Part shown: positions 1 through 64,000 of the stretch, piece after piece
Layout: each line of letters starts with the position of its first letter
Numbering within the stretch: the first letter of the stretch is position 1
Assembly: GCA_014843695.1 (NCBI GenBank)
Contig: CM026393.1
Coordinates: 3,814,615 to 3,878,614, forward strand
Direction: 5' to 3'
DNA length: 64,000 bases
DNA from: Archivesica marissinica
Taxonomy: Eukaryota; Mollusca; Bivalvia; Venerida; Vesicomyidae
Program-made: the position numbers and the translations under genes
The notes under the pieces: generated by a model
The model's input: the letters and a program-made list of their open reading frames with translations, nothing else
Told to the model about the DNA's origin: nothing
Database searches by the model: none

Positions 1-205
1 ACCAATGCAACCCGGGTTCGATCCTTGGATCGACAAGAATGTGAGATGGTATGGTGGTCGCCAGATCGGACAGGTTGGTTTTCTCCGGGTACTCCGGTTT
101 CTCCTACACGAATGACCGCATATACGCTTTCATCTGCGCCAACGATAGTGATTAATATAAGTTGTTAAAAATTGCTTCGCAATCGTTGTCAAATAAATAA
201 AGTTT
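1..205 (+). mobile_element. SINE, 5'-truncated by window edge
   Basis: The window opens inside a tRNA-derived SINE. A box-B-like motif (GGGTTCGATCC) is at about 12-22. It is followed by the segment TTTTCTCCGGGTACTCCGGTT, which recurs in many invertebrate SINEs, and by a tail GATTAATATAAGTTG plus CGCAATCG. The same tail ends the other SINEs at 13391, 35423, 47672, 57343 and 62023, although the body here is different. That suggests two SINE families sharing one 3' tail. Confidence 0.6.
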
Positions 206-749
206 AAATGCTTCATATTGCAATTTCACGTGAGATATTTGTTCTCGATCACTCTAGTGCATGTTTCCAATTAACACATGCGAAGATTTTCAAGACAGGT
301 GCGCTAAGCATATTTTGATTGTCTACTTGAATTTTAAATTCTCTAAGGACTTCTAGATACTGAGGAAAACCCACATTTGTGTGCATGTGCAAACTTTTAT
401 TAAAAGTATAACTGTCATTTATCTGCTGAAAAGTGTATACTTTACATTTTACTCTTTGGTTCCCTTATTTGATCAATATGAAGTTGCACAAATGATATTT
501 TATTGTATTGTTGCAGATCCTGTTAGATATAAACAAACTCTGACGGAAAATAGAAGTGTCTGGATAATGCATCTTCTCTTGAATATTAATTGGCATTTTA
601 ATTACCCCTTTTGTGGCCTCACCATCGGCATTTACCTCCCCTGATATTAGCTGTTTTATGTTGTTATAGGCATCACTAGCTGACCTATTTATTTATGTAA
701 AGAAAATGATGCTGGAGGTACTAGTATTCAAGGTATTCAAGCTTGAACG
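206..749. other. Intergenic or OAT-intron sequence, no feature seen
   Basis: AT-rich unique sequence. I see no exon of the neighbouring OAT gene here on either strand. The 87-codon open frame at 381-644 has no recognisable similarity and is probably chance. The missing C-terminal OAT exon(s) should lie further left, outside the window. Confidence 0.5.
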
Positions 750-3700
750 ATTTGTGTGTACTGTTTGCAGATGAGATGCAATATAAATTGTGTGTATGGT
801 CTGCAGATGAGGTGCAATATAAATTGTGTGTACTGTTTGCAGATGAGATGCAATATAAATTGTTTGTACTGTTTGCAGATGAGATGCAATATAAATTGTT
901 TGTACTGTTTGCAGATGAGATGCAATATAAATTGTTTGTACTGTTTGCAGATGAGATGCAATATAAATTGTTTGTACTGTTTGCAGATGAGATGCAATAT
1001 AAATTGTGTGTACTGTTTGCAGATGAGATGCAATATAAATTGTTTGTACTGTTTGCAGATGAGATGCAATATAAATTGTTTGTACTGTTTGCAGATGAGA
1101 TGCAATATAAATTGTGTGTACTGTTTGCAGATGAGATGCAATATAAATTGTGTGTACTGTTTGCAGACGAGATGCAATATAAATTGTGTGTACTGTTTGC
1201 AGATGAGATGCAATATAAATTGTGTGTACTGTTTGCAGATGAGATGCAATATAAATTGTGTGTACTGTTTGCAGATGAGATGCAATATAAATTGTTTGTA
1301 CTGTTTGCAGATGAGATGCCACATAAATTGTTTGTACTGTTTGCAGATGAGATGCAATATAAATTGTTTGTACTGTTTGCAGATGAGATGCAACATAAAT
1401 TGTGTGTACTGTCTGCAGATGAGATGCAACATAAATTGTGTGTACTGTTTGCAGATGAGATGCAATATAAATTGTTTGTACTGTTTGCAGATGAGATGCA
1501 ATATAAATTGTTTGTACTGTTTGCAGATGAGATGCAATATAAATTGTGTGTACTGTTTGCAGATGAGATGCAATATAAATTGTTTGTACTGTTTGCAGAT
1601 GAGATGCAATATAAATTGTTTGTACTGTTTGCAGATGAGATGCAATATAAATTGTGTGTACTGTTTGCAGATGAGATGCAATATAAATTGTGTGTACTGT
1701 TTGCAGACGAGATGCAATATAAATTGTGTGTACTGTTTGCAGATGAGATGCAATATAAATTGTGTGTACTGTTTGCAGATGAGATGCAATATAAATTGTT
1801 TGTACTGTTTGCAGATGAGATGCCACATAAATTGTTTGTACTGTTTGCAGATGAGATGCAATATAAATTGTGTGTACTGTTTGCAGATGAGATGCAATAT
1901 AAATTGTTTGTACTGTTTGCAGATGAGATGCAACATAAATTGTGTGTACTGTCTGCAGATGAGATGCAACATAAATTGTGTGTACTGTTTGCAGATGAGA
2001 TGCAATATAAATTGTTTGTACTGTTTGCAGATGAGATGCAATATAAATTGTTTGTACTGTTTGCAGATGAGATGCAATATAAATTGTGTGTACTGTTTGC
2101 AGATGAGATGCAATATAAATTGTTTGTACTGTTTGCAGATGAGATGCAACATAAATTGTGTGTACTGTCTGCAGATGAGATGCAACATAAATTGTGTGTA
2201 CTGTTTGCAGATGAGATGCAATATAAATTGTGTGTACTGTTTGCAGACAAGATGCCACATAAATTGTGTGTACTGTTTGCAGACGAGATGCCACATAAAT
2301 TGTGTGTACTGTTTGCAGACGAGATGCAATATAAATTGTGTGTATGGTTTGTAGATGAGATGCCACATAAATTGAGTGTATGGTTTGCAGACGAGATGCC
2401 ACATAAATTGAGTGTATGGTTTGCAGACGAGATGCAACATAAATTGAGTGTATGGTTTGCAGACGAGATGCAACATAAATTGTGTGTACTGTTTGCAGAT
2501 GAGATGCCACATAAATTGAGTGTATGGTTTGCAGACGAGATGCCACATAAATTGTGTGTACTGTCTGCAGATGAGATGGCACATAAATTGTGTGTACTGT
2601 TTGCAGATGAGATGCCACATAAATTGTGTGTATGGTTTGCAGACGAGATGCCACATAAATTGAGTGTATGGTTTGCAGACGAGATGCCACATAAATTGTG
2701 TGTACTGTCTGCAGACGAGATGCCACATAAATTGAGTGTATGGTTTGCAGACGAGATGCAACATAAATTGAGTGTATGGTTTGCAGACGAGATGCAACAT
2801 AAATTGTGTGTACTGTTTGCAGATGAGATGCAATATAAATTGTTTGTACTGTTTGCAGATGAGATGCCACATAAATTGTGTGTACTGTCTGCAGATGAGA
2901 TGCAACATAAATTGTGAGTACTGTTTGCAGATGAGATGCAATATAAATTGTTTGTACTGTTTGCAGATGAGATGCAACATAAATTGTGTGTACTGTCTGC
3001 AGATGAGATGCAACATAAATTGTGTGTACTGTTTGCAGATGAGATGCAATATAAATTGTGTGTACTGTTTGCAGATACCACATAAATTGTGTGTACTGTT
3101 TGCAGACGAGATGCCACATAAATTGTGTGTACTGTTTGCAGACGAGATGCAATATAATTGTGTGTATGGTTTGTAGATGAGATGCCACATAAATTGAGTG
3201 TATGGTTTGCAGACGAGATGCCATAAATTGAGTGTATGGTTTGCAGACAAGATGCCACATAAATTGTGTGTACTGTTTGCAGATGAGATGCCACATAAAT
3301 TGAGTGTATGGTTTGCAGACGAGATGCCACATAAATTGTGTGTACTGTCTGCAGATGAGATGGCACATAAATTGTGTGTACTGTTTGCAGATGAGATGCC
3401 ACATAAATTGTGTGTATGGTTTGCAGACGAGATGCCACATAAATTGAGTGTATGGTTTGTGCAGACGAGATGCCACATAAATTGAGTGTATGGTTTGCAG
3501 ACGAGATGCACATAAATTGAGTGTATGGTTTGCAGACAGATGCAACATAAATTGTGTGTACTGTTTGCAGATGAGATGCAATAAATTGATATGGTTTGCA
3601 GAGAGATGCCACATAAATTGTGTGTACTGTCTGCAGATGAGATGACATAAATTGTGGTACTGTTTGCAGATGAGATGCAATAAATGACAGACGAGATGCC

Positions 3701-6700
3701 ACATAAATTGTGTGTACTGTCTGCAGACGAGATGCCACATAAATTGAGTGTATGGTTTGCAGACGAGATGCCACATAAATTGAGTGTATGGTTTGCAGAC
3801 GAGATGCAACATAAATTGTGTGTACTGTTTGCAGACGAGATGCAATATAAATTGTTTGTACTGTTTGCAGATGAGATGCCACATAAATTGTGTGTACTGT
3901 CTGCAGATGAGATGCAACATAAATTGTGAGTACTGTTTGCAGATGAGATGCAATATAAATTGTTTGTACTGTTTGCAGATGAGATGCAACATAAATTGTG
4001 TGTACTGTCTGCAGATGAGATGCAACATAAATTGTGTGTACTGTTTGCAGATGAGATGCAATATAAATTGTGTGTACTGTTTGCAGACAAGATGCCACAT
4101 AAATTGTGTGTACTGTTTGCAGACGAGATGCCACATAAATTGTGTGTACTGTTTGCAGATGAGATGCAATATAAATTGTGTGTATGGTTTGTAGATGAGA
4201 TGCCACATAAATTGAGTGTATGGTTTGCAGACGAGATGCCACATAAATTGAGTGTATGGTTTGCAGACGAGATGCAACATAAATTGAGTGTATGGTTTGC
4301 AGACGAGATGCCACATAAATTGTGTGTACTGTTTGCAGATGAGATGCCACATAAATTGAGTGTATGGTTTGCAGACGAGATGCACATAAATTGTGTGTAC
4401 TGTCTGCAGATGAGATGGCACATAAATTGTGTGTACTGTTTGCAGATGAGATGCCACATAAATTGTTGTAGTTTGCAGACGAGATGCCACATAAATTGAG
4501 TGTAGTTTGCAGACGAGATGCCACATAAATTGGTGTAGTTGGAGAGATGCCACATAAAACAAAACCACAAAAAACAAACAATAAATTGTGTGTACTGTTT
4601 GCAGACGAGATGCAAATAAATTGGTGTATGGTTTGCAGACGATGCCACATAAATTGGTGTACTGCAGACGAGATGCAACATAAATTGTGTGTACTGTTTG
4701 CAGATGAGATGCCACATAAATTGAGTGTATGGTTTGCAGACGAGATGCCACATAAATTGAGTGTATGGTTTGCAGACGAGATGCAACATAAATTGTGTGT
4801 ACTGTTTGCAGATGAGATGCCACATAAATTGGTGTAGTTGCAGAGAATGCCCACATAAATTGTGTGTACTGTCTGCAGACGAGATGCCACATAAATTGAG
4901 TGTATGGTTTGCAGACGAGATGCCACATAAATTGAGTGTATGGTTTGCAGACGAGATGCAACATAAATTGTGTGTACTGTTTGCAGACGAGATGCAATAT
5001 AAATTGTTTGTACTGTTTGCAGATGAGATGCCACATAAATTGTGTGTACTGTCACTGTTTGCAGATGAGATGCAATATAAATTGTTTGTACTGTTTGCAG
5101 ATGAGATGCAACATAAATTGTGTGTACTGTTTGCAGACGAGATGCAACATAAATTGTGTGTACTGTTTGCAGACGAGATGCCACAAAAGTTGCAGAAATC
5201 AATAATTGGTGTAGTTTGCAGACAGATGCACATAAATTGTGTGTACTGTTTGCAGATGAGATGCAATATAAATTGTGTGTACTGTTTGCAGACAAGATAC
5301 CACATAAATTGTGTGTACTGTTTGCAGACGAGATGCCACATAAATTGTGTGTACTGTTTGCAGACGAGATGCAATATAAATTGTGTGTATGGTTTGTAGA
5401 TGAGATGCCACATAAATTGAGTGTATGGTTTGCAGACGAGATGCCACATAAATTGAGTGTATGGTTTGCAGACAAGATGCCACATAAATTGTGTGTACTG
5501 TTTGCAGATGAGATGCCACATAAATTGAGTGTATGGTTTGCAGACGAGATGCCACATAAATTGTGTGTACTGTCTGCAGATGAGATGGCACATAAATTGT
5601 GTGTACTGTTTGCAGATGAGATGCCACATAAATTGTGTGTATGGTTTGCAGACGAGATGCCACATAAATTGAGTGTATGGTTTGCAGACGAGATGCCACA
5701 TAAATTGTGTGTACTGTCTGCAGACGAGATGCCACATAAATTGAGTGTATGGTTTGCAGACGAGATGCCACATAAATTGAGTGTATGGTTTGCAGACGAG
5801 ATGCAACATAAATTGTGTGTACTGTTTGCAGACGAGATGCAATATAAATTGTTTGTACTGTTTGCAGATGAGATGCCACATAAATTGTGTGTACTGTCTG
5901 CAGATGAGATGCAACATAAATTGTGAGTACTGTTTGCAGATGAGATGCAATATAAATTGTTTGTACTGTTTGCAGATGAGATGCAACATAAATTGTGTGT
6001 ACTGTCTGCAGATGAGATGCAACATAAATTGTGTGTACTGTTTGCAGATGAGATGCAATATAAATTGTGTGTACTGTTTGCAGACAAGATGCCACATAAA
6101 TTGTGTGTACTGTTTGCAGACGAGATGCCACATAAATTGTGTGTACTGTTTGCAGATGAGATGCAATATAAATTGTGTGTATGGTTTGTAGATGAGATGC
6201 CACATAAATTGAGTGTATGGTTTGCAGACGAGATGCCACATAAATTGAGTGTATGGTTTGCAGACGAGATGCAACATAAATTGAGTGTATGGTTTGCAGA
6301 CGAGATGCCACATAAATTGTGTGTACTGTTTGCAGATGAGATGCCACATAAATTGAGTGTATGGTTTGCAGACGAGATGCCACATAAATTGTGTGTACTG
6401 TCTGCAGATGAGATGGCACATAAATTGTGTGTACTGTTTGCAGATGAGATGCCACATAAATTGTGTGTATGGTTTGCAGACGAGATGCCACATAAATTGA
6501 GTGTATGGTTTGCAGACGAGATGCCACATAAATTGTGTGTACTGTCTGCAGACGAGATGCCACATAAATTGAGTGTATGGTTTGCAGACGAGATGCCACA
6601 TAAATTGAGTGTATGGTTTGCAGACGAGATGCAACATAAATTGTGTGTACTGTTTGCAGACGAGATGCCACATAAATTGAGTGCATGGTTTGCAGATGAG

Positions 6701-9700
6701 ATGCCACATAAATTGAGTGTATGGTTTGCAGACGAGATGCAACATAAATTGTGTGTACTGTTTGCAGACGAGATGCAATATAAATTGTGTGTACTGTTTG
6801 CAGACAAGATGCCACATAAATTGTGTGTACTGTTTGCAGACGAGATGCCACATAAATTGTGTGTACTGTTTGCAGACGAGATGCAATATAAATTGTGTGT
6901 ATGGTTTGTAGATGAGATGCCACATAAATTGAGTGTATGGTTTGCAGACGAGATGCCACATAAATTGAGTGTATGGTTTGCAGACGAGATGCAACATAAA
7001 TTGAGTGTATGGTTTGCAGACGAGATGCCACATAAATTGTGTGTACTGTTTGCAGATGAGATGCCACATAAATTGAGTGTATGGTTTGCAGACGAGATGC
7101 CACATAAATTGTGTGTACTGTCTGCAGATGAGATGGCACATAAATTGTGTGTACTGTTTGCAGATGAGATGCCACATAAATTGTGTGTATGGTTTGCAGA
7201 CGAGATGCCACATAAATTGAGTGTATGGTTTGCAGACGAGATGCCACATAAATTGTGTGTACTGTCTGCAGACGAGATGCCACATAAATTGAGTGTATGG
7301 TTTGCAGACGAGATGCCACATAAATTGAGTGTATGGTTTGCAGACGAGATGCAACATAAATTGTGTGTACTGTTTGCAGACGAGATGCCACATAAATTGA
7401 GTGTATGGTTTGCAGATGAGATGCCACATAAATTGAGTGTATGGTTTGCAGACGAGATGCAACATAACTGTTTGCAGACGAGATGCCACATAAATTGTGT
7501 GTACTGTTTGCAGACGAGATGCCACATAAATTGAGTGTATGGTTTGCAGACGAGATGCAACATAAATTGTGTGTACTGTTTGCAGATGAGATGCCACATA
7601 AATTGTGTGTACTGTTTGCAGACGAGATGCCACATAAATTGTGTGTACTGTTTGCAGATGAGATGCCACATAAATTGTGTGTACTGTTTGCAGATGAGAT
7701 GCCACATAAATTGTGTGTATGGTTTGCAGACGAGATGCCACATAAATTGTGTGTACTGTCTGCAAAACACATAAACAACAAACAAAAAAAAACACAAAAT
7801 TGTGTGTACTGTTTGCAGACGAGATGCAATATAAATTGTTGTACTGTTTGCAGATGAGATGCCACATAAATTGTGTGTACTGTCTGCAGACGAGATGCAA
7901 CATAAATTGTGAGTACTGTTTGCAGATGAGATGCAATATAAATTGTGTGTACTGTTTGCAGATGAGATGCAACATAAATTGTGTGTACTGTCTGCAGATG
8001 AGATGCAACATAAATTGTGTGTACTGTTTGCAGATGAGATGCAATATAAATTGTGTGTACTGTTTGCAGACAGATGCCACATAAATTGTGTGTACTGTTT
8101 GCAGACGAGATGCCACATAAATTGTGTGTATGGTTTGCAGACGAGATGCAATATAAATTGTGTGTATGGTTTGTAGATGAGATGCCACATAAATTGAGTG
8201 TATGTTTGCAGACGAGATGCCACATAAATTGAGTGTATGGTTTGCAGACGAGATGCAACGAGATGCACATAAATTGTGTGTAGACGAGATGCCACATAAA
8301 TTGTGTGTACTGTCTGCAGATGAGATGCCACATAAATTGAGTGTATGGTTTGCAGACGAGATGCACATAAATTGTGTGTACTGTCTGCAGATGAGATGGC
8401 ACATAAATTGTGTGTACTGTTTGCAGATGAGATGCCACATAAATTGTGTGTATGGTTTGCAGATGAGAGCAATAAAAGTGTGTGTACAGAAGATGCAAAA
8501 AGTGTGACTGTTTGCAGACGAGATGCAACATAAATTGTGTGTACTGTTTGCAGACGAGATGCCACATAAATTGTGTGTACTGTTTGCAGACGAGATTGTG
8601 TGTACTGTTTGCAGACGAGATGCCACATAAATTGGTGGAATAAATTGTGTGTACTGTTTGCAGACGAGATGCAATATCAGATTGTGTGTAACTGTTTGCA
8701 GACAGATGCAATAAATTGTGTGTACTGTTTGCAGATGAGATGCAATATAAATTGTGTGTACTGTTTGCAGATGAACAAAAATTTGTACTGCAGATGAGAT
8801 GCAATATAAATTGTGTGTACGGTTTGCAGACGAGATGCAATATAAATTGTGTGTACTGTTTGCAGATGAGATGCAACATAAATTGTGTGTACTGTTTGCA
8901 GACAAGATGCAATAAATTGTGTGTACTGTTTGCAGACGAGATGCCACATAAATTGTGTGTACTGTTTGCAGACGAGATGCAATTGGTTTGCAGAGAGATG
9001 CAATAAATTGTGTGTACTGTTTGCAGACGAGATGCCACAAAATTGAGTGTAGTTTGCAGACGAGATGCCACATAAATTGAGTGTATGGTTTGCAGACGAG
9101 ATGCAACATAAATTGTGTGTACTGTTTGCAGATGAGATGCCACATAAATTGAGTGTATGGTTTGCAGACGAGATGCCACATAAATTGTGTGTACTGTCTG
9201 CAGATGAGATGGCACATAAATTGTGTGTACTGTTTGCAGATGAGATGCCACATAAATTGTGTGTATGGTTTGCAGACGAGATGCCACATAAATTGAGTGT
9301 ATGGTTTGCAGACGAGATGCAACATAAATTGTGTGTACTGTTTGCAGACGAGATGCCACATAAATTGAGTGTATGGTTTGCAGATGAGATGCCACATAAA
9401 TTGAGTGTATGGTTTGCAGACGAGATGCAACATAAATTGTGTGTACTGTTTGCAGACGAGATGCCACATAAATTGTGTGTACTGTTTGCAGACGAGATGC
9501 CACATAAATTGAGTGTATGGTTTGCAGACGAGATGGCACATAAATTGTGTGTACTGTCTGCAAATGAGATGCCACATAAATTGTGTGCATGGTTTGCAGA
9601 CGAGATGCAACATAAATTGTGTGTATGGTTTGAAGATGAGATGCCACATAAATTGTGTGTACTGTTTGCAGACGAGATGCCACATAAATTGTGTGTACTG

Positions 9701-10988
9701 TTTGCAGACGAGATGCCACATAAATTGTGTGTACTGTTTGCAGACGAGATGCCACATAAATTGAGTGTATGGTTTGCAGACGAGATGGCACATAAATTGT
9801 GTGTACTGTCTGCAAATGAGATGCCACATAAATTGTGTGCATGGTTTGCAGACGAGATGCAACATAAATTGTGTGTATGGTTTGAAGATGAGATGCCACA
9901 TAAATTGTGTGTACTGTTTGCAGACGAGATGCCACATAAATTGTGTGTACTGTTTGCAGACGAGATGCCACATAAATTGTGTGTACTGTCTGCAGACGAG
10001 ATGCAATATAAATTGTGTGTATGGTTTGTAGATGAGATGGCACATAAATTGTGTGTACTGTTTGCAGACGAGATGCCACATAAATTGTGTGTACTGTTTG
10101 CAGACGAGATGCCACATAAATTGTGTGTACTGTCTGCAGACGAGATGCAATATAAATTGTGTGTATGGTTTGAAGATGAGATGCCACATAAATTGTGTGT
10201 ACTGTTTGCAGACGAGATGCCACATAAATTGTGTGTACTGTTTGCAGACGAGATGCCACATAAATTGTGTATACTATCTGCAGACGAGATGCAATATAAA
10301 TTGTGTGTATGGTTTGTAGATGAGATGGCACATAAATTGTGTGTACTGTTTGCAGACGAGATGCCACATAAATTGTGTGTACTGTCTGCAGACGAGATGC
10401 AACATAAATTGTGTGTACTGTTTGCAGACGACATGCCACATAAATTGTGTGTATGGTTTGAAGATGAGATGCCACATAAATTGTGTGTACTGTTTGTAGA
10501 TGAGATGCAACATAAATTGTGTGTATGGTTTGTAGATGAGATGGCACATAAATTGTGTGTACTGTTTGCAGATGAGATGCCACATAAAGTGTGTGTACTG
10601 TTTGCAGATGAGATGCAATATAAAGTGTGTGTACTGTTTGCAGATGAGATGCAATATAAATTGTGTGTACTGTTTGCAGATGAGGTGCAATATAAATTGT
10701 GTGTACTGTCTGCAGATGAGATGCCACATAAATTGTGTGTACTGTTTGCAGATGAGGTGCAATATCAATTGTGTGTACTGTTTGCAGATGAGATGCAATA
10801 TAAAGTGTGTGTACTGTCTGCAGATGAGATGCCACATAAATTGTGTGTACTGTTTGCAGATGAGGTGCAATATAAATTGTGTGTACTGTTTGCAGATGAG
10901 ATGCAATATAAATTGTGTGTACGGTTTGCAGACGAGATGCAATATAAATTGTGTGTACGGTTTGCAGACGAGATGCAATATAAATTGT
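750..10988. repeat. 36-bp minisatellite, about 280 copies
   Basis: Tandem units of 36 bp built around TGTACTGTTTGCAGATGAG and ATGCAATATAAATT. Common variants read CCACATAAATTGAG, GTATGG for GTACTG, and GACGAG for GATGAG. Because 36 is divisible by three, several frames stay open for thousands of bases; these are not genes. The left part (750-2270) is homogeneous. The centre is a mosaic of higher-order blocks: a 252-bp (7-unit) block is exactly duplicated near 9513 and 9765, and a 720-bp (20-unit) period appears near 6056 and 6776. Damaged stretches with indels lie near 3540-3700, 4380-4870, 7760-7850, 8070-8290 and 8460-9060. The array sits downstream of OAT exon 11588-11726, so probably in an OAT intron. 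Confidence 0.97.
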
Positions 10989-11069
10989 ATTCTTTAATTC
11001 CACTTAGTATTTTTTTGGTTTGAGTTAATTTGAACAAAATTGATACTCGATTATTGCCTGGATATTTGG

Positions 11070-11222
11070 ATCTGAGATTTTAAACAATTACCCAGGTGTA
11101 GAACCACCAACCGTCTGCAAGTCAGCTGGCTAGCTTCCCCACAGTAAATAATTTAACGAACCCAGTGGATTCGAACCTACAGTGGTGAACCACAAAGGCC
11201 CCTTACAGACTAGGTTGCAAAT
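11070..11222 (-). mobile_element. tRNA-derived SINE (third family)
   Basis: On the minus strand a box-B-like GGTTCGAATCC is followed by AAGCTAGCCAGCTGACTTGCA and GGTTGGTGGTTCTACACC. The plus-strand copy at 38400-38590 has the matching core (AAGCTATCCAATCGACTTGCA, then GGTGGTTGTACCCGGG). It lies between the 36-bp array and the exon-derived 22-bp array, inside an OAT intron. Confidence 0.55.
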
Positions 11223-11223
11223 G

Positions 11224-11587
11224 AACAAATCTTACTTTCATCAATAACAAATCTTACTTTCATCTATAACAAATCTTACTTTCATCTATAACATATCTTA
11301 CTTTCATCAATAACAAATCTTACTTTTATCTATAACATATCTTACTTTAATCTATAACATATCTTACTTTCATCTATAACAAATCTTACTTTTATCTATA
11401 ACATACCTTACTTTTATCTATAACATATCTTACTTTAATCTATAACATATCTTACTTTCATCAATAACAAATCTTACTTTTATCTATAACATATCTTACT
11501 TTCATCTATAACATATCTTACTTTCATCTATAACATATCTTACTTTCATCTATAACATATCTTACTTTCATCTATAACATATCTTAC
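11224..11587 (-). repeat. 22-bp minisatellite made of an OAT exon end plus its 5' splice site
   Basis: Read on the minus strand, the OAT exon ends ATAGATAAAA and the intron begins GTAAGATATGTT. These 22 nt (10 exonic, 12 intronic) are then repeated head to tail. The plus strand shows 17 donor copies at an even 22-bp spacing (CTTAC at 11231, 11253 and so on to 11583). All keep GTAAG; one reads GTAAGG. The first copy is the native splice site and the other 16 are extra. Unit variants are mostly ATAGATGAAA or ATTGATGAAA. Confidence 0.93.
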
Positions 11588-11726
11588 TTTTATCTATGAC
11601 AATGGCATTGAGAAGTCCTTTCCCTCTAACCAGTTTGACACGGTCCTTGGGTAGCAGGTTCAACTCCTTCCGCAGGATGTGGCCCAGTCTCTCTGCATTC
11701 TCGGCCAGCTTTTCTTCCTCCAATAC
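11588..11726 (-). CDS. OAT: Ornithine aminotransferase, third visible exon
   Basis: OAT is a mitochondrial PLP enzyme of aminotransferase class III. It converts ornithine and 2-oxoglutarate to glutamate semialdehyde and glutamate. This 139-nt exon (46 codons plus 1 nt) encodes [20 protein letters not shown], followed by a stretch with [14 protein letters not shown]. It closely matches the part of animal OAT that follows the PLP-phosphate loop (VLEEEN-LAENA-KLG and [12 protein letters not shown] in the human protein). The acceptor is AATGTGTCAG before V and the donor is GTAAGA at 11587. The phase is 0 in and 1 out, and it joins the exon at 13147-13260 in frame. The donor and last 10 exonic bases are copied 16 times downstream. 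The following exon(s), carrying the FAPPL region of OAT, are not in the window. Confidence 0.95.
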
Positions 11727-12594
11727 CTGACACATTAGATGCAATGTAAACCCTACTTCTGCTAACATTTTCATGAACCAATGATCCACATTCAATTTGG
11801 ATCAGTCCATTTTACCACAACAGAAAGGGGTGTTTTGCAGAATAACTGTTGAAATAGTTTGTAGTTTAAGCAATTCTTCACATTTATTACATTATTACTA
11901 CAATAAATTTATATAGATATACCAGTAGAAGTGCAGAGGTATAATGGAATGTGTAGGTAGATGGTTCAGCCTGGGAACAGGCGTCGATATAATTCGCCTG
12001 GTCAGTCAAATAAATATATTTTAACACCGAGACAATTAATTGGGCTGTATTGAGGTTCTGATAATATCAACTCTTAGGGAAACTCGACGGGTTTTCTGTA
12101 TAATTATTGATTATGCAATGTTGATCAATTTTTATAATTGGCCTACATTGTTTACGGGTCAAAGGAACGATAAATAGTTTTAAAAAGTACAATGTGCATC
12201 TGATTTGACATATTTACTGATGATTTAAGTCGTCCTTAGTTCAATTACGCCGAATCGACCCTCTACCACCTAAACGTAATAGTTAAAATCCACCATCTCG
12301 TAGATATAACACAGAAACGGGCAATGATATGTAAATGAGGCTATGGGAGCATTCGTGTATATTCGGAAATGATCGTGCATAATCGTGTCTGTTTGGCGAT
12401 TTCCGATAGAATTCCGTTTCTATATTTAGCGATAATATATTGTAGAGAAGAGTTGTCATTCTTCAAATCTACACACTGAAAAATTAGGGTGTAAGTAAAT
12501 GGCGCTACGATCGGAAATCAAGTTTCCCCAGGCTGTCATTTTGCCAGAAGTTAAAAAGTGAAATCGACAGACTGGAACCCAGGGCTAGTAGAGG
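11727..12594. other. OAT intron, unique part
   Basis: Left part of the 1420-nt intron between the OAT exons at 13147-13260 and 11588-11726. It is AT-rich with no repeat array and no recognisable transposon. I see no further exon in it. Confidence 0.7.
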
Positions 12595-13146
12595 TTGTCT
12601 GTTTGCCCTAACTAGGTACAGTAGACAACAGCGGATTTCCATTGTACATTGAGCCGTGTTCCCCTGGCCTGATTGTCATAATAAATTACCTTAAGAGATT
12701 TCATAGCTACGGTACATGACAGAGGGTTTCCTCCGTACGTTGAGCCGTGTTCCCCCGGCCGGATTGTCATAATAAATTACTGTAAGGGGCCGGATTGTCA
12801 TAATAAATTACTTTAAGAGATTCCATAGCTACGGTACATGACAGAGGGTTTCCTCCGTACGTTGAGCCGTGTTCCCCCGGCCGGATTGTCATAATAAATT
12901 ACTTTAAGAGATTCCATAGCTACGGTACATGACAGAGGGTTTCCTCCGTACGTTGAGCCGTGTTCCCCCGGCCGGATTGTCATAATAAATTACTGTAAGG
13001 GGCCGGATTGTCATAATAAATTACCTTAAGAGATTCCATAGCTACGGTACATGACAGAGGGTTTCCTCCGTACGTTGAGCCGTGTTCCCCCGGCCGGATT
13101 GTCATAATAAATTACTGTAAGGGGCCGGATTGTCATAATAAATTAC
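12595..13146 (-). repeat. 91/122-bp minisatellite made of OAT exon plus its 5' splice site
   Basis: On the minus strand the unit is the last 81 nt of the OAT exon (from ATGACAATCCGG to CTTAAG) plus 10 nt of intron (GTAATTTATT). In most units an extra 31-bp block, GTAATTTATT-ATGACAATCC-GGCCCCTTACA, follows. Donors (AATTAC on the plus strand) sit at 13141 (native), 13110, 13019, 12988, 12897, 12806, 12775 and 12684, so the spacings are only 31 or 91. The copy furthest from the exon (about 12595-12683) is clearly diverged, which suggests it is the oldest. None of the copies has its own acceptor. Confidence 0.93.
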
Positions 13147-13260
13147 CTTAAGAGATTCCATAGCTACGGTACATGACAGAGGGTTTCCTCCGTACGTTGA
13201 GCCGTGTTCCCCCGGCCGGATTGTCATCATCACAACATCATCAGCAAGAACGGCCGACAC
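13147..13260 (-). CDS. OAT: Ornithine aminotransferase, second visible exon
   Basis: The exon is 114 nt, exactly 38 codons, phase 0 at both ends. It encodes [27 protein letters not shown], then [11 protein letters not shown]. The human counterpart is VSAVLCDDDIM followed by the same [11 protein letters not shown] segment, which in OAT structures contributes PLP-phosphate contacts across the dimer interface. The acceptor is ACATTCAG at 13261 and the donor is AAG/GTAATT at 13147/13146. It follows the PLP-lysine exon and precedes the VLEEEK exon with no gap in the protein alignment. The last 81 nt and the donor are tandemly amplified in the intron just downstream. Reading through the native donor meets TGA after about 14 codons, so use of the distal donors would truncate the enzyme. 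Confidence 0.96.
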
Positions 13261-13390
13261 CTGAATGTATCAAAACAACAAACATTAGGTTACATATCAA
13301 CATCAATAAAACAAACCAATCGGCAACCTTCTTCAGTAAGTATATAAGATGGAAATATTATTGGAGCACAACCGATTCTATAGCACTATA

Positions 13391-13587
13391 TAGTTTATAT
13401 AAATTTATTTTAACTCAATTGCGAAACAAGTTCTTATAACTTATATTAATCACTCTTGAGACCTGATGAAATCCATCGCCACGAGGGAGAGAAGAGGCAT
13501 GTGGAATTTCAGCGGGGCTCGAACTCTGGGCCTAACCCACATGAAGCGAACGCGCTACCACTGAGCTATCACGACTTGTATATTGTA
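13391..13587 (-). mobile_element. tRNA-derived SINE with 12-bp target-site duplication
   Basis: On the minus strand the head reads GTCGTGATAGCTCAGTGG (box A) and GAGTTCGAGCCCCG (box B). The body has CCTCTTCTCTCCCTCGTGG and the tail GATTAATATAAGTTA, then CGCAATTGAG. Identical 12-bp direct repeats TATAGCACTATA flank it at 13379-13390 and 13588-13599. It belongs to the same family as the copy at 35423-35661. It inserted in the OAT intron just downstream of the exon-derived 59-bp array. Confidence 0.88.
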
Positions 13588-13610
13588 TATAGCACTATAC
13601 ATATGCTTTA

Positions 13611-14086
13611 ACTTACCTGCAGGACTCCCTGGGAGAGAGCTTTACCAAGAATCAACAAGTCTTGCTATAACTTACCTGCAGGACTCCACGGGAGAAAGCT
13701 TAATCAAGAATCAACAAGTCTTGCTTTAACTTACAGGCATGACTCCACCGGAGAAAGCTTTACCAAGAATCAACAAGTCTTGCTATAACTTACAGGCAGG
13801 ACTCCACCGGAGAGAGCTTTACCAAGAATCAACAAGTCCTGCTATAACTTACAGGCAGGACTCCACGGGAGAAAGCTTTACCAAGGATCAACAAGTCGTG
13901 CTATAACTTACAGGCAGGATTCGCCGGGAGAGCTTTACCAAGAATCAACAAGTCTTGCTATAACTTACAGGCAGGACTCCACGGGAGAGAGCTTTACCAA
14001 GAATCAACAAGTCTTGCTATAACTTACAGGCAGGACTCCACCGGAGAGAGCTTTACCAAGAATCAACAAGTCTTGCTATAACTTAC
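13611..14086 (-). repeat. 59-bp minisatellite made of the OAT PLP-lysine exon end plus its 5' splice site
   Basis: Each unit on the minus strand is 45 nt of exon (15 codons, [16 protein letters not shown]) plus 14 nt of intron (GTAAGTTATAGCAA). Nine donors (ACTTAC on plus) lie at 14081 (native), 14022, 13963, 13906, 13847, 13788, 13729, 13670 and 13611. All keep a perfect GTAAGT. The last codon before the donor is CCG in the native exon, CCT in most copies and CAG in the two most distal. Eight extra copies of the peptide with the catalytic lysine therefore exist as DNA. Confidence 0.95.
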
Positions 14087-14165
14087 CGGAAGGACTCCAC
14101 CGGAGAGAGCTTTACCAAGAATCAACATGTCTGGCTTCACATTCTCATGATCTACAGCCAATCTC
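14087..14165 (-). CDS. OAT: Ornithine aminotransferase, exon with the PLP-lysine
   Basis: The exon is 79 nt (1 nt completing a codon plus 26 codons). It encodes [13 protein letters not shown], then [13 protein letters not shown]. Animal OAT has [27 protein letters not shown] here. The lysine of GKALSGG is the residue that forms the Schiff base with pyridoxal phosphate (Lys292 in human OAT). The acceptor is ACATTATTGCAG at 14166 and the donor GTAAGT at 14086. The exon continues in frame into the one at 13147-13260. The upstream exons, including the DEIQTG motif that should come immediately before, are not found between here and 28 kb. They may lie in the gap or elsewhere. Retention past the donor gives VSYSKTC and a TGA stop. 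Confidence 0.96.
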
Positions 14166-14441
14166 CTGCAATAATGTTATGGTATTGAGAAAAATATGTT
14201 AACAACTTAAAACCCCAAAGCAGCTTTCATTACTTACTAAAAATACATTCCTATTACAAATACTTGGGGGAGAGCACTAGCTAATGTTGGTAAAACTTGT
14301 TGCCCAACCCATTTGCTTATACATTTTTATTCTCAGTGTTCAAGTATAAATATAGCATACAATTGTATCATTTTGTTCATAAATTTATCATGTTTATATC
14401 TGTAATTGTACCGTATATAAAATAAGTAAAATAAAATATGA
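14166..14441. other. OAT intron or flank, no feature seen
   Basis: AT-rich unique sequence upstream (in gene direction) of the PLP-lysine exon. It ends at a TTAA (14442-14445), 4 bp before the first 40-bp unit. Confidence 0.5.
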
Positions 14442-14449
14442 TTAAAACA

Positions 14450-17400
14450 TTCCCTCATAGAAGCACCTCGTGACGCCATTACCAATACTTTCCCTCATAG
14501 AAGCACCTCGTGACGCCATTACCAATACTTTCCCTCATAGAAGCACCTCGTGACGCCATTACCAATACTTTCCCTCATAGAAGCACCTCGTGACGCCATT
14601 ACCAATACTTTCCCTCATTAGAAGCACCCACCCAACCAAACCCCAAAACACCCACCCAACCAAACCCCAAGAAGCACTCGTGACGCCATTACCAATACTT
14701 TCCCTCATAGAAGCACCTCGTGACGCCATTACCATACTTTCCCTCATAGAAGCACCTCGTGACGCCATTACCAATACTTTCCCTCATAGAAGCCCTCGTG
14801 ACGCATTACCAATACTTTCCCTCATAGAAGCACCTCGTGACGCCATTACCAATACTTTCCCTCATAGAAGCACCTCGTGACGCCATTACCAATACTTTCC
14901 CTCATAGAAGCACCTCGTGACGCCATTACCAATACTTTCCCTCATAGAAGCACCTCGTGACGCCATTACCAATACTTTCCCTCATGAAGCACCTCGTGAC
15001 GCCATTACCAATACTTTCCCTCATAGAAGCACCTCGTGACGCATTACCAATACTTTCCCTCATAGAAGCACCTCGTGACGCCATTACCAATACTTTCCCT
15101 CATAGAAGCACCTCGTGACGCCATTACCAATACTTTCCCTTCCCTCATGAAGCACCTCGTGACGCCATTACCATACTTTTCCTCATGAAGCACCTCGTGA
15201 CGCCATTACAATACTTTCCCTCATGAAGCACCTCGTGACGCCATTACCAATACTTTCCCTCATAGAAGCACCTCGTGACGCCATTACCAATACTTTCCCT
15301 CATGAAGCACCTCTTGACGCCATTACCAATACTTTCCTCCTAGAAGCACCTCGTGACGCCATTACCAATACTTTCCCTCATAGAAGCACCTCGTGACGCC
15401 ATTACCAATACTTTCCCTCATGAAACACCTCTTGACGCCATTACCAATACTTTCCCTCATGAAGCACCTCGTGACGCCATTACCAATACTTTCCCTCATG
15501 AAGCACCTCGTGACGCCATTACCAATACTTTCCCTCATAGAAACACCTCGTGACGCCATTACCAATACTTTCCCTCATAGAAGCACCTCGTGACGCCATT
15601 ACCAATACTTTTCCCTCATAGAAGCACCTCGTGACGCCATTACCAATACTTTCCCTCATAGAAGCACCTCGTGACGCCATTACCAATACTTTCCCTCATA
15701 GAAGCACCTCTTGACGCCATTACCAATACTTTCCCTCATAGAAGCACCTCGTGACGCCATTACCAATACTTTCCCTCATAGAAGCACCTCGTGACGCCAT
15801 TACAAAACTTTCCCTCATAGAAGCACCTCTTGACGCCATTACCAATACTTTCCCTCATAAAGCAGCACCTCGTGACGCCATTACCAATACTTTCCCCATA
15901 GAAGCACCTCGTGACGCCATTACCAATACTTTCCCTCATGAAGCACCTCTTGACGCCATTACCAATACTTTCCCTCATAGAAGCACCTCGTGACGCCATT
16001 ACCAATACTTTCCCTCATAGAAGCACCTCGTGACGCCATTACCAATACTTTCCCTCATAGAAGCACTCTTGACGCCATTACCAATACTTTCCCTCATGAA
16101 GCACCTCGTGACGCCATTACCAATACTTTCCCTCATAGAAGCACCTCGTGACGCCATTACCAATACTTTCCCTCATAGAAGCAACCTCGTGACGCCATTA
16201 CCATACTTTCCCTCATAGAAGCACCCGTGACGCCATTACCAATACTTTCCCTCATGAAGCACCTCGTGACGCCATTACCAATACTTTCCCTCATGAAGCA
16301 CCTCGTGACGCCATTACCAATACTTTCCCTCATGAAGCACCTCGTGACGCCATTACCAATACTTTCCCTCATAGAAGCACCTCGTGACGCCATTACCAAT
16401 ACTTTCCCTCATAGAAGCACCTCGTGACGCCATTACCAATACTTTCCCTCATAGAAGCAGCACCTCTGACGCCATTACCAATACTTTCCCTCATAGAAGC
16501 ACCCTCGTGACGCCATTACCAATACTTTCCTCATAGAAGCACCTCGTGACGCCATTACCAATACTTCCCTCATAGAAGCACCTCTTGACGCCATTACCAA
16601 TACTTTCCCTCATAGAAGCACCTCTTGACGCCATTACAATACTTTCCCTCATAGAAGCACCTCGTTGACGCCATTACCAATACTTTCCCTCATGAAGCAC
16701 CTCGTGACGCCATTACCAATACTTTCCCTCATAGAAGCACCTCGTGACGCCATTACCAATACTTTCCCTCATAGAAGCACCTCGTGACGCCATTACCAAT
16801 ACTTTCCCTCATAGAAGCACCTCGTGACGCCATTACCAATACTTTCCCTCATAGAAGCACCTCGTGACGCCATTACCAATACTTTCCCTCATAGAGCACT
16901 CGTGACGCCATTACCAATACTTTCCCTCATGAAGCACCTCTGACGCCATTACCAATACTTTCCCTCATAGAAGCCCTCGTGACGCCATTACCAATACTTT
17001 CCCTCATAGAAGCACCTCGTGACGCCATTACCAATACTTTCCCTCATAGAAGCACCTCGTGACGCCATTACCAATACTTTCCCTCATAGAAGCACCTCGT
17101 GACGCCATTACCAATACTTTCCCTCATAGAAGCACCTCGTGACGCCATTACCAATACTTTCCCTCATAGAAGCACCTCGTGACGCCATTACCAAACTTTC
17201 CCTCATAGAAGCACCTCTTGACGCCATTACCAATACTTTCCCTCATGAAGCACCTCTTGACGCCATTACCAATACTTTCCCTCATGAAGCACCTCGTGAC
17301 GCCATTACCAATACTTTCCCTCATGAAGCACCTCGTGACGCCATTACCATACTTTCCCTCATGAAGCACCTCGTGACGCCATTACCAATACTTTCCCTCA

Positions 17401-20086
17401 TAGAAGCACCTCGTGACGCCATTACCAATACTTTCCCATAGAAGCACTCGTGACGCCATTACCAATACTTTCCCTCATAGAAGCAGCACCTCTTGACGCC
17501 ATTACCAATACTTTCCCTCATAGAAGCACCTCTTGACGCCATTACCAATACTTTCCCTCATAGAAGCACCTCTTGACGCCATTACCAATACTTTCCTCAT
17601 AGAAGCACCTCTTGACGCCATTACCAATACTTTCCCTCATAGAAGCACCTCTTGACGCCATTACCAATACTTTCCCTCCCTCATAGAAGCACCTCGTGAC
17701 GCCATTACCAATACTTTCCTCATGAAGCACCTCTTGACGCCATTACCAATACTTTCCCTCATAGAAGCACCTCGTGACGCCATTACCAATACTTTCCCTC
17801 ATAGAAGCACCTCGTGACGCCATTACCAATACTTTCCCTCATAGAAGCACCTCGTGACGCCATTACCAATACTTTCCTCATGAAGCACCTCGTGACGCCA
17901 TTACCAATACTTTCCTCCCTCATGAAGCACCTCGTGACGCCATTACCATACTTTCCTCATGAAGCACCTCGTGACGCCATTACCAATACTTTCCCTCATA
18001 GAAGCACCTTTGACGCCATTACCAATACTTTCCCTCATAGAAGCACCTCGTGACGCCATTACCAATACTTTCCCATAGAAAGCACCTCTTGACGCCATTA
18101 CCAATACTTTCCCTCATAGAAGCACCTCTTGACGCCATTACCAATACTTCCCTCATAGAAGCAACCTCTTGACGCCATTACCAATACTTTCCCTCATAGA
18201 AGCACCTCTTGACGCCCATTACCATACTTTCCCTCATAGAAGCACCTCTTGACGCCATTACCAATACTTTCCCTCATAGAAGCACCTCTTGACGCCATTA
18301 CCAATACTTTCCCTCATAGAAGCACCTCTTGACGCCATTACCAATACTTTCCCCTCATAGAAGCACCTCTTGACACCATTACCATACTTTCCCTCATAGA
18401 AGCACCTCTTGACGCCATTACCAATACTTTCCCTCATAGAAGCACCTCTTGACGCCATTACCAATACTTTCCCTCATAGAAGCACCTCTTGACGCCATTA
18501 CCAATACTTTCCCTCATAGAAGCACCTCTTGACGCCATTACCATACTTTCCCTCATAGAAGCACCTCTTGACGCCATTACCAATACTTTCCCTCATAGAA
18601 GCACCTCTTGACCCCATTACCAAACTTTCCCCATAGAAGCACCTCTTGACGCCATTACCAATACTTTCCCTCATAGAAGCACCTCTTGACGCCATTACCA
18701 ATACTTTCCCTCATAGAAGCACCTCTTGACGCCATTACCATACTTTCCCTCATAGAAGCACCTCTTGACGCCATTACCAATACTTTCCCTCATAGAAGCA
18801 CCTCTTGACGCCATTACCAATACTTTCCCTCATAGAAGCACCTCTTGACGCCATTACCAATACTTTCCCTCATAGAAGCACCTCGTGACGCCATTACCAA
18901 TACTTTCCCTCATAGAAGCACCTCGTGACGCCATTACCAATACTTTCCCTCATAGAAGCACCTCTTGACGCCATTACCAATACTTTCCCTCATAGAAGCA
19001 CCTCGTGACGCCATTACCAATACTTTCCCTCATAGAAGCACCTCGTGACGCCATTACCAATACTTTCCCTCATAGAAGCACCTCGTGACGCCATTACCAA
19101 TACTTTCCCTCATAGAAGCACCTCGTGACGCCATTACCAATACTTTCCCTCATAGAAGCACCTCGTGACGCCATTACCAATACTTTCCCTCATAGAAGCA
19201 CCTCGTGACGCCATTACCAATACTTTCCCTCATAGAAGCACCTCGTGACGCCATTACCAATACTTTCCCTCATAGAAGCACCTCGTGACGCCATTACCAA
19301 TACTTTCCCTCATAGAAGCACCTCGTGACGCCATTACCAATACTTTCCCTCATAGAAGCACCTCGTGACGCCATTACCAATACTTTCCCTCATAGAAGCA
19401 CCTCGTGACGCCATTACCATACTTTCCCTCATAGAAGCACCTCTTGACGCCATTACCAATACTTTCCCTCATAGAAGCACCTCGTGACGCCATTACCAAT
19501 ACTTTCCCTCATAGAAGCACCTCGTGACGCCATTACCAATACTTTCCCTCATAGAAGCACCTCGTGACGCCATTACCAATACTTTCCCTCATAGAAGCAC
19601 CTCGTGACGCCATTACCAATACTTTCCCTCATAGAAGCACCTCGTGACGCCATTACCAATACTTTCCCTCATAGAAGCACCTCGTGACGCCATTACCAAT
19701 ACTTTCCCTCATAGAAGCACCTCGTGACGCCATTACCAATACTTTCCCTCATAGAAGCACCTCGTGACGCCATTACCAATACTTTCCCTCATAGAAGCAC
19801 CTCGTGACGCCATTACCAATACTTTCCCTCATAGAAGCACCTCGTGACGCCATTACCAATACTTTCCCTCATAGAAGCACCTCGTGACGCCATTACCAAT
19901 ACTTTCCCTCATAGAAGCACCTCGTGACGCCATTACCAATACTTTCCCTCATAGAAGCACCTTGTGACGCCATTACCAATACTTTCCCTCATAGAAGCAC
20001 CTCGTGACGCCATTACCAATACTTTCCCTCATAGAAGCAGCACCTCGTGACGCCATTACCAATACTTTCCCTCATAGAAGCACCTC
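14450..20086. repeat. 40-bp minisatellite, about 140 copies, running into the gap
   Basis: The unit is TTCCCTCATAGAAGCACCTC plus GTGACGCCATTACCAATACT. A CTCTTGACG variant dominates between about 17460 and 18880. Many units have single-base drop-outs (ACCATACT, CATGAAGC) from 15 to 18.7 kb, whereas 18.8-20.0 kb is almost perfect. The array begins 4 bp after a TTAA, exactly as the single-copy TTAA element at 35909 does, so the unit is probably the terminal ~40 bp of such an element. A foreign CCCACCCAACCAAACCCC block duplicated at 14625-14672 looks like an assembly defect. Confidence 0.95.
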
Positions 20087-21086
20087 NNNNNNNNNNNNNN
20101 NNNNNNNNNNNNNNNNNNNNNNNNNNNNNNNNNNNNNNNNNNNNNNNNNNNNNNNNNNNNNNNNNNNNNNNNNNNNNNNNNNNNNNNNNNNNNNNNNNNN
20201 NNNNNNNNNNNNNNNNNNNNNNNNNNNNNNNNNNNNNNNNNNNNNNNNNNNNNNNNNNNNNNNNNNNNNNNNNNNNNNNNNNNNNNNNNNNNNNNNNNNN
20301 NNNNNNNNNNNNNNNNNNNNNNNNNNNNNNNNNNNNNNNNNNNNNNNNNNNNNNNNNNNNNNNNNNNNNNNNNNNNNNNNNNNNNNNNNNNNNNNNNNNN
20401 NNNNNNNNNNNNNNNNNNNNNNNNNNNNNNNNNNNNNNNNNNNNNNNNNNNNNNNNNNNNNNNNNNNNNNNNNNNNNNNNNNNNNNNNNNNNNNNNNNNN
20501 NNNNNNNNNNNNNNNNNNNNNNNNNNNNNNNNNNNNNNNNNNNNNNNNNNNNNNNNNNNNNNNNNNNNNNNNNNNNNNNNNNNNNNNNNNNNNNNNNNNN
20601 NNNNNNNNNNNNNNNNNNNNNNNNNNNNNNNNNNNNNNNNNNNNNNNNNNNNNNNNNNNNNNNNNNNNNNNNNNNNNNNNNNNNNNNNNNNNNNNNNNNN
20701 NNNNNNNNNNNNNNNNNNNNNNNNNNNNNNNNNNNNNNNNNNNNNNNNNNNNNNNNNNNNNNNNNNNNNNNNNNNNNNNNNNNNNNNNNNNNNNNNNNNN
20801 NNNNNNNNNNNNNNNNNNNNNNNNNNNNNNNNNNNNNNNNNNNNNNNNNNNNNNNNNNNNNNNNNNNNNNNNNNNNNNNNNNNNNNNNNNNNNNNNNNNN
20901 NNNNNNNNNNNNNNNNNNNNNNNNNNNNNNNNNNNNNNNNNNNNNNNNNNNNNNNNNNNNNNNNNNNNNNNNNNNNNNNNNNNNNNNNNNNNNNNNNNNN
21001 NNNNNNNNNNNNNNNNNNNNNNNNNNNNNNNNNNNNNNNNNNNNNNNNNNNNNNNNNNNNNNNNNNNNNNNNNNNNNNNNNNNNNN
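20087..21086. other. Assembly gap of 1000 N
   Basis: Exactly 1000 N, the usual placeholder for a scaffold join of unknown size. It separates the 40-bp array from the ACTG microsatellite, so the true distance between OAT and glass is unknown. Confidence 0.99.
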
Positions 21087-22103
21087 ACTGACTGACTGAC
21101 TGACTGACTGACTGACTGACTGACTGACTGACTGACTGGCTGACTGACTGACTGACTGACTGACTGACTGACTGACTGACTGACTGACTGACTGACTGAC
21201 TGACTGACTGACTGACTGACTGACTGACTGACTGGCTGGCTGACTGACTGACTGACTGACTGACTGACTGGCTGGCTGGCTGGCTGACTGACTGACTGAC
21301 TGGCTGGCTGGCTGACTGACTGACTGACTGACTGGCTGGCTGGCTGCTGACTGACTGACTGACTGACTGACTGGCAGGCTCTGACTGACTGACTGACTGA
21401 CTGACTGACTGACTGACTGACTGACTGACTGGCTGGCTGACTGACTGACTGACTAACTGACTGACTGGCTGGCTGGCTGACTGACTGGCTGGCTGGCTGA
21501 CTGACTGACTGACTGACTGGCAGGCTGGCTGGCTGACTGACTGACTGGCTGGCTGAATGACTGACTGACTGACTGACTGGCTGGCTGGCTGGCTGCTGGC
21601 TGGCTGGCTGACTGGCTGGCTGGCAGGCTCTGACTGACTGACTGACTGACTGACTGACTGACTGACTGACTGACTGACTGACTGACTGACTGACTGACTG
21701 ACTGACTGACTGACTGACTGACTGACTGACTGACTGACTGGCTGGCTGGCTGACTGACTGACTGACTGGCAGGCTCTGACTGACTGACTGACTGACTGAC
21801 TGACTGACTGACTGACTGACTGACTGACTAACTGACTGACTGACTGGCAGGCTCTGACTGACTGACTGACTAACTGACTGACTGACTGACTGACTGACTG
21901 ACTGACTGACTGACTGACTGACTGACTGACTGACTGACTGACTGACTGACTGACTGACTGACTGACTGACTGACTGACTGACTGACTGACTGACTGACTG
22001 ACTGACTGGCATGCTCTGACTGACTGACTGACTGACTGACTGACTGACTGACTGACTGACTGACTGACTGACTGACTGACTGACTGACTGACTGACTGAC
22101 TGA
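21087..22103. repeat. (ACTG)n tetranucleotide microsatellite, about 1 kb
   Basis: Near-perfect ACTG repeats, with interspersed GGCT variants (21235-21780) and occasional GGCAGGCTCT interruptions. The minus-strand open frame of Ser-Gln/Val-Ser repeats is an artefact. Confidence 0.97.
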
Positions 22104-22631
22104 AGCTAATGACGACTGGTGGGGTTTCTAGTTAGTAACGTTTCTGTTTAACGTTTAAATTTATTGGATTTTGTTTTTCTATGTTATTTAACCCACACAG
22201 TTGCCTGTAATCAAGTACCTGCCGACCGGCGTCTCCCTGCCTGCTGGTTTTATATTCTCGAGATCGCGCACCATGCAGCCGACAATCTAATAAATACTTC
22301 ACTGCTGCAAACACTGCACGTCCAGCGGAATAACCAACATATCGTTTCTCAAATTACACCTTCAAATATCTCTTATCCACTTTTTAATTATCACGCTCCT
22401 TAATGACGTTGATTGTCTGACTTTTGTTCGATTAATGTTCCGTTGTGTTCATATGTGCTCCTCTTCTTCATCCAAACAAACGTGCACGTGCTGAACGTGA
22501 ATGAACGCTGATCGCGCACGTTTTGATCTTCCGGGAAAAGAAACTTGGTGACAAATTACTGTAGAATTCATTGGAATTGTGACTTTGTTGTTAAACATAA
22601 CAACCTCTTTCCTGCTTGAATTATTGGCGGT
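22104..22631. other. Unique sequence, no gene recognised
   Basis: Mixed-composition sequence with short chance open frames on both strands. No exon of OAT or glass was recognised. Confidence 0.4.
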
Positions 22632-23644
22632 CAGTGGCGTAGCTAGGGCATAATTTGCAATGTGGCACATGAAAGGGCACAGCCACAATGTACAGTCAGG
22701 GGGAACACATTTTAAGGCTAAAATATTTTTGAAACTACAAGATTTCAGTTAAATAACAATTTTTATGCGAATGAATATCCTTGGAACTATTTTCAGACTC
22801 CCAAACTATTTAAACGAAGGCACCATGCTTGTGCAATCTTTTATCGATTCCACATACATTGAATACTGTAAACAATATTTTCACATAACTACAATTTGTT
22901 TTCTTCTGTATCTCAACCAGGTGACAATTCTACACATCTGAACACCTGATAATTTCTGTTGTAAGTTGAAAAGTAATATATATGTACATGTATATGCATA
23001 TCGATGTATGTATATATGTATGTATGTGTATAGATATATGTGTGCAGGTGTGTATGTGTATATAGAAAGATATGCACATAGCCATTTAATAACCATTTAG
23101 TATGTATTGGTAAAGGCTATAAGAATGTGTTGATAATGCGCAATGTAATAGTACATTGTATACACAATATTGTCACAAATTGTATGTAAAATTTGTATAT
23201 TATGTAAATGTGCAACTCTCCCTTTATAGTGGAGGAATAAAAGAATATATATATATATAGGCCTACATGTAATTGTGTTCTTGCCACTATTATATTTAGA
23301 TTTTATCGCAACAATACATATGCTCTTAAAATATATTATATTTAGTCTATTTCTCACAACAAATTTATTTTCAGAAACTACAAATAATTCCTGCAACGAT
23401 AGTTTATTACTGTGCAAGTCAGGAGCGTAGCTAGCCAGTTTATTACTGTGCAAGTCAGGAGCGTAGCTAGCCAGTTTATTACTGTGCAAGTCAGGAGCGT
23501 AGCTAGCCAGTTTTACTTTGTTGGCACGACTAATACATTTTGGCACCGACTGTACCATGGTGTTGGAAGGGTTCTGGGTCCGCTCTCCCATGTTCATTGG
23601 AGGGGCACATACCCCGTGAACCCTCCCCCATAGTTACGACATTG
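22632..23644. mobile_element. Non-autonomous hAT-like element, about 1.0 kb
   Basis: The left end reads CAGTGGCGTAGCTAGGG. The right end, reverse-complemented, reads CAATGTCGTAACTATGGG, which matches at 13 of the first 17 positions. Flanking 8-mers TTGGCGGT (22624-22631) and TTCGCGGT (23645-23652) agree at 7 of 8 positions, as expected for an old 8-bp hAT target duplication. The interior has no transposase reading frame. It contains TATG-rich microsatellite sequence at 22975-23065 and a 36-bp triplication at 23401-23508. Confidence 0.6.
23401..23508. repeat. 36-bp triplication with a transposon-end-like motif
   Basis: Three perfect copies of AGTTTATTACTGTGCAAGTC plus AGGAGCGTAGCTAGCC. The second half resembles the terminal CAGTGGCGTAGCTAGG motif of the surrounding hAT-like element, so the unit seems to join flank and terminus of a nested copy. 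Confidence 0.9.
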
Positions 23645-23652
23645 TTCGCGGT

Positions 23653-24148
23653 AGCATGTGAATGTGATATGCGGGGTAGGGGATAAGCTGAGGAAAATGG
23701 AACAGAAAATATAAATATATGGTCCTATTTAAAATAAAAATCTAGAACCAAGCCATATCATATATATACTATGGAAGACTACGTTTTATTTGCATATAAA
23801 ATTATAATACATCTTTATTTAATTCCAGATATGCGATATTCAATAGATAGAGAGACATGGTAGATTAATAGTACACGACATAGATATATTATATTAAATG
23901 TCATTCAGTTTTCAAGCACATGAGGACACACATATTATAACATATAATTTAACCAGCAGTGCACAAATAATACTCCTGCTATGACACGCACACATAGAAA
24001 ATTGTTCATCCATGTTTTCATACTTTTATTTATCGTCGCCTCTTGGCCTCCAGTTGTATATTAATCATTTTATTATGTGTGGGGTTAGTGCAAGAAGACG
24101 CTCCAATTCCCGAAGCAACCCTGGTTGTGTGTGTGTGTGTGTGTGTTT
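23653..24148. other. AT-rich sequence with a partial SINE and a short GT run
   Basis: Mostly unique. Around 24030-24050 the motif TTTATTTATCGTCGCCTC repeats the tail of the SINE that follows, so a second partial copy lies here. A (GT)n tract is at about 24127-24146. Confidence 0.4.
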
Positions 24149-24430
24149 TACGTTTATTTATCGTCGCTTCCGGTTGCCCATATGAGCGACGCCTCCTGAA
24201 GAGATTATTCATTTTAGATGTTGGAGGATAGTGCAATGATACAGACAGAGACCCATTCCAGAGTCTCCTCTGGTTCTTTTACGTACACGGTGTAAAGCAC
24301 CGACACGAGACCTCGGTTTAACGTCCCGTCTGAAAGACTGTTAATTTTATTAGGGTCACACGGGGGATTGAACCTGCGATCCCTGGATTACCAGTCCAGC
24401 GTGTTACCACTGGACTATAGATCCGTCCTG
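24149..24430 (-). mobile_element. tRNA-derived SINE (second family)
   Basis: On the minus strand the head is TCTATAGTCCAGTGGTAACA (box A) with a tRNA-like anticodon arm CTGGACTGGTAATCCAG and GGTTCAATCC (box B). The body includes CCTAATAAAATTAACAGTC and ACCGAGGTCTCGTGTCGG, and it ends CGACGATAAATAAACGT. The acceptor and T stems do not pair properly, so this is a SINE head and not a working tRNA. An interrupted plus-strand copy lies at 35868-36432. Confidence 0.75.
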
Positions 24431-25354
24431 GTTCGTTTACACGTCCGGTGCATAGCACCGATGAAACATCGGTTTATAGTCCATTCTGAAAGACTATTAA
24501 TTTTATTAATGTCCGACTGGGTATCAATCCGCTGTCCCGTCTATATTTTCCATTCGTGTTATTCTTTAAACTGGACATAAATGAATTTATAGCACACTCA
24601 CTTGGCGGGCCACGATAGTATACAATGTAACCAATTAATACGATGGTTAAATCATATTTGTTGTCTGCATTCTTACAACAGACTCTTCAGTCTCTGTGCC
24701 AAGAGAAACCATCAAACTTTCACACATAACATAAACCCTTCACATTAATATGTTAATCACACGAAGGAGCCAACTAAACGTTTCCATTAGAACTATTGGT
24801 TGTTTGTTTTGTCGTGCGCCGCCCTTTCTATGTTACTTCCAATATCTACGAGAAGCAGCAGACAAATACTATACTGTCCAATCACAGCTTCGCTCATTCC
24901 GTCTCCAGTGAAATTGTCGCCTACCTTGTCGTCTGAGTAAATCCATGTAAGAATTCTGAGAGAAGAGTTTGTGCCGCTTCCATAGTAGCATTTTGGAGCT
25001 TCTTTGGTCGTCCATTCATACTCCACTTCTATTTTACGACAAACTTAAACAGTACTCTAGACGGTGTTGCGTAATATTTCATTGCGCGGAGTTTTACACA
25101 TTGTCCGTAGAACTAAATGAATTTACATTATATTTTATTTGTGTTGATAGTATTTTTATACTGGGATGTTGAATCATTTATTGTTTACTGAAATTAAATC
25201 ACCACGGGCTATATGCACATACAGCGGATTTGTCGAGTAGGCCTACTAATAATAAATAGATAGATAGAAGAACAAATACAGAAAGGGCGCGCACCGGGCG
25301 ATGGTTTATTCTGTGAATGATGAGAGACACATGAAATCGGACGATCCATTCCGT
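24431..25354. other. Second partial SINE fragment, then unique sequence
   Basis: 24431-24560 repeats parts of the preceding SINE (CACCGATGAAACATCGGTTT, AAAGACTATTAATTTTATTA). The remainder is unique. A minus-strand open frame at 24793-25026 is not recognisable as any family and has no supporting splice context that I can see. Confidence 0.4.
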
Positions 25355-25478
25355 AGAGTAAGTATACCTTAAATTCGTTCCTAAGTTTACCTTAAATTCT
25401 TTCCTAAGTATACCTTAAATTATTTTCTACGTATACCTTAAATTCTTTCCTAAGTATACCTTAAATTCTTTCCTTTCT
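25355..25478. repeat. 23-bp tandem repeat, about five copies
   Basis: The unit is AAGTATACCTTAAATTCTTTCCT with small variants. Confidence 0.85.
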
Positions 25479-25552
25479 CTCATACTGAAAATAATAACTA
25501 TTATTATGATTATAATACTGTATAATAATTTAACGAACTATTATATTCTGGC

Positions 25553-25900
25553 CGATTGAGGTGAACCTGCCCGCCCGAGGTGAGCCCGTCGCCCGAGGTG
25601 AGCCTGCCCATCCGAGGTGAGCATGCCCGCCGCCCGATGTGAACCTGCCCATCCGAGATGAGCCTGCCCGCCGCCCGAGGTGATGCCCATCCGAGGTGAG
25701 GATGCCCGCCGCCCGAGGTGAGGATGCCCGCCGCCCGTGGTGAGCATGCCCGCCCCAGGTGAGCCTGCCCGCACCAGGTGAGCATGCCCGCCGTCCAAGG
25801 TGAGCCTGCCCGCCGCCCGAGATGAGCCTGTCCGCCGCCCGAGGTGAGCCTGCCCGCTCGAGGTGAACCTGCCCATCCGAGGTGAGCGTCGCCCGAGGTG
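25553..25900. repeat. GC-rich short tandem repeat carrying donor-like motifs
   Basis: Irregular units of roughly 18-24 bp built from GCCCGAGGTGAGCCTGCCC. About a dozen copies include GAG/GTGAGC, a good match to a 5' splice-site consensus on the glass-coding strand. It lies about 2.1 kb upstream of the first recognised glass exon. No exon is evident at its border. Confidence 0.85.
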
Positions 25901-26880
25901 AGGTTTGCGCCCAGACGTGAAATAGGTCACTCACATATAGAGGATTGTGCCCAGACGTGCAATAGGTCACTCACATATAGAGGCTTGTGCCCAGACGTGG
26001 AATAAGTCACTCACATATAGAGGCTTGTACCCAGACGTGCAATAGGTCACTCACATATAGAGGTTTGAGCTCAGACGTGCAATATGCCAGTCACACATAG
26101 AGGCTTGAGCCCAGACGTGAAATAGGTCACTCACATATAGAGGATTGTGCCCAGACGTGCAATAGGTCACTCACATATAGAGGCTTGTACCCAGACGTGC
26201 AATAGGTCACTCACATATAGAGGCTTGTACCCAGACGTGCAATAGGTCACTCACATATAGAGGCTTGTACCCAGACGTGCAATAGGTCACTCACATATAG
26301 AGGCTTGAGCCCAGGCGTGCAATAGGTCACTCACATATAGAGGTTTGAGCCCAGACGTGCAATATGCCAGTCACACATAGAGGCTTGAGCCCAGACGTGC
26401 AATATGTCACTCACACATAGAGGCTTGAGCCCAGACGTGGAATAAGTCACTCACATATAGAGGCTTGAGCGCAGACCTGCAATATGTCACTCACATATAG
26501 AGGCTTGAGCCCAGACGTGCAATATGTCACTCACACATAGAGGCTTGAGCCCAGACGTGGAATAAGTCACTCACATATAGAGGCTTGAGCCCAGACCTGC
26601 AATATGTCACTCACATATAGAGGTTTGAGCCCAGACGTGCAATATGTCACTCACATATAGAGGCTTGAGCCCAGACGTGGAATATGTCACTCACACATAG
26701 AGGCTTGAGCCCAGACGTGGAATAAGTCACTCACATATAGAGGCTTGAGCCCAGACGTGCAATATGTCACTCACATATAGAGGCTTGAGCCCAGACGTGC
26801 AATATGTCACTCACATATAGAGGCTTGAGCCCAGACGTGCAATATGTCACTCACATATAGAGGCTTGAGCCCAGACATGT
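25901..26880. repeat. 40-bp minisatellite, about 25 copies
   Basis: The unit is GCCCAGACGTGCAATAGGTC plus ACTCACATATAGAGGCTTGA. Variants are TATGTC for TAGGTC and TTGTAC for TTGAGC. It is unrelated to the 40-bp array at 14450-20086. Confidence 0.95.
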
Positions 26881-26940
26881 ACCTTTCACGTCTTGTTTAT
26901 ATTTTCAATGTTAAAAATGTCGACGAAAGCAGCCATTATG

Positions 26941-27893
26941 CCATGGAGTAAGATCCCGGGTATCCCTCCGGCCCTCCGAGCAGTATTCCATGTAGTAAGA
27001 TCCCGGGTATCCCTCCGGCCCTCCGAGCAGTATTCCATGGAGTAAGATCCCGGGTATCCCTCCGGCCCTCCGAGCAGTATTCCATGTATTAAGATCCCGG
27101 GTATCCCTCCGGCCCTCCGAGCAGTAGTCCATGTAGTAAGATCCCAGGTATCCCTCCGGCCCTCCGATCCCGTGTATCCCTCCGGCCCTCCGATCCCGTG
27201 TATCCCTCCGGCCCTCCGATCCCGGGTATCCCTCCGGCCCTCCGAGCAGTAGTCCATGTAGTAAGATCCCAGGTATCCCTCCAGCCCTCCGATCCCGTGT
27301 ATCCCTCCGGCCCTCCGATCCAGGTATCCCTCCGGCCCTCCGATCCCGTGTATCACTCCGGCCCTCCGAGCCCGTGTATCCCTCCGGCCCTCCGATCCCG
27401 GGTATCCCTCCGGCCCTCCGAGCAGTATTCCATGTAGTAAGATCCCGGGTATCCCTCCGGCCCTCCGAGCAGTAGTCCATGTAGTAAGATCCCGGGTATC
27501 CCTCCGGCCCTCCGATCCCGTGTATCCCTCCGACCCTCCGATCCCGGGTATCCCTCCGGCCCTCCGAGCAGTAGTCCATGTAGTAAGATCCCGGGTATCC
27601 CTCCGGCCCTCCGAGCAGTAGTCCATGTAGTAAGATCCCGGTATCCCTCCGGCCCTCCGAGCAGTATTCCATGTAGTAAGATCCCGGGTATCCCTCCGGC
27701 CCTCCGAGCAGTATTCCATGTAGTAAGATCCCGGGTATCCCTCCGGCCCTCCGAGCAGTATTCCATGTAATAAGATCCCGGGTATCCCTCCGGCCCTCCG
27801 ATCCCGTGTATCCCTCCGGCCCTCCGATCCCGTGTATCCCTCCGGCCCTCCGATCCCGGGTATCCCTCCGGCCCTCCGAGCAGTATTTCAGGC
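26941..27893. repeat. Mixed 47/26-bp minisatellite
   Basis: A 26-bp module (GATCCCGGGTATCCCTCCGG plus CCCTCC) occurs alone or followed by a 21-bp module (GAGCAGTATTCCATGTAGTA plus A), giving 26- and 47-bp periods. It ends about 140 bp upstream of the glass exon acceptor. Confidence 0.95.
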
Positions 27894-28043
27894 ACGGGCA
27901 GGCTTTCGCGTATAACCACCAACAGTCCATGAACAAGTCAACTGAATAGTGTAGTAAATAAATACAACTACAGATGTTATTATATAAATACATTTACAAA
28001 TTGAAATAATGATTGTATTTCTGTTTTAATGTAGACATCGGAC

Positions 28044-28219
28044 ATGATGGATTCTAGTTCCAGTCCGTCCATGTATCCGGACATGTGGCGTCCGGCAACT
28101 CCAGACCGGTCGGATATAGCGTCTAGATCTCCTCTCCATTTGAACACATCCAGTTACAATGTGCAAGGATATGATTCGGACAACTTCCCAAATATACTCG
28201 CATTCTCTCCGCCATACAA
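28044..28219 (+). CDS. gl: Glass-like zinc-finger transcription factor, upstream coding exon
   Basis: The exon runs from 28035 (acceptor TTTCTGTTTTAATGTAG) to 28219 (donor GTGAGT). From the ATG at 28044 it encodes MMDSSSSPSMYPDMW, a Ser/Pro-rich stretch, and YDSDNFPNILAFSPPY, ending in phase 2. The two leftover bases AA plus the first base of the exon at 42366 make a lysine codon, and the frame continues into the zinc-finger exon, which strongly supports the pair. The start is uncertain. ATG 28044 and ATG 28047 are adjacent (the second has A at -3 and G at +4), but nine in-frame bases precede them without a stop, so translation could begin in an earlier exon not seen here. I do not recognise a known domain in this N-terminal piece. 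Confidence 0.82.
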
Positions 28220-28255
28220 GTGAGTATGTCATGTACGCTCATTTCTCTCTATACA

Positions 28256-31200
28256 ACCATATGACTTATTGACCGAGGGTGCAGCTATAGCATGACATAT
28301 TGACCGAGGTTGCAGTTATAGCATGACATATTGACCGAGGTTACAGCTATAGCATGACATATTGACCGAGGTTACAGCTATAGCATGACATATTGACCGA
28401 GGTTACAGCTATAACATGACATATTGACCGAGGTTACAACTATATGATGATATATTGACCGAGGGTGCAGCTATAGCATGACATATTGACCGAGGTTACA
28501 GCTATAACATGACATATTGACCGAGGTTGCAGCTATAACATGACATATTGACCGAGGTTACAGCTATAACATGACTTATTGACCGAGGTTACAGCTATAT
28601 CATGATATATTGACCGAGGTTACAGCTATAACATGACATATTGACCGAGGTTACAGCTATAACATGACATATTGACCGAGGTTACAGCTATAACATGACT
28701 TATTGACCGAGGTTACAGCTATAACATGACTTATTGACCGAGGTTACAGCTATACATGAATATTGACCGAGGTTACAGCTATAACATGACATATTGACCG
28801 AGGTTACAGCTATAACATGACATATTGACCGAGGTTACAGCTATAACATGACATATTGACCGAGATTACAGCTATAGCATGACATATTGACCGAGGTTGC
28901 AGCTATAACATGACATACTGACCGAGGGTGCAGCTATAGCATGACATATTGACCGAGGGTGCAGCTATAGCATGACTTATTGACCGAGGGTGCTGCTATA
29001 TCATGACTTATTGACCGAGGGTGCTGCTATAGCATGACTTATTGACCGAGGGTGCTGCTATAGCATGACATATTGACCGAGGTTGCAGCTATAGCATGAG
29101 TTATTGACCGAGGTTGCAGCTATAGCATGACTTATTGACCGATGCTGCAGCAATAGCATGACTTATTGACCGAGGTTGCAGCTATAGCATGACATATTGA
29201 CCGAGGTTACAGTCAGCTATAGCATGCGTTATCGACCGAGATTACAGTCAGCTATAGCATGACATATTGACCGAGGGTGCTGCTATAGCATGACATATTG
29301 ACCGAGGTTGCAGCTATAGCAAGACATATTGACCGAGGTTGCAGCTATAACCTGACATATTGACCGAGGTTGCAGCTATAACCTGACATATTGACCGAGG
29401 TTGCAGCTATATCATGAGTTATTGACCGAGGTTGCAGCTATATCATGACTTATTGACCGAGGTTGCAGCTATATCATGAGTTATTGACCGAGGTTGCAGC
29501 TATAGCATGACTTATTGACCGATGCTGCAGCTATAGCATGACTTATTGACCGAGGTTACAGTCAGCTATCGCATGAGTTATTGACCGAGGTTGCAGCTAT
29601 AGCATGACTTATTGACCGAGGGTGCTGCTATAGCAAGACATGTTGACCGAGGGTGCTGCTATAGCATGACATATTGACCGAGGTTACAGCTATAACATGA
29701 CATATTGACCGAAGGTGCTGCTATAACATGACATTTTGACCGAGGGTGCTGCTATAGCATGACTTATTGACCGAGGGTGCTGCTATAGCATGACTTATTG
29801 ACCGAGGGTGCTGCTATAACATGACATTTTGACCGAGGGTGCTGCTATAGCATGACTTATTGACCGAGGGTGCTGCTATAGCATGACTTATTGACCGAGG
29901 GTGCTGCTATAACATGACATATTGACCGAGGTTGCAGCTATAACATGACATATTGACCGAGGTTACAGCTATAACATGACATATTGACCGAGGGTGAAGC
30001 TATAACATGACATATCGACCGAGGTTGCAGCTATAGCATGACTTATTGACCGAGGGTGCAGCTATAGCATGACTTATTGACCGAGGGTGCAGCTATAGCA
30101 TGACTTATTGACCGAGGGTGCAGCTATAGCATGACTTATTGACCGAGGGTGCAGCTATAGCATGACATATTGACCGAGGGTGCAGCTATAGCATGACTTA
30201 TTGACCGAGGTTGCAGCTATAGCATGACTTATTGACCGAGGTTGCAGCTATAGCATGACATATTGACCGAGGTTGCAGCTATAATATGACTTATTGACCG
30301 AGGGTGCAGCTATAACATGACATATTGACCGAGGGTGCAGCTATAGCATGACTTATTGACCGAGGGTGCAGCTATAGCATGACATATTGACCGAGGGTGC
30401 AGGTATAGCATGACATATTGACCGAGGGTGCTGCTATAGCGTGACATATTGACCGAGGGTGCAGCTATAGCATGACATATTGACCGAGATTACAGCTATA
30501 GCATGACATATTGACCGAGGTTGCAGCTATAACATGACATATTGACCGAGGGTGCAGCTATAGCATGACATATTGACCGAGGGTGCAGCTATAGCATGAC
30601 TTATTGACCGAGGGTGCAGCTATAGCATGACATATTGACCGAGGGTGCAGCTATAGCATGACATATTGACCGAGGGTGCAGCTATAGCATGACATATTGA
30701 CCGAGATTACAGCTATAGCATGACATATTGACCGAGGTTGCAGCTATAACATGACTTATTGACCGAGGGTGCTGCTATAGCATGACTTATTGACCGAGGT
30801 TGCAGCTATAACATGACATATTGACCGAGGGTGCTGCTATAGCATGACTTATTGACCGAGGTTACAGCTATAGCAAGACATATTGACCGAGGGTGCTGCT
30901 ATAGCATGACATATTGACCGAGTTTGCTGCTATATCATGACATATTGACCGAGGGTGCTGCTATAGCATGACATATTGACCGAGGTTACAGCTATAGCAA
31001 GACATATTGACCGAGGGTGCTGCTATAGCATGACATATTGACCGAGGTTACAGCTATAACATGACATATTGACCGAGGGTGCTGCTATAACATGACATAT
31101 TGACCGAGGGTGCTGCTATAGCATGACTTATTGACCGAGGTTGCTGCTATATCATGACATATTGACCGAGGGTGCTGCTATAGCATGACATATTGACCGA

Positions 31201-31943
31201 GGTTACAGCTATAGCAAGACATATTTACCGAGGGTGCTGCTATAGCATGACATATTGACCGAGGTTACAGCTATAACATGACATATTGACCGAGGGTGCT
31301 GCTATAACATGACATATTGACCGAGGGTGCTGCTATAGCATGACTTATTGACCGAGGGTGCTGCTATAGCATGACTTATTGACCGAGGGCGCTGCTATAA
31401 CATGACATATTGACCGAGGGTGCAGCTATAACATGACATATTGACCGAGGTTGCTGCTATATCATGACTTATTGACCGAGGGCGCTGCTATAACATGACA
31501 TATTGACCGAGGGTGCAGCTATAACATGACATATTGACCGAGGGTGCTGCTATAGCATGACATATTGACCGAGGTTACAGCTATAGCAAGACATATTGAC
31601 CGAGGGTGCTGCTATAGCATGACATATTGACCGAGGGTGCTGCTATAGCATGACTTATTGACCGAGGGCGCAGCTATAACATGACATATTGACCGAGGGT
31701 GCAGCTATAACATGACATATTCTGCTATAACATGACATATTGACCGAGGGTGCAGCTATAACATAACATATTGACCGAGGGTGCTGCTATAGCATGACTT
31801 ATTGACCGAGGGCCCTGCTATAACATGACATATTGACCGAGGGTGCTGCTATAACATGACATATTGACCGAGGTTGCAGCTATAACATGACATATTGACC
31901 GAGGGTGCTGCTATAACATGACATATTGACCGAGGGTGCTGGT
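28256..31943. repeat. 31-bp minisatellite, about 118 copies
   Basis: The unit is GCATGACATATTGACCGAGG plus TTGCAGCTATA, with GGGTGCTGC, TTACAGC, ACTTATTG and TAACATG variants. A few units carry a 4-bp insertion (ACAGTCAGCTATAG). It begins only about 35 bp after the glass splice donor. Unlike the OAT arrays, the unit does not contain the exon end. Confidence 0.95.
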
Positions 31944-32307
31944 GAGAAGTGAACATGCTAACCATTGAGCTAACCGGACACAGTTTAATGCTGTCAGGTT
32001 AGTTGTTTCCAAATTAATTTAAAAATAAAATCTAAAGTGGAACTGGAAAAGTTTTACCTCTAATGTAATATAAATATGTGTAGCTGTCTTTAAAACACAT
32101 ACGTGTTCCAACACGTGTTATGCAATATCTCACTAGTAAATCGCCCATACACTTCAACGTGATGACTTTGGGATAAAATTACCAAATATGAAGCTCACCT
32201 ATTCAAAAGATCGCTTTGATATAAGTAGCTACTGCTTAACTAAGTGTAAACAAGGATTTGTGTATGACCCATTACCCTATTGTGTGTGCACAGAAGATGT
32301 TCATGAA
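31944..32307. other. Unique intron sequence
   Basis: No feature recognised between the 31-bp and 26-bp arrays. Confidence 0.5.
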
Positions 32308-33440
32308 GGCCCAGTGGTTAACCGTGACGTTGGTGCACAGTGGTTGACCGTGACATTGGTGCACAGTGGTTGACCCTGACATTGGTGCACAGTGGTTAAC
32401 CGTGACGTTGGTGCACAGTGGTTGACCGTGATATTGGGGCCCAATGGTTAACCGTGACGTTGGTGCACAGTGGTTAACCTTGACGTTGGGGCCAGTGGTT
32501 AACCGTGGCGTTGGTGCACAGTGGTTGACCGTGACGTTGGTGCACAGTGGTTGACCGTGACATTGGTGCATAGTGGTTGATCGTGACATTGGTGCACAGT
32601 GGTTGATCGTGACATTGGCGCCCAGTGGTTGACCTTGACATTGGCGCCCAGTGGTTAACCGTGACGTTGGTGCACAGTGGTTGACCGTGACATTGGTGCA
32701 CAGTGGTTGACCGTGACATTGGGGCCAAGTAGTTAACCGTGACGTTGGTACACAGTGGTTAACCGTGACATTGGGACCAAGTGGTTACCGTGACATTGAT
32801 GCACAGTGGTTAATCGTGACATTGGGACACAGTGGTTACCGTGACATTGGTGCACAGTGGTTAACTATGACGTTGGTGCACAGTGGTTACCGTGACGTTG
32901 GTGCACAGTGGTTAACCGTGACGTTGGTGCACAGTGGTTAACCGTGACGTTTGTGCACAGTGGTTAACTGTGACATTGGGGCACAATGGTTGACCGTGAC
33001 ATTGGGGCCAAGTAGTTAACCGTGACGTTGGTGCACAGTGGTTAACCGTGACATTGGGGCCAAGTGGTTACCGTGACATTGATGCACAGTGGTTAATCGT
33101 GACATTGGGACACAGTGGTTACCGTGACATTGGTGCACAGTGGTTAACTATGACGTTGGTGCACAGTGGTTACCGTGACGTTGGTGCACAGTGGTTAACC
33201 GTGACGTTGGTGCACAGTGGTTAACCGTGACGTTTGTGCACAGTGGTTAACTGTGACATTGGGGCACAATGGTTAACCGTGACATTATGGCCTAGTGGTT
33301 AACCATGGCGTTGGTGCATAGTGGCTAACCGTGACGTTGGTGCATAATGGTTGACCGTGACATTTGGGCCCAGTGGCTAAACGTGACATTTGGACCCAGT
33401 GGTTAAATGTGACATTGGGGACCAGTGGTTAACTGTGACG
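32308..33440. repeat. 26-bp minisatellite, about 43 copies
   Basis: The unit is GTGGTTAACCGTGACGTTGG plus TGCACA. Variants are GACATTGG, GGGCCAAG and TTGACC. A block of roughly 240 bp is repeated (about 32750-32990 and 33040-33280). Confidence 0.95.
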
Positions 33441-33659
33441 TCATGAATCCACTGTCATATTCTAATAATAGTAACAATCTGCGTTGGGACTATAAACTAA
33501 GATCCCATGTATCTGCGTTATCCACCTGTCATGTAAAAGAATCACGGATGCCACCGGGGTGGTGGGGTATTCTGTATCTTGTAAAGAAAATGAATAATTT
33601 AATTGTTTGGGCGACGCCCCGATCCAAAGGGCGGGTGAGACGATACATATTCGTGTACT

Positions 33660-34640
33660 AATAAGTTCAGTACTGTATACATGTATACTTGTATACTTGA
33701 CAGAGCTACCCATAAACACTCTCAGTAATGTATTCATGTATACTTGTATACTTGACAAAGTTATCCATAAACACTCTCAGTACTGTATACATGTATACAT
33801 GTATACTTGACAAAGTTATCCATAAACACTCTCAGTACTGTATTCATGTATACTTGTATTCTTGACAAAGTTATCCATAAACACTCTCAGTACTGTATTC
33901 ATGTATACTTGTATACTTGACAAAGCTATACATAAATAATCTCAGTACTGTATACATGTATACATGTATACTTGACAAAGTTATCCGTAAACACTATCAG
34001 TACTGTATTCATGTATACTTGCATACTTGACAAAGTTATCCATAAACAAGCTCAGTACTGTAGTCATGTATACTTGTATACTTGACAGAGCTATCCATAA
34101 ACACTCTCAGTACTGTATTCATGTATACTTGTATACTTGACAAAGTTATCCATAAACACTCTCAGTACTGTATTCATGTATACTTGTACATTTGACAAAA
34201 CTATCCATAAACACTCTCAGTACTGTATTCATGTATACTTGTACATTTGACAAAACTATCCATAAACACTCTCAGTACTGTATTCATGTATACTTGTATA
34301 CTTGACAAAGCTATCCATAAACAATCTCAGTACTGAATACATGCATACTTGTATACTTGACAAGCTATCCATATACACTCTCAGTACTGTATTCATGTAT
34401 ATTTGTATTCTTGACAAAGTTATCCATAAACACTCTCAGTACTGTATACATGTATACTTGACAAAGTTATCCATAAAGACTCTCAGTACTGTATTCATGT
34501 ATACTTGTATACTTGACAGAGCTATCCATAAACACTCTCAGTACTGTATTCATGTATACTTGTATACTTGACAAAGTTATCCATAAACACTCTCAGTACT
34601 GTATTCATGTATACTTGTATATTTGACAAAGCTATCCATA
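33660..34640. repeat. 55-bp minisatellite, about 17 copies
   Basis: The unit is built from TACTGTATTCATGTATACTT, GTATACTTGACAAAGTTATC and CATAAACACTCTCAG. The spacing of TACTG is 55 bp (33781, 33836, 33891). Some units have an inner ATGTATACATGTATAC duplication. Confidence 0.93.
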
Positions 34641-35235
34641 CTTGTGTTTAAGAATAGCTCTATATTTCGTAGCCCGCTGAATAACCTACACATGGCTAAA
34701 CATGTCCAGTAACTGCATGACAACATGCATTTAAGTAATTTAATATTGACTGCTGGGGCAAGTTAATTCCAAAAAGATTAATATTTATATTTTATTAAAA
34801 GAAATCAATATTCTATATCAATAACTGTAATAACTATGTCGTGAACATGTTTGTTCTTATTTGGTAACATGTATGTCCACTATCACGGATGCTACCGTCT
34901 TCATATGTCACTGCAGTTTTTTAATAATAAAAATTCTTAAGATTTTCGGAAAATGAAGAAAAGTTAATAATAAAATTAAACACTAAGTACCAGCCTTTGC
35001 CAAGCACAACTTAGTTTAGGGTCTGCTTCATGCCCCATGAATAACTAAATAATATTATGGTGAACGAATCAGACACATCTTTAATTTTATTATAGGAAAG
35101 CGTTTTGGGAGCATTTAAAACGCATTGTTTAATATGGTTATCTTGCTCGCAATAGTATATCATGTTATACATTATTATTATACTATACTTTTTATAATTT
35201 CCTGTTCTTTTAATATTTACTTTACATAATAATAA
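34641..35235. other. AT-rich intron sequence
   Basis: No feature recognised apart from an ATT-rich run near 35180-35250 that leads into the LINE 3' end. Confidence 0.5.
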
Positions 35236-35422
35236 TAATGATAATAATAATTTTCAAGTTTCAAGTTTATTTGGCAAAATCTGCAAAATACAATTTGCAT
35301 ATGGCCATTAACAAATACAATATAAAGACTTTATTTATCGAGAATACTCGCATTTAACAAAAGTTAATCTACCATGAGTCCCTCAACATATATACAAATC
35401 AAATGCAATCAAAAGATAGGAC
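35236..35422 (-). mobile_element. LINE 3' end fragment
   Basis: It shares the block ending TTAATCTACCATGAG, CAACATATATACAAATCAAA and an AATAAT-type terminal microsatellite with the fragments at 40310 and 62935. Read on the minus strand this is a LINE 3' UTR with a simple-repeat tail. A SINE is inserted at its inner edge. Confidence 0.6.
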
Positions 35423-35661
35423 GTGGAAGCCGTGATAGCGCAGTGGATGCGCGTTCGCTTCAGGTGTGAAAGGTCCGGAGTTCGAGCCACGCTGGAACCG
35501 TTACTAGTGTGCCCTTAGGCAAGGCATTTAAATTTCACGTTGCCTCTTCTCTCTCCCTCGTGGCGATGGATTCCATCAGGAATGAGGTCGAGAGAGAGAG
35601 AGATTAATATAAGTTGAAAGAACTTGATTCGCAATCGAGCTAAACTAAATTTGTATAAACT
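35423..35661 (+). mobile_element. Full-length tRNA-derived SINE, 239 bp
   Basis: Head GCCGTGATAGCGCAGTGG (box A) and GGAGTTCGAGCCACG (box B). The body is TTGCCTCTTCTCTCTCCCTC-GTGGCGATGGATTCCATCAG. The tail is GATTAATATAAGTTG, then CGCAATCGAG. Perfect 12-bp target-site duplications AAAAGATAGGAC lie at 35411-35422 and 35662-35673. It is the reference copy for the 5'-truncated relatives at 47672, 57343 and 62023. Confidence 0.92.
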
Positions 35662-35908
35662 AAAAGATAGGACAATACGTGAGAATGTTGGCCATACTAT
35701 TTTATAGTATACTGTCAAACTTGAAAATAACAGACCACCACAGGGAAGTCCGAGTCAGCATCAACACTCTAAATACAGTCTTCTCTTAGTACAGCCTCAT
35801 TCGTTCCATAACAAGCTATACAGGAATTGAAAAACGCAACCTCTCTTAGTATAACGCATCCTCCGTCTCACCCTAATAATATTAACAGTCTTTCAGATGG
35901 GACTTTAA

Positions 35909-36257
35909 CACGTTCCCTCATAGAAGTACCTCTTGACTCCATTTCTAACGACATAACTTGACAAAGTAGTAGCCAAACCATTGTTCATAATAAAGTCCAG
36001 AATCTCATGTAATCCCAGTAATATCTATGGAGGTGGGATAGATATGGCGACTACTTTTCCACTGCATGATAGCTAAATGGCTCTCGTTTGTATGGAGATA
36101 TAATAGTATATTAACCTAAATCTCTATGTAGTCCCAGTAATATCTATGGAGGTGGGATAGATATGGCGACTACTTTTCCACTGCATGATAGCTAAATGGC
36201 TCTCGTTTGTATGGAGATATAATAGTATATTAACCTATATCTCTATGAAGGAAAGGG
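35909..36257. mobile_element. TTAA-flanked MITE (piggyBac-type), 349 bp
   Basis: TTAA at 35905-35908 and 36258-36261. The left terminus CACGTTCCCTCATAGAAGT and the reverse-complemented right terminus CCCTTTCCTTCATAGAGAT match over about 13 of 16 positions. There is no coding capacity. It sits inside a SINE whose undisturbed sequence is known from 24 kb, so the ends are well defined. The left 40 bp resembles the unit of the array at 14450-20086. Confidence 0.78.
36001..36238. repeat. 119-bp tandem duplication inside the MITE
   Basis: Two nearly identical copies containing CCCAGTAATATCTATGGAGG (36014 and 36133), TGGCGACTACTTTTCCACTG and TAATAGTATATTAACCTA. Confidence 0.93.
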
Positions 36258-36432
36258 TTAAACCGAGGTCTCATGTCGGTGCTTTACACTATGCACGTAA
36301 AAGAACAAGAGTAGACTCTGGAATGGGTATATGTCAGTATCATTGCACTATCCTCCAAAATTCTAAAATGACTCTCTTCAGGAGGCGTCGCTCATATATG
36401 GGCATCCGGTTGCGACGATAAATAAACGTAAA

Positions 36433-36981
36433 ACACAAATATCTTAACGCAGTGTTTGAAGCGACCTTCAGCATTATATCCGCATTAGATGCATACATTA
36501 CTTGCAAGTACTGCTCGACAGTTTAATTACGGCTAATCCTGATGTGTGAATTTGGTCAAAAAATAAGAAGACAGCAAACATGGTCGCGATCCAAGTGGTC
36601 ATTTTATTTATTCTAAATCAATAAGACGAGCTACTGTCCTCCATAGAAATGTGTAATTAATACTGATATAATATTTGGGTATTTGTTAAGGGGATTTATG
36701 GAATATGTCAATTTATACGAGTGACCTGGGGTCCGCTCACTGTTATAAAATGTCTGCTTGTCGTAAAGCTTATTGTATTCGCGTGCAATTCATTAACACG
36801 AGTTTTGTGATTTCCTTGGATTAGCAGAGCTCGGAATATAATAGCTGTTCTTGCATTCGTATGTTTCATTTTTACGTCGTAAAATGTTCACGTTATTGAT
36901 TTGCATTCATTTGTTTAATATTGAAGTTGTAAAATGTTTATTTCATTTAATGTATTGCAATCATATTTATGTTCGGTAATA
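36433..36981. other. Unique intron sequence
   Basis: No feature recognised. Confidence 0.5.
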
Positions 36982-37686
36982 CAGTCTACATCCGTTATGT
37001 CAAAGTCGGCTATGTCGAATTATCCGGTTATCTCGAAGTCGGATCAAAGTCCCGTTTCAGACACTATCATTTACATATAACTGGCTCTGTTTATATCGAA
37101 TTTCGTTAAAGCGACATTACATCGCAAAAAGCAAATAAAATGCACCCGTTTCACGTATAAAGTATTGCTACTACAAATTCTTCTGAATACATCGAACAAT
37201 AACATTGAATCAATTTAACAGTGTTTTTCAAACGTAAAAGTAGGATTTCATATAACGGTCACCCAGGCTCCTGAATTGACGTTTATTGTCATTGAAGTCA
37301 ATACTAAACAGGCGATACTTTCGTTTAGAGATAATTTAATTAAGATTAGTCTACAAATAAATATGCATAGGCATACATGTGAGATATCACGGTAAATATG
37401 TAGCATAACTCGTGTTATTCAGGATAAACGCGTTGTATTACGCATGAATGTCGACCCTATTTACATTATTTTGTTATTTCAACAAACCGCGTATACGACG
37501 TTTGTTTATTGTTGAAATACTCAGTTATTGAGGCAAATATTGGGGGGGGGATATACCATATAATAGCAAATTACATTCTGCCGACATTTGCGTTTTCGCC
37601 TATGTAGTGTCGCTTTAAGTCAAACTTCGGTTATGTCGAAGTATTTTGTTCGGTTCGACGGAATTCGACACAACGGGTTTAGACTG
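36982..37686. mobile_element. Pogo/Tigger-like MITE, 705 bp
   Basis: Terminal inverted repeats CAGTCTACATCCGTTATGTC (left) and CAGTCTAAACCCGTTGTGTC (right end, reverse-complemented) differ at four positions. TA dinucleotides flank both ends (36980-36981 and 37687-37688), the target preference of the Tc1/mariner superfamily. The subterminal runs of TATGTCGAA are typical of pogo-like elements. There is no transposase frame. A poly-G run is at about 37542. Confidence 0.82.
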
Positions 37687-38199
37687 TATATTATTGTCCT
37701 TACAAAATACTAGTTGTCTTTATTTGCCGTGTGCTCAATATTGATCGTCACAAAATAGTATTCAAAGTTCAATGAATTGCATTCGGACACGCAAACTGTT
37801 AATTTCTATTACATTTAATTGACGTGAGTCCCATAATATTTTTTGTTCGACATTTTACTTGAGTTGTCATGTTTGACGTTACAAAATGATTTTCATTGGT
37901 TTAATTTGAAATTTCAAATTTTGAATGTTTAATTTTGACGTCACCCTATGTAATGTTCTTGCTAACGTATGCTCAATGTTGATGTCTCAAAATATTAAAT
38001 ATGTGGCTTTGCATTCATATATCACAAAATGTTGTATTCATTGACTTGCATTCGTATGTTTCATTCTGACATGACAACTTGTTAAATTCGTGTGATTTGT
38101 CTCGACTGCGGGAAATTGGGTGATGCATTAACCCTAACACTAACCCTATTAGCTGTTTTTGATTTGCGTTCGTAAGTTGAAATAAATATGTGCGCACTT
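37687..38199. other. Unique intron sequence
   Basis: AT-rich, no feature recognised. Confidence 0.5.
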
Positions 38200-38297
38200 G
38201 AGCTGCTGTATGCAACCAGGATTTCTGCTGTGCGCAACCAGGATTTATGTTGTACGCAACCAGGTTTTCTGCTGTACGCAACCAGGATTTGCAAACT
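38200..38297. repeat. 22-bp tandem repeat, four copies
   Basis: The unit is TGCTGTACGCAACCAGGATT plus TC, with small variants. Confidence 0.85.
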
Positions 38298-38399
38298 TCG
38301 TGATTCATTATTAATCGACTCGGACACCTCAAATCCAGCTTAACGCATGTGTTTATGCATCAGTATCCAACTCCCATGTCCTGATTACGGTCGGTGACT

Positions 38400-38590
38400 T
38401 CGCATCGTGTTCCTCCCCCTCACCGCTGTGTGTGTGCGAATCCAACTGGGGTGTCGTATTTTTGCAAGCGACGAAGCTATCCAATCGACTTGCAAAAGAT
38501 CGGTGGTTGTACCCGGGTGTCAGTCCGTCCGTGCGTGCCTGCAATGCTGCTCGAAGGGGCATCATGGGTCTTCCTCCACCATTAATAACT
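38400..38590 (+). mobile_element. SINE (third family)
   Basis: Box-B-like GTGCGAATCCAAC near 38435, then AAGCTATCCAATCGACTTGC, GGTGGTTGTACCCGGGTGTC and GGGTCTTCCTCCACCATTAA. The central block matches the minus-strand copy at 11070-11222. Confidence 0.6.
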
Positions 38591-39535
38591 GCATACTTGC
38601 CATAGTTTCCAGTGTTCTACATGTGTTACCATTATTGTCTTGCAGCACAATACTGTATATGCTGGGCATGGTTAGGCTATCTAACATATGTTCATCGTTT
38701 CATAGATAATATTGCAGACGGGATCTTAAACAAATCTAAATATAAAGTTCATCTACGGAGCTAAATAGTTGCTTCATGTTAACACTGTTTGTATTATCTT
38801 AGACTGGGATTCAAGTTTTCTCTCAATAGAAAAAAATCCATATTGGACATATTTGCTTATCTATTTTTGTTTACATTTAAATTAATATATTGGATTAAAA
38901 TATCTCATGTCCGGTGTATTTATATATACTCTATTAACATTGAATCAAGATATATTGCAGGATTCTAAGACGACTGATTAATTCTAAATAAATATTATGA
39001 ATTGTACTCATTTTCAGATAGGATAAATAAATAAATAAATAAATAATAATCAATCCATTATTTTTATCACGTGTTATTATATTATTTCAAGGGTTCACGT
39101 GCCCAGCATAATCGTTGTTTTATGCTTAACTTCAAGTGTTCATTTATTTTTTCTTAAACAAGTAGAACAAGGAAGACACTTATAGGATGCAGATTTACAG
39201 TGCCCTTTGCTTGTTATCAGCTACTAATGCTAGGCTTACCATTTTTTCGTTTATATTTGTACTTTCGTCAATCTTAATACATAAATATTGCCATACCTTG
39301 TACCGATTTCTAGTATACAGTGGAAAGAAATTCAATAAGCTTTTAGCTTTCATTTCAATCCACGTGTATGTATTGTGTACATAATTATTTGTAGTAAATT
39401 ATGTTATATAATTTAGAATAAATATGTTTAAACCAAGGGAGAATCCAAAGCATAATAAAACCACCCATGATCGAAATATTGAACTCACCATATGGATAGT
39501 TGTTGGGTAAAATATTTCTGAGAGACAAATTTAAT
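38591..39535. other. AT-rich intron sequence
   Basis: No gene recognised. A short (AAAT)n run is at about 39026-39046. Confidence 0.5.
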
Positions 39536-40045
39536 TTATTAAAAATTCTAGTAATATTTGATATATCTTTGGTATGAAAATATATCTGGGTGCATATTTC
39601 TTAACAAATTCTAGTAATATTTGATATATCTATGGCATGAAAATATATCTGGGTGCATATTTCTTAACAAATTCTAGTAATATTTGATATATCTATGGTA
39701 TGAAAATATATCTGGGTGCATATTTCTTAACAAATTCTAGTAATATTTGATATATCTATGGTATGAAAATATATCTGGGTGCATATTTCTTAACAAATTC
39801 TAGTAATATTTTATATATCTATGGTATGAAAATATATCTGGGTGCATATTTCTTAACAAATTCTAGTAATATTTGATATATCTATGGTATGAAAATATAT
39901 CTGGGTGGATGTTTCTTAACAAATTCTAGTAATATTTTATATATCTATGGTATGAAAATATATCTGGGTGGATGTTTCTTAACAAATTCTAGTAATATTT
40001 TATATATCTATGGTATGAAAATATATCTGGGTGCATATTTCTTCG
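39536..40045. repeat. 63-bp minisatellite, about eight copies
   Basis: The unit is built from AACAAATTCTAGTAATATTT, GATATATCTATGGTATGAAA and ATATATCTGGGTGCATATTT. Variants are TTTATATATC and GGTGGATG. Confidence 0.94.
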
Positions 40046-40309
40046 TGTATTTAGTAATGGCGTCATAAACTAACAAACTAAACAAATTTGTGATTTTTAG
40101 ACACGCACGATCAGTGTGTAAAGATTAAACATTACATATAATGAAGCCCCAATAAGTGGAGATTGCAGAATACCTAGATAAAGCTTTCTCAAGACGTTTG
40201 TTGTCATTGGATACTCTTATAAATTATAATTTAGGGGTATCCAACACATACTTTGAAAGTCGTTAAGAGTTACAAAATCAATAATACTACTAATACTACT
40301 AATAATAAT

Positions 40310-40650
40310 AAAGATTTTATTTTACGAGAGAACGCATTTAGTTATTATACCATGAGGCCCCCAACATATTAGTATATACAAATCAAATGATCCAGGACTA
40401 TAAGTGGAAACTGCATATTGGAATAATATAGTAATGTTAAAGCTGAACAGTAGAGAATCTATATATAATATGTAATGGAATATTATGACATATGAAATTG
40501 TTTAGCAGAGGGGGAATGAGACAATTAGTGACAATAAATTTATATAACAATGTGACTTATAGGGGTATCTTGAAAATAAGTACGATCTGACGTAATACTA
40601 GTAGAAATATGTGATTAGTTTGTATTGTTATTGTTCCACCGTAAGTAGAG
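40310..40650 (-). mobile_element. LINE 3' region, interrupted by its own minisatellite
   Basis: The 3' UTR includes AAAGATTTTATTTTACGAGA, CCATGAGGCCCCCAACATAT and an AATACT-type tail. At 40590-40650 the minus-strand reading ends in TIQQF-RILYLRWNN, the C-terminus of a LINE reverse transcriptase. The 5' continuation of the same element is at 42175-42215 (SIWTALPHSVVQN). The sequence in between has expanded into the 25/26-bp array. Confidence 0.75.
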
Positions 40651-42180
40651 AATTCTGAACTGTTGGATAGTTGGAGCATTTGAACTGTTGGATAGTTGGA
40701 GCATTTGAACTGTTGGATAGTTGGAGCATTTTGAACTGTTAGATAGTTGGAGCATTTGAACTGTTGGATAGTTGGAGCATTTTGAACTGTTGGATAGTTG
40801 GAGCATTTTGAACTGTTGGATAGTTGGAGCATTTTGAACGGTTGGATAGTTGGAGCATTTTGAACTGTTGGATAGTTGGAGCATTTTGAACTGTCGGATA
40901 GTTGGAGCATTTTGAACTGTCGGATAGTTGGAGCATTTTGAACTGTCGGATAGTTGGAGCATTTTGAACTGTTGGATAGTTGGAGCATTTTGAACTGTTG
41001 GATAGTTGGAGCATTTTGAACTGTTGGATAGTTGGAGCATTTTGAACTGTTGGATAGTTGGAGCATTTGAACTGTTTGATAGTTGGAGCATTTTGAACTG
41101 TTGGATAGTTGGAGCAGTTTGAACTGTTGGAGAGTTGGAGCATTTTGAACTGTTTGATAGTTGGAGCATTTTGAACTGTTGGATAGTTGGAGCAGTTTGA
41201 ACTGTTGGATAGTTGGAGCAGTTTGAACTGTTGGATAGTTGGAGCATTTGAACTGTTGGATAGTTGGAGCAGTTTGAACTGTTGGATAGTTGGAGCATTT
41301 GAATTGTTGGATAGTTGGAGCATTTTGAACTGTCGGATAGTTGGAGCAGTTTGAACTGTTGGATAGTTGGAGCAGTTTGAACTGTTGGATAGTGGAGCAG
41401 TTTGAATTGTTGGATAGTTGGAGCATTTGAACTGTTGGATAGTTGGAGCAGTTTGAACTGTTGGATAGTTGGAGCATTTGAATTGTTGGATAGTTGGAGC
41501 ATTTTGAACTGTCGGATAGTTGGAGCAGTTTGAACTGTTGGATAGTTGGAGCAGTTTGAACTGTTGGATAGTTGGAGCAGTTTGAATTGTTGGATAGTTG
41601 GAGCATTTTGAACTGTCGGATAGTTGGAGCATTTTGAACTGTTGGATAGTTGGAGCATTTTGAACTGTTGGATAGTTGGAGCATTTTGAACTGTTGGATA
41701 GTTGGAGCATTTTGAACTGTTGGATAGTTGGAGCATTTGAACTGTTTGATAGTTGGAGCATTTTGAACTGTTGGATAGTTGGAGCAGTTTGAACTGTTGG
41801 AGAGTTGGAGCATTTTGAACTGTTTGATAGTTGGAGCATTTTGAACTGTTGGATAGTTGGAGCAGTTTGAACTGTTGGATAGTTGGAGCAGTTTGAACTG
41901 TTGGATAGTTGGAGCATTTGAACTGTTGGATAGTTGGAGCAGTTTGAACTGTTGGATAGTTGGAGCATTTGAATTGTTGGATAGTTGGAGCATTTTGAAC
42001 TGTCGGATAGTTGGAGCATTTTGAACTGTTGGATAGTTGGAGCAGTTTGAACTGTTGGATAGTTGGAGCAGTTTGAACTGTTGGATAGTTGGAGCAGTTT
42101 GAATTGTTGGATAGTTGGAGCATTTGAACTGTTGGATAGTTGGAGCATTTTGAACTGTTGGATAGTTGGAGCATTTTGAA
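40650..42180. repeat. 25/26-bp minisatellite derived from LINE coding sequence
   Basis: The unit is GAACTGTTGGATAGTTGGAG plus CATTTT (26 bp), or CATTT (25 bp), or CAGTTT. On the minus strand a unit reads NAPTIQQFK in one frame, which continues the LINE peptide SIWTALPHSVVQN directly. Because 25 and 26 are not multiples of three, the peptide cycles through the frames, which explains the three long minus-strand open frames. About 59 copies. A block of about 700 bp is internally duplicated (near 41040-41390 and 41700-42110). Confidence 0.95.
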
Positions 42181-42365
42181 CAACTGAATGAGGCAATGCA
42201 GTCCAAATACTCAGAAGTTACGATTTTTGCAGACCAGGTTACAAATTGTAATAACTATGATATCAGTGGTGCTATATTTTTGTTAGCGCACTGATAACTG
42301 TTCGTGTTCAAGCAAGTTCTCGCAAATCCGTCAACTATTCTAAAAACGTTTCTTTTTCATTTTAG

Positions 42366-43464
42366 AGAATTTACCGTCTTCAAAGACAAGCCAAACCACG
42401 ACGTCACCGACGCACTTCTTTCATTAAAGAACGCGGTTGTGCATCCTTCATTTGGAAGTCAGCTGTCGCCGCTCTCGCCGGCAATGCATCTTGGTCCTTT
42501 GAACCCTGGTGGCTTGGGAAACCATGGTCAGCAAGCATTGGCGTACACTGTAAATCATGGAGGTCAAGTTCACCCGATGAGTTATACCGGAAGGGGAAGT
42601 CCCCAGTATCCATCAGTGCACGCTCAGATTCACGGTGAACATATCAATCCGCCGCAGCACAGCATGTTTCCGGCGATGAGTGTTAATGTGTCAATGAGCA
42701 TGAATGTAGTTCCCCCCAATTTTGGAAACAATACGTGCAACCCTGTTCAACAATGGCAGTCGACATCTCAACATTATAACATGGGTCAAGAATACCAGCA
42801 TAGTCCCCAGGAATCGACGTTTCAATCCCAGTATAGCCCATATTCTCAGAACTATCACCCTCAACATTATTCCTTCTCGTCTGATTTCCGGACTGGAGTT
42901 TCCGACAACCGCGGTTTCTACTATAAAATGGCAGACGACTTCAGAGGAGGACCAAGATATTACTCTCCAAATCAATTCAAGCGCGGAAAATTCATCGATG
43001 ACAAACCACTTCATCTAGCACACAGCCCGGATTCTTCAAAAATCAACTTGTGTCGAATCTGCGGGAAAACATATGCGAGACCGAGTACACTAAAAACTCA
43101 CTTACGTACTCATTCTGGGGAAAAGCCTTACAAATGTAACGCATGTAACAAGTCATTTTCACAAGCAGCTAATCTAACTGCACACTCGCGGACTCACAGC
43201 GGAGAGAAACCGTTTCATTGCCCGGTCTGCGACCGCCATTTCTCCCAGAGTTCCTCAGTAACGACACACATGCGCACACACAGTGGTGAGCGTCCTTATC
43301 GATGTCGTCTGTGTAAAAAGGCGTTCTCAGACAGTTCAACGCTGACCAAACACTTGAGGATTCACAGCGGAGAGAAACCTTACCAATGTAAGCTCTGTTT
43401 GTTACGCTTCTCTCAGAGTGGGAACTTAAACAGACACATGCGTGTACATTCCAGCAATGGCTGA
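42366..43464 (+). CDS. gl: Glass-like C2H2 transcription factor, terminal exon
   Basis: Ortholog of Drosophila Glass, the zinc-finger factor needed for photoreceptor differentiation; in other animals it is expressed in eyes and other neurons. Joined to the exon at 28044 it gives 424 residues, against about 600 in Drosophila. The N-terminal region is rich in His, Gln, Ser and Pro. It keeps two short Glass-type motifs, [14 protein letters not shown] (near residue 159) and YSFSSDFR (near 227). Five C2H2 fingers follow at about 288-308, 316-336, 344-364, 372-392 and 400-420. They include [32 protein letters not shown] and [18 protein letters not shown], almost identical to Drosophila Glass. Only four residues follow the last finger. 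The open frame extends upstream to 42304, but the first 21 codons are intron. The acceptor is at 42364-42365 and the stop TGA at 43462. Confidence 0.96.
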
Positions 43465-43530
43465 TTTCGTGGACACAATTCGTAAATGATATACATGTAT
43501 AACTAATTGTCAGATACAAAATGGCAATCA

Positions 43531-43536
43531 ATTAAA
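43531..43536 (+). promoter_or_regulatory. Possible polyadenylation signal of glass
   Basis: ATTAAA, 67 bp after the stop codon, followed by GT-rich sequence and then the 45-bp array. It is the only candidate hexamer I noticed before the array. Confidence 0.35.
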
Positions 43537-43544
43537 ATAGAGTG

Positions 43545-44105
43545 AGTGCAGCCTGAAGTCTGCAGCCAGTACATAAATCCTGTTCACTGGAGACCAATTT
43601 GTGTCTGCAGCCAGTACATAAGACATGTCCACTTGAGACCAATTCTTGTCTGCAGCCAGTGCATAAGACATGTCCACTTGAGACCAATTCTTGTCTGCAG
43701 CCAGTACATAAGACATGTCCACTTGAGACCAATTCTTGTCTGCAGCCAGTACATAAGACATGTCCACTTGAGACCAATTCTTGTCTGCAGCCAGTACATA
43801 GACCTGTCCCCTGGAGACCAATTCGTGTCTGCAGCCAGTACATATACATGTCCCCTGGAGACCAATTATTGTCTGCAGCTAGTACATAGACCTGTCCCCT
43901 GGAGACCAATTCTTGTCTGCAGCTAGTACATAAGACCTGTCCCCTGAAGACCAATTCGTGTCTGCGGCCAGTACATAAGACCTGTCCCCTGGAGACCAAT
44001 TATTGTCTGCAGCCAGTACATAAGACCTGGCGCCTGAAGACCAATTCGTGTCTGCGGACAGTACATAAGACCTGGCCCCTGGATATCTACTATTGTTTAC
44101 AGTAA
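43545..44105. repeat. 45-bp minisatellite just after glass
   Basis: The unit is AGACATGTCCACTTGAGACC, AATTCTTGTCTGCAGCCAGT and ACATA, about 12 copies, with CCTGTCCCCTGGAG and CCTGGCGCCTGAAG variants to the right. It starts about 80 bp after the stop codon and may be in the 3' UTR or downstream. Confidence 0.95.
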
Positions 44106-44249
44106 GAACATAGACTCTGGCCCCGGAGACATGTACTCTTATCAGACTGCTCAAATAGCGTTAAAATGACTTCAACACCCTGTATATTTATTATGCGCCG
44201 TGTTCATACCTAAAATGCCGCTGAAACATGGCCATGACATGTGATGTCA

Positions 44250-47200
44250 GCAGAGACACGTCGAGCATCTGGATTATATTGCTCAGGCTGTATATCGGCA
44301 TAGACACGCACGTCGAGCATCTGGATTATATTGCTCAGGCTGTATATCGGCATAGACGTGTCGAGCATCTGGATTATATTGCCCAGGCTGTATATCGGCA
44401 TAGACGTGTCGAGCATCTGGATTATATTGCCCAGGCTGTATATCGGCATAGACGTGTCGAGCATCTGGATTATATTGCCCAGGCTGTATATCGGCATAGA
44501 CGTGTCGAGCATCTGGATTATATTGCCCAGGCTGTATATCGGCATAGACGTGTCGAGCATCTGGATTGATTGCTCAGGCTATATATCGGCATAGACACGC
44601 ACGTCGAGCATCTGGATCATATTGCTCAGGCTATATATCGGCATAGACGTGTCGAGCATCTGGATTATATTGCTCAGGCTTATATCGGCATAGACGTGTC
44701 GAGCATCTGGATTATATTGCTCAGGCTGTATATCGGCATAGACGTGTCGAGCATCTGGATTATATTGCTCAGGCTGTATATCGGCATAGACGTGTCGAGC
44801 ATCTGGATTTATTGCCAGGCTCTATACGGATAGACACGTCGAACTCTGGATTATATTGCTCAGGCTATATATCGGCATAGACGTGTCGAGCATCTGGATT
44901 ATATTGCTCAGGCTTATATCGGCATAGACGTGTCGAGCATCCGGATTATATTGCTCAGGCTCTATATCGGCATAGACACGCACGTCGAGCATCTGGATCA
45001 TATTGCTCAGGCTGTATATCGGCATAGACGTGTCGAGCATCTGGATTATATTGCTCAGGCTGTATATCGGCATAGACGTGTCGAGCATCTGGATTATATT
45101 GCCCAGGCTGTATATCGGCATAGACGTGTCGAGCATCTGGATTATATTGCTCAGGCTATATATCGGCATAGACGTGTCGAGCATCTGGATTATATTGCTC
45201 AGGCTGTATATCGGCATAGACGTGTCGAGCATCTGGATTGTATTGCTCAGGCTATATATCGGCATAGACACGCACGTCGAGCATCTGGATCATATTGCTC
45301 AGGCTATATATCGGCATAGACGTGTCGAGCATCTGAATTATATTGCTCAGGCTGTATATCGGCATAGACACGCACGTCGAGCATCTGGATTATATTGCTC
45401 AGGCTGTATATCGGCATAGACGTGTCGAGCATCTGGATTATATTGCTCAGGCTATATATCGGCATAGACGTGTCGAGCATCTGGATTATATTGCTCAGGC
45501 TGTATATCGGCATAGACGTGTCGAGCATCTGGATTGTATTGCTCAGGCTATATATCGGCATAGACACGCACGTCGAGCATCTGGATCATATTGCTCAGGC
45601 TATATATCGGCATAGACGTGTCGAGCATCTGAATTATATTGCTCAGGCTGTATATCGGCATAGACACGCACGTCGAGCATCTGGATTATATTGCTCAGGC
45701 TGTATATCGGCATAGACGTGTCGAGCATCTGGATTATATTGCTCAGGCTATATATCGGCATAGACGTGTCGAGCATCTGGATTATATTGCTCAGGCTGTA
45801 TATCGGCATAGACGTGTCGAGCATCTGGATTGTATTGCTCAGGCTCTATAACGGTATAGACACGTCGAACTTCTGGATTATATTGCTCAGGCTATATATC
45901 GGCATAGACGTGTCGAGCATCTGGATTATATTGCTCAGGTTGTATATCGGCATAGACGTGTCGAGCATCTGGATTATATTGCTCAGGCTATATATCGGCA
46001 TAGACGTGTCGAGCATCTGGATTATATTGCTCAGGCTATATATCGGCATAGACGTGTCGAGCATCTGGCTTATATTGCTCAGGCTATATATCGGCATAGA
46101 CGTGTCGAGCATCTGGATTATATTGCTCAGGCTATATATCGGCATAGACGTGTCAAGCATCTGGCTTATATTGCTCAGGCTATATATCGGCATAGACGTG
46201 TCGAGCATCTGGATTATATTGCTCAGGCTCCATATCGGCATAGACATGCACGTCGAGCATCTGGATCATATTGCTCAGGTTGTATATCGGCATAGACGTG
46301 TCAAGCATCTGGATTATATTGCTCAGGCTATATATCGGCATAGACGTGTCGAGCATCTGGATTATATTGCTCAGGCTCCATATCGGCATAGACGTGTCGA
46401 GCATCCGGATTATATTGCTCAGGCTCTATATCGGCATAGACACGCACGTCGAGCATCTGGATCATATTGCTCAGGCTGTATATCGGCATAGACGTGTCGA
46501 GCATCTGGATTATATTGCTCAGGCTGTATATCGGCATAGACGTGTCGAGCATCTGGATTGCATTGCTCAGGCTATATATCGGCATAGACACGCACGTCGA
46601 GCATCTGGATCATATTGCTCAGGCTATATATCGGCATAGACGTGTCGAGCATCTGGATTATATTGCTCAGGCTATATATCGGCATAGACGTGTCGAGCAT
46701 CTGGATTATATTGCTCAGGCTGTATATCGGCATAGACGTGTCGAGCATCTGGATTATATTGCTCAGGCTGTATATCGGCATAGACGTGTCGAGCATCTGG
46801 ATTGTATTGCTCAGGCTCTATATCGGTATAGACACGTCGAACTTCTGGATTATATTGCTCAGGCTATATATCGGCATAGACGTGTCGAGCATCTGGATTA
46901 TATTGCTCAGGCTCCATATCGGCATAGACGTGTCGAGCATCCGGATTATATTGCTCAGGCTCTATATCGGCATAGACACGCACGTCGAGCATCTGGATCA
47001 TATTGCTCAGGCTGTATATCGGCATAGATGTGTCGAGCATCTGGATTATATTGCTCAGGCTCCATATCGGCATAGACACGCACGTCGAGCATCTGGATCA
47101 TATTGCTCAGGCTGTATATCGGCATAGACGTGTCTCAAGCATCTGGATTATATTGCCCAGGCTGTATATCGGTATATAGACACGTCGAGCATCTGGATCA

Positions 47201-47310
47201 TATTGCTCAGGCTATATATCGGTATATACACGTCGAGCATCTGGATCATATTTATCAGGCTGTATATCGGTATATACACGTCGAGCATCTGGATCATATT
47301 TATCAGGCAA
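44250..47310. repeat. 48-bp minisatellite, about 63 copies
   Basis: The unit is GTGTCGAGCATCTGGATTAT, ATTGCTCAGGCTGTATATCG and GCATAGAC. A 4-bp longer variant has ACACGCACGTCGAGC. A 296-bp higher-order block is tandemly repeated near 45262 and 45558. The last few units (47160-47310) are diverged, with GGTATATACACGTCGAG. Confidence 0.96.
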
Positions 47311-47671
47311 TACCGACATGCATTATTTAAGCACCGTCTCTTCCTACAGTTGGAGTGTGGGTAAAATATAGAAAGGTAAATGCATATGGACACTATTGTT
47401 GACATTTGTTATTGTGACTACATGTAAAGATATATGTTTTACTATGACTAAATTAAAACTAAGTTCGTGTGTACGAACTACTATAAAAACAACAAGAAAG
47501 TATTATTTTTCTTAAACGTAAAATCAATTTGTTTTGTTAGAAAAATCTCAGACCAATCACAGTGTCAATTGTACGCACCGTTTGTACATTGAATTAGGCA
47601 TCTGTGCGCATATCGATTGACAATATGTTATACTGCAAACTTTGTATTCGCGTACTACTTTACGATTGTGC
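47311..47671. other. Unique sequence with a diverged copy of the 57-bp array's left flank
   Basis: At about 47575-47640, CCGTTTGTACATTGAATTAG, ATTGACAATATG and ATACTGCAAAC resemble the sequence just left of the 57-bp array (CCGTTTGTACATTAAATTAAG, ATTGACATTGTATG, CTACTGCAACA). The copies lie on either side of the SINE at 47672. Confidence 0.5.
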
Positions 47672-47820
47672 TCTTAGGCAAGGCATATACATTCCACTGT
47701 GTATCTTCTCTCTCCATCATGTGTATGCATTCCATCAGGAATAAGGTCTCGAGAGCAATTAATATAATGTTGTATATACTTGTTGCGCAATCGAGATAAA
47801 ATAAATGTGCATGAATTAAA
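47672..47820 (+). mobile_element. SINE, 5'-truncated (first family)
   Basis: TTAGGCAAGGCATATACATT, TATCTTCTCTCTCCATCATG, TTCCATCAGGAATAAGGTCT and the AATTAATATAATGTTG / GCGCAATCGAG tail match the body and tail of the SINE at 35423. The tRNA-like head is missing. Confidence 0.75.
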
Positions 47821-47889
47821 TTGTACTTGCCGTTTGTACATTAAATTAAGCACGTAAACCTACACATCTCCATTGACATTGTATGTCCT

Positions 47890-50800
47890 ACTGCAACAGA
47901 TATACACGCTGTCTGTATGCCACTACACATCTACATTGTATGTCCTACTGCAACAGTTGTACACGCTGTCTGTATGCCACTACACATCTACATTGTATGT
48001 CCTACTGCAACAGTTGTAAGTAGTGCCTGTATGCCACTACACATCTACATTGTATGTCCTACTGCAACAGTTGTACACGCTGTCTGTATGCCACTACACA
48101 TCTACATTGTATGTCCTACTGCAACAGTTGTACACGCTGTCTGTATGCCACTACACATCTACATTGTATGTCCTACTGCAACCGTTGTACACTCTGTATG
48201 TATGCCACTACACATATACATTGTATGTCCTACTGCAACAATTGTACACGCTGTCTGTATGCCACTACACATCTACATTGTATGTCCTACTGCAACAGTT
48301 ATACACGCTGTCTGTATGCCACTACACATCTACATTGTATGTCCTACTGCAACAGTTATACACGATGTCTGTATGCCACTACACATCTACAATGTATGTC
48401 CTACTGCAACCGTTGTACACGCTGTCTGTATGCCACTACACATCTACATTGTATCTACATTGTATGTCCTACTGCAACAGTTATACACGCTGTCTGTATG
48501 CCACTACACATCTACATTGTATGTCCTACTGCAACAGTTGTGCACGCTGTCTGTATGCCACTACACATCTACATTGTATGTCCTACTGCAACCGTTGTAC
48601 ACTCTGTATGTATGCCACTACACATCTACATTGTATGTACTACTGCAACAGTTGTACACGCTGTCTGTATGCCACTACACATCTACATTGTATGTCCTAC
48701 TGCAACAGTTGTACACGATGTCTGTATGCCACTACACATCTACATTGTATGTCCTACTGCAACCGTTGTACACGCTGTCTGTATGCCACTACACATCTAC
48801 AATGTATGTCATACTGCAACCGTTGTACACGCTGTCTGTATGCCACTACACCTCTACATTGTATGTCCTACTGCAACAGTTGTGCACGCTGTCTGTATGC
48901 CACTACACATCTACATTGTATGTCCTACTGCAACCGTTGTACACTCTGTATGTATGCCACTACACATCTACATTGTATGTACTACTGCAACAGTTGTACA
49001 CGCTGTCTGTATGCCACTACACATCTACATTGTATGTCCTACTGCAACAGTTGTACACGATGTCTGTATGCCACTACACATCTACATTGTATGTCCTACT
49101 GCAACAGTTGTAAGCGCTGCCTGTATGCCACTACACATCTACATTGTATGTACTACTGCAACAGTTGCACACACTGTCTGTATGCCACTACACATCTACA
49201 TTGTATGTACTACTGCAACAGTTGCACACACTGTCTGTATGCCACTACACATCTACAATGTATGTCCTACTGCAACAGTTGTACACGCTCTCTGTATGCC
49301 ACTACACATCTACATTGTATGTCCTACTGCAACAGTTGTACACGCTGTCTGTATGCCACTACACATCTACATTGTATGTCCTACTGCAACAGTTATACAC
49401 GCTGTCTGTATGCCACTACACATCTACATTATATGTCCTACTGCAACAGTTGTACACGCTGTCTGTATGCCACTACACATCTACATTGTATCTACATTGT
49501 ATGTCCTACTGCAACAGTTATACACGCTGTCTGTATGCCACTACACATCTACATTGTATGTCCTACTGCAACAGTTGTACACGATGTCTGTATGCCACTA
49601 CATATATACATTGTATGTCCTACTGCAACAGTTGTACACGATGTCTGTATGCCATTACACATATACATTGTATGTCCTACTGCAACAGTTATACACGCTG
49701 TCTGTATGCCACTACACATCTACATTGTATGTCCTACTGCAACAGTTGTACACGCTGTCTGTATGCCACTACACATCTACATTGTATGTCCTACTGCAAC
49801 AGTTGTACACGCTGTCTGTATGCCACTACACATCTACATTGTATGTCCTACTGCAACAGTTGTACACGCTGTCTGTATGCCACTACACATCTACATTGTA
49901 TGTCCTACTGCAACAGTTGTACACGCTGTCTGTATGCCACTACACATATACATTGTATGTCCTACTGCAACAGTTATACACGCTGTCTGTATGCCACTAC
50001 ACATCTACATTGTATGTCCTACTGCAACAGTTATACACGCTGTATGTATGCCACTACACATCTACATTGTATGTCCTACTGCAACAGTTGTACACGCTGT
50101 CTGTATGCCACTACACATCTACATTGTATGTCCTACTGCAACAGTTGTACACGCTGTATGTATGCCACTACACATCTACATTGTATGTCCTACTGCAACA
50201 GTTATACACGCTGTCTGTATGCCACTACATATATACATTGTATGTCCTACTGCAACAGTTATACACGCTGTCTGTATGCCACTACACATATACATTGTAT
50301 GTCCTACTGCAACAGTTATACACGCTGTCTGTATGCCACTACATATATACATTGTATGTCCTACTGCAACAGTTATACACGCTGACAGTATGCCACTACA
50401 CCTCTACATTGTATGTCCTACTGCAACAGTTATACACGCTGTCTGTATGCCACTACATGTCTACATTGTATCTACATTGTATGTCCTACTGCAACAGTTA
50501 TACACGCTGTCTGTACACCACTACACATCTACATTTATGTCCTACTGCAACAGTTATACACGCTGTCTGTATGCCACTACACATCTACATTGTATGTCCT
50601 ATTGCAACAGTTGTACACGCTGTCTGTATGCCACTACACATCTACATTGTATGTCCTACTGCAACAGTTGTACACGCTGTCTGTATGCCACTACACATCT
50701 ACATTGTATCTACATTGTATGTCCTACTGCAACGGTTATACACGCTGTCTGTATGCCACTACACATCTACATTGTATGTCCTACTGCAACAGTTGTACAC

Positions 50801-53800
50801 GCTGTCTGTATGCCACTACACATCTACATTGTATGTCCTACTGCAACAGTTGTACGCGCTGTATGTATGCCACTACACCTCTACATTGTATGTACTACTG
50901 CAACAGTTATACACGCTGTCTGTATGCTACTACACATCTACATTGTATGTCCTACTGCAACAGTTGTACACGCTGTCTGTATGCCACTATGCATCTACAT
51001 TGTATGTCCTACTGCAACAGTTGTACACGCTGTCTGTATGCCACTACACATCTACATTGTATGTCCTATTGCAACAGTTGTACACGCTGTCTGTATGCCA
51101 CTACACATCTACATTGTATGTCCTACTGCAACAGTTGTACACGCTGTCTGTATGCCACTACACATCTACATTGTATATCCTACTGCAACAGTTGTACACG
51201 CTGTCTGTATGCCACTATATATATACATTGTATGTCCTACTGCAACAGTTGTACACGCTGTCTGTATGCCACTACACATCTACATTGTATGTCCTACTGC
51301 AACCGTTGTACACTCTGTATGTATGCCACTACACAACTACATTGTATGTCCTACTGGAACAGTTGTACACGCTGTCTGTATGCCACTACACATCTACATT
51401 GTATGTCCTACTGCAACAGTTATACACGCTGTCTGTATGCCACTACACATCTACATTGTATGTCCTACTGCAACAGTTGTACACGCTGTCTGTATGCCAC
51501 TACACATCTACATTGTATGTCCTACTGCAACAGTTGTACACGCTGTCTGTATGCCACTACACATCTACATTGTATGTCCTACTGCAACAGTTGTACACGC
51601 TGTCTGTATGCCACTACACATCTACATTGTATGTCCTACTGCAACAGTTGTACACGCTGTCTGTATGCCACTACACATCTACATTGTATGTCCTACTGCA
51701 ACAGTTGTACACGCTGTCTGTATGCCACTACACATCTACATTGTATGTCCTACTGCAACAGTTGTACACGCTGTCTGTATGCCACTACACATCTACATTG
51801 TATGTCCTACTGCAACAGTTGTACACGCTGTCTGTATGCCACTACACATCTACATTGTATGTCCTACTGCAACAGTTGTACACGCTGTCTGTATGCCACT
51901 ACACATCTACATTGTATGTCCTACTGCAACAGTTGTACACGCTGTCTGTATGCCACTACACATCTACATTGTATGTCCTACTGCAACAGTTATACACGCT
52001 GTCTGTATGCCACTACACATCTACATTGTATGTCCTACTGCAACAGTTGTACACGCTGTCTGTATGCCACTACACTATCTACATTGTATGTCCTACTGCA
52101 ACAGTTATACACGCTGTCTGTATGCCACTACACATCTACATTGTATGTCCTACTGCAACAGTTGTACACGCTGTCTGTATGCCACTACACATCTACATTG
52201 TATGTCCTACTGCAACAGTTGTACACGCTGTCTGTATGCCACTACACATCTACATTGTATGTCCTACTGCAACAGTTATACACGCTGTCTGTATGCCACT
52301 ACACATCTACATTGTATGTCCTACTGCAACAGTTGTACACGCTGTCTGTATGCCACTACACATCTACATTGTATGTCCTACTGCAACAGTTGTACACGCT
52401 GTCTGTATGCCACTACACATCTACATTGTATGTCCTACTGCAACAGTTGTACACGCTGTCTGTATGCCACTACACATCTACATTGTATGTCCTACTGCAA
52501 CAGTTGTACACGCTGTCTGTATGCCACTACACATCTACATTGTATGTCCTACTGCAACAGTTATACACGCTGTCTGTATGCCACTACACATCTACATTGT
52601 ATGTCCTACTGCAACAGTTATACACGCTGTATGTATGCCACTACACATATACATTGTATGTCCTACTGCAACAGTTGTACACGCTGTCTGTATGCCACTA
52701 CACATCTACATTGTATGTCCTACTGCAACAGTTATACACGCTGTATGTATGCCACTACACATCTACATTGTATGTCCTACTGCAACAGTTGTACACGCTG
52801 TCTGTATGCCACTACACATCTACATTGTATGTCCTACTGCAACAGTTATACACGCTGTATGTATGCCACTACACATATACATTGTATGTCCTACTGCAAC
52901 AGTTGTACACGCTGTCTGTATGCCACTACACATCTACATTGTATGTCCTACTGCAACAGTTATACACGCTGTATGTATGCCACTACACATATACATTGTA
53001 TGTCCTACTGCAACAGTTGTACACGCTGTCTGTATGCCACTACACATCTACATTGTATGTCCTACTGCAACAGTTGTACACGCTGTATGTATGCCACTAC
53101 ACATCTACATTGTATGTCCTACTGCAACAGTTGTACACGCTGTCTGTATGCCACTACACATCTACATTGTATGTCCTACTGCAACAGTTGTACACGCTGT
53201 CTGTATGCCACTACACATCTACATTGTATGTCCTACTGCAACAGTTATACACGCTGTCTGTATGCCACTACACATCTACATTGTATGTCCTACTGCAACA
53301 GTTATACACGCTGTATGTATGCCACTACACATCTACATTGTATGTCCTACTGCAACAGTTATACACGCTGTCTGTATGCCACTACATGTCTACATTGTAT
53401 GTCCTACTGCAACAGTTGTACACGATGTATGTATGCCACTACACATCTACATTGTATGTCATACTGCAACAGTTATACACGCTGTCTGTATGCCACTACA
53501 TATATACATTGTATGTCCTACTGCAACAGTTATACACGCTGTCTGTATGCCACTACACATATACATTGTATGTCCTACTGCAACAGTTATACACGCTGTC
53601 TGTATGCCACTACATATATACATTGTATGTCCTACTGCAACAGTTATACACGCTGACAGTATGCCACTACACCTCTACATTGTATGTCCTACTGCAACAG
53701 TTATACACGCTGTCTGTATGCCACTACATGTCTACATTGTATCTACATTGTATGTCCTACTGCAACAGTTATACACGCTGTCTGTACACCACTACACATC

Positions 53801-56800
53801 TACATTTTATGTCCTACTGCAACAGTTATACACGCTGTCTGTATGCCACTACACATCTACATTGTATGTCCTATTGCAACAGTTGTACACGCTGTCTGTA
53901 TGCCACTACACATCTACATTGTATGTCCTACTGCAACAGTTGTACACGCTGTCTGTATGCCACTACACATCTACATTGTATCTACATTGTATGTCCTACT
54001 GCAACGGTTATACACGCTGTCTGTATGCCACTACACATCTACATTGTATGTCCTACTGCAACAGTTGTACACGCTGTCTGTATGCCACTACACATCTACA
54101 TTGTATGTCCTACTGCAACAGTTGTACGCGCTGTATGTATGCCACTACACCTCTACATTGTATGTACTACTGCAACAGTTATACACGCTGTCTGTATGCT
54201 ACTACACATCTACATTGTATGTCCTACTGCAACAGTTGTACACGCTGTCTGTATGCCACTATGCATCTACATTGTATGTCCTACTGCAACAGTTGTACAC
54301 GCTGTCTGTATGCCACTACACATCTACATTGTATGTCCTATTGCAACAGTTGTACACGCTGTCTGTATGCCACTACACATCTACATTGTATGTCCTACTG
54401 CAACAGTTGTACACGCTGTCTGTATGCCACTACACATCTACATTGTATATCCTACTGCAACAGTTGTACACGCTGTCTGTATGCCACTATATATATACAT
54501 TGTATGTCCTACTGCAACAGTTGTACACGCTGTCTGTATGCCACTACACATCTACATTGTATGTCCTACTGCAACCGTTGTACACTCTGTATGTATGCCA
54601 CTACACAATACATTGTATGTCCTACTGGAACAGTTGTACACGCTGTCTGTATGCCACTACACATCTACATTGTATGTCCTACTGCAACAGTTATACACGC
54701 TGTCTGTATGCCACTACACATCTACATTGTATGTCCTACTGCAACAGTTATACACGCTGTCTGTATGCCACTACACATCTACATTGTATGTCCTACTGCA
54801 ACAGTTGTACACGCTGTCTGTATGCCACTACACATCTACATTGTATGTCCTACTGCAACAGTTGTACGCGCTGTATGTATGCCACTACACCTCTACATTG
54901 TATGTACTACTGCAACAGTTATACACGCTGTCTGTATGCCACTACACATCTACATTGTATGTCCTACTGCAACAGTTGTACACGCTGTCTGTATGCCACT
55001 AACATCTACATTGTATATCCTACTGCAACAGTTATACACGCTGTCTGTATGCCACTACATCTACATTGTATGTCCTACTGCAACAGTTATACACGCTGTA
55101 TATATGCCACTACACATCTACATTGTATGTCCTACTGCAACAGTTGTACACGATGTATGTATGCCACTACACATCTACATTGTATGTCATACTGCAACAG
55201 TTATACACGCTGTCTGTATGCCACTACATATATACATTGTATGTCCTACTGCAACAGTTATACACGCTGTCTGTATGCCACTACACATATACATTGTATG
55301 TCCTACTGCAACAGTTATACACGCTGTCTGTATGCCACTACATATATACATTGTATGTCCTACTGCAACAGTTATACACGCTGACAGTATGCCACTACAC
55401 CTCTACATTGTATGTCCTACTGCAACAGTTATACACGCTGTCTGTATGCCACTACATGTCTACATTGTATCTACATTGTATGTCCTACTGCAACAGTTAT
55501 ACATCTACAATTTATGTCCTACTGCAACAGTTATACACGCTGTCTGTATGCCACTACACATCTACATTGTATGTCCTATTGCAACAGTTGTACACGCTGT
55601 CTGTATGCCACTACACATCTACATTGTATGTCCTACTGCAACAGTTGTACACGCTGTCTGTATGCCACTACACATCTACATTGTATCTACATTGTATGTC
55701 CTACTGCAACGGTTATACACGCTGTCTGTATGCCACTACACATCTACATTGTATGTCCTACTGCAACAGTTGTACACGCTGTCTGTATGCCACTACACAT
55801 CTACATTGTATGTCCTACTGCAACAGTTGTACGCGCTGTATGTATGCCACTACACCTCTACATTGTATGTACTACTGCAACAGTTATACACGCTGTCTGT
55901 ATGCTACTACACATCTACATTGTATGTCCTACTGCAACAGTTGTACACGCTGTCTGTATGCCACTATGCATCTACATTGTATGTCCTACTGCAACAGTTG
56001 TACACGCTGTCTGTATGCCACTACACATCTACATTGTATGTCCTATTGCAACAGTTGTACACGCTGTCTGTATGCCACTACACATCTACATTGTATGTCC
56101 TACTGCAACAGTTGTACACGCTGTCTGTATGCCACTACACATCTACATTGTATATCCTACTGCAACAGTTGTACACGCTGTCTGTATGCCACTATATATA
56201 TACATTGTATGTCCTACTGCAACAGTTGTACACGCTGTCTGTATGCCACTACACATCTACATTGTATGTCCTACTGCAACCGTTGTACACTCTGTATGTA
56301 TGCCACTACACAACTACATTGTATGTCCTACTGGAACAGTTGTACACGCTGTCTGTATGCCACTACACATCTACATTGTATGTCCTACTGCAACAGTTAT
56401 ACACGCTGTCTGTATGCCACTACACATCTACATTGTATGTCCTACTGCAACAGTTGTACACGCTGTCTGTATGCCACTACACATCTACATTGTATGTCCT
56501 ACTGCAACAGTTATACACGCTGTCTGTATGCCACTACCACATCTACATTGTATGTCCTACTGCAACAGTTGTACACGCTGTCTGTATGCCACTACACATC
56601 TACATTGTATGTCCTACTGCAACAGTTATACACGCTGTCTGTATGCCACTACACATCTACATTGTATGTCCTACTGCAACAGTTGTACACGCTGTCTGTA
56701 TGCCACTACACATCTACATTGTATGTCCTACTGCAACAGTTGTACACGCTGTCTGTATGCCACTACACATCTACATTGTATGTCCTACTGCAACAGTTGT

Positions 56801-56945
56801 ACACGCTGTCTGTATGCCACTACACATCTACATTGTATGTCCTACTGCAACAGTTGTACACGCTGTCTGTATGCCACTACATATATACATTGTATGTCCT
56901 ACTGCAACAGTTGTATCCGCTGTATGTATGCCAGCTATAACTATA
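47890..56945. repeat. 57-bp minisatellite, about 159 copies
   Basis: The unit is CACTACACATCTACATTGTA, TGTCCTACTGCAACAGTTGT and ACACGCTGTCTGTATGC. Since 57 is 19 codons, open frames run for up to 3019 codons on the plus strand; these are not genes. Three large blocks (about 50.2-51.35, 53.4-54.6 and 55.1-56.34 kb) are near-identical, marked by the rare ACGCTGACAGTATGCC junction at 50379, 53650 and 55378. Some units contain a 12-bp duplication ATTGTATCTACATTGTATG. Confidence 0.97.
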
Positions 56946-57342
56946 TTTCACGTGGATGATGTGGGGATATTTAACTGTAAGATTCATGTAGTCAGTTGCA
57001 TTTCACTCATATATTTTGTTATTATTTCCAACAGTTTAGACTGTTTTTCTGGTAGTTGGTTACTTACATGGGTGGAGTTGAATGGGATTTACAGCGATAT
57101 GTCATGTTTCTGAAGCTGGACAGTCTCAAATATGCCATTGGTCGGTGGTCGAGTTGTATTGTATCCATTTAGTTTAAACATATTTTATTTAAATTCAATA
57201 ATTACAGCAAGGAACAACATTACTATAAAATAAATGATATTACTGAAACACTACATATTAAGTATTCTAGAATTGTTCAATGTCTGATTTGAGATTGAGT
57301 GTTCAATGGATCGATGCTGAAATGTATGGTATAGAGGTATGT
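56946..57342. other. Unique sequence, no gene recognised
   Basis: AT-rich spacer between the 57-bp array and the second SINE-tail copy. Confidence 0.5.
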
Positions 57343-57602
57343 ACAGGCAAGGCATATACATTCCACTGTGCATCTTCTCTCTCCCCCACGTGCATGCATT
57401 CCATCAGGAATAAGGTCTCGAGGGCAATTAATATAATGTTATATATACTTGTTGCGCAATCGAGATAAAAAATTGTAATTGCCGCGTGTACATTAAATTA
57501 AGCACGTAAACCTACACATCTCCATTGGCATTGTATGTTCTACTGCAACAGTTATGCACGCTGTCTGTATGCCACTACATATATACATTGTATGTCCTAC
57601 AC
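57343..57602 (+). mobile_element. SINE tail plus 1.5 units of the 57-bp repeat
   Basis: 57343-57475 is a second copy of the truncated SINE found at 47672 (AGGCAAGGCATATACATTCC, GCATTCCATCAGGAATAAGG, TTGTTGCGCAATCGAGATAA). It continues, as there, through GTACATTAAATTAAGCACGT into the 57-bp unit, but stops after about 1.5 units at 57602. The array is therefore flanked by direct repeats that each contain SINE tail plus array start. Confidence 0.8.
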
Positions 57603-57699
57603 GCTAGTACAGTCAGAAACGTATGGTATAGAGGTATGTAGATGCATGTAGTGTCCTTGAGTTAGACATCTCACTAGTACAGTCATTAATATTGCTAGA

Positions 57700-58590
57700 C
57701 ATCAGGAACCAGTTCCAAGTACATAGAGTTCATTAGGAAACAGTTCCAAATACCAGTATACATTAACATAGAGTTAATTAAGAAATAGTTACAAATACCA
57801 GTACATATACATATTAACATAGAGTTAATTAGGAAACAGTTCCAAATACCAGTATACATTAACATAGAGTTAATTAGGAAACAGTTCCAAATACCAGTAT
57901 ACATTAACATACAGTTAATTAGGAAACAGTTATAAATACCAGTATATATTAACATAGAGTTAATTAGGAAACAGTTCCAAATACCAGTATACATTAACCT
58001 AGAGTTAATTAGGAAACAGTTCCCAATACCAGTATACATTAACATAGAGTTAATTAGGTAACAGTTCCAAATACCAGTATATATTAACATAGAGTTAATT
58101 AGGAAACAGTTCCAAATACCAGTATACATTAACATACAGTTAATTATGAAACAGTTATAAATACCAGTATATATTAACATACAGTTAATTAGGAAACAGT
58201 TCCAAATACCAGTATACATTAACATAGAGTTAATTAGGAAACAGTTCCAAATACCAGTATACATTAACATAGAGTTAATTAAGAAATAGTTCCAAATACC
58301 AGTATACATTAACATACAGTTAATTATGAAACAGTTACAAATACCAGTATACATTAACATATAGTTAATTCGGTAACAGTTCCAAATACCAGTATACATT
58401 AACATATAGTTAATTCGGTAACAGTTCCAAATACCAGTATACATTGACATACAGTTAATTAGGAGACAGTTCCAAATGCCAGTATACATTAACATACAGT
58501 TAATTAGGAAACAGTTCCAAATAACAGTATACATTAACATAGAGTTAATTCGGTAACAGTTCCAAATACCAGTATACATTAACATCGAGT
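57700..58590. repeat. 45-bp minisatellite, about 20 copies
   Basis: The unit is TTAGGAAACAGTTCCAAATA, CCAGTATACATTAACATAGA and GTTAA, with AAGAAATAG, TCGGTAACAG and ACATACAG variants. It is unrelated in sequence to the 45-bp array at 43545. Confidence 0.95.
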
Positions 58591-58814
58591 TAATTAGGGG
58601 ATAGACAAAGAAGACATCGACCATTGTTAAATCTGCAATAAACAACGGCTAGAGCCGGTCTATTTTATTGCTGTTGAATTTTACTGCGGCCTACAAAATA
58701 ACCCACACATGTTCGTAGCATGCATTATATTGGACCATAGCTATTCACAGAATCTAGTACCTATTGCAATGGTAATGCTCAAACGTGCTAAATACTGTGT
58801 ACCACATCATCTGT

Positions 58815-59935
58815 AGTAATAATAGTAGAAATATGTGATTAGTTTGTATTGATCATTTTGAACTGAGTGAGGCAATGAATTCCAAATAGATGATCCTGAA
58901 AATGCAAATGTGAAAGTAAAAGTAAAGTGTTTGTTTATTATAGTGTCACCCCTATTTAAAGGGCCAGTCATTTCTGACTTATGAGACACCTCTTTTTATG
59001 AACATCAGTACTTCCCGAATCCTATGCTTGTATGCCAGGCGCCAGGCTGGTAGGCAATCGGTAACCATTATTTAACTAGCTGGCGGCTCACCAACCGGCC
59101 ATATCAGAACGAACCCTGACGAGATTCGAACCTTCGACCTCCAGCTCCGTAGGCGGACGCCTTAACCAGTGGGCCACGGAGACAATGTGTTACGAAATAA
59201 TTCACAGTTTGGTCTGTGTGTGTATAACTGATAATCTGAAGTTGATCTGAGAATTCTAGAATGTATATATCAGAAGTAAAAATGAAGGCCGATTTTAAGT
59301 ATTCTGGAGCAGCACCGTGTAATGTTTTATACATTTGTATAGCCTTCTCATATATGACTCGTTCTGGAAAGGTCATCCATTTTAGTTGAGAGAATAATAA
59401 TTGCGATGGAGTGTCCAAATCCTGATCTAGAATTATTCTAGCTGCTCTCTTTTGGAACCGAACTAGTTTATATTCTAAAGATGAGTTGCAGTTACCCCAA
59501 ATTACACACCACAAGTCTACATGAGGCAATGTATAGGTATTGTTGAAGGGTTTGCGATTGGGAATAGAGAGATATAGTTGATATGAAGACAGTAAATATA
59601 AATATAAGTTACACTTTTTGAGAACATTGTCAGTATGTTTATCCCAGGATAGTGTGTTGTCGATCCAAGCAGTCGTTCAGCAGAACTCGGTGTAGTATGG
59701 TGTTGATCAATATCACTTCAGCAGCAGACTCGATAACACTATGAGCTTTCCATTTAGAGGAGATATATATTATTTGGTTTTAGAAGTATTTAGAATCATA
59801 CGATTGTCTAGACACCACTGATGAACATTTATCAAATCAATGGATAAAGAAGTAGTAAGAGGGTCAAGAGATTGATCAAAGGCGGATACTTATAGCACGC
59901 TTTATTAAAATCGCTGTCATCAGGAACCTAGCTAT
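58815..59935 (-). pseudogene. LINE reverse transcriptase C-terminal relic
   Basis: On the minus strand, from 59935 downward, a degraded RT reads PDDSDF (probably the palm xADD motif) and LINVHQWCLDNRMILNTSKTK, with stops and frameshifts. Then come TLSWDKHTDNVLKK and an open stretch with LWCVIWGNCNSSLEYKLVRF, QKRAARIILDQDLDTPSQLL and FSQLKWMTFPERVIYEKA. The final part, FSGSSIWNSLPHSVQN, lies at 58815-58895 beyond an inserted SINE. The order and motifs are those of non-LTR retrotransposons of the jockey/CR1-like kind. The part upstream of the PDD motif is lost where the 24-bp array begins. Confidence 0.88.
58900..59188 (-). mobile_element. SINE with a tRNA-Arg-like head, inserted in the LINE
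   Basis: The minus strand starts GTCTCCGTGGCCCACTGGTT (box A region), has the anticodon-arm-like CCGCCTACGGAGCTGG (loop CTACGGA, as in tRNA-Arg ACG) and GGTTCGAATCTCG (box B). A body with GCCAGCTAGTTAAATAATGG follows, and an A-rich end near TAATAAACAAACAC. It interrupts the RT reading between QTVNYF and FSGSSIWNS. No convincing long target duplication is seen; CACATT on both sides is the best candidate. Confidence 0.72.
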
Positions 59936-59944
59936 AAATATAAA

Positions 59945-61870
59945 ACAGATCCTTCTGGCATAGACAGCGAGACACTTGTATACATAGACAGCGATACACT
60001 GGTATACATAGACAGCGATACACTGGTATACATAGACAGCGATACACTGGCATACATAGACAGCGAGACACTGGCATGCATGAACAGCGATACACTGGCA
60101 TACATAGACAGCGAGGCACTTGTATACATAGACAGCGAGACACTTGTATACATAGACAGCGATACACTGGCATACATAGACAGCGAGGCATTGGCATACA
60201 TAGACAGCGAGACACTTGTATACATAGACAGCGAGGCACTGGCATACATAGACAGCGAGGCACTGGTATACATAGACAGCAATACACTGGCATACATAGT
60301 GATACACTGACATACATAGTGAGCCACTGGCATACATATACAACGATACACTGGTATACATTGACAGTGATACACTGGTATACATAGGCAGCGATACACT
60401 GGCATACATAGACAGCGATACACTGGTATACATAGACAGCGATACACTGACATACATAGTGAGACACTGGTATACATAGACAGCGATACACTGGTATACA
60501 TAGACAGTGAGACACTGGCATACATAGACAGCGAGACACTGGTATACATAGACAGCGATACACTGGCATACATAGACAGTGAGACACTGGCATACATAGA
60601 CAGCGAGACACTGGCATACATTGACAGCGATACACTGACATACATAGACAGCGAGACACTGGCATACATAGACAGCGATACACTGGCATACATAGACAGC
60701 GATACACTGGCATACATAGACAGCGAGACACTGGTATACATAGACAGCGATACACTGGCATACATAGACAGCGAGACACTGGTATACATTGACAGCGATA
60801 CACTGGCATACATACACAGAGATACACTGGTATACATAGACAGCGAGACACTGGTATACATAGACAGCGAGACACTGGCATACATAGACAGCGAGACACT
60901 GGTATACATAGACAGCGAGACACTGGTATACATTGACAGTGAGACACTGGCATACATAGACAGCGATACACTGGCATACATAGACAGCGAGACACTGGCA
61001 TACATAGACAGCGAGACACTGACATACATAGACAGCGAGACACTGCCATACATAGACAGCGAGACACTGACATACATAGACAGCGAGACACTGACATACA
61101 TAGACAGCGAGACACTGACATACATAGACAGCGAGACACTGACATACATAGACAGCGAGACACTGGCATACATAGACAGTGAGACACTGGCATGCATGAA
61201 CAGCGATACACTGGCATACATAGACAGCGAGACACTGACATACATAGACAGTGAGACACTGGTATACATAGACAGCGGGACACTGGCATACATAGACAGC
61301 GATACACTGGCATGCATGAACAGCGATACACTGGCATACATAGACAGCGAGACACTGGCATACATATACAGCGATACACTGGCATACATTGCCAGCGAGA
61401 CACTGGCATACATAGACAGCGATAACTGGTATACATAGACAGCAATACACTGGTATACATAGACAGCGAGACACTAGTATACATTGACAGTGAGACACTG
61501 GCATACATAGACAGCGATACACTGGCATACATAGACAGCGAGACACTGGCATACATAGACAGCGATACACTGACATACATAGACAGCGAGACACTGGCAT
61601 ACATAGACAGCGATACACTGGCATACATTGCCAGCGAGACACTGGCATACATAGACAGCGATACACTGGTATACATATACAGCAATACACTGGTATACAT
61701 AGACAGCGAGACACTGGCATACATAGACAGCGAGACACTGGCATACATAGACAGCGAGACACTGGCATACACAGTGAGACACTGGCATACATAGGCAGCG
61801 ATACAGTGACATGCATAGACAGCGATACACTGGCATACATAGACATTGAGACACTGGCATACATAAACAA
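59945..61870. repeat. 24-bp minisatellite, about 80 copies
   Basis: The unit is TACATAGACAGCGAGACACT plus GGCA, with GATACACT, GGTA and GACA variants. Its multiple-of-three period creates long open frames of Met-Tyr-Ala-Ser-Val-Ser-Leu type on the minus strand; these are not genes. It abuts the LINE relic. Confidence 0.96.
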
Positions 61871-62022
61871 CGAGATCCATACATTCTGATTTCGTTGTTT
61901 AAACAGGAATATAACTTTAATGCACATGATCTTTTAAATAAATAAATTCTTAGAAACAGCAAACGACCAAAATACATAGTATAATTCTCCCGAATAGCTG
62001 GATCCGTTTGATTTACTGGCGA

Positions 62023-62110
62023 CGAATTCCATTAGGAATGAGATCTCGAGAACAATTTAACTAATGTAAGAACTTGTTACGCAATCGAACTACAATAAAT
62101 TATATAAACA
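62023..62110 (+). mobile_element. SINE 3' tail (first family)
   Basis: GCGACGAATTCCATTAGGAA, TGAGATCTCGAG, AATGTAAGAACTTG and ACGCAATCGA match the 3' third of the SINE at 35423. Confidence 0.65.
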
Positions 62111-62934
62111 ATAAATTGACTGCTATGCTAATAAATAGCAATTCTATTCGGTTCTTGAAATCTTGAAACAAAATGACATTTAATATACTTGCTAAAATCC
62201 CCGACATTGCATTGTCAAAATATTGAAAGATTAATTCATAAAACGACAATGTTGTCATTTTATCATCATGTTCAATTTGAATATGCTTGTCGTGTATTTC
62301 TTCCAGCGGTTCATCCTAACAAATAAGTCACGTGTCGTGCACGCGACCGTTGCCTAAGCCTAAGGCAATGAGGCTGTACGCAATAGGGTTTCTGACAATA
62401 CGGAAACTAGATACAATTCACTGACTTGTGCGCGATTGTTTAGGGGTGACTGGTGCCCGATTGTTTAGGGGTACAGCGTGGAAACTGACCTTACAATTAT
62501 CGAAGGTTTTTGTACGGTGTTTTTTGATTTCTTTACGTTTGTGTGTGCATAGTTGGAATACCTGTATTTATGGATACGTTTAGTAATCCAACACAACGCA
62601 GCTTAGCTGTCTTACTATTACATGAACGCTACAGTCGTTTGGTATTTTTCATACCGGAAGTAAATATATGCTGCAGACGACAGTCAAATCTTGATCACTT
62701 ATTAAAAAATGAAAGAAAAAAATACAGAATAACAAAGGCTGCACAAATGAATCTTTTCAAACGCGCGTTACTTCGGAATAATAACCAGAGGCCATAACAA
62801 CTAGAGGCCATAACTAGATGTCAGAAAAACTAGATGTCAGAAATGTATTGTCGACTTAATGTAGGGCAGATATTCTATTTATTCCATATAAATTCACCAA
62901 CATTTCTAAGCGGCCATCTGCTGTTTTATAATAT
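62111..62934. other. Unique sequence, no gene recognised
   Basis: A plus-strand open frame at 62543-62797 (84 codons) shows no recognisable family. A short duplication AACTAGAGGCCATAACTAGA / AACTAGATGTCAGAAA is near 62800. Confidence 0.45.
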
Positions 62935-63090
62935 TTTATATAATAATAATAAAGACTTTATTTAACGAGAGAACTAATTTAAAAGTTAATCTAACACGAG
63001 GTCCTCAACATATATACAAATCAAATGCTATCAAAAGATATGACTGACTATAAGTGAAAACTAAACATTATATACTTCAACGAAGTACTC
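62935..63090 (-). mobile_element. LINE 3' end fragment
   Basis: AATAATAATAAAGACTTTAT, TTAACGAGAGAACTAATTTA, CAACATATATACAAATCAAA and GACTATAAGTGAAAACT match the 3' UTRs at 35236 and 40310, with the same ATT-type terminal repeat on the minus strand. Confidence 0.65.
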
Positions 63091-64000
63091 TTCAACACCA
63101 CTAACGACATCACTGTAATGTATTGTAAAAGGTGAAAAGTAGTGTGATATGTAATGTAATATGGTGATCGTATAATTATGGAATTATATATTGAGTAGGA
63201 ATGGGGAATTAATAATCATACAATGTCAAGATTTTCATTTAATACATTTTAGTCCGGATGATTATATAGCAATTCACTCAAATAAGGTGATATGAATAGT
63301 GATAGGTTATAATTGTGCCCCAAATACTGTAAAACACCAGGCGACCGATCAGGAATTTTCAAGTATCTCCTAGAAATTATGCTAAACGCTAATTGTGCAG
63401 TTTATAATGAAATACTCAGAACTGAGGGGTTAAATATATCGCGCACCCCCTTGCTACCTACAAATGTCACTACGTTCCCGTATGCTCATTGTTTGTGTTT
63501 GTTTGACGAACTACTTTCTTTCCAAAATTATGGGTGTCCGGAAATAAGTTAGGCAATAAGTAAACACTATACTAGTTTATGTTCTCAAATTAGGCTACAC
63601 GTAAATAATAAACAGAAACATGAAGATTATTCTGTAAATAATGTATTTGTTTTTATCTCCTGGTATGATATAAATATTTCACTCCTGGCGGCAGACATTG
63701 GATTAAAATGAAACCGGTATTTATATTAAGGGTTGTCTTAAGCAACCAGCCACGGGAACCACAGAAAGTGGCTGCTTAGCACATGTGGCTGTTTAATAGA
63801 GGTAAAATGTATATTAAAACAACATATTGGTAATCTGGAAACTGGCTGCTTAATGGAGGTGAACACTAACACAGGTTTAACTGTAGTGGTATTGACTATC
63901 TTCTATATTTAATAACAAAATAATATTATTATCATGCACATAATTGGTAGCTATATAATATGTACACGTTATTATATAATTCTTATACAAGTTCGAGCCA
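63091..64000. other. AT-rich sequence with a possible DNA-transposon end
   Basis: No gene recognised; the 79-codon frame at 63313 is unsupported. At about 63755-63890 the motif GTGGCTGCTTA / CTGGCTGCTTAATGGAGG recurs, followed by AACACAGGTTTAACTGTAG. This resembles terminal regions of invertebrate DNA transposons, but I cannot define both ends. Confidence 0.35.

Follow-up and report, generated by a model that had tools for sequence, protein, structure and literature searches.

Why should three consecutive exons of a single gene each carry a minisatellite that spans its own 5' splice site? This is the situation of OAT in the clam Archivesica marissinica (assembly of 1.54 Gb, 2808 contigs), in a stretch of 64,000 nucleotides that was analysed as a whole and is called the window below (G000:C8:3814615-3878614). 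Positions are window coordinates throughout, and negative positions lie outside the window. It holds three OAT exons, A, B and C, on the minus strand, and the features are as follows.

14450..20086, no strand assigned: 40-bp minisatellite upstream of exon A, running up to a 1000-N gap (20087-21086) (TRF).
14087..14165, minus strand: OAT exon A, native donor CCG/GTAAGT at 14086 (human and Mactra alignment, donor listing).
13604..14136, minus strand: array A, 59-bp unit made of the last 45 nt of exon A and the first 14 nt of the intron, 9 donor copies, one spacing 57 (TRF, copy listing).
13147..13260, minus strand: OAT exon B (VSAVLADDVV...AMESLK), native donor AAG/GTAATT at 13146 (human and Mactra alignment, donor listing).
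12644..13227, minus strand: array B, 91-bp unit made of the last 81 nt of exon B and 10 nt of intron (5 copies), with 31-bp shortened units (3), 8 donor copies in all (TRF, several overlapping rows).
11588..11726, minus strand: OAT exon C (...LNAIVIDK), native donor AAA/GTAAGA at 11587 (human and Mactra alignment, donor listing).
11224..11601, minus strand: array C, 22-bp unit made of the last 10 nt of exon C and 12 nt of intron, 17 donor copies (TRF, copy listing).
752..10988, no strand assigned: 36-bp minisatellite of 285 copies that separates exon C from the last OAT exon (TRF).

Spliced together, exons A, B and C encode 110 amino acids, of which residues 2-109 (108/110) align without gaps to human OAT 239-346, and each exon singly matches the OAT of Mactra antiquata (P0121) in tblastn. 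The nearest named proteins come from Mactra antiquata, Mya arenaria, Dreissena polymorpha and Ruditapes philippinarum, all of them heterodont bivalves. The final OAT exon occupies -156 to -314; the plus strand past a second 1000-N gap (-31547 to -30548) carries two N-terminal exons, at -35.7 and -34.1 kb. Both gaps adjoin arrays. Because the N-terminal exons sit on the plus strand beyond the gap, the contig that the two gaps enclose (-30547 to 20086) was probably placed in the wrong orientation. A search of 164 kb did not recover OAT residues from about 105 to 278 (Mactra numbering). A whole-genome search with PF00202 gave 13 places, of which those on C8 are OAT and those on C5 and C10 are presumably other aminotransferases.

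The arrays themselves are as an earlier note on this DNA had described them: the unit joins the 3' end of the exon to the start of the intron (45/14, 81/10 and 10/12 nt), the first unit is the native exon end with its donor, and GT and the stated donor core are kept in all 34 of the 9, 8 and 17 donor copies. An 18th GTAAG near array C, at 11206, is part of no unit. At its outermost end, array B has one further degenerate copy that lacks a donor (tblastn 12682-12617; array edge about 12617), and the donors of its three 31-bp units (ACA/GTAATT) and of two long units (AAA/GTAATT) are weaker than the native AAG/GTAATT. In array A, two substitutions absent from the native copy are common to all seven full-length extra copies that were compared, and the base at -1 is weakened in five of these seven (the 57-nt copy excluded). 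Further substitutions differ from copy to copy within arrays A and C. Among 40 candidates scored, with very common words skipped, no second copy of array A was found elsewhere in the genome; the neighbouring SINE alone recurs.

The retention of the donor core, which the earlier note pointed out, is not beyond chance: the core is about as constant in the extra copies as randomly drawn columns are (P 0.16, 0.87 and 0.33 for A, B and C). Conservation of the core as a mark of selection is therefore rejected. Donors were scored with a weight matrix, and exon boundaries were set with its help and by eye. The native donor of array A scores 10.8, six of its eight extra donors 6.9 and the last two copies 12.7; in array B the native donor scores 7.9 and five of the seven extra ones 2.3 or 4.2; in L031, an array at another gene described below, the native donor scores 11.3 and the extra ones mostly 7.3. 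Those extra donors of A, B and L031 that are not weaker than the native one mostly equal it.

Reading through beyond the first donor leads to a stop after 7 (A), 14 (B) and 6 (C) codons; the second donor of array B precedes this stop, and its use would shift the frame by 31 nt. Splicing from the first donors gives an uninterrupted OAT on translation, so the extra copies should be intronic, and judged by the translated sequence an intact OAT would need the first donor of each array. Exons A, B and C join without codons gained or lost, which rules out recurrent intron gain for OAT. The arrays share with the intron-gain model a tandem duplication over a gene boundary that supplies splice sites, but the OAT exons join over old introns and no new intron is required.

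That no repeat class of this kind was known, as the earlier note had it, has to be withdrawn, since published reports place human minisatellites of IFI6, CBS and ABCA7 at functional donors. The OAT arrays belong with these donor-spanning minisatellites or VNTRs, being head-to-tail units that carry the donor of a real exon, with the first unit native, and they are of the CBS type in that the unit holds exonic as well as intronic bases. The CBS gene is not known to hold a second donor-spanning array. The human 31-bp VNTR of CBS, c.1444_1467+7, comprises 24 exonic and 7 intronic nt by its notation and has 16-21 copies (PMC2630376, which cites Lievers et al. 2001 for it). Like arrays A-C it is a tandem unit of exon end and intron start across the donor; unlike them it is human and length-polymorphic, the clam arrays being known from one assembly. 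The 25-bp VNTR at the exon 18 donor of human ABCA7, with about 12-427 units and single-unit retention in mRNA according to PMC5954066, resembles the clam arrays in that its first GT belongs to the native donor, but its unit starts at GT and holds no exonic bases; the closest clam case is L065 (see below). The IFI6 (6-16, G1P3) minisatellite with multiple splice donors, for which sections of PMC2572611, PMC4526556 and PMC2915984 cite Turri et al. 1995, likewise offers donors from repeat units, two downstream units being used (PMC4526556). These extra donors yield isoforms, whereas those of OAT would add a stop or shift the frame. By these accounts, ABCA7 and IFI6 show that extra donors in such arrays can be used. 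In the literature covered, which is partial and thus weak evidence of absence, no report was found of donor-spanning arrays as a genome-wide feature or of three in one gene; what seems to be without published precedent is how common donor arrays are in this genome, and that three consecutive exons of a gene bear them.

How unexpected three such arrays are depends on the background. The share of minisatellites is 3-74% in ten stretches of 10 kb chosen at round coordinates, 54% in the 164 kb surrounding the OAT locus and 48-92% in the window's first six bins of 10 kb. I measured the background as the fraction of pseudo-donor points that fall in the first unit of an array, which is 158/6697 (2.4%) in the ten round-coordinate stretches, 67/2245 (3.0%) at aminotransferase loci, 101/2670 (3.8%) at SINE loci, 203/4912 (4.1%) in the flanks of the OAT locus and 102/1631 (6.3%) in the window. 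The donors of the two N-terminal exons, 34-36 kb outside the window, have no arrays, so that three of the five visible OAT donors bear one (binomial P = 3e-4 against a rate of 3.2%). Considered alone, OAT thus has more array-bearing donors than chance allows, and to this extent the earlier claim of three events beyond chance stands; the shared geometry is not independent evidence for it, as any exon-to-intron duplication includes the donor. Genome-wide, uniform births would be expected to give three such donors to between 4 and 48 genes, on the assumption of 30,000 genes and 8 donors per gene.

The arrays are not peculiar to OAT, as the same geometry is found at other genes: 6 of 60 non-OAT exon 3' ends have a donor-spanning array (5/43 CCT chaperonin donors, 1/7 aminotransferase donors and 0 of the 10 proteasome donors examined), in a small exon sample from three conserved families. 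One is L031, a GABA-transaminase-like exon with a 19+6 nt unit in 22-23 copies and the geometry of the OAT arrays; its paralogue L030 has no array at the corresponding donor. The CCT arrays L047, L061 and L066 have 35, 38 and 59 exonic nt in the unit, L073 and L065 have 4 and 2, and L061 and L047 belong to profile-adjacent exons of one CCT gene on C8. An insertion missing from the L047 exon is common to three of the four extra copies seen. GABA transaminase and CCT subunit serve here as putative labels.

Exon 5' ends were counted by the same rule, which asks for 2 nt or more of exon, and 1 of 54 is spanned outside OAT (CCT 1/47, aminotransferase 0/7). The single case, L074, reaches 2 nt into the exon by a 75-bp row of 2.4 copies at 83%, and its plain 25-bp row stops 33 nt upstream of the exon; the L067 acceptor is not spanned, the array falling 16 nt short with AG placed at the start of the match. 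Before counting, six duplicates were dropped (L089-L094, four identical, two with 2 and 3 mismatches). L059, L063, L064 and L072 (CCT, no donor in range) were excluded from the donor count only, and four of the 57 CCT places were left out (C19:19169516, C10:20574012, C10:20575248, C18:41774568), all in open frames >340 aa. The proteasome set comprises 10 of 20 places, donor side only; 12 aldehyde dehydrogenase and 150 Ras places stand outside the counts. The 7 aminotransferase donors and acceptors were judged by eye from array positions; inspection by eye also fixed both splice sites of L065 and the donor of L071.

The excess of donors over acceptors outside OAT goes in the direction that the earlier note predicted without being decisive (Fisher one-sided P 0.075; P 0.019 without the L074 row); with OAT, the discovery locus, included it is 9/65 against 1/60 (P 0.012), and with at least 8 exonic nt required 4/60 against 0/54 (P 0.073). 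Against random positions, 6/60 exceeds the background of 2.4-4.1% (binomial P 0.003-0.037) and is not significant at the window's own 6.3% (P 0.17), and for 4/60, with at least 8 exonic nt, P is 0.03 at the lowest rate, 0.07-0.18 at the middle rates and 0.44 at the window rate. For acceptors, P(0/54) is 0.10-0.28, or 0.031 at the window rate, and P(<=1/54) is 0.14-0.64, a sample too small to establish that acceptors lie below background.

If donors gave rise to minisatellites in general, donor motifs might be expected in their units. In the units of 89 arrays (264 kb), strong motifs are no commoner than expected: 6 observed and 7.3 expected from a score of 7 upwards, 3 and 4.0 from 8, and 2 and 2.2 from 9. 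Weaker donor-like matches are over-represented, with 18 for an expected 12.0 from a score of 6 (P 0.03) and 47 for 30.9 from a score of 4, an excess for which I offer no explanation. Genome-wide, tandem triplets of AGGTAAGT number 10306 + 8418 = 18,724, compared with 6935 + 9227 = 16,162 for the reversed motif. Both tests are blunt, as they count per copy and most OAT copies are without AGGTAAGT. With strong motifs not enriched and triplets only 1.16x as frequent, there is no sign of donors as the main source of minisatellites. Two arrays near the locus with donor-like units, at 25558-25902 and about 103.4-104.3 kb, have no exon end inside, as judged by eye.

I consider it probable that the donor arrays are the neutral survivors of a very high and largely position-blind rate of minisatellite birth. 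When a short stretch across the 3' end of an exon is duplicated in tandem, the first copy would be the exon's own end and donor; should the spliceosome settle on that donor, the array would be lost with the intron and the protein would stay the same, and the duplication would therefore be tolerated and able to grow. Intronic copies could then multiply by slippage or unequal exchange, with coding selection holding the first copy fixed, whereas duplications within exons or over acceptors would alter the mRNA more often and be purged. The geometry, the uninterrupted protein obtained from the first donors and the recurrence at other genes are observed, whereas splicing at the first donor in RNA, the way the arrays grow, their neutrality and the purging at acceptors are inferred. 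The differences shared by the extra copies of array A and of L047 are, to judge from their sequences, those of growth from a derived copy beside a fixed native one. The common geometry needs no special mechanism, because an exon-to-intron duplication must include the donor and have the native copy first. It is the frequency that needs explaining, and position-blind births together with tolerance at donors account for most of it, though a residual donor excess of two- to four-fold may remain. Three observations run against neutral survival: 6/60 above a background of 2.4-4.1% is more than pure neutrality predicts; no donor array out of nine has a unit length divisible by 3, compared with 31/103 background arrays (consensus units; P about 0.04); and acceptors are not below background, the predicted removal being unsupported by 1/54 or 0/54.

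Alternatively, features of the junction, such as U1-bound nascent RNA, R-loops, paused polymerase or breaks, could raise the rate of tandem duplication at donors, which I hold to be possible and rather unlikely. The donor counts outside OAT and the three of five OAT donors speak for it, as do the two profile-adjacent CCT exons and the excess of moderate and weak donor-like matches in units, but strong motifs are not enriched (6 against 7.3), AGGTAAGT triplets only slightly outnumber the reversed ones, the proteasome donors are without arrays, significance is lost at the window's own rate and donors differ from acceptors outside OAT at P 0.075. That splice donors in this clam lineage are birth hot spots, where transcription- or splicing-coupled duplication of junctions proceeds two to four times as fast as in the rest of the DNA, is doubtful; if true, about a tenth of exons would have a donor array, and some genes would have several. 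Selection for extra donors, as downstream decoys or spares that aid splicing or regulate the level of OAT, is very improbable. The intact GT in 34/34 OAT copies, the last two copies of array A that outscore the native donor (12.7 against 10.8) and the downstream units used as donors in human IFI6 (PMC4526556) agree with it; the donor core nevertheless varies no less than other columns do, the native donor often outscores the extra ones and equals most of the rest, and later donors introduce a stop or a frame shift. Least probable of all is an assembly artefact, in which repetitive reads put together wrongly would have lengthened the arrays or created them: gaps of 1000 N adjoin arrays and the contig between them seems misoriented, but copies in A and C bear distinct substitutions and arrays recur at unrelated genes and contigs.

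Single human minisatellites that span donors lie in disease-linked genes. Where an array sits at perhaps one donor in ten, the genome itself provides a natural experiment on the spliceosome's choice of the first among near-identical donors, and on whether junctions are fragile sites. In minisatellite-rich genomes, such exon ends will confuse gene prediction and assembly. In the clam itself, the donor arrays seem to be harmless side products of very frequent minisatellite formation.

Donor-spanning arrays occur outside the ornithine aminotransferase gene (OAT):

L031:1631-2208 (G000:C5, near 15.987 Mb), donor-spanning array, GABA-transaminase-like exon
G000:C8, 10.295 and 10.2995 Mb, exons L061 and L047 of one CCT (chaperonin) gene

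The L031 array spans the donor of its exon with 22-23 copies of a 25-bp unit (19 exonic and 6 intronic nt), and the paralogous locus L030 is without a donor array. Both L061 and L047 carry donor arrays, with units of 76 and 43 bp respectively, and this CCT gene on C8 is a second gene with more than one such array.

Within OAT itself, one copy of array B (81 exonic and 10 intronic nt per unit) stands apart:

window 12682-12617, minus strand, outermost copy of array B

This copy is far more diverged than the remaining copies and nevertheless translates, as a stretch of 17 residues; it looks as if it were an old exon duplicate that predates the recent array.

The layout of the locus involves two gaps, both adjoined by arrays:

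window -31547..-30548, 1000-N assembly gap
window 20087..21086, 1000-N assembly gap

As the N-terminal exons of OAT lie on the plus strand and the C-terminal exons on the minus strand, the contig bounded by these gaps seems to be inverted with respect to its neighbour. The middle part of the gene was not found in the 164 kb searched around the locus. Elsewhere in the window, minisatellites flank an open frame on both sides, with none over the frame:

window 42298-43464, plus strand, C2H2 zinc-finger open frame, stop at its end

Acceptor-like sequence is found in two further arrays:

L074:1-182 (G000:C19, near 43.740 Mb; given in coding-strand orientation), array of 25-bp units lying upstream of the acceptor of this CCT exon
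about 103.4-104.3 kb in window coordinates (fetched flank), minus strand, 44-bp array

The L074 units contain TACAGAT, which resembles the acceptor TACAG|AT, and this acceptor is perhaps the descendant of, or the seed for, a decayed array. Every unit of the 44-bp array pairs a TTTCAG|G that resembles an acceptor with a GGTG|GTGAGT that resembles a donor, at a spacing of about 15 nt, an arrangement like that of a repeated micro-exon. This array starts about 35 nt past a putative exon end.

Scored with a donor weight matrix, donor-like matches are over-represented in the units of 89 arrays (264 kb) at scores of at least 6 (18 vs. 12.0) and at least 4 (47 vs. 30.9); strong matches are not over-represented there. 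None of the nine donor arrays compared (OAT A-C, L031, L047, L061, L065, L066 and L073) has a consensus unit length divisible by 3, vs. 31 of 103 background arrays, and in-frame repeat units are possibly disfavoured.
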